Assembly (NCBI GenBank): GCA_947441115.1
Contig: CANESS010000009.1
Coordinates: forward strand, 1 to 33,385
Reading direction: 5' to 3'
DNA: 33,385 nucleotides
From: Saprospirales bacterium
GTDB taxonomy: Bacteria; Bacteroidota; Bacteroidia; Chitinophagales; JADJOU01
A program made the position numbers and the translations under genes. Of this stretch, positions 1-33,385 are shown piece by piece. Position 1 is the first letter of the stretch, and each line of letters starts with the position of its first letter. Below the pieces are notes generated by a model. That model made no database searches, had not been told where the DNA came from, and saw only the letters and a list, made by a program, of their open reading frames with translations.

Positions 1-681
1 ATACTCGTAAATAGGATTTATAAGAAAGTGTCTATGATTGGCTATACTTAGCCCAGTATCAGCAACAATTCGCTCAAATCTTTTGATAGATATTCCAGTT
101 TCTTTCACTTCTACATAGCCATCAGGATGCTCTCCAAGTAGTTTCATCAATCCCTTGTATAGGGGCATAGGGAGCAGATGTGTATATGGTATTTTAGCAA
201 ACAGTTTGCTCTGAGCAACTTGCTGGTGGCCTCCAAAAGGCATATTAAACGGTGGAAAACCGAAGAAAATATAACCGTCAGGTTTTAAAAAGTTTTTCAA
301 CACCATCATGACCTTTTCTTGATCATGAATATGCTCTATGACATCTTTTAGCACAATTAAATCAAAGTACTCATTGTATTGATTTTGAAACTCTAGGTCA
401 TAGACATTTTTAGCAACCAAAGTCATAGCACCACTATGGACATCTTCTTGATTAAAATCTATCGCTATTTGGAGTCTGGCTTCGTCTAATTCTACCCCTA
501 CTCCTAAACAGCCTCTTTTGCTAAACGCTTTCAAGACTCCTCCCTCAGCGCAGCCCACCTCTAGAACCTTCATGCCAGAAACTATTGGCATAACTTCCTC
601 TATAAATGGCAGTACAGATTTCTCGGCATTGAGCGTCTGCATTTCGTAATACCACTTTCTATCTTTGTGAAATTCGTACAT
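1..681 (-). CDS. Class I SAM-dependent methyltransferase, C-terminus cut by window edge
   Basis: This gene is missing from the ORF track because it runs off the left edge; reading the minus strand from the ATG at 681 gives 227 open codons. The protein begins MYEFHKDRKW. Glycine-rich motif I, VLEVGCAEGG, lies near residues 39-48 and binds S-adenosylmethionine in this fold. It is followed by an acidic strand-2 end (GVELDEARL) and the motif DLIVLKDVIEHI, typical of the Methyltransf_11/23-type families. The later stretch FFGFPPFNMPFGGHQQ is common in Bacteroidota methyltransferases of this type. The methyl acceptor cannot be told from the sequence; small molecules, lipids or sugars are all possible. 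It lies 95 bp downstream of pccB on the same strand. No TAnnTTTG box was found directly before it, so its promoter is unclear. Confidence 0.85.
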   Translation of the reverse strand, partial: MYEFHKDRKWYYEMQTLNAEKSVLPFIEEVMPIVSGMKVLEVGCAEGGVLKAFSKRGCLGVGVELDEARLQIAIDFNQEDVHSGAMTLVAKNVYDLEFQNQYNEYFDLIVLKDVIEHIHDQEKVMMVLKNFLKPDGYIFFGFPPFNMPFGGHQQVAQSKLFAKIPYTHLLPMPLYKGLMKLLGEHPDGYVEVKETGISIKRFERIVADTGLSIANHRHFLINPIYEY

Positions 682-706
682 TAATTAGCTTTTTCAGTTG
701 AAAGTA

Positions 707-724
707 AACACTTGAATTAGTGTT
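707..724 (-). terminator. Weak hairpin between pccB and the methyltransferase gene
   Basis: AACACT and AGTGTT form a perfect 6-bp stem around a 6-nt loop. On the minus strand it is followed only by TTTACTTTC rather than a solid T run. It may be a weak terminator for pccB, or chance in AT-rich DNA. Confidence 0.25.
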
Positions 725-776
725 GTCTATTTTATAAATTAGAATATTTGGACTCTATAGATTTAACACTCGAAAA

Positions 777-2315
777 CTAGAGTGGTATATTATCGTGTTT
801 CTTCTTAGGTAAATTGACCACCTTATTCTCAAGCATTTTGAATGCTTTGATTACTTTCAATCTGGTCTCTCTAGGATAAATAACCTCATCTATAAAACCT
901 CTAGCCGCCGCTTTATATGGATTGGCAAATTTTTCTGTATAATTCAATTCTTTTTCCTTCCATGTCGCATCCTTATCGCTGGAGGCATTGATCTCATTTT
1001 TAAAAATAATTTCAGCGGCCCCTTTTGCACCCATCACTGCTATTTCTGCTGTAGGCCAAGCTAAATTTACATCGGCTCCAATGTGCTTGGAGTTCATGAC
1101 ATCATAGGCTCCGCCATAAGCTTTTCGTGTAATCACTGTAATTTTAGGCACGGTAGCTTCGCTAAAGGCAAACAATAATTTAGCACCGTTGGTAATAATA
1201 CCCTGCCACTCCTGATCTTTCCCAGGAAGGAAGCCAGGTACATCTACTAGCGTGAGCAAGGGAATATTAAATGCATCGCAAAAGCGAACAAATCTTGCTG
1301 CTTTTCTACTAGAGTTGATATCTAAAACACCTGCTAAACTTGCGGGCTGATTGGCGACAATGCCCACGCTTCTGCCACCTATTCTACTAAAGCCACAAAT
1401 AATGTTTTCTGCCCAGTCTTTATGTACCTCAAAAAATGAATCGGCATCAATGATTCCTTCGATCACTTCGTGCATATCATAGGGCTGGTTAGGGCTAGCA
1501 GGAATGAGGCAATCTAATTTTTCTCTTGATTCATTACCTAAATTAAACTCATTTTGATAAGCGTTATCTTCACAGTTCTGTGGTAAATAACTCACCAATT
1601 TTCGAATCATACGAAGACATTCGACCTCATTAGGGGCCTTAAAGTGTGTCACACCACTAATACTAGAGTGGGTATCTGCACCACCTAGTTCCTCACTGGT
1701 AATATCTTCATGGGTGACCGTCTTAACTACATTGGGGCCAGTAACGAACATATAGCTCGTCTTCTCTACCATAAATATAAAATCGGTAATTGCTGGCGAG
1801 TAGACTGCTCCGCCGGCGCAAGGGCCCATGATGGCTGATATTTGAGGAATCACTCCACTGGCCTTGGTATTTCTCCAAAAAATATCTGCATAACCTCCCA
1901 ATGAACTCACTCCTTCTTGAATTCGCGCACCCCCACTATCGTTCAAGCCAATAATCGGTGCTCCATTTTGTATCGCCAAGTCCATAATTTTACATATTTT
2001 CTCCGCATGGGTCTCAGAAAGTGAACCTCCGAAAATAGTAAAGTCTTGAGAGAATACATATACCAACCTCCCATCAATCGCCCCATGTCCCGTCACGACG
2101 CCATCGCCCAAATACTTCTCATTTTGCATGTCAAAATCAGTGCATCTATGCTCTACAAACATGCCTATTTCTTCAAAAGAGTTCTCATCGAGTAGTATTT
2201 CCACTCGCTCTCTAGCAGTTAATTTACCCTTGGCGTGCTGAGATACTATTCTTTTCTCTCCACCACCCAATTTAGCCTTTTGCCTTAAAGATTCTAATTT
2301 TTCGAATGCATTCAT
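777..2315 (-). CDS. pccB: Propionyl-CoA carboxylase beta subunit (carboxyltransferase)
   Basis: This is the carboxyltransferase half of a biotin-dependent acyl-CoA carboxylase. It moves CO2 from carboxybiotin to propionyl-CoA to make methylmalonyl-CoA, in propionate and odd-chain/branched amino-acid metabolism. The start was moved to the internal ATG at 2315 ([10 protein letters not shown]), giving 512 aa, the usual family length. The track's longer start at 2345 has no family match and overlaps a -7 promoter box. Crotonase-fold landmarks are present: GGARIQEGV and [12 protein letters not shown] in the N-terminal domain, and VDVPGFLPG with [11 protein letters not shown] in the C-terminal domain. 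The Asp of GGAYDVM (residue 405) sits where family work places an acyl-chain selectivity residue, with Asp typical of propionyl-CoA carboxylases. The biotin carboxylase (alpha) subunit is not in this window. Methylmalonyl-CoA decarboxylase alpha chain is the main alternative. Confidence 0.93.
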
Positions 2316-2334
2316 TTGTGAAATTCTATGAAGA

Positions 2335-2342
2335 CAAACATA
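2335..2342 (-). promoter_or_regulatory. -7 box of pccB promoter
   Basis: TATGTTTG on the minus strand matches TAnnTTTG and ends 19 nt before the chosen ATG. A TTG lies about 25 nt upstream of it, slightly far for a -33 element. The box supports the start at 2315. Confidence 0.55.
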
Positions 2343-2436
2343 CAATTTTTTAAGAAAACTATGGGGTCAATTTAAATGATACTCCTCATGGTATACTCGA
2401 AAATAGTTCTAGAATGATATGAAAAGTCTCTAAAAA

Positions 2437-3141
2437 TTAGACCCTTCTTCCGCCTTTTAACTTTTGGGTTAGAGCACTAAAAGCCGCAATTTTGCCATCA
2501 CGAAGCAAACCAGCCTGCTCAGGCCATGTCTCTGGAATATGAACTCTAAATCTAGGACCAGCTTTATCTAAAATTTCTTTCAATTGACTTACCTTATGAT
2601 TTGCCAATTGATCATACGAAAATATGCCATTCTCATTTAAGAGTCTCTCTAATGCAGGACCTATACCTTCAATTACTTTTAGATCATCATGCTCTTCGCT
2701 ACTTTTTATTGTAGAGACCTTTGTTGTTACTTTTTCTAACTTTATCTCTGACGATTTAAGTGAAGCTAATGCTGAGATTTCGCCCAATGCAGTCGTTTCT
2801 TGTTTCGGGTTAGAATTGCCATTACCTTTTAACTGACTTTCTAATGTTAATCCATTTGATTGATTCTCGGATAATCCTGCCAATCTATCTATTTCGTCTC
2901 GAAGCCTTTCTATTTGATCTGACAAATCAGACGAATCATTTACATTGAGATTTGAATTGACTTCCCCTTTTTGTTCTATAATAAATTCCTTCTTTCGAAA
3001 TCCAATAAAATGACGTACTAAAAATCCTATGACTGCCCCACCTGTAAGCATGAGGAGTATTTCCCATGTAGCATCCGTGCTATCATATTTTTTAAATAGA
3101 TTCTCTCCAAATGCATTTAGAATTAAAAATAAAAATATCAT
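2437..3141 (-). CDS. Membrane-anchored helix-hairpin-helix domain protein
   Basis: A 234-aa protein of unknown role. A short hydrophobic N-terminus (residues 1-10) is followed by a clear membrane segment at about 28-45 (ILLMLTGGAVIGFLV) and a basic patch (RHFIGFRKK). A short charged helix that may form a coiled coil lies at 72-92, then a Ser/Asn/Lys-rich linker to about 150. The C-terminal domain (about 153-230) starts DDLKVIEGIGPALERLL, a helix-hairpin-helix signature (G-I-G-P). It continues into AGPRFRVHIPETWPEQA, a conserved block I recall from many Bacteroidota proteins with this C-terminal module. It is encoded 18 nt after the OmpA-domain gene, so the two are probably co-transcribed. HhH modules often bind DNA, but a membrane-tethered one may instead be a protein-interaction module; I infer no specific function. 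Confidence 0.75.
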   Translation of the reverse strand: MIFLFLILNAFGENLFKKYDSTDATWEILLMLTGGAVIGFLVRHFIGFRKKEFIIEQKGEVNSNLNVNDSSDLSDQIERLRDEIDRLAGLSENQSNGLTLESQLKGNGNSNPKQETTALGEISALASLKSSEIKLEKVTTKVSTIKSSEEHDDLKVIEGIGPALERLLNENGIFSYDQLANHKVSQLKEILDKAGPRFRVHIPETWPEQAGLLRDGKIAAFSALTQKLKGGRRV

Positions 3142-3159
3142 AAATAAAAATTTGTTTAG

Positions 3160-3954
3160 TTATTGAACTTTGACTTCTACGCGTCGATTTAATGCGCGGT
3201 TTTCTTCGGTAGAATTATTAACCTTGGGACTGCTTGAACCCCTACCTTCACAAGCTATATTTGTAGCCGGCATGCCAAACTTTATCAATTGATCTTTGAC
3301 TGTGTTTGCTTGTAATAGAGATAGTGATTTATTGGCGTCTTCATCTCCTACATTATCCGTATGACCAATCAAATATATTTTACTATCTTTCGATCCGGAT
3401 ACTAGTGAACTCAAATAATTATTCAAAGCTTCACTATTGATTTCATTAGTAAAATTAGTTGGAAGATAGATTTCAGTTATGCCATGATGACTCACCAACT
3501 GCACATCAGAGCTATTCATGTCTATGCTAGCAGAAACATCCATTGTATGCATCACCGCTAGAGTATCTTGAAACTTGACATTCTTAAGTAACCCAAATAT
3601 TTGTACTCGATTGGAATCTAGTCCTCTATTTATGAGCAATTCTTTAAAAATCTGAGCACGAGCAATTCCTAAATTTTCAAAAGACGATGAGTTAACCTCT
3701 TCTGGGGTATAATAACCTACAAGGTCGATATTATTGGACTTACTAGCATCGATGAGCGAGTCAGCATATTGATCAAAATCTCCTAGGAAATAACTATCGG
3801 AGTTTTTGTAAAACTGAATAGGATATTTAGACTGAATAGCCTCCTGAGTCTCACTCTCTGGACATAAATTTTTAATCCCACATACATAATTTTTCCAGCA
3901 AAGTATGACATAAATTGGGAAGAAAGCTAATACCAAAATACTCTTTAAATTCAT
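3160..3954 (-). CDS. OmpA-family peptidoglycan-binding protein with a degenerate second OmpA-like half
   Basis: A 264-aa envelope protein. Residues 3-20 form a hydrophobic signal or anchor segment, followed by the Cys-containing CWKNYVCGIKNLC. The C-terminal half (about 165-264) is a recognisable OmpA/MotB domain: IYLIGHTDNVGDEDAN, then ANTVKDQLIKFGMPATNI, GRGSSSP and the closing NRRVEVKV. The Asp of GHTDN and the Arg of NRRVEV are the residues that bind meso-diaminopimelate of peptidoglycan in this family. Residues about 57-125 repeat the same pattern weakly (LGIARAQIFKELLINRGLDSN), suggesting two tandem OmpA-like modules, the first without the GHTDN signature. The first residues look more like a membrane anchor than a cleaved signal. 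It lies upstream of, and probably in one operon with, the HhH protein gene. Confidence 0.88.
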   Translation of the reverse strand: MNLKSILVLAFFPIYVILCWKNYVCGIKNLCPESETQEAIQSKYPIQFYKNSDSYFLGDFDQYADSLIDASKSNNIDLVGYYTPEEVNSSSFENLGIARAQIFKELLINRGLDSNRVQIFGLLKNVKFQDTLAVMHTMDVSASIDMNSSDVQLVSHHGITEIYLPTNFTNEINSEALNNYLSSLVSGSKDSKIYLIGHTDNVGDEDANKSLSLLQANTVKDQLIKFGMPATNIACEGRGSSSPKVNNSTEENRALNRRVEVKVQ

Positions 3955-3974
3955 TCTTTTAATTTAATCTCCAG

Positions 3975-3982
3975 CAAATGTA
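3975..3982 (-). promoter_or_regulatory. -7 box of the OmpA/HhH operon promoter
   Basis: TACATTTG followed by C on the minus strand matches the Bacteroidota -7 element and lies 20 nt before the ATG at 3954. No good -33 TTG is seen. Confidence 0.5.
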
Positions 3983-4037
3983 AATAAAATATAAAAATAA
4001 ACGGTAAATATAAGTCTTAGAATTAAATCTAAAGTCT

Positions 4038-4045
4038 TATATTTG
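4038..4045 (+). promoter_or_regulatory. -7 box of the type B cargo/porP operon promoter
   Basis: TATATTTG matches TAnnTTTG and ends 35 nt before the GTG start at 4081. A -33 TTG is not evident. It faces away from the OmpA promoter in a 126-bp divergent gap. Confidence 0.5.
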
Positions 4046-4080
4046 TGTAGATAACATATAATAAATACAAAACTAGATTC

Positions 4081-7000
4081 GTGAGGATATCCATAGCATT
4101 ATTCTATGTCATTCTATACCCACTTATAGGGTATGGGCATAGTAATGGATCCAATAAGTTGATATATATAGAGAATAAAGGTCAATGGCATGGGAACGTG
4201 CTATATAAAACCTCTATAAAAAATGGTGCTATCTACTTAGAGAATAATAAAATCACAGTCAATGTAACAGAGAATAAAAGTCATAAATTTGATAGCAGCT
4301 ATGACTACAGCAAGCCTTGTCAAGGACATGTATATCAGATAGAGTTTCTAAACAGCCTACCGCAGCCTCAAGTAAGTGCTGAAAAAAAATTCGATGAATA
4401 TTTCAATTTTTTTCTAAGTGAAAATCTGGCTCAATGGAAAGGAGGCTGTCAAGGCTATGAAGATATTAGGTATAAAAATTTGTATCCTAATATTGATTTA
4501 ATCATAAGTTCTAAGTATTTCCAACCTAAATACACCTTCTATCTAAAGGCTGGAGCTAAGGTCAGCGATATAAAAATGAAGTTTAATGGATTATCTAATA
4601 TTTATCTCAAATCAAATGGAGATTTAGTGTCAAGCACAGTACTAGGAGATATTGTAGACGAAAGACCAATTACTTTTCTACATCAAGAAGGCCAAATCAC
4701 AGATGTCAGCAGCAATTTCTTATTAGACAATAATATATTAACCTTCAATGTAGGCATAAACGAAATCAAAGAAAGTCAGCTATTAGAAATTGACCCTCAG
4801 ATTATTTTTAGTTCCTACAGTGGATCTACAGGAGACAATTTTGGCGCCTCTGCTACCTATGATTTTTCAGGCCATCTCTATGGCACAGGATTGGTATTCG
4901 CAGCTGGATACCCTACTACTACTGGTGCTTATCAGACCACCTTTGGTGGTCAGTCTGACATAGGAATTACTAAATTTAGCCCCACTGGTAATGCAAGAAT
5001 ATACTCTACCTACATAGGAGGCTCTAGCTTTGACGTACCTCATAGCTTGGTGGTAGATCAGAATAATAGACTTATTCTACTAGCTACTACGAGTTCTTCC
5101 AATTACCCAACAACTACTGGTGCATTTAGAACTAGTTTTTCAGGTGGTCCTAGCTTAACAGGGATTGCATCGCTGAATGGACTAGGAATTTCATATCCCA
5201 ATGGAGCTGATATTGTAATTACCAAATTTAATACTACTGGAACAGGCCTTGTTGGCTCTACTTTTTTTGGAGGATCTGGGACAGATGGCTTAGGCTTTAG
5301 TACAGATTTAGTAAAAAATTATGGCGATGGAATTCGCGGTGAAATTGAGACCGATACCTTTGGAAATATCTATTTTGCATCACTATCTAATTCTACGAAT
5401 CTACCTACCGTAACAGGAGGCTACAAGTCTACCAATTCGGGGGGATTTGATGGAATTCTTGCTAAGTTTAATACCAATTTAACTAATCTCCTAGCCTTCA
5501 CCTATATAGGTGGCTCAGCGGATGATGCGACCTATGATTTATGCTTCGACAATTCGGGTAATATCATAGCTGCAGGCGGTACAGCTTCTAGCAATATTGG
5601 TGCTACCGCGGGCGTAGTCAATACAACATATAGTGGCAATACGGATGGGATGGTGGTATCCTTAAATAACAATCTCTCTACATTGAGATTCGCGAGCTAC
5701 TATGGCACTAGTGATTATGACCAGATATATTTTATAGAGCGCGATCAATCGAACCAAATCAATCTATTGGGCCAAACCAACCATAGTAGCTCTAATTACT
5801 ACTTATTCAATGCCGGGTATTCAATCCCTCATACAGGGCAGTTTGTGTCTATACTCAATTCTACGGCTACAGCCAAAGTGCGTTCTACTATGTTCGGACG
5901 TGGAAATCAAAATCCAGATATATCTCCTACAGCCTTCCTAGTAGATTATTGTGATAAAATATTCATCACTGGATGGGGCAGCAATCTGGGTTCGTTTAAT
6001 ACTTTTTCCCTATCTACTTCAGGACTGCCTGTCACCTCTAATGCATTTCAATCGACTACCTTGGGTAATGGTTTTTATATGATGATACTAGAAGGAAACT
6101 TAAGTGCCCTCTACTATGGATCATTTTTTGGAGGAACTACGACTCTCTCGCAAGAGCATGTGGATGGTGGAACAAGTAGATTTGACAAAAATGGCATCGT
6201 CTATCATGCAGTATGTGCAGGGTGCGGTGGACAGCAAAATTTCCCAATTTATCCGAATGCAGCCTCCGTTGTGGGACCTACAAATAATAGTTCTAATTGC
6301 AATCTAGGCGTCATAAAATTTGACTTTGGCCTTCCTGTAAAAGCAGATTTTAGTTATACTCCAGGATGTGCGCCGGCTAATATCAAAATGAACAACTACA
6401 GTCATACTGTGAGCGCGAATACCCAATTTAGTTGGATATTTAGTAATGGGGTGGCCTCTAACGTTAAGGAGCCTACGGTTGCATTTACCAATCCTGGCAT
6501 CTATACAGCCATGCTCATCATACGAGATTCTACCTCCTGCAACAAAGTAGACACACTTGTAAAAAATATTGTGATTTTAGGAACTACAGCAGATACCTTG
6601 TCAGATAAAACGATATGCACAGGTAGCTCTGCCAGAATAGGATTCACTAACATAGTCGATACTGGAATGACATTTACATGGACTCCAACTACTAGCCTAG
6701 ACGATCCTACGATTTTATCCCCTTATGCCTCCCCTACGATCAATACCCAATATCGACTTATTATTCAAAAAACAGGATGTACAGATACCTTTTACCAAAG
6801 AGTACTTATAGATACACCTAAGGCACTTACTATATCGGGAGATAATATTGCTTGTATTGGCTCTTCTACTACATTTACCTGTCCCAAATACTCATTAGGC
6901 AGCTATGACTGGTTACCTAAAAATATGCTCGTTCAATCTACGAGAGACTCTGCGACCTACCTATTCACAGCGCTACCGACAGATATAACAGTAAACTACG

Positions 7001-10000
7001 TAAGCGAATATGGTTGTATCACTACAACTAAGAAAACGATCATAGGTGGAATACCTACGCTAAATGCTGAAGCAGATACTATAGCCTGCAAAGGAGACAT
7101 CATTACCCTACTAGTCAAATCAAATTTTATAGGTGGAACACTAAGCTTTAGTCCTGCTATCAATGTATTGTATCAGAATTTAGATACAGTGCGCTTTCTG
7201 TTTGATAGCTCTATGGCACTTATTATCACCAAAACGATTTCGGCTTCGTGTATAGCTAAGGATACCCTTTCTTTTAAATTATTAAAAGATAAACTAAATT
7301 GGCAAATAGATAGTATACTTTGTTTTAACGAACTTGCCCGAGCTACAGCCAATACGCATACAAATTACACCATAAATTGGCAACCTTCGGCCACATTGAC
7401 TACCCCGCAGAATACAAGTCCAGCAATATTTAATCTCAGCAATACCTCTAGAAAAATATATATCGAAGCGCAGCACAATCAAAAAAGTTTCTGCCAATTT
7501 AAAGATTCTGCATTCGTGAAATTCATTCAAGTGTTCGTAAAATTAAATGCAGATACCATTAAATGTAAGGACAGTCTAGTGACTATAAATCATACAAACT
7601 CTAGTGGTACGAATAAGCAATGGACCCCTGCCAATCTATTGATAAGTCAGACAAATCAAACTGCTGTATTTCGGGTACCACAAACGGGCTATTACAAAAT
7701 GACTGTAACAGATAGTAACTGTGTAGTCAGTGATTCTATCCGTATAGTCATACTCAATGATATGATAGAACTCACTGGGGACACACTCATTTGCCCGAAC
7801 GATATAGCTAGAATTAGTGCCACAAGACTCCCTGGCGCTAGCTACCAATGGACACCCTTCCCTCCTATCATAGGCAAATCAGATACTTCTCATATCCGGG
7901 TCAAGACAAAAAACCCGCAATGGTTCTATGTGCATATACAGGATACTCAAAAATGCTACGTCTTCGATTCCATTTTGCTCAAACAAATTGATAGTACACA
8001 GGTAGCAAAGGCAGATTTTAAGGCCAACACAAATTGCCAAAATTTAAGTATTAACTTTACCAATACATCCCGGGCAGTGTCCTCTTCACCTGGTTATAAC
8101 TGGAATTTTAATGGTCAGGGTAGCTCGACACAAACCAATCCTAGTTTTAACTTCACTAGCTATGGTCTGCAAAATGTGACCTTAATCATTCAAGATAATG
8201 CATCTTGCAATAAATCGGATACTATTACCCAAGCGATTTACATTTTGAATAATAGCTTCACAGCACTACCTACTATTAAGAGTTGTCAAGGAGATTCGGT
8301 CAGTATAGGATTGAAAGGAGTTACTGACCCCACAGCCACCATTAGCTGGACCCCCAATACTCAGATGTCAGGCACCAATAGTTTTAACCCAACAGTCAAG
8401 GTAAATGCTCAGACCACATTTAGAGCATTCATTACTAAAAATGGCTGTGCAGATACCCTAGAGCAAACGGTGCTCATTAATGTTCCTAAACCTCTTTTCA
8501 TTAATGGCCCAACCACAGTTTGTAATCTAGCTACTGTGCTTTATACCGCTACACCCTATTCCGTAGGACAATATAACTGGGAGCCCTTTGCTCAAATAGC
8601 ATACCAGAATAGAGATAGTGCGCGTATTATATTAACTACTAATAGAAAAATAAAAGTCAATTATGTTTCTGACTATAATTGTCTCTCCAGCGATAGCTTG
8701 CTGGTGCAGTTAGCCAATGCTAGTATTAGCCTGCAAATGGATACGATTGGTTGTAAAGATGAAATCTTAACTTTAAGCTATTCTTCTAATATACCAGGTG
8801 GGGTTTATTCATTTACCCCGAGCAGTAATATTATTTCCTCCACCGCGAACTCTGCTCAATATCGAGTAGATACCACTAGAACAATAACGGTAGATTATAG
8901 AATTAATAATGCCTGCTTCGATACAAAAACCTTGACTATAAAACTGCTAGAAGATGCTGTAAATTGGCAGCCAGACACCATAACCTGTCGTGGATTCAAT
9001 ACTCAGGCTATAGCTAATATAAGTAACCGATGGAATCTTACATGGAGTCCTACTGGTTTATTACAAAGTGCTCAAGGGGTCTCTCCGGCTAATTTTGGAT
9101 CATTCGTTCTGGATAGTTCTATATTTATTCAAGCTAGTATAGTCAATAGGCCAACCTGTATTTTCAGAGATACCGCACGCATACGCTTATTTGAAAATTT
9201 AATCCAAATCTCTGGCCCTAAATTTAACTGTAAAGATAGTTTCGTATCGCTACAAGCTAATCTTATTCCTAACACCACCTATACTTGGGGTCCAAATAAC
9301 GCCTTGTTTAATGCCAACTTAAATTCGGCGATTTTCAAAACAGATCTAAGTAGAAACTATTTTGTGTCTGCTCGATTTAAAAACCTATGTACGGCGGTAG
9401 ATACTCATTTCGTCTTTGCAGGAAATCCTGATTTGAGACTATGGGCAGATACCATAGTATGCGCCAATGATACCGTATCGCTCAATGCTACTGCACTAGT
9501 AGGTGCAAGCTATACTTGGTCCAATGGAGCTACGACCCCAACTACAATAGTGACCGTAACTCAGCCTACTATCTACAGACTCACTGTTCTTGATTCCAAT
9601 AACTGCAGACTAAATGATTCACTCCATATAAAACTATTTGACCCTACTACCCTAAAACTATTATCAAGAGATTCTATCGTATGTAAGTTCGATACTGTAA
9701 AATTATCGGTACCAAATTATCCAAAGGTCACCTATCAATGGGTACCATCGCTACCCATACTTAGTGGACAAGGAACTGCTAGCATCAAGGCATGGATAAA
9801 TGTAGATACTAAATTTCAAATTTTAGCCACACTAAGCAGAGGTAGTAGTAGCTGCTTTGTTCTAGATAGCATCCTCATGCGCAAGGATACTCAATTTCTA
9901 AAAATTTCTGGAAATCAAATCGTGTGCAAAGGAGACACTCTCACTCTTACCGCCACCCCGAATAATAGCTTCACTTATCAATGGAATCCATTGACTTGGA

Positions 10001-10653
10001 TAAGTCTCAATAGAAATATAGCTAGGTACCAAGTCCTAGACTCTATGCTAATTAGATGTGTAGCTACTAGTAGCAATTTTGGCAAGTGTAAATACCGCGA
10101 CTCTATCAAAGCCGACCGCAGCCGCTATCTGGATGATCTTCGTGTGTCCGCCACTCCTGATAAGATAGAATACGGCTCTACAAGCATATTACAAGCCACA
10201 GCTTCTAATATAGTAGGCTATACTTGGTCACCTGCTAAGACCCTAGACAATAGATTTATCCCAATGCCTGAAGCCAAGCCAGACACAACCACTACCTATT
10301 ATGTCACTGTGCGAGACCCTTTGGGTTGCAGAAGTGGAGATTCTGTAGTAGTCACCGTATTTTACGAAATATGTGATCATCCTGAAGTATATGTACCTAC
10401 AGGATTCACACCAAATAAAGACGGAAAGAACGACGCGCTCTATGTGATGGGAGACAATATTCAGAAAATGCATTTCATGATATACGATCGTTGGGGACAG
10501 TTAATTTTTGAAAGCTATAATCAGAAAAAGGGGTGGGATGGGACCTACAAAGGAATAGAATTAGAGCCTGGTGTCTTTGCCTACTACCTCTATGTAGAAT
10601 GCATTGGCGGAGGCACGAGCAGCCAAAAAGGGAATATTACAATTTTAAAATAG
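4081..10653 (+). CDS. Giant T9SS type B (gliding motility/CHU_C) cargo with SBBP propeller repeats and PKD domains
   Basis: A 2190-aa secreted surface protein. The start is GTG: a stop (TAG at 4048) blocks upstream extension, and residues 2-18 form the signal peptide (ISIALFYVILYPLIGYG). Residues about 25-240 carry the ENKGQW-type N-terminal domain often found before SBBP repeats. Residues about 240-725 are SBBP beta-propeller repeats (YIGGSSFDVPHSLVVD, then GGSADDATYDLCFD). PKD-type domains begin at about 754 (KADFSYTPGC) and 1309 (KADFKANTNC), each followed by a long run of C-x-D-T-rich Ig-like modules. The stretch 754-1308 is repeated as 1309 to about 1865. Residues about 2099-2190 are the CHU_C tail (VPTGFTPNKDGKNDAL, YDRWGQLIFE, WDGTYKG, GVFAYYLYVEC), the signal for export by T9SS and attachment or release at the surface. 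A PorP/SprF gene follows. The likely role is adhesion or gliding; the ligand is unknown. Confidence 0.92.
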   Translation: MRISIALFYVILYPLIGYGHSNGSNKLIYIENKGQWHGNVLYKTSIKNGAIYLENNKITVNVTENKSHKFDSSYDYSKPCQGHVYQIEFLNSLPQPQVSAEKKFDEYFNFFLSENLAQWKGGCQGYEDIRYKNLYPNIDLIISSKYFQPKYTFYLKAGAKVSDIKMKFNGLSNIYLKSNGDLVSSTVLGDIVDERPITFLHQEGQITDVSSNFLLDNNILTFNVGINEIKESQLLEIDPQIIFSSYSGSTGDNFGASATYDFSGHLYGTGLVFAAGYPTTTGAYQTTFGGQSDIGITKFSPTGNARIYSTYIGGSSFDVPHSLVVDQNNRLILLATTSSSNYPTTTGAFRTSFSGGPSLTGIASLNGLGISYPNGADIVITKFNTTGTGLVGSTFFGGSGTDGLGFSTDLVKNYGDGIRGEIETDTFGNIYFASLSNSTNLPTVTGGYKSTNSGGFDGILAKFNTNLTNLLAFTYIGGSADDATYDLCFDNSGNIIAAGGTASSNIGATAGVVNTTYSGNTDGMVVSLNNNLSTLRFASYYGTSDYDQIYFIERDQSNQINLLGQTNHSSSNYYLFNAGYSIPHTGQFVSILNSTATAKVRSTMFGRGNQNPDISPTAFLVDYCDKIFITGWGSNLGSFNTFSLSTSGLPVTSNAFQSTTLGNGFYMMILEGNLSALYYGSFFGGTTTLSQEHVDGGTSRFDKNGIVYHAVCAGCGGQQNFPIYPNAASVVGPTNNSSNCNLGVIKFDFGLPVKADFSYTPGCAPANIKMNNYSHTVSANTQFSWIFSNGVASNVKEPTVAFTNPGIYTAMLIIRDSTSCNKVDTLVKNIVILGTTADTLSDKTICTGSSARIGFTNIVDTGMTFTWTPTTSLDDPTILSPYASPTINTQYRLIIQKTGCTDTFYQRVLIDTPKALTISGDNIACIGSSTTFTCPKYSLGSYDWLPKNMLVQSTRDSATYLFTALPTDITVNYVSEYGCITTTKKTIIGGIPTLNAEADTIACKGDIITLLVKSNFIGGTLSFSPAINVLYQNLDTVRFLFDSSMALIITKTISASCIAKDTLSFKLLKDKLNWQIDSILCFNELARATANTHTNYTINWQPSATLTTPQNTSPAIFNLSNTSRKIYIEAQHNQKSFCQFKDSAFVKFIQVFVKLNADTIKCKDSLVTINHTNSSGTNKQWTPANLLISQTNQTAVFRVPQTGYYKMTVTDSNCVVSDSIRIVILNDMIELTGDTLICPNDIARISATRLPGASYQWTPFPPIIGKSDTSHIRVKTKNPQWFYVHIQDTQKCYVFDSILLKQIDSTQVAKADFKANTNCQNLSINFTNTSRAVSSSPGYNWNFNGQGSSTQTNPSFNFTSYGLQNVTLIIQDNASCNKSDTITQAIYILNNSFTALPTIKSCQGDSVSIGLKGVTDPTATISWTPNTQMSGTNSFNPTVKVNAQTTFRAFITKNGCADTLEQTVLINVPKPLFINGPTTVCNLATVLYTATPYSVGQYNWEPFAQIAYQNRDSARIILTTNRKIKVNYVSDYNCLSSDSLLVQLANASISLQMDTIGCKDEILTLSYSSNIPGGVYSFTPSSNIISSTANSAQYRVDTTRTITVDYRINNACFDTKTLTIKLLEDAVNWQPDTITCRGFNTQAIANISNRWNLTWSPTGLLQSAQGVSPANFGSFVLDSSIFIQASIVNRPTCIFRDTARIRLFENLIQISGPKFNCKDSFVSLQANLIPNTTYTWGPNNALFNANLNSAIFKTDLSRNYFVSARFKNLCTAVDTHFVFAGNPDLRLWADTIVCANDTVSLNATALVGASYTWSNGATTPTTIVTVTQPTIYRLTVLDSNNCRLNDSLHIKLFDPTTLKLLSRDSIVCKFDTVKLSVPNYPKVTYQWVPSLPILSGQGTASIKAWINVDTKFQILATLSRGSSSCFVLDSILMRKDTQFLKISGNQIVCKGDTLTLTATPNNSFTYQWNPLTWISLNRNIARYQVLDSMLIRCVATSSNFGKCKYRDSIKADRSRYLDDLRVSATPDKIEYGSTSILQATASNIVGYTWSPAKTLDNRFIPMPEAKPDTTTTYYVTVRDPLGCRSGDSVVVTVFYEICDHPEVYVPTGFTPNKDGKNDALYVMGDNIQKMHFMIYDRWGQLIFESYNQKKGWDGTYKGIELEPGVFAYYLYVECIGGGTSSQKGNITILK

Positions 10654-10710
10654 CGGCAAGTGGTCAATGGGCAGTGGGCAGTTATTCCGAGGACAAATAC
10701 TTTAAATTTA

Positions 10711-11730
10711 GTGAGATTCTTGATTCTTATAATTTCTATTATTCTAAGTGATAGTTATTGCTACGGACAAGACCTTCATTTCTCACAATACTATCGCACC
10801 CCTATTTTTCTTAATCCAGCGAATACCGGCGCAATGGAAGAAGATGTGCGCGTAATGGCTATTGCAAGAAATCAGTGGGCGACTATCCCTGTAAATTACA
10901 ACTCTATAGGCGTAAGCGCTGACATGAATTTTCCTTTTAAACTCACCAAAGATAAATTCGGGTTGGGTATTCAGCTACTAGCAGATAGAGCAGGAGATTC
11001 TAAGTTTACCACTTTTCAAGCTACTGGCTCAGGGGCTTATCACTTGGTCACTTCAGGTCGCAATTTCATGATACTATCTATTGGGGCCAATGTAAATTAT
11101 ATACAGCGAAGCTATAATCCTGAATTGTTAAAATTCCCCGAACAGTTTAATGGAGACTATTTCGATCCCAGCCTGCCAGTCACAGAGCAGTTTGACAGGC
11201 TCAATCTTGGCTTTTTTGATTTTGGATTAGGCCTGAACTATCAGCAAGTCATACAGGAGCAACATATCATAGCTATAGGTAGCTCTATGCAACACCTCTT
11301 ATCTTCAGAGCAAAATTTTTTAAGAAAATCTACCAATACCCTACTCCAAAATAGAATCAATCTATATATCAATGGTGAATTTAAACTAGGAAAAGGTTAT
11401 AGTTTTATTCCTCTCTTTTTCTATCAGCACCAAGATAAAAAATATGAAATAGTACTAGGTGGTGGATTAGGTATAAATCTAGCACCAAAGAGCAATGAAC
11501 GCAATAAAATTAAACTAGGGCTAGGCTATAGAGCAGGCGATGCTCTCATCCCATGGGTGCAATACGAAATTAAGCGCTCTTCATTTCAGCTCAGCTATGA
11601 CCTCAATAACTCACCCCTACAGATAGCGAGCAATAGCTATGGGGGATTAGAACTCTCTTATGGCTTTCTACTTCGTACCCGCGACCAGAGAGAGCGATAC
11701 TATGATTTCTGTCCTTTTATTTGGTTTTAA
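10711..11730 (+). CDS. PorP/SprF family T9SS outer-membrane protein
   Basis: A 339-aa beta-barrel-type outer-membrane protein. I chose the GTG at 10711 over the track's GTG at 10660. It puts a standard signal peptide directly at the N-terminus (RFLILIISIILSDSYCYG), while the longer version adds 17 residues from a low-complexity spacer. The mature start, QDLHFSQYYRTPIFLNPANTG, is the hallmark of the PorP/SprF family. Aromatic/glycine-alternating strands run to the end (GGLELSYGFLLRTR). In Flavobacterium johnsoniae, SprF is needed to secrete SprB, and PorP/SprF genes commonly follow type B cargo genes, as here. The gap to the cargo stop is 57 nt, so one operon is likely. The inferred job is surface delivery or anchoring of the 2190-aa protein upstream. 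Confidence 0.92.
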   Translation: MRFLILIISIILSDSYCYGQDLHFSQYYRTPIFLNPANTGAMEEDVRVMAIARNQWATIPVNYNSIGVSADMNFPFKLTKDKFGLGIQLLADRAGDSKFTTFQATGSGAYHLVTSGRNFMILSIGANVNYIQRSYNPELLKFPEQFNGDYFDPSLPVTEQFDRLNLGFFDFGLGLNYQQVIQEQHIIAIGSSMQHLLSSEQNFLRKSTNTLLQNRINLYINGEFKLGKGYSFIPLFFYQHQDKKYEIVLGGGLGINLAPKSNERNKIKLGLGYRAGDALIPWVQYEIKRSSFQLSYDLNNSPLQIASNSYGGLELSYGFLLRTRDQRERYYDFCPFIWF

Positions 11731-11941
11731 AGAATAATTAAAACTATGGTTTCAAGCCAAGAAAGCCACAAGATTAATATATAGAACATTATATCTATAT
11801 TGAATGTAAAATAAATAACTGTACTTTAACTGCGAATCTATTTAATACTTCCTACAATAAGAGAATAAAGATTGACGGAAAACTTATAACTCTACACAGA
11901 TTATTATATATTACCTAAGGACTTTACACAGATTTCTGGAC

Positions 11942-12130
11942 ACTCTCACTGCATCAAAGCGCCCACTAACTTTCACATCGCCTCCACTAACTTCTACAAA
12001 GCTTCCACTAACTTCATCAAAGCTCATAGTATCTGCTTCAAAGCGAATATTAACTTCATCAAAGCTTCCACTAACTCCATCAAAGCGAATATGAACTTTA
12101 TCGAAGCTCAAAGTACCAGCATCAAAAGAA
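11942..12130. repeat. Nine-unit degenerate 21-bp tandem repeat
   Basis: Nine consecutive 21-bp units can be laid end to end with no gaps (11942, 11963, 11984, 12005, 12026, 12047, 12068, 12089, 12110). The shared core is CTAACTTCATCAAAGC. Two subtypes occur, one beginning CCACTAAC and the other ATATTAAC. A tenth partial unit may start at 12131 (ATATTAA). Because 21 is a multiple of three, the minus strand reads as a heptapeptide repeat of the type SFDEVSG. There are no unique spacers, so it is not a CRISPR. I read it as a minisatellite in a gene-poor gap rather than as a gene. Confidence 0.85.
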
Positions 12131-12170
12131 ATATTAAGAAAAAGATATAAATATTTAATGGACTGGAAAT

Positions 12171-12206
12171 AAAAAACCCTCTGTGAGATTGCTCTATCAC
12201 AGAGGG
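12171..12206 (-). terminator. Rho-independent terminator of the three-gene T9SS operon
   Basis: CCCTCTGTGA (12177-12186) pairs perfectly with TCACAGAGGG (12197-12206), a 10-bp stem with a 10-nt loop. On the minus strand it is followed by six T residues (12176-12171). It lies 22 bp after the stop of the chimeric gene and has the textbook form. The plus-strand side has only CTTTAAA, so it would end plus-strand transcripts poorly. Confidence 0.88.
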
Positions 12207-12228
12207 CTTTAAATGAACTGCTGGGCGG

Positions 12229-12852
12229 TCATGATTTCCTATTGGTGAAGGAAAGGGATTTGACCTGTGCATATTCAGGGCTAGTGGTGCCGAAGATAGA
12301 ACGGACGTAAAGCTTGACTGCCATGGCTATGTCATAGAGACCAGTCTCTTTTTTATAGAGGACCTTATCTCTGTCGATACGCGTATTGCTGATAGCTGCC
12401 ACGGCTATGGCCACTTTGTTGTTCTTGTCTAGCAAGTCCGTCACATAACTATCCAAATATGCGATTTTGAGGTCGTTTTCGTTTGGTGCAAAAGGGCTAG
12501 TCGCCCAATCAGAGCCATAACTCAAACTATCGCCACCTTCTATCAATCTATGTTTTCCATTGAATATTTTAGACCCATTAGAATAAAGTATTAGACTATC
12601 ATTTTTATCGAATAACTGTACATTACATGCTCCAAGACTGAGAGAATAGCCAAATCTAGTAAGAGTAATTGGATTGTTTTTAAAATTTAAAATTGTCGAT
12701 CCATGTTGTGTTATGTAAAAGTCTGTATCGGGTGTTGAGGTATCCTTTTTAAATTCTGTCTGATAACCAATATACCAAATTTTAGGATTAACCACTTGAG
12801 CGTGGCTAATCCAAAATAAATTGATAAATAGTAAAACTACAATTAATCTCAT
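12229..12852 (-). CDS. Chimeric protein: copied N-terminus of the upstream T9SS cargo fused to an unrelated C-terminal domain
   Basis: A 207-aa product with a signal peptide (residues 1-18, ending WISHAQ). Residues 19-116 match the same region of the adjacent 511-aa protein at about 80 of 98 positions by eye. They share VVNPKIWY, KKDTSTPDT, HGSTILNFK and DKNDSLILYSNGSKIFNGKH. The match stops at GSDW (residues 113-116). The rest (PFAPNENDLKI to the end) is unlike anything else here; RDKVLYKKETGLYDIA and LYVRSIFGTTSPEYAQV resemble, from memory, the C-terminal half of a small conserved Bacteroidota protein of unknown function. GC also shifts at the seam: about 28% over 12601-12720 and about 47% over 12241-12420, hand-counted. 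It has no T9SS tail. The ATG directly follows the stop of the 511-aa gene (TAAATG). It may be a non-functional recombination product, but the frame is intact. Confidence 0.75.
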   Translation of the reverse strand: MRLIVVLLFINLFWISHAQVVNPKIWYIGYQTEFKKDTSTPDTDFYITQHGSTILNFKNNPITLTRFGYSLSLGACNVQLFDKNDSLILYSNGSKIFNGKHRLIEGGDSLSYGSDWATSPFAPNENDLKIAYLDSYVTDLLDKNNKVAIAVAAISNTRIDRDKVLYKKETGLYDIAMAVKLYVRSIFGTTSPEYAQVKSLSFTNRKS

Positions 12853-14388
12853 TTACTTTCTTATTTCAATACGCCTAACCACTTCGTCAGAGTATTTATA
12901 ATCTGTAAATTTTATAAAATAGTATCCATTTGACAACCTTGATAAATCAATATCATGTGCAGTATTCCCATAAACTAATTCTTTACCAAGTATATCATAG
13001 ACAACATAATGAATTGGTCTGATAAATTTAACACCTTTAATGGTACATTTATCTAAAACAGGATTCGGATAGACCTCAATCCTTTCTAACGAATTATCCG
13101 TAATTCCACTCTCTCCACACTTATCTGCCACTGCGCCGAGTTCGTAGTTAGGGTGTTTAGGTAAACCACCAACAAATGTTAGTAATTTGATAGCGTGTTG
13201 TTTAAAATTGCATAAAATACCTGTATCGTTTGGATTTTCGATGACATGCAGAAAACGTGTAGTTTCGGTTGTACTCATGTATATCTTTCCATCATGTGCA
13301 ATTTGGATGACACCTAAATCTGTTGGGATACCTCCAGATTGTCCACTTGGTGTATCGGTATAACCATCGTAATTAGCTATTTTGCGCAGTTTCAATCCAT
13401 TGAAAATATCTGCTTGGTAATATTTATTTCTATTTCCTAAATAGAGTAGCCTACTGTTCGGCGAAAAGCCTCCTGCTCCAGCATAAATTATGGTATCACT
13501 TGTAGGAATAGTAATAACTCTTCTATTTGTTAATCCTCCATTGCAACGGTTAAAATCAAACAATTCTACTCCTAAATGAGTAAATGAAGCAAACATTGAA
13601 CCATCCCAACTAAATTGATTTGTAAAATTCCCTCTCTCTGCATTCCAATCTACTAAATCCCAACCTGATACTAAAGGTTCTGAATGAATTTTAATGCCGT
13701 TGCTATCCAATAGCATGACTATAAAATTTTTCTTTCCATACTCACGAGTAATTATCCACCAGTCTCTTCCATTCCCATGTTTACAGGCGGTTATTGCCTC
13801 TCCTAATTCTCCACTTTTTAGTGCTATTTCTTTTTCTATAACTATTCCTTTACCGCCATTCAAACTCAGATCAACTAAAGAATATACAAGTTTTGGGTTG
13901 TTATTAAAATCACGACTAATAAAAATAGAAATAAAATAATACTGAGCTTCATTTTTGATACTCGGAAGAGCTATCATGGGATTTTGATATGACCCAATTA
14001 AAAAGTGCCCATAATAATTACCGGCAAATATACTTGTACGCCAATCAGAACCATAACTCAGACTATCTCCCCCCTCTACCAATCTATGTTTTCCGTTAAA
14101 TATTTTAGAACCATTAGAGTAAAGTATAAGGCTATCATTTTTATCATACAGTTGTACATTACAAGCTGCAAGACTCAAGGCATATCCAAATCTAGATACA
14201 CTAATTGTACTAGATTTAAAATTAAGAATAGTCGAACCATGTGGTTTAATATAAAAAGCAGTATCTGGGGTTGATGTATCTTTTTTAAGGTCTGATTGGT
14301 ATCCAACATACCAAATTTTTGGATTAACCACTTGTGCATGGTTAATCCAAAAACTTAATAAAAAAATGAAACTTATTATATACTTCAT
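12853..14388 (-). CDS. T9SS type A cargo, WD40-like/propeller surface protein
   Basis: A 511-aa secreted protein. The signal peptide is residues 1-18 (ending WINHAQ). The body (about 20-420) reads like the propeller-type N-terminal region of many Bacteroidota secreted proteins. It has a YSNGSKIFNGKH strand, GGFSPNSRLLYLG, and near the end HDGKIYMSTTETTRFLHVIENPN plus GGLPKHPNYELG, which recalls the 'DGKIY...VINNPN...GLPN' signature of those proteins. Residues about 440-511 form the Por-type T9SS sorting tail: IEVYPNPVLDKCTIKG, then YDILGKELVYG and LSNGYYFIKFTD. The tail directs export and is normally cleaved during anchoring or release. Its ATG follows the stop of the giant gene with no spacer (TAGATG), suggesting coupled translation. 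The ligand or activity is unknown. Confidence 0.88.
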   Translation of the reverse strand: MKYIISFIFLLSFWINHAQVVNPKIWYVGYQSDLKKDTSTPDTAFYIKPHGSTILNFKSSTISVSRFGYALSLAACNVQLYDKNDSLILYSNGSKIFNGKHRLVEGGDSLSYGSDWRTSIFAGNYYGHFLIGSYQNPMIALPSIKNEAQYYFISIFISRDFNNNPKLVYSLVDLSLNGGKGIVIEKEIALKSGELGEAITACKHGNGRDWWIITREYGKKNFIVMLLDSNGIKIHSEPLVSGWDLVDWNAERGNFTNQFSWDGSMFASFTHLGVELFDFNRCNGGLTNRRVITIPTSDTIIYAGAGGFSPNSRLLYLGNRNKYYQADIFNGLKLRKIANYDGYTDTPSGQSGGIPTDLGVIQIAHDGKIYMSTTETTRFLHVIENPNDTGILCNFKQHAIKLLTFVGGLPKHPNYELGAVADKCGESGITDNSLERIEVYPNPVLDKCTIKGVKFIRPIHYVVYDILGKELVYGNTAHDIDLSRLSNGYYFIKFTDYKYSDEVVRRIEIRK

Positions 14389-17300
14389 CTATTTAATTAC
14401 TTGAATATGTGATTTAAAAACAATTTCCTTTTCATCTACTATTCTCAACATATAGATTCCTTCAATCCATGTATTTGTATTTATTACGTGGCGGTTTGTA
14501 TTCATATATTTTGACTCCCGATACAATTCTCTACCCAATACATCTGTGACTATGAATGTCAAATCTAAATCAGGAATATAGCTTAGATGAATATTGGTCT
14601 TATCAGAAGTAGGATTTGGGAATAGACTAAAGCTCAGTTGTCTTTTCTGACTGACTGGTTCGTATTTAATAGGTTTCAATGCTTTGAGCGTGATACCTAA
14701 TGGCGCGCAGAGGATAGAATCATTGTAAATGGTAGTATCTCCTCTCGACCATAGTATACCTCTACTGCGATAAACTCCATCTAATTGTTCAAATGGACAT
14801 CGATTAGCTAGTGAAGTGTATGTTTGAATTTGAACATTATTGAGAACAGTCTGTCCTTGTCCATAGGTTTGATAGTAGATAGCCAAAAACACATTGCGTA
14901 AGGAATCAGAAATACATTCTGGTATTATGGAATCCGATATTATTTGAATTTGCTGTATCTCTGACTGATAGGCAGTATCGGCATGTGCTAATAGGTTTCT
15001 GAATAGGGTGTCTTGTGTCCATATCCACGAGCGAAGCTGTGTTCGCGCCTGCTTTATGGAAGCCAAACTAATGGAATCTATCGCTTTTTTATACGCACTA
15101 TCTAAGCTATATAGTTCTTCCCATGCACTATCAATAGCAGTTTTTAGTTGAATAACTTGTGTAGCGTAAGCCTGTGCGGCGTGATAGGCATTTCTATCTA
15201 TCACATTGATTTGTGTAAATTCATTTATAGAGCCATCTTCCATCTGAGCTAAATAATCTCTAAATATAGAGGTATCTCGGAGTTCAAATTCATAAGGTTT
15301 GATTTTATCATAAAGGTCTTTTCTGTACTGCCATGTGAGCTCAGGCTCAAAGTCTCCAAAGACCATATTATTTATCAATATAGCTGTATCGGTCGTCGTC
15401 ATTTCTATCCCGAATACAGGTTCTGTATTTTTTCCTATAGGTCTGAAACCTCCTCCTCCATCTTTAACTATAATATCACCCTTATTTCCTATGGGAACAG
15501 AAACCCATCCACCTGTGCTTGCAAAAGGACTGCAATTGTTTGTTTCTACTCCATTAGGATTAGTTAAGAAAAACCACCACTGGTTAGTTGTTGCATTTGG
15601 AAATCTTGGATTAGGTAAATACTGAGATGAAAAATTACTATAATAAAAAGTTGTTGGTCTAGCTTGATTACTCTGCGCTTCTCTAAAACAAGTACCACTA
15701 AATGTATTCCCTGCCCAGTAGTGGTCTTTGAGTGTAGAAAGTGTATCGAGTCGTAATCCTAGTCGGTGATTTCTAATGTTATTCTTTGACCAAGTAGAGG
15801 CATCGCAGTTTCCAAAAAATCGTACGCCATTGAATACACTATCGAGTAAATTACAGCTAAACGAACCAGTCGTATTCTCATAATACTGCCCTATAGGAAG
15901 GCTCGGCGTACCAAAGGCAGAAAATCCATAGGTAGGAGAAAATCCCTTGACCGTGTTTTCCTTGTCTATAATATTACCACAGTTGTAATAGTGAATCCCA
16001 TAGCGCATCGCATTGGTCGTGAATCGACAGTTATTGCCCTGCACTCTGACCAATTGATTCTTAGACGCTGTAGGATAGTTGAGTAGATAAATTCCACGAT
16101 GTGCATCGCCTTTTATGATATTATTTTCGACATAGAGAGAACTTTGGTCAAAACTTAAGGTATTTTTCAGAGCTCTGACACTATGTGTTATCACATTGGA
16201 AAATGTATTCTGCTCCACTACTGCCGAAAATCTATCTAATGAATTGTCAATAATATCCACCCCTACATACGCAGGTTTTGTGCTTCCTTCAAACTTACAG
16301 TTTTTGACAGTCAGAGTCTTATTGAGTATATAGCTATGATTGACTTCTGTTACCACGCCATAAGTGACTCCACTGAAGTAAACACCCGACACATTTGTAT
16401 TTTGGTGCTCGGTCGTATAGATACCATTGAGTACATTGCTGATATGAGGAAGTGCATTGGACGAATAACCGCCAAAAATCAAACTACCTTTTTGAGTAAA
16501 CCTATTTCCTTCGGCATAGACCGCATATTCTCGAATAGGTGTAGAAGCCTTATACAGCATATCTCTAAACAGAGTATTATAGACATAGAGTTCAGACCCG
16601 TAGGCAAGAATTCCATTATTCATATTCTCAAAAATATTAGAGGCTGCGTTACCATGACCTAATTGAAGTGTTCTCGTATTTTCAACTATGATACCCGCCA
16701 GTGGCACACCATAGGCTGTGGAAGTGGATACAGTTGGTCTAAATTTGGTGTATTGATTGAGTACTATTCCGTTATATGGAATCTTGACCTTACCAGTAGT
16801 TTGGGTGGTTCCTGAACCTCTAAATTTATTGCCATGAATTGATAGGTAGGTAGGTAAGATTATAGACTTAGGAAATGGCGTACATACATTGATATCGTCG
16901 CCAAATACATGTAAACCGATAAGATTATCTTCAAATAAATTATTAGTAATTGTAGGAATCATCGAACGTCTTATCTCTAATCCTTTATAGCAGTCTCTAA
17001 TTTCGTTATTCGTAAAATTGAGATTAAACCCAAAAACATTTCCATTATTACTACATTCTCTAATAGTTATACCATGTGCCAATTTAGTGCCACAAGTATA
17101 AATTAAATTATTAAGCATAGTGAGGTTATCGACTGAATTTCCATTGCAGTCAGATGGTACATCTATTCTTGCTCCTTCATCTAATACAATGTTGCAATAA
17201 CGAAAATCTGTATTAGAGTTTATAGTAAATGTCCCTTTTATTTTGATACTTTGCTTGGATAGGTTGGTCGAACTCAATCTTCCTGTACTGATAGCCGAAT

Positions 17301-20300
17301 TTATGTCCGCAAATCCATTGCCCCCATATCCATCGCCTAGTTTGAGGAAGGAGTCGGGGTGCGGTATCTGCGAAAGTATCCGTTGACAACCGCTCGGTTC
17401 AGTTATCGTCACCGTATATTTGGTAGATAGATTGGTTACTTTTATCATCGGTGTCGTAGCTCCTGTACTCCATTGATAAGTTGCCGATGAATTTCCTGCA
17501 AGGATAATGGCCTTCAAGGTAGAAGTATCGCCTGCCAGACAATTTGATTTTACCTGAATATAGGCATCTAATATACTTGGATTGGGGTCAGAACGTAATG
17601 TTGTTGTATCATAGGTAATGCAGCCAGTAGAATCAGTTATGGCTACAATATAAGTGCCAGGGGTTAAATTTGTTCTAATAGAATCTCCCCAAACTAATTG
17701 ATCATCCCAAATGAATGTATATGGAGGTGTACCCGAAGTAGGGTCTATCTGAATACGGTTAAATCCGCAATAGGTTTGATAAACTCCCTTATCTATCGTT
17801 ATCGGATTTTCAAAAATGTTCGTTATGGCTATACTATCAAAACAACCTATAGAATCAAAAATCCAAAAACTATATGTCCCAGTCGGGGTCAAACTATCTC
17901 GTACTCGAGAGGTATCACCACCTATCCATTGTATATTGACTTGTCCATGACCAGTTAAGGGGAATATCGTCACCGTGGCTAAATTGGTTATACAGTTAGC
18001 ATCTTTTAATAGACTGAATTGGATAGGGTCTAGGTCTCGAGGAACATAAAATGTATCTTCAATTACACAGTTGATGCTATCTGTAATCCTCACCGTGTAG
18101 AATCCTGAATCAATGTTTATGAGATTTTGAATTGTATCTCCTGTACTCCATAGGTATCTAAAGGGGGCAGTACCTGTAGGTTGCAAATAGATAGCTCCTG
18201 AATTCGCAAAGCACAAGGTAGATAATATAGAGTCTCCACTTTTTAAAGACGTGTCGGGAAGGGAGTTTATCACAAAACTATCAGCTTTATTACATCCAAA
18301 AGTATCGGTCACCGTGACTTTATATGTCCCTGTGGGTAAATTGGTTCTATCCTTCGCGGTACTGGCATTTGACCATAGATAAGTATAGAAATTATTATAT
18401 CCTCCACTTGGGTTCAACACAATACTCCCCGAAGTTAATCCACATTGAGGATGAACAAGAGTTGGATTTAATTGGATATTAAACTGTATAGTGGTTAAAG
18501 TCGTGGTGTCTTTTAATTCACATCCATTATTATCTGTCACGGTGAGATAATAAGTGTTGGCATTTAATCCTGTTCTGTTCAATGTAGTAGCTCCACCATT
18601 CCATAAATAACTATGTGGGGCTGTACCTCCATTGGATGCGACTGATATACTTCCATTGATAGCGGTGCAAATTGGATGTTTAACTGTTTTATAAAGTATC
18701 AAAGTATCCATAATACGATTGACTACCTTGGTGTGAACCTTCGTACAACCAATTGAATCGGTCACCGTCACCGTATATGTCCCATTCGTTAACCCAGTTC
18801 GGAAAGAATCGGTCACAGAGCTTGCTCCGCTCCATGAGTAGGTATAAGGTTTGACTCCGTTCCTTGGGGTGACATAAATACTACCAATATTGGCAACACA
18901 GCGTGCATGGGTCACTGTATCCGTGACGATAAGTGCCGTATCAAAGGCTCTGGAACTAGCAACAGAACTACATCCATTTTGAGATATTTTCACGCCGTAG
19001 AGTCCGTTACTTGTCGCTAAATGGCTAGCAGAATTTGATCCTACATTTGTGCCATCTTTCTGCCATTGATAAGTATATGTTCCACTTGGATTGGTAATCA
19101 CTGCTTGCAAAGGAATATTGTTTCCACACCATATCGCAGAAAGTGGTTTTATTGTAGCGACAACTGGACTACCTGAAGACGTATCGTTTAGGTTTAGTGA
19201 GGTTTGCGCTTTAAAGCATGGGTTGGCGATGGATTTAATCTGAGCTTGGGTCGGTATCTTACAATTACTCTTCACGACAGCTGTCGTACTAAATTGAATA
19301 AAGCTCGGTGAAGTAATACTAAAAGCAGAATCTAGGGAAATTTGGTAGGATAATAGCTGACCATTCAATGTAGGACCTGATTGATACTGTATAGGAATTA
19401 GTTGACTAGGAAACGTGTCGGTAAATAAAATATCGGATACGGCTAAAGGGGAAATATTACTTACTACATAAGTGAAGATAATAGTATCACCAACTATGGG
19501 ATTGGGTTTATTGACCGACTTTGTTACCGTGATATCATGATTCTTTGGAAAGACCTTAACCCAATCCGAAATCTCCGATACACAATAAGCATTGCAAGAA
19601 TAGCCTGCTGTAATTGTATGACCTCTATCGGTGGCTACCTTAGTATAGTCTATCGTATATTTTAGTTTGAGTGTATCGCAAATGGCATTGGATATTGCGC
19701 CTGAGGGTATTTTGTATCGACCTGTAGCATTAAAGTCACTTCCCGAAGCAATCGTAAATCCATACGGTAGATTGACTTGCACGATAATAGAGTCAGAATT
19801 GACCCCTATGCTATTCTCTAAACAAACATAGTATTCTATTGTCTGGGTGGTATCGTTGCATGGTATCAAACTATGTGGATTAGAAGCTATGACTGCTCGT
19901 GTAGCCAATGAATCATAAATTTCAAAATTGTCGAAATAACAATAATGCTGAAGTATGTTAGGCTCTGCTGTGTCCAAGGCTACATCAGACATGATAATCA
20001 CATCCGTAAATGAATCTCCAGCTTTAGGCAATGCAATAGGGATAGAATAATAGGCCCAGGTATCAGAGGTAATATCCAAAGTACCTAGGGTGTCGCAGAA
20101 TTGCGCACACGTGCGAACCCCGCCAACTAATGGACGTATAGGATTAGGGGGTGGCTGTGGCAAGGTATCATCAGCCACTGCTATCATTTTAAAATTAGAA
20201 GCACACCCATTAAATACTTTGGCGAGAAATTTTAATTTGAGTCGCTTAGTAGTATCGTGATAAATAGGTTTTTTTAGTTTGAAATGAAAACCCTCTGTAT

Positions 20301-22179
20301 AGACACTCGCTCCTGATTCCGCATAAATACCCATAAATTGATTGCCTCCATTGATATGAGGGTGCACGCCATAGCTATTAAACTCACATCCTGTTCCTAC
20401 CACATTGCAATCCGCCCAATAATTATCAATGACATTTCTTCGACAAGTTACTGCACCTGTAGAATTCCAGAGGTCAGCTGTATTGTAGTCAAAAATAGGT
20501 TCATAGATAAGGAAGCCATGCCAGAGATTAGGATCATCGGATTCTTCAAATGTGCCATAACAAATATAATTACAGTCGTCATTCGGAATACAAGGAGGCA
20601 GTGGTGGATAGGGATAGCGTATGGTGATATAAGTGGCATTGCCCGGCTGTGCAGATGCATTACATTGAGGAAAATAGACGATTCTCACCTCTCCATATTT
20701 GAAGTGAGGCTTGGGGGTAAAGGTAAATCCAGTCGTATTAAAGGTCAATGTTCCTTGTGATGTATCTAGTAGCTCCATACGAGGAATAATGGAACTCGAA
20801 GGGATGTCATTCGTCAATATCTTTGTGCTAAAGGTGCGAGTGCAAGCTCGCACTGTATCCATGACAATAGTATCATGTCCACCAACGGCGATGCATGGTT
20901 CGGTGCAACTGCTATAGGTTTTATAAACATTGCCTTGACTTGCATTATTAGAGATGTTAGCTCCAAAAGCATAGACTCCACTGACTGCCTTTAATTTATA
21001 TCCTAAATCGCAGAGCGCATAAACCTCATCTTGGTGCGGGTGTCGCTTGATATAGGTTTGACCACTTTGCAAACAAGGTACCATGACATAGTAATTGTTT
21101 GGCTTGGCATAGTTGGTATTACAAGTACTTCCTGCACAAGAAAAATTACTCAGATTAATATTTGTATTCCAAGGAGTATCATTATATACATGAATATTAG
21201 AAGAGTCTCCAATAAATCGTACGTCATTAGGGCTACTGCATCCAGATGGAAGAGTCGTTGTATTGGTTATTTGCTTGGTGGAGCTAGAATAGGTAAATAG
21301 TTTAGAACTACTAGTATTTTTATACAAATAGTTATCATAACGAGCGTAGAGATTATTTCCCCCTCTCGCATTTCCATTTTGCAGAATATTGGAGGATAGC
21401 CCCAGCATATGCAGAGCTTGCTGAAGTGTATGCGTATAGAGATCATCTTGATTGCTCGGAATAGAACTCGTATCATTAAAATTAGTGTACCACGTTTTGT
21501 TTTTAAAATTGACTATCAATAGACCATGTGTATAATTATAAAAGGAACTATGGAGTTGATTATCCATACCCATGAGATTGGTATAGGCTGATTTTCCATT
21601 TTTAATACTCGTATAGATAATATTGTCCATCCAAGCATTTTTTAGATTGTATTTAATAGGTTCAAATGAAGTTCCTACAATGTTCACTCCACTAGGAAGG
21701 GATATACCAGAATTTTTAACTGTAATGGACGTATCCGAAGCGACCATGAGATTGATGTAAGGCGCACTGCTACCACTTTGATTTTCTATTAATCGACTGA
21801 TATCTCTATATACTTCACAAATGACATCTCTATGTGCAGCAAGAGAAAAGCCAGTCCCTGAAACAGGTTCTTGCACAAAATGGAGCTTAAACATACCTGA
21901 GGTACAGGAATCTTTAATAGGAAATGGCATAGCGAATGAAACTGTTGACCCGCCTGAACTACCGCCAGAAGTAACTGATGGATTGGTTTTTATGGCTATC
22001 TCATTGGGGTGGTATAGATTGCCGAATCTGTCTTTCAATGCCACGTCACCTGATAATTGTTTAAAATTAGTGCGACTTGGTATTTGTTTATTAATCATTT
22101 CCTTTTGGGCACATAAATTATTAAACACAACTATCAAGGCTATACATACCAATAGTCTTAGGGTAAGAGATTTTTTCAT
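14389..22179 (-). CDS. 2596-residue T9SS type A giant: degenerate zincin, DUF11, SprB repeats and beta-helix
   Basis: A secreted mosaic protein with signal peptide MKKSLTLRLLVCIALIVVFNN. Residues about 90-390 resemble a zincin metalloprotease domain, with DDLYTHTLQQALHMLGL where DLYS..LHEI.HALGF is expected. The HExxH position reads QQALH (253-257), and the domain ends with the family-like DEVYALCDLGYK. Next come a cadherin-like segment (about 435-515), a Cys-rich region with a possible carbohydrate-binding fold (about 537-760), a DUF11-type domain near 880-990 (KSVNKPNPIVGDTI) and an Ig-like module. Six or seven SprB-type repeats lie at about 1080-1600 (GTYTVTVTDSIGC and relatives). A right-handed parallel beta-helix occupies about 1610-2180 (NLFEDNLIGLHVFG, IFENMNNGILAYG). 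A helical charged segment spans about 2290-2450, and the Por tail the last 75 residues (SLFPNPTSDKTNI, VTDVLGRELYRE). It is the first gene of the operon. The function is probably surface adhesion; the zincin is likely inactive. Confidence 0.9.
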   Translation of the reverse strand: MKKSLTLRLLVCIALIVVFNNLCAQKEMINKQIPSRTNFKQLSGDVALKDRFGNLYHPNEIAIKTNPSVTSGGSSGGSTVSFAMPFPIKDSCTSGMFKLHFVQEPVSGTGFSLAAHRDVICEVYRDISRLIENQSGSSAPYINLMVASDTSITVKNSGISLPSGVNIVGTSFEPIKYNLKNAWMDNIIYTSIKNGKSAYTNLMGMDNQLHSSFYNYTHGLLIVNFKNKTWYTNFNDTSSIPSNQDDLYTHTLQQALHMLGLSSNILQNGNARGGNNLYARYDNYLYKNTSSSKLFTYSSSTKQITNTTTLPSGCSSPNDVRFIGDSSNIHVYNDTPWNTNINLSNFSCAGSTCNTNYAKPNNYYVMVPCLQSGQTYIKRHPHQDEVYALCDLGYKLKAVSGVYAFGANISNNASQGNVYKTYSSCTEPCIAVGGHDTIVMDTVRACTRTFSTKILTNDIPSSSIIPRMELLDTSQGTLTFNTTGFTFTPKPHFKYGEVRIVYFPQCNASAQPGNATYITIRYPYPPLPPCIPNDDCNYICYGTFEESDDPNLWHGFLIYEPIFDYNTADLWNSTGAVTCRRNVIDNYWADCNVVGTGCEFNSYGVHPHINGGNQFMGIYAESGASVYTEGFHFKLKKPIYHDTTKRLKLKFLAKVFNGCASNFKMIAVADDTLPQPPPNPIRPLVGGVRTCAQFCDTLGTLDITSDTWAYYSIPIALPKAGDSFTDVIIMSDVALDTAEPNILQHYCYFDNFEIYDSLATRAVIASNPHSLIPCNDTTQTIEYYVCLENSIGVNSDSIIVQVNLPYGFTIASGSDFNATGRYKIPSGAISNAICDTLKLKYTIDYTKVATDRGHTITAGYSCNAYCVSEISDWVKVFPKNHDITVTKSVNKPNPIVGDTIIFTYVVSNISPLAVSDILFTDTFPSQLIPIQYQSGPTLNGQLLSYQISLDSAFSITSPSFIQFSTTAVVKSNCKIPTQAQIKSIANPCFKAQTSLNLNDTSSGSPVVATIKPLSAIWCGNNIPLQAVITNPSGTYTYQWQKDGTNVGSNSASHLATSNGLYGVKISQNGCSSVASSRAFDTALIVTDTVTHARCVANIGSIYVTPRNGVKPYTYSWSGASSVTDSFRTGLTNGTYTVTVTDSIGCTKVHTKVVNRIMDTLILYKTVKHPICTAINGSISVASNGGTAPHSYLWNGGATTLNRTGLNANTYYLTVTDNNGCELKDTTTLTTIQFNIQLNPTLVHPQCGLTSGSIVLNPSGGYNNFYTYLWSNASTAKDRTNLPTGTYKVTVTDTFGCNKADSFVINSLPDTSLKSGDSILSTLCFANSGAIYLQPTGTAPFRYLWSTGDTIQNLINIDSGFYTVRITDSINCVIEDTFYVPRDLDPIQFSLLKDANCITNLATVTIFPLTGHGQVNIQWIGGDTSRVRDSLTPTGTYSFWIFDSIGCFDSIAITNIFENPITIDKGVYQTYCGFNRIQIDPTSGTPPYTFIWDDQLVWGDSIRTNLTPGTYIVAITDSTGCITYDTTTLRSDPNPSILDAYIQVKSNCLAGDTSTLKAIILAGNSSATYQWSTGATTPMIKVTNLSTKYTVTITEPSGCQRILSQIPHPDSFLKLGDGYGGNGFADINSAISTGRLSSTNLSKQSIKIKGTFTINSNTDFRYCNIVLDEGARIDVPSDCNGNSVDNLTMLNNLIYTCGTKLAHGITIRECSNNGNVFGFNLNFTNNEIRDCYKGLEIRRSMIPTITNNLFEDNLIGLHVFGDDINVCTPFPKSIILPTYLSIHGNKFRGSGTTQTTGKVKIPYNGIVLNQYTKFRPTVSTSTAYGVPLAGIIVENTRTLQLGHGNAASNIFENMNNGILAYGSELYVYNTLFRDMLYKASTPIREYAVYAEGNRFTQKGSLIFGGYSSNALPHISNVLNGIYTTEHQNTNVSGVYFSGVTYGVVTEVNHSYILNKTLTVKNCKFEGSTKPAYVGVDIIDNSLDRFSAVVEQNTFSNVITHSVRALKNTLSFDQSSLYVENNIIKGDAHRGIYLLNYPTASKNQLVRVQGNNCRFTTNAMRYGIHYYNCGNIIDKENTVKGFSPTYGFSAFGTPSLPIGQYYENTTGSFSCNLLDSVFNGVRFFGNCDASTWSKNNIRNHRLGLRLDTLSTLKDHYWAGNTFSGTCFREAQSNQARPTTFYYSNFSSQYLPNPRFPNATTNQWWFFLTNPNGVETNNCSPFASTGGWVSVPIGNKGDIIVKDGGGGFRPIGKNTEPVFGIEMTTTDTAILINNMVFGDFEPELTWQYRKDLYDKIKPYEFELRDTSIFRDYLAQMEDGSINEFTQINVIDRNAYHAAQAYATQVIQLKTAIDSAWEELYSLDSAYKKAIDSISLASIKQARTQLRSWIWTQDTLFRNLLAHADTAYQSEIQQIQIISDSIIPECISDSLRNVFLAIYYQTYGQGQTVLNNVQIQTYTSLANRCPFEQLDGVYRSRGILWSRGDTTIYNDSILCAPLGITLKALKPIKYEPVSQKRQLSFSLFPNPTSDKTNIHLSYIPDLDLTFIVTDVLGRELYRESKYMNTNRHVINTNTWIEGIYMLRIVDEKEIVFKSHIQVIK

Positions 22180-22220
22180 ACTTTATTGATTTAGTTTTCA
22201 GGTCAACAATAAAATATAAA

Positions 22221-22371
22221 GGGTGTGAACCAGCTGCACTGCCACTAAAATACCTTAAAGGGTCTGAAACCTCGCATAACACTTAATAGCAAGCAGAGGA
22301 CACACCCAGAAGGTGTGGTCTTACTTGCAGTTACCAGTTACGCTTATTTTAATTTCAGACTTATAAGGTAT
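22221..22371 (-). promoter_or_regulatory. Candidate structured leader RNA of the giant T9SS gene
   Basis: Nested complementary segments suggest a folded RNA. The outer arms are 22250-22269 and 22353-22371 (ATACCTTA and GTCTGAAA pair with TAAGGTAT and TTTCAGAC). Inside are GCATAAC at 22274-22280 with GTTACGC at 22337-22343, then GCAAG (22289-22293) with CTTGC (22324-22328), then the apical hairpin CACACC/GGTGTG (22301-22306 with 22312-22317). The second helix has one mismatch on the plus strand but a G-U pair on the minus strand, so the minus-strand transcript, which reads into the giant gene, folds better. A downstream copy of the apical arm (GGGTGTG at 22221-22227) could compete for 22301-22307, as in switching leaders. 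I match it to no known riboswitch. It could also be a free-standing ncRNA or a small palindromic element. Confidence 0.4.
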
Positions 22372-22475
22372 AGTTACGACTTAGTTGAACCGCTTTATAT
22401 TTTTATTCTGTTAATTCATTTTTTAAGTTTAAATTAATAACAAACTGTCAGCTTCTAATAGCGAACATTTATAAA

Positions 22476-22483
22476 CAAAGATA
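22476..22483 (-). promoter_or_regulatory. Possible -7 box of the giant T9SS operon
   Basis: TATCTTTG on the minus strand is the only TAnnTTTG match in this gap. It would give a leader of about 290 nt that includes the structured element. No -33 element is seen at proper spacing. Confidence 0.3.
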
Positions 22484-22550
22484 ATTCATTTTGCAAATAA
22501 AGGTTAAAAGAAAATTTGGTAATAGTTAGCTGCTTTTTTGAAAATGAATG

Positions 22551-22631
22551 CCTTAGCCCCGATAGAAGCGGTAGCCCACAGCGACGAAGGAGCGAGGACT
22601 ACAAGCGGATAGCGGGATGAAGCTCCTAAAA
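22551..22631 (-). repeat. Terminator-like intergenic hairpin of a dispersed Bacteroidota type
   Basis: The plus strand reads AGCCCCGATAGAAGCGG, a variable middle, then AGCGGATAGCGGG and AGCTCCTAAAAAA. AGCCCCG pairs with CGGG..GCT and GTAGCCC with GGACTAC, flanking a purine-rich internal loop with GATAG on both sides. From memory, the same conserved ends around a variable hairpin recur between genes in many Bacteroidota genomes. It sits directly after the stop of the GNAT gene, so it may serve as its 3' end. It is GC-rich in an AT-rich setting. Confidence 0.6.
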
Positions 22632-22633
22632 AA

Positions 22634-23122
22634 TTATAAGGCTCTTTCCCACTTCATAATAAAATCATTCATAAAATATCCCTGACCGATATCAAAATCG
22701 TCTACATGATCTATTTTAAAGCCCAGCTTGAAATAAAAATTTATGGATTTATAATTACTGCGATTTACGGTTAAAGTAAATGACTGAACCGATGGATATA
22801 AACTGCATAGTTGACTAAAAACTTTCGCACCATAGCCCCGACCTTGTATGTCTTGGTCTATATAAAATTTATGAATAAACATATTTTCTTCTCCACTAAC
22901 TGATAGAAATCCAACGGGCTTCTCAGCCAATACTAAAAGATAGAACTGATGCTTCTTTATGATCATCTGCTCCGTAATGCCCTCAGTCGAATAGATTTTC
23001 GCAAGCATATAATCTACTTGTTCTTGACCCACTATAGGTACATAGTGATGATTCCATATTTTCAATGCTAGAGAATATATTATCGGAATATCCTGTATAT
23101 TAGCTTTTATTAGTTCTATCAT
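22634..23122 (-). CDS. GNAT-family N-acetyltransferase
   Basis: A 162-aa protein of the usual GNAT length that transfers an acetyl group from acetyl-CoA to an amine. The acetyl-CoA loop (motif A) is visible as IHKFYIDQDIQGRGYGAKVF near residues 83-102, with the Q-G-R-G-Y-G pattern that holds the pyrophosphate of CoA. It is followed by the motif B-like VNRSNYKSINFYFKLGFK (about 119-136), where the Asn and the Y-x-K-x-G-F pattern are typical. The N-terminus (IELIKANIQDIPIIYSLA) fits the first strand and helix. The substrate cannot be predicted; small molecules or a protein N-terminus are possible. It has its own -7 box and stands apart from comF by 47 bp. Confidence 0.88.
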   Translation of the reverse strand: MIELIKANIQDIPIIYSLALKIWNHHYVPIVGQEQVDYMLAKIYSTEGITEQMIIKKHQFYLLVLAEKPVGFLSVSGEENMFIHKFYIDQDIQGRGYGAKVFSQLCSLYPSVQSFTLTVNRSNYKSINFYFKLGFKIDHVDDFDIGQGYFMNDFIMKWERAL

Positions 23123-23153
23123 TTTATAAAATCAATTGGGTTATAATTAGGAA

Positions 23154-23161
23154 CAAAGTTA
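23154..23161 (-). promoter_or_regulatory. -7 box of the GNAT gene promoter
   Basis: TAACTTTG on the minus strand matches TAnnTTTG and ends 31 nt before the ATG at 23122. Confidence 0.45.
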
Positions 23162-23169
23162 TAGATCGA

Positions 23170-23835
23170 TTACAATTCGAAAGAAGAGGCTAAGGTGTAT
23201 GCACTCAAACTAGCACAGCCACTATCTAGCAAACAATGGCCTGCTGAAATCAATGTGGCACCCGTGGTCACTACATCATCTACTAGAAGCACATGCTTGC
23301 CTTGTATTTTTTCTTTATTTTCTATCATAAATGCCTGATCTAGATTCTGAAATCTATTTTCTCTATTTAGCTTGGTCTGAGAGGCGGTTTGCTTACTGCG
23401 TTTCAAAATATCTATCGCAGATGGTATCTCTAATATTTCACTCATTCCTTCTGCAAAAAATGCCGTTTGATTATATCCACGCAACTGCAATTTAGTTTTA
23501 TGAAGTGGTATCGGGATGATCAGATCGACCTCTCTTTTAAAACTTTCTTCGTTTCCTGCTATTGCTAGCCGACCTATTTCTTTGGCCAGATGCGTATTCC
23601 CATTGTACTTTATCTCCCATAAAATCTGCTGTACCATTTGATTTTCATTATAAAAAAGAAATGATCCTGCTGCACCCAACGGGATAAATGTCCTCAACTT
23701 ATCTAAGACTATATTGCTCTTAGAAAAATTGAAGTAAGTACGAGGCAGCAATCCGTGACATTCTATGCAGAAAACATGATCTGAACTTAAAATGCGCTTG
23801 TGACAGTAAGAACAGGTATTTAGAAAAAAGTCCAT
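23170..23835 (-). CDS. comF: ComF-family phosphoribosyltransferase-like protein
   Basis: A 221-aa protein related to ComF/GntX, needed for DNA uptake in naturally competent bacteria; its biochemical role is not settled. The start was set at the ATG at 23835 (MDFFLNTCSYC) rather than the track's 23883, because the longer version would overlap the upstream gene by 47 bp and only this one begins at the zinc finger. The N-terminal Cys pairs CSYC and CIEC (about residues 8-28) form the usual zinc ribbon. The PRPP-binding loop is present near the C-terminus as VLLVDDVVTTGATL, and the conserved IPIPLHKTKLQLRGYNQ is in the middle. It follows the VanZ-like gene after one base (TAATATG), so translation is probably coupled. 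Competence is plausible but unproven for this organism. Confidence 0.9.
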   Translation of the reverse strand: MDFFLNTCSYCHKRILSSDHVFCIECHGLLPRTYFNFSKSNIVLDKLRTFIPLGAAGSFLFYNENQMVQQILWEIKYNGNTHLAKEIGRLAIAGNEESFKREVDLIIPIPLHKTKLQLRGYNQTAFFAEGMSEILEIPSAIDILKRSKQTASQTKLNRENRFQNLDQAFMIENKEKIQGKHVLLVDDVVTTGATLISAGHCLLDSGCASLSAYTLASSFEL

Positions 23836-23836
23836 A

Positions 23837-24247
23837 TTATTTTTTTCGAATGATATAGACGAAAACAAAAAAACTACAAGCACCTATAGTATTACTTACA
23901 GCATCTTCCCATGAAAAAAATCTGCGGATAGGCAGTATTTTCTGAAGCACTTCCATCGCTAATCCATAGAGACCCAAAACCAATGGTAAAATAAATATAC
24001 GCCATGAAATACTAGACACTGTATCTAAATGACTATAAAACCCAGCGGCTAGAGCGTATGCCATACTGCCATACATAAGAAAATGGACAATTAAATCTGT
24101 CCTAGTATATCCAATCTTCGGAAAAGTTTCTAACGGTAACAGTGACAAAATAGCTACCAACATCAACAATGCAGAGAGTAACCACCATTGGTCTCTAATA
24201 AAAGTAGGGAATAAATGGTTCTTAACCCACGATAGCTGCGTAATCAT
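23837..24247 (-). CDS. VanZ-like small membrane protein
   Basis: A 136-aa protein with four likely membrane segments (about 23-40, 54-70, 85-103 and 117-132). The pattern [17 protein letters not shown], then [31 protein letters not shown], matches the VanZ-like family: conserved His after D, E in the third helix, then R..D..N..G. VanZ gives low-level teicoplanin resistance in enterococci, but most family members have no known role, and resistance should not be assumed. The ATG at 24247 is preferred over a GTG at 24253; either overlaps the end of gcvH (26 bp with the ATG). The adjacency gcvH-vanZ-like-comF suggests one transcript. Confidence 0.82.
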
Positions 24248-24599
24248 CCGCACTAAGAAGGCCTGCTATTTCACTTTCATTTGCCAGTTCGATCTCTACC
24301 ATCCAGCCTGCGCCATAAGGATCAGTGTTGACTAATTGAGGGTCAGACTCTAATGAATCATTCATGCCCAGTATAGTACCAGTAACAGGCATATAGAGAT
24401 CAGAAACCGTTTTCACAGCTTCAATCGTTCCGAAAATCTCATTTTGAACTACTTTTTTACCCTGGCTACTAATATCGAGATATACGATATCACCCAATTC
24501 TTTTTGTGCGAAATCTGTAATTCCAATTTTAGCTTTATTACCTTCTACAAGTATCCATTCGTGCTCTTTGGTATATTTTAGATTAGCTGGGAAATTCAT
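24222..24599 (-). CDS. gcvH: Glycine cleavage system H protein
   Basis: A 125-aa protein of typical family length. It carries the lipoyl arm that shuttles the aminomethyl group between the P, T and L proteins of the glycine cleavage system, yielding CO2, NH3 and methylene-tetrahydrofolate. The lipoylation site is K63 in [18 protein letters not shown], with the conserved E-x-V-K-x-V pattern. The N-terminal YTKEHEWI and [17 protein letters not shown] are also signature stretches. It lies 33 bp downstream of glyA, whose enzyme works on the same glycine/serine/one-carbon pool. A -7 box overlaps the end of glyA, so gcvH may be transcribed both from glyA and on its own. The genes for the P, T and L proteins are not in the window. 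Confidence 0.97.
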
Positions 24600-24627
24600 T
24601 TATACTTTATTTTTAGAAATTAAGAAG

Positions 24628-24635
24628 CAAATTTA
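24628..24635 (-). promoter_or_regulatory. Possible internal -7 box for gcvH
   Basis: TAAATTTG followed by C on the minus strand overlaps the glyA stop codon and ends 28 nt before the gcvH start. It fits the consensus seen at neighbouring genes, but no -33 element is visible. Confidence 0.4.
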
Positions 24636-25901
24636 ACTAGGAATATAGAATTGATGCGAGAAATTATTAACTTCTAGCTTGATTTTTGCCAAGGTATCCT
24701 CGTTATCGTGATTTATAAGTGCAGCGTCTATCCATTCTACTATTTTTTCCATATCTATTTCTTTCATTTGACGGGTAGTTATGGCTGGCGTGCCTATCCG
24801 AATACCTGAAGTAATAAAGGGAGACTTATCATCAAAGGGAACCATATTCTTATTGACCGTGATGTCTACCTTACCCAAAGTAATTTCCGCCTTTTTTCCC
24901 GAGATATTTTTATTTCGAAGATCGATGAGTAGGAGGTGATTATCCGTACCTCCGGATACTAAATGATATCCCCGAGATAATAGCGCTTTTACCATTGCTT
25001 GTGCATTAGCTAGAACCTGCTTCTGGTAGGTTATAAATTCTGGAGATAAGGCTTCTCCAAAAGCTACAGCCTTGCCGGCAATTACATGCTCTAAAGGTCC
25101 ACCCTGTGTGCCTGGAAATACAGCTAAATCTATCAATTCTCCCATAGTGCGGACGGCGCCTTTAGGATTCGTAAGTCCCCATGGGTTATCAAAATCCTTA
25201 CCTATCATGATGACCCCACCACGCGGACCACGAAGGGTCTTATGAGTAGTAGTAGTGACTATGTGACAATAAGGGATAGGATCAGACATAAGACGCGCTG
25301 CTATCAGCCCAGCAGTATGAGATATATCGGCGAGAAGTAAAGCGCCTACCTCATCTGCAATCGCTCTAAACCTAGGGAAATCAAAATCACGTGTGTAAGC
25401 AGAGGCTCCGCAAATTATCATTTTGGGTTTGCATTCTATAGCTTTAGCATGGACTTTGTCCATATCTATTCTACCTGTCTCCTTCTCCACCCCATAAAAC
25501 TCTGCATGATATAGTTTTCCAGAAAAATTGACTGGCGAACCATGAGTTAAGTGTCCTCCGTGAGAAAGATCCAACCCTAAAATAACATCGCCTGGCTTCA
25601 GACAAGCTAGCATCACAGCAGCATTCGCCTGTGCCCCCGAGTGTGGCTGCACATTGGCATATTCTGCCCCGAAAAGTTTTTTTAATCTGTCTATCGCTTC
25701 CTGCTCCACTTTGTCTACTACAGCGCAGCCTCCATAATATCTGCGACCCGGATAGCCTTCTGCGTATTTATTAGTAAGGCATGAACCAATAGCGCGCATT
25801 ACATTCTCTGAGGTGTAATTCTCACTAGCTATGAGCTCAATTCCTTCGCGCTGTCTTATGTATTCTTCTTTTATTAAATCTTCGATTAATATGTCGGGCA
25901 T
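24633..25901 (-). CDS. glyA: Serine hydroxymethyltransferase
   Basis: A 422-aa cytoplasmic PLP enzyme that interconverts serine and glycine while moving a one-carbon unit to tetrahydrofolate. The length is normal for bacteria. The PLP Schiff-base lysine is K221 in [14 protein letters not shown]. Other family blocks are [13 protein letters not shown] near the N-terminus, [30 protein letters not shown] (substrate and cofactor contacts), [13 protein letters not shown] (the Asp that contacts the PLP ring nitrogen) and [17 protein letters not shown]. No residue appears missing. It lies just upstream of gcvH and has a good -7 box 17 nt before its ATG. Confidence 0.98.
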
Positions 25902-25918
25902 TTTTTTTACTTTTCAAG

Positions 25919-25926
25919 CAAATGTA
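25919..25926 (-). promoter_or_regulatory. -7 box of the glyA promoter
   Basis: TACATTTG followed by C on the minus strand is identical to the box before the OmpA gene and ends 17 nt before the glyA ATG. Confidence 0.55.
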
Positions 25927-26100
25927 CATTAAAATATTTTTGAAACTTTGTTGATTTTGTATGAATGATATTTTCCAAGCCATTCAGGGTTAAATAGAAA
26001 TTCAAAGATTTTTAATGATATTATTTTACAAAAAAGATAAATAAATCCGAAATTAACTAAAATCTAGCTAAAAATAAGAGGACTAAATAGAATTATAGTC

Positions 26101-26108
26101 TAGGTTTG
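26101..26108 (+). promoter_or_regulatory. -7 box of the bamA promoter
   Basis: TAGGTTTG matches TAnnTTTG and ends 35 nt before the ATG at 26144. There is no clear -33 TTG. The rest of the 242-bp gap to glyA is AT-rich with nothing else seen. Confidence 0.45.
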
Positions 26109-26143
26109 AACTAAATTATGGATATTTGAGACTTTATTCAAAA

Positions 26144-28783
26144 ATGAACACCTTGATTAGGCTAAATAAATATAATATCACTCTGCTTTTTGTCCTATGG
26201 ACAGCATGTGCCCATCTTTCTGCTCAAGACAATACCTTTAATATAGCCGCTATACGTGTAGAAGGACCCGTGACCACAGATAAGGCTATGATAGTAGCTC
26301 TCTCAGGTCTCAGTGTAGGCCAGACCATCAATATCCCTGGACAAGAAGTAACCCAAGCCATCAAGCTTCTATGGAAGCAAGGTTTATTTTCCAATATAGA
26401 TATTCAAGCAGAACGCTATCAAGGCAGGAATGTATTCCTATTGATCAAGCTAGAAGAGAAACCCAGAATAACCAAATATAAAATTTCTGGTGTCAAAAAA
26501 GGAGATATAGATGAGCTAAGACCCAAGCTAGAACTTAGAGCAGGATCGATACTCAATGATCAGCTTGAAACTAATATTCAGAATATAGTCAGAAACTATT
26601 ACAAAGAAAAATCCTTTATTTACCCTAAGGTAATCCTTTCTAGAGACGCAGACTCTTCCATTCCTAATGGTGTAGCTATTCAAATCAAGATAGATAGAGG
26701 ATATAAGTATGTGGTCAAGGATATTGTATTTATAGACAATGACAAAGCATCAACCTCCACCCTTAAGAAGGCCATGAAGGAAAATAAAACACAGGCTTCA
26801 GCACAATTAGGCGAATTATTTAAATTTAAAAAACACCTGTCTAACCCCGGGTGGAATTGGTATGACTATCTAGGATCTTTGACACCGAAAAACATTAAGA
26901 ATTATATCTCCGAATTCGTGCAACCTAATATATTTACGGGAGCGAAGTATAAGCCTGATGAGTTGAAGCAAGCTGATTTCGCCTCTATAAAAGAACAATA
27001 TGCTACCCTAGGCTATAGAGATGCTAAAATCGTTTGGGACACGGTGGTAGAGGAATCTCAGCAGAGAGTCAAAATTTTCATAAAAGTAGATGAAGGGAAA
27101 AAGTATTATTTCCGCAATATCACTTGGGTAGGTAATACTAAATATCCTGATTCCATATTAACCCAAATTTTAGATATACGCAAAGGAGATCCTTTCGATC
27201 AGAAAAAGCTAGACCAACGCTTGCAGCAAAACCCTGAAGGTGGCGACGTGTCTGGACTCTACATGGATGATGGCTATTTGTTTTTCAGAATAGATCCACA
27301 GGAAGTAGCGATAGTAGGCGATAGTGTAGACTATCTCATGCGTGTCTATGAGGGCAATCAATCTACTATCAATCAAATCAGTATATCGGGAAATGTCAAA
27401 ACGAATGAGCATGTGATAAGACGAGAGCTCAAACTCCGACCGGGTGATAAATTCGATCGATCGAAACTGATACGCACACAGCGAGAACTAGCGGCTATGG
27501 GTTATTTCAATCCAGAAGGAACTCAGATCATACCGAAACCTAAAGAAGATGGTACAGTAGATATAGACCTTATAGTAGAGGAAAAGCCGAATGATCAACT
27601 TTCTCTATCTCTAGGATATGCCAATTTCTTTTATGGACAAGTAGGTATGAATTTCACCAATTTCTCTCTAAGAAATATGTTTAACCTCAAGACATGGAAA
27701 CCTCTACCATCTGGAGACGGTCAGACGCTAGCTATCAACGTACAGTCGTCTGGTGTGCTAAGTCAGATATTCAACGTATCCTTTACAGAACCATGGCTAG
27801 GAGGGAAAAGTCCTACATCACTCACCGTAGCGGGTACGCATAGTAGATTTAATAATCCTATAGGCAATGGAACAAATAGTATATTTATTCGCAACAACCT
27901 TTCTGTAGAGGTAGGAAAAAGACTGCGATGGCCAGATGATTATTTTGTAGCCTTCTTCGGTGTAACTATGGAAAACAACATTCTAGAGAATAATAATCAA
28001 TTCGGCTCTGACTTCTCTACGGGGGTAGTCAATAACCTCTTTGGTCGATTCACTCTATCTAGAAATTCCTTAAACGGCCCTATTGGTCCGCAGATTTACC
28101 CCACCACGGGTTCTAATCTGTCCTTCTCCGTGCAGGCTACCTTGCCATATTCCAAGTTATTTAAATCCAGAGATTTGAACTATGAGGATCCAAAACTGAC
28201 CAATGCAGAGCGATGGAACTGGATAGAATACCATAAATGGAAATTCTCTACCGATATGTATATGCCAATAGCTGGTAATTTAGTGGCGCGTTTTGCTTCT
28301 AGATTTGGTACTATCGGATCCTTTAATAGCCGGTATGGCATATCGCCTTTTGAGCGATTCAGAATAGGTGGAGACGGTCTCGTAGCGTGGAATCAATTCG
28401 GACAAGAAACCTATGCACTCAGAGGATATGATGATAGAGAAGTGACCATCAATAAAGAAGGTGATTTCTTTCAAGGAGCTACTGTGTTTAATAAATATAT
28501 CTTCGAACTTCGATACCCTATTATGCTCAATCCGGGCTCCTCTATCTATACCATGCTCTTTGCAGAAGCGGGCAATGGCTGGGAGCGATTCAAAGATTTC
28601 GATCCATTCAATGTCAAAAAATCATACGGTATGGGTGTGAGATTCTTCTTACCTATGTTTGGACTCCTCGGATTTGACTATGGCCTAGGAGTAGACAAAT
28701 TTGTCCCTGAAGGTCTTCGAAATGCTAGCATCTTCGACAAATACGGCAAGTTTAGATTTATCCTGAGCTTCGAGCCGCAGTAG
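26144..28783 (+). CDS. bamA: Outer-membrane protein assembly factor BamA
   Basis: An 879-aa Omp85 protein, the core of the machine that folds beta-barrels into the outer membrane. The ATG at 26144 (MNTLIRLNKYN) was chosen over the track's TTG at 26126 because it places the signal peptide (ITLLFVLWTACAHLSAQ) at the N-terminus. About five POTRA domains fill residues 30-450, for example FNIAAIRVEGPVTTDKAMIV and YFRNITWVGNTKYPDSILTQ. The last begins NQISISGNVKTNEHVIRREL. A longer insert around KHLSNPGWNWYDYLGS separates early POTRAs, a feature I associate with Bacteroidota homologs. The barrel runs from about 455 to the end, with the conserved GGDGLVAWNQFGQETYALRGYDDRE region (the VRGY-like motif of strand 12/loop 6) and the closing FRFILSFEPQ. 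It is transcribed alone, convergent with the pseudouridine synthase gene 17 bp away. Confidence 0.95.
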   Translation: MNTLIRLNKYNITLLFVLWTACAHLSAQDNTFNIAAIRVEGPVTTDKAMIVALSGLSVGQTINIPGQEVTQAIKLLWKQGLFSNIDIQAERYQGRNVFLLIKLEEKPRITKYKISGVKKGDIDELRPKLELRAGSILNDQLETNIQNIVRNYYKEKSFIYPKVILSRDADSSIPNGVAIQIKIDRGYKYVVKDIVFIDNDKASTSTLKKAMKENKTQASAQLGELFKFKKHLSNPGWNWYDYLGSLTPKNIKNYISEFVQPNIFTGAKYKPDELKQADFASIKEQYATLGYRDAKIVWDTVVEESQQRVKIFIKVDEGKKYYFRNITWVGNTKYPDSILTQILDIRKGDPFDQKKLDQRLQQNPEGGDVSGLYMDDGYLFFRIDPQEVAIVGDSVDYLMRVYEGNQSTINQISISGNVKTNEHVIRRELKLRPGDKFDRSKLIRTQRELAAMGYFNPEGTQIIPKPKEDGTVDIDLIVEEKPNDQLSLSLGYANFFYGQVGMNFTNFSLRNMFNLKTWKPLPSGDGQTLAINVQSSGVLSQIFNVSFTEPWLGGKSPTSLTVAGTHSRFNNPIGNGTNSIFIRNNLSVEVGKRLRWPDDYFVAFFGVTMENNILENNNQFGSDFSTGVVNNLFGRFTLSRNSLNGPIGPQIYPTTGSNLSFSVQATLPYSKLFKSRDLNYEDPKLTNAERWNWIEYHKWKFSTDMYMPIAGNLVARFASRFGTIGSFNSRYGISPFERFRIGGDGLVAWNQFGQETYALRGYDDREVTINKEGDFFQGATVFNKYIFELRYPIMLNPGSSIYTMLFAEAGNGWERFKDFDPFNVKKSYGMGVRFFLPMFGLLGFDYGLGVDKFVPEGLRNASIFDKYGKFRFILSFEPQ

Positions 28784-28800
28784 ATCTTTAAATTAACAAA

Positions 28801-30474
28801 TCAGAGTTCAAACCCCGCCTCTACTTTAAACGTTACCTCATCCAATGTACTCGGATGTAGTAAAGTCAGTTCTTCTGCATGAAGGTGTAATCTATCGGCT
28901 CGTTTACCATAGAGATCATCTCCCAATATAGGCGTATTGAGGCCTTGATGGTGTGCCGCGTGAACTCTCAGCTGGTGCGTGCGTCCGCTAATAGGATAGA
29001 AATGAATGAGGGTTTTATTCTCTTGGCGGTCTATGACTTCATAGCGCGTCTGTGCTTCCCTACCAGCATCATAGCAGACTTTTTGTCGGGGTCTATTTTC
29101 ATAGTCACCTGCAAGAGGCAAATCGATGAGTCCGCGATCACTCTCTACTATTCCATCGAGTACAGCTACATACTTCTTATGAATAGTTCTTTCCAAGAAT
29201 TGCAGTTGAATATGCTTATGTGCTACTTTATTCTTAGCGAAAAGAATCAGCCCCGATGTAGACATATCGAGTCGATGTACCACCATCAGTTCCTTTAGCT
29301 CTGGATAATGAGCCTGTATGCGAGTGTAAATAGAATCCCCTATATTCCTGCCGGGCACGGACAGAAATTCATTGGGTTTATTGATCACAATAATATCATC
29401 ATCGTCATATACAATGTCTAGCTGAGCTAGTTTGGTAGGATTGTCTTCTAGTGGATTGGGGTCTACATAAAGACCGATGAGCATGTGCGTGAGTATAGGC
29501 AGGCACTTGGTTTTACAAGCTGGATAGAAATAACCATGTTTTCTGATTTCAGAGCTAGGAGATTTACCATACCAGAATTCGGCTAAACATATAGGAGTGA
29601 AACCATTTAGATAGGAATAATGCAGGAGCTTAGGCGCAGCGCACTCGCCAGCACCAGAGGGAGGTAAATCGCCCTGACTGATAGGAAATATAGCGTGCAA
29701 GCTTTTCGTTTGACCTTTAGCATTGAGAAAAGTGTAGTTTTCAAACAACTTATGCTGAAGCGCTATAGACATCTCTTTTCGTTGCTTTTTTAGTGCATTT
29801 ATTTTGGCTTCGTGATGCTCAATCTTAGTCCTTAGTTCCTCTATTTTATTCTTCCAATGAGCAGCGAGATGCTTGAGTTCATAATGCAAATGTGCACTCT
29901 CTCTATCTAGTTCTTTCAGAGCAATTACCCTATCAGGTTCAATAATTAGAGCATTTAATAAGATTCGTTTGGATTCACGAATTTCTTTCGACTGTTTTTT
30001 TTTGACTTTAAAGGTTGCTATTTCTCGTTCACTATCTTTGATAGCTTGAACCAACTCTGCTTGCCAAATTATGTATTCAGAAATATTTTCCAGTCCATTC
30101 ACTTCTAAGTTTAGGAGATGAATTCTTTTTTCTTCAGGCTTATAGAATCCTTCACTAGTGAGCATATCATAAACCGGCGGCACGAATCGATCATAATCAT
30201 TTTTCTTACCGAGTTTACCCGAAAATGCACTGATATATCCGAGCTGCCCGATAGAATTTCTGACAACTAATACTCCAAACATTTTACCAATTCCACTAGA
30301 CTCCCCTTTCATACCGAAGGGATGTTTATCCTCAATTTCGCTCTGAATATAATTTTGCAATTCACTCGCTGCTAATATAGCCAATGGCTCCGGAGAGTAA
30401 TTAAACGGGTAGGTAAATTTCTCTGGAATGACTAGGGAACTTACATCGGCTAGGAAGGGAGTGAAATAGGTCAT
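28801..30474 (-). CDS. RluA-family pseudouridine synthase with long N-terminal extension
   Basis: A 557-aa protein. The C-terminal part (about 350-557) is a normal RluA catalytic domain that turns uridine into pseudouridine in rRNA or tRNA. The catalytic Asp is D403 in VVHRLDMSTSGL. The conserved INKPNEFLSVPG, KKYVAVLDG and ISGRTHQLRVHAAH also fit, and the C-terminus contains the usual LHLHAEEL. The first 345 residues are extra compared with typical RluA (about 220-320 aa). They hold a charged, probably coiled-coil stretch (about 130-240) and a Cys-bearing block with GECAAPKLL, CLAEFWYG and YPACKTKCLPIL, which may bind metal. I recall such long forms as a recognised subgroup. There is no S4 domain. 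The start overlaps the stop of the upstream gene in ATGA. The RNA target is unknown. Confidence 0.9.
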   Translation of the reverse strand: MTYFTPFLADVSSLVIPEKFTYPFNYSPEPLAILAASELQNYIQSEIEDKHPFGMKGESSGIGKMFGVLVVRNSIGQLGYISAFSGKLGKKNDYDRFVPPVYDMLTSEGFYKPEEKRIHLLNLEVNGLENISEYIIWQAELVQAIKDSEREIATFKVKKKQSKEIRESKRILLNALIIEPDRVIALKELDRESAHLHYELKHLAAHWKNKIEELRTKIEHHEAKINALKKQRKEMSIALQHKLFENYTFLNAKGQTKSLHAIFPISQGDLPPSGAGECAAPKLLHYSYLNGFTPICLAEFWYGKSPSSEIRKHGYFYPACKTKCLPILTHMLIGLYVDPNPLEDNPTKLAQLDIVYDDDDIIVINKPNEFLSVPGRNIGDSIYTRIQAHYPELKELMVVHRLDMSTSGLILFAKNKVAHKHIQLQFLERTIHKKYVAVLDGIVESDRGLIDLPLAGDYENRPRQKVCYDAGREAQTRYEVIDRQENKTLIHFYPISGRTHQLRVHAAHHQGLNTPILGDDLYGKRADRLHLHAEELTLLHPSTLDEVTFKVEAGFEL

Positions 30475-32486
30475 AAAATTCTAGACTTTCTGCGTTTAGT
30501 ATACTCTAAGATAAAAAATAGGACGCTCAATATAAACAAGGAACCCATTTGGACATAGTGCAATTGTTTTATCTCAGGTTTATCATAATTAAACTCTACT
30601 CTGTTTTTTCCGACCTCTAAAGCGATTTTTGGAAAGAACGAGTCTGGAATTAAGGCTCTTCGCTGACCATTGACAGTGGCCGTCCAGCCGGTGAAATAGT
30701 TTTGCAATAGAGTACAGGTATCTCTGACTTTAGAGTTAATATTCGCGCTCATTTGATTCGGTGAAAATCGAGTTAAATCGACCTGCGAAGTTTTATTGGA
30801 TGTATACATAAATCGATGGCGATCAATATCTAGTATAGACTTCCATTCATAATATTTTTTCAATTTATAATTGTCATATCCTTGAATGGTTGGAGTTTTG
30901 ATTAGGAAATTTCCATTGATAAGAAAGCTGTCTATATGTCTATTTGAATAGGAACTGTAATTAATTAATTCTTCGGTAGGTATAAAGTCGAAACTTCGAT
31001 TATACTGAGCATATATTTCCTGAAATCGATATACAGAGAGCTTCCTATTATAAACCAATAATGGCGCCAATACCTTTGTGGTTCCTACTATATCTATAAG
31101 AATACAAAAACATAAGACTATTTTTTTAGTTTCATCTGACACAGATTTTTTGAGTGTATATTGAATTGCTAAAAGGGCTGTAGCGGGAAAAATAGTCATG
31201 ATAAGCGAAAACTCTAATAAGCGATGCCAACTAGGTGTATTTATAGCGAAATAGATTAAAATCACTACAAAAAACAACCCATAAAATGGAAGATAATAGC
31301 TGAGGATGTTTGAAAATTTAGCCCATGCCCTATGCTGAACGATATGAGAAACACTAGACAGACTTAACATCAGTAACAATAATTCTGGAACAAAACGAAA
31401 CAACGCACTATATTGAAAATAGTTCATCAAGGGCACATAATGATAAAGCAGGGTCCTAAACCAAGAATAGTATCCGAGACTGAAGGCAAAAAATAAAATA
31501 GATATACTAATCAGCGTCCAGAAATATTTGCGCGGCAAATACCAGCAACCATAAATGAATAAAGGTAGAAATAAAGCGCCTAAATAAGCACTTCGCATAG
31601 ATAAGTCCGTATTAAATAACCCTGAATCTGATATAATAAATCCAGGATGAATAAGAGTTATAAAACTCCATGGGGAGAATGGATTTCCATTCGCTAATTC
31701 GAGACTGACACCTTCCGTGCGTGTGATCTTATCAAAGGTCAGCGCTAATGAATAGAAATAGCCACCACATAATATTGCGAAGATAACTCCCGACCCCAAT
31801 AAGTAAACTATAGACTTATAATTTTTAGTTTTAAAAAGAAGATAAACCCCTAATCCTAGATACAAGTATAACTGAATAAAACACATGGGTGAATAGCCCC
31901 CTAAAAGAGAAAATGCCAACCCAATTCCTAATGGTATCGCAAAGCGACTTTCATTATAAATAATGACTTTATATAAAAAAAATAAGTTCCAAATGAAAAA
32001 GCAAAAACTAGTGATAATCCATAAATGCTGCGCATGACCCAGCATAAAGCCTGACAAACCAAGAACGATACTAAACGTAATATTTAGTAAAATGTCTTTA
32101 TGAAATAGGGAGAAAAATTTATACGCCCCTATAGCAGTGCCAAGATAGACTAGAAAAAACTCGATATGTAAACTGAAAAAACTATACCCTGTAGTATAAG
32201 AAAACAACCATATAGGCGGGTAGTGATAGCGACTCACTAGGTCTCCATAAAATGGCGAGCCTAGATGTATATATGGATTCCAGTAAGGGAAAATATCATT
32301 TTGAATGCATTGAGAAATATAATTTGAAAAGATAAAAACCTGACTTGCATTGTCAAATTTTAATGCCTTGGTAAAGAAAATGACTTGAAACAATGCTAGC
32401 AAAAGTATAACTAGAATAGAACAATAGGGGTGCTTTTCTATTAGCTGGTGTATATTACCTAGATTAAACTTTTTTTTCAATATCAA
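30471..32486 (-). CDS. YfhO-family polytopic membrane protein
   Basis: A 671-aa inner-membrane protein with about a dozen hydrophobic segments, starting at about residues 24-41 (SILVILLLALFQVIFFTK). Features of the YfhO/GT-C-like group are visible. The first extracytoplasmic loop has NDIFPYWNPYIHLGSPFYGD. The C-terminal soluble domain ends in TGWTATVNGQRRALIPDSFF then LEVGKNRVEFNYDKPE, matching the family pattern 'GW.a.vdG....i' and 'pG.h.vef.Y.p', and a final membrane helix follows (about 645-662). YfhO relatives add sugars to lipoteichoic acid in Firmicutes; in Bacteroidota the role is unproven, and a lipid-linked sugar transferase is a reasonable guess. It overlaps the pseudouridine synthase gene by 4 bp (ATGA), so translation is coupled. 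It is shorter than many family members (about 800 aa). Confidence 0.82.
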   Translation of the reverse strand: MILKKKFNLGNIHQLIEKHPYCSILVILLLALFQVIFFTKALKFDNASQVFIFSNYISQCIQNDIFPYWNPYIHLGSPFYGDLVSRYHYPPIWLFSYTTGYSFFSLHIEFFLVYLGTAIGAYKFFSLFHKDILLNITFSIVLGLSGFMLGHAQHLWIITSFCFFIWNLFFLYKVIIYNESRFAIPLGIGLAFSLLGGYSPMCFIQLYLYLGLGVYLLFKTKNYKSIVYLLGSGVIFAILCGGYFYSLALTFDKITRTEGVSLELANGNPFSPWSFITLIHPGFIISDSGLFNTDLSMRSAYLGALFLPLFIYGCWYLPRKYFWTLISISILFFAFSLGYYSWFRTLLYHYVPLMNYFQYSALFRFVPELLLLMLSLSSVSHIVQHRAWAKFSNILSYYLPFYGLFFVVILIYFAINTPSWHRLLEFSLIMTIFPATALLAIQYTLKKSVSDETKKIVLCFCILIDIVGTTKVLAPLLVYNRKLSVYRFQEIYAQYNRSFDFIPTEELINYSSYSNRHIDSFLINGNFLIKTPTIQGYDNYKLKKYYEWKSILDIDRHRFMYTSNKTSQVDLTRFSPNQMSANINSKVRDTCTLLQNYFTGWTATVNGQRRALIPDSFFPKIALEVGKNRVEFNYDKPEIKQLHYVQMGSLFILSVLFFILEYTKRRKSRIL

Positions 32487-32509
32487 CTAAATAAAGCTAT
32501 GGAATAGCG

Positions 32510-32537
32510 CAAAAATAAGGCATTCACCTTTTACAAA
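32510..32537 (-). promoter_or_regulatory. Promoter of the yfhO-like/pseudouridine synthase pair, with overlapping palindrome
   Basis: On the minus strand TTTG (32537-32534), 16 nt, then TATTTTTG (32517-32510) followed by C resemble the -33/-7 pair of Bacteroidota promoters. The box ends 23 nt before the ATG. ACCTTT and AAAGGT (32526-32531 and 32535-32540) form a perfect 6-bp inverted repeat over the -33 element, a possible operator. Confidence 0.5.
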
Positions 32538-32655
32538 GGTCTAATTTTAAATCTAAATCAATCATTAGAAATGATTCATCGCAATCCCTTGGGTGCGGGA
32601 GTATCTCAATCAAATAACAAATCAATTGGAATAATCAATATGCGGGTCATGATGA

Positions 32656-32684
32656 CTCCTATAGTCGTATCAGACTCGTAGGAG
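32656..32684 (+). other. Hairpin upstream of the homogentisate dioxygenase gene
   Basis: CTCCTA (32656-32661) pairs with TAGGAG (32679-32684), and inside it AGTC (32663-32666) pairs with GACT (32673-32676) around a 6-nt loop. There is no T run on either side. It lies about 70 bp before the promoter box, so it could be an operator, a dispersed repeat fragment or chance. Confidence 0.3.
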
Positions 32685-32753
32685 GTTAAACAGATCTATA
32701 GCGCCATGCATTTACTGCGTAAAAGTCCATCGTGTAAATTGGATTAAAACTAC

Positions 32754-32761
32754 TATATTTG
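32754..32761 (+). promoter_or_regulatory. -7 box of the homogentisate dioxygenase promoter
   Basis: TATATTTG matches TAnnTTTG and ends 22 nt before the ATG at 32784. It is identical to the box before the 2190-aa cargo gene. A TTG 12 nt upstream is too close to be a standard -33 element. Confidence 0.5.
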
Positions 32762-32783
32762 TCTATAATTAATTCAAACGAAT

Positions 32784-33385
32784 ATGCCCCATTATCATAG
32801 ACTAGGCTCCGTTCCGCCTAAGCGTCATACACAATTTCGTAAACCAGATGGCAGTCTCTATCAAGAAGAGCTCGTGAGCACGGAAGGGTTTTCCAATAAT
32901 TATTCGCTGATCTACCATAGCCATCCTCCTACCACTGCTACCAAATATCATGAAGCGTTTTCTGTAGCTCCGCCTATAGTGGAAATAGAGCATTGCAGAC
33001 CGAGAGCTTTTATGGGCTATAAACATGCACCTGCAGACGATTATCTCAAAGGGAGAAAGCCCCTCATGGTCAATAATGACTGCGAGATCAGCGTTTGTGC
33101 CCCTACAAAATCAATGACAACGTATTTCTATAAAAATAGCTCTGCAGACGAATGTATCTTCATCCATGAAGGGGAAGGAACCTTTAAATCCGTCTTTGGA
33201 GAATTAGAATTTAAGTATGGTGATTACATTATCGTACCTCGTGGGACTATCTATCAACTGCATTTCAATTCTGAAAATAATAGATTATTGATTGTAGAAT
33301 CCTTTGGCCCTTATGAGTATCCTAAGCGATATTTATCTAAATACGGTCAACTTATGGAGCATTCTCCATACTATGAGATGGATAT
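32784..33385 (+). CDS. hmgA: Homogentisate 1,2-dioxygenase, N-terminal part (cut by window edge)
   Basis: This is absent from the ORF track because it runs off the right end; about 200 codons are visible of a usual 380-440. The enzyme opens the aromatic ring of homogentisate to maleylacetoacetate in tyrosine/phenylalanine breakdown, using Fe(II). The N-terminus MPHYHRLGSVPPKRHTQFRK is characteristic of the bacterial enzyme. It continues through YSLIYHSHPPTTATKYHEAF, a cupin-fold strand (DECIFIHEGEGTFKSVFGEL), YGDYIIVPRGTIYQL and LLIVESFGPYEYPKRY, all recognisable in the family. The iron ligands lie further downstream, outside the window, so activity cannot be checked. It starts a plus-strand unit divergent from the YfhO-like gene. 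The track's ORF at 32802-33026 on the other strand is its shadow. Confidence 0.93.
   Translation, partial: MPHYHRLGSVPPKRHTQFRKPDGSLYQEELVSTEGFSNNYSLIYHSHPPTTATKYHEAFSVAPPIVEIEHCRPRAFMGYKHAPADDYLKGRKPLMVNNDCEISVCAPTKSMTTYFYKNSSADECIFIHEGEGTFKSVFGELEFKYGDYIIVPRGTIYQLHFNSENNRLLIVESFGPYEYPKRYLSKYGQLMEHSPYYEMD

Follow-up and report, generated by a model that had tools for sequence, protein, structure and literature searches.

The window, a stretch of 33,385 nucleotides from a Saprospirales bacterium, contains a real fusion gene, found in one genome, in which the start of a T9SS cargo gene runs on, without a break in the reading frame, into the 3' end of an unrelated gene that stands alone elsewhere. 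We consider it probable that this lineage-specific fusion formed in place, by a tandem copy of the cargo followed by one deletion. Tracing the tail of the chimera exposed a locus made of a gene and an array, which is the part of most interest.

Extent and junction of the chimeric gene

The chimeric ORF (positions 12229-12852, minus strand) was complete, with a frame open over its 207 codons, and the two-part structure with intact frame proposed in a sequence-only reading was confirmed. The cargo-derived part comprised residues 1-121 (12490-12852, minus strand), with the N-terminal region of a propeller-like cargo and a putative signal peptide that was recognized by inspection (charged start, hydrophobic stretch, and apparent cleavage site MRLIVVLLFINLFWISHA/Q, SHA/Q). 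The donor-derived tail comprised residues 123-207 (12232-12486, minus strand). GC content changed from 31.7% on the 5' side of the breakpoint to 44.8% on the 3' side, and GC3 at the join from 0.23 to 0.55; the step that had been put at about 28% to about 47% was real, and its figures were close. In the 207-aa chimera, searches of Pfam and NCBIfam returned no accepted domain. The T9SS sorting domain (TIGR04183/PF18962) matched both upstream genes and was not found in the chimera, as expected from the proposed loss of the T9SS tail.

The breakpoint was placed at about 12484-12489 (minus strand), in codons 122-123, where Ala122 is common to both parents and Pro123 is donor-like. At the join, the parents have about 3 nt (TGC) in common. 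The match to the cargo had been thought to end abruptly at GSDW (residues 113-116), but it ran on through TSPF (118-121). The switch was assigned to codons 122-123 because an orthologous cargo, at locus L095, has QTSPFARN at the place of ATSPFAPN in the chimera, and because Tyr157, which is invariant in the donor family, is replaced by Phe121 in the chimera, as in the cargo. The donor-derived stretch was longer than the ORF, as both the tail and the first ~70 nt past the stop codon aligned to donor loci.

The cargo-derived part and the tandem duplication

The parent cargo (511 aa; 12853-14388, minus strand) has a signal peptide and, at its end, a T9SS type A sorting domain (TIGR04183/PF18962); its stop codon abuts the ATG of the chimera. 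The two proteins were identical at 94 out of 124 positions (76%, E 7e-68) and, over mature residues 19-117, at 81 out of 99 (82%; 80% in DNA), in good agreement with the earlier count of about 80 out of 98 mature positions for a copy covering residues 1-116. In its own genome and 99 relatives, the adjoining gene was the only close match to the N part, with other family members at 41% or less.

A scan of GTDB contigs revealed no chimera, only one cargo and one donor gene, which lay apart. The cargo ortholog was that of L095, a MAG contig filed as Lacinutrix, where a giant protein and the cargo form a pair with zero spacing, without a chimera after the pair. The chimera was identical to the 511-aa cargo at 85 out of 104 positions, and the L095 cargo at 77 out of 104 to the chimera and 75 out of 104 to the 511-aa cargo. 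The L095 cargo falls outside both copies of the window; therefore, the duplication occurred within this lineage.

The duplication had been described as recent, which the dS values do not support: between the N-terminal copy and its 511-aa parent, dS was about 1.15-1.3, dN about 0.10, and dN/dS about 0.09 (Nei-Gojobori). The duplication is thus old, with near-saturated synonymous divergence, and for a large part of the period that followed it both cargo copies evolved under purifying selection. It may be that this selection took place before the fusion, on a second copy that was still full-length. The fusion itself, which one genome does not allow us to date, could be recent.

The gene row and the surrounding 10.9-kb segment

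The first gene of the row (14389-22179, minus strand) encodes a giant 2596-aa protein with SprB repeats and a T9SS tail. A giant T9SS protein and a propeller-like cargo were found to adjoin in three lineages (window, 12853-22179; L095, 46-3243; L052, 7747-11343), with spacings of 0-3 bp overall (0 bp in the window and L095, 3 bp in G001:C35).

The giant gene, the cargo, the chimera, and the array lie in a 10.9-kb segment (11731-22644) that is absent from the close relative G003, in which the PorP-like and acetyltransferase-like genes adjoin and the flanks show 91-92% DNA identity over most of their length. No cargo of the 511-aa family was found anywhere in the G003 genome. About 100 bp after the PorP-like gene of the window resemble the congener G002 (local score 50, shuffle maximum 33) and not G003 (17). 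G003 may have lost the segment. Gain by a mobile element was considered and rejected: the segment contains no integrase or recombinase gene, and the resemblance to G002 makes the polarity ambiguous. Two further features were observed at the ends of the segment. At 11731-11870, next to the PorP-like gene, the sequence is similar to the beginning of the AraC-like gene that follows the PorP-like gene in G002, but it contains stop codons and is probably a decayed remnant. At the right end, 22551-22623 (plus strand) holds a repeat resembling Flavo-1 RNA (RF01705), which at 37.2 bits falls short of the gathering score of 42.

The tail and its donor family

Residues 123-206 of the chimera, with a match starting at about residue 120, aligned to the C-terminal third of a stand-alone helical family of ~243 aa, in line with the earlier prediction that the tail came from the C-terminal part of a stand-alone conserved family. 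Amino-acid identity was 78% to G001:C1, 75% to G002:C29, and 67% to G001:C122 (G001 and G002 are both congeners), and 29-52% to more distant members. When the donor profile was applied to the chimera, only profile positions 159-245 matched, and the tail started at donor residue 158-159.

An AlphaFold2 model of a stand-alone member (pLDDT 88) showed two helical units, the first with helices at 9-25, 39-74, 77-90, and 95-110, and the second at 130-153, 166-202, 208-223, and 228-234. The tail corresponds to the last three of these eight predicted helices; the five others, in the first two thirds of the donor, are absent. The model of the chimera was poor (pLDDT 46, pTM 0.24), from an alignment of only 11 rows, whereas the same three helices scored above 90 in the full donor model. 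The conserved tail residues (P, N, E, L, N, R, Y, K, Y, G, S, F) were retained in the chimera, Tyr157 being the exception. Neither the chimera tail nor the tested donor members had an acceptable match in Pfam, NCBIfam, or PHROGs. For the donor family, a PDB profile search gave only a coiled-coil-like match (E 0.0024), and Foldseek gave nothing at or below 0.001.

Donor-family genes were richer in GC than their own flanks in 15 out of 16 loci. Higher GC is thus a trait of the family, and the step at the join was discarded as a mark of recent foreign origin. The family is sporadically distributed, with up to six copies per genome. Many members had an internal stop or were shortened, some of them at contig ends (G484, G056:C55, G617, G647, G054, and others), a pattern that would be expected of a family in decay with sporadic distribution and several copies.

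In other genomes, a second gene joined to the donor 3' end was observed. At L015 (G052:C55:572-730, minus strand), the last 34 donor residues follow in frame on an XRE-like HTH start, which was weakly called (HTH_19, E 0.006); this looks like a comparable internal deletion and a second, independent join. In four loci of family f8, the donor gene is preceded, at a distance of about 20 nt, by an XRE-type ORF, which in one of them is apparently frameshifted. L007, L008, L009, and L017 contain a repeated ~1.7-kb unit that is shared between genera, in the order XRE-type ORF, about 20 nt, stand-alone gene, terminator, and 21-bp-type array; the ORF of L009 is apparently frameshifted. Two loci were associated with methylase genes: at L051 (G002:C11, 7021-10605), the stand-alone gene is separated from its 21-bp array by two genes, one for a DNA methylase and one of 195 aa, and at L106 (G228:C7), a one-unit relative of the donor lies near a similar methylase-like gene. 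These sites might be an insertion spot.

Terminator and 21-bp array at donor loci

The 3' third of a donor gene, its terminator, and its array are all present at the site in the window. At the DNA level, the window remains homologous to the donor loci of the congeners beyond the stop codon, across the terminator and down to position 12159. The 3' flank (12159-12228, minus strand) contains a hairpin (12177-12206), about 36 bases of which are identical to one congener, and a T-run (12171-12176). It is followed by a degenerate array with a 21-bp period (11941-12126, minus strand; about 9 copies, score 61), of the type found after stand-alone donor genes.

Such an array was detected within 900 bp downstream of the donor gene in 30 out of 50 loci, window included (for example L005, L010, L013, L098, L101, L128, and L136), and upstream in 3 out of 49, it being understood that the 50 loci are not all independent, as some share one genome or genus. 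Among 502 control windows there were 18 array matches; 16 of them, counting duplicate loci, fell in loci or contigs that carry the donor family or remnants of it, and the other 2 did not. Arrays started at a median of 84 bp after the stop codon, had a median length of 224 bp (~225 bp), and comprised about 11 copies with an exact 21-bp (42-bp) period, the unit sequence varying between loci. A composition artefact was rejected, with no array signal at periods 18-20, 22, or 23 at any of the donor loci, and so was a coding sequence: most arrays had stops in most frames, and no frame was consistently open.

That the period is conserved while the sequence is not, in non-coding DNA next to the genes of a single protein family, suggests a role in DNA structure or in protein binding. 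The donor protein may bind its own array as a phased DNA site, 21 bp being two helical turns. A search of the open-access literature returned nothing relevant on 21-bp arrays and no description of an element made of the donor gene and an array. TAACTGA heptamer repeats, which are placed mostly upstream of start codons (PMC4679880), are a different element. In the open-access text searched, the donor family with its 21-bp array thus seems undescribed. We give about even chances to the interpretation of the donor as an undescribed chromosomal element of Bacteroidota, consisting of a basic two-unit helical protein and a phased array possibly bound by it. The window would then hold a broken copy, and the chimera would be one of at least two joins of a 5' gene fragment to the 3' end of the element.

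Formation of the fusion

The ancestral row would have consisted of the giant SprB-repeat protein, a first cargo copy, a second cargo copy, and an ordinary stand-alone donor locus with its ~243-aa helical gene, terminator, and 21-bp array. One deletion, from codon 121 of the second copy to about codon 158 of the donor, with ~3 nt shared and the frame kept, would have removed the rest of the second cargo with its T9SS tail as well as the first two thirds of the donor. We favoured a single deletion because the donor's terminator and 21-bp array are also at the site. Moreover, the assembly contains no second donor copy and no N-terminal donor fragment, as would follow if the fusion had consumed the donor; this absence covers the part of the genome represented in the 164-contig draft, which is about 93% complete, and the remainder may hold an intact donor. 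The comparable join at L015 also counts in its favour, given the XRE-type ORFs that elsewhere sit just upstream of donor genes. The intermediate, with two full cargos and a full donor, was not seen in the five nearest genomes (four congeners and one more of the family), a small set in which absence is weak evidence.

The sequence-only reading had instead proposed a partial gene duplication joined to a fragment of another gene. Its two-part parentage stands, but a full tandem copy with one deletion gives a more economical account than a partial copy (residues 1-121) joined to a donor fragment copied from elsewhere. The two routes yield an identical final sequence, and a sporadic, multi-copy donor family could offer a source; however, copying requires more events and does not readily explain the donor terminator and array lying at the site in their usual order. 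As no other copy or fragment was found in the assembly, a source within the same genome was rejected, and we regard this route as unlikely overall.

A misjoin might be suspected in a metagenome-assembled draft in which one contig covers the join, and with donor genes that occur in several copies and lie at contig ends in some genomes. Against this, the parents have almost no sequence in common at the join, the N part is distinct (near the join, no other sequence of the genome exceeds 86% identity to it), the terminator and array of the tail run on to the PorP-like gene, both contig flanks are syntenic with G003, and the reading frame is kept. An assembly artefact is therefore very improbable.

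The full chimera was not found in 100 relatives, and the donor profile, run against about 400 genomes from the order and 396 from the phylum, detected no further cargo fusion. Together with the GTDB contig scan, no genome searched showed the full-length two-part architecture that would have indicated an old domain combination. An old, fixed architecture that is merely unsampled would fit the age of the duplication (dS above 1) and the small number of close genomes compared; set against its absence from all these genomes and a compositional step that is still sharp, we judge it the least credible of the explanations, with hardly any chance of being correct.

Expected fate of the product

Through its inherited putative signal peptide, identified by inspection, the product would leave the cytoplasm by Sec. 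Without a T9SS tail, it would not pass the T9SS and would stay in the periplasm. The chimera had been presented as an exported version of a domain that is otherwise cytoplasmic. Stand-alone donor members are indeed without an obvious signal peptide (by inspection), but the claim was overstated: with three of the eight helices and no confident model, a working exported domain is doubtful.

With five of its eight helices gone, the donor's function was most likely lost, and the chimera is probably without donor-like activity, a tolerated relic that ends the gene row. A functional chimera, which would be a small protein of the periplasm selected for a new role, seems less plausible to us, although it has arguments in its favour. 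The frame is intact, the conserved donor residues are kept except for Tyr157, and dN/dS of the N part is low. The tail is no more diverged from the donors of G001 and G002 (78% and 75% identity) than these are from each other (75%). Neither part of the chimera evolves faster than its intact relatives, which hints at constraint, hence at some function. However, this constraint may predate the fusion, three of the eight donor helices are all that is kept, the chimera gave no confident model, and it is absent from all other genomes searched; a selected role is accordingly a tentative suggestion, and a tolerated relic remains our preferred interpretation.

Comparison with known systems

Compared with the donor family of Bacteroidota (~243 aa, two helical units), the chimera aligns over residues 123-206 to the last third of the protein and is followed by the same terminator and 21-bp array. 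It has neither the length nor both helical units of this family, lacks five of the eight helices, and adds a putative signal peptide and a cargo segment. Compared with T9SS type A cargos with a propeller-like N region, the chimera has a putative signal peptide and the first ~100 mature residues, without the remaining protein and without the sorting domain.

Fusion genes that arise by tandem duplication and/or deletion are known in general. As in those cases, two genes are joined in the chimera, the 5' portion of the first running in frame into the 3' portion of the second at a short shared sequence, and its N part is closest to the adjoining gene and split from the outgroup ortholog. It differs in that the intermediate was not seen here, and in that the destination of the product probably shifts from the surface to the periplasm. 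The chimera would be a clean case of a bacterial gene that changes destination and gains a foreign end in one step.
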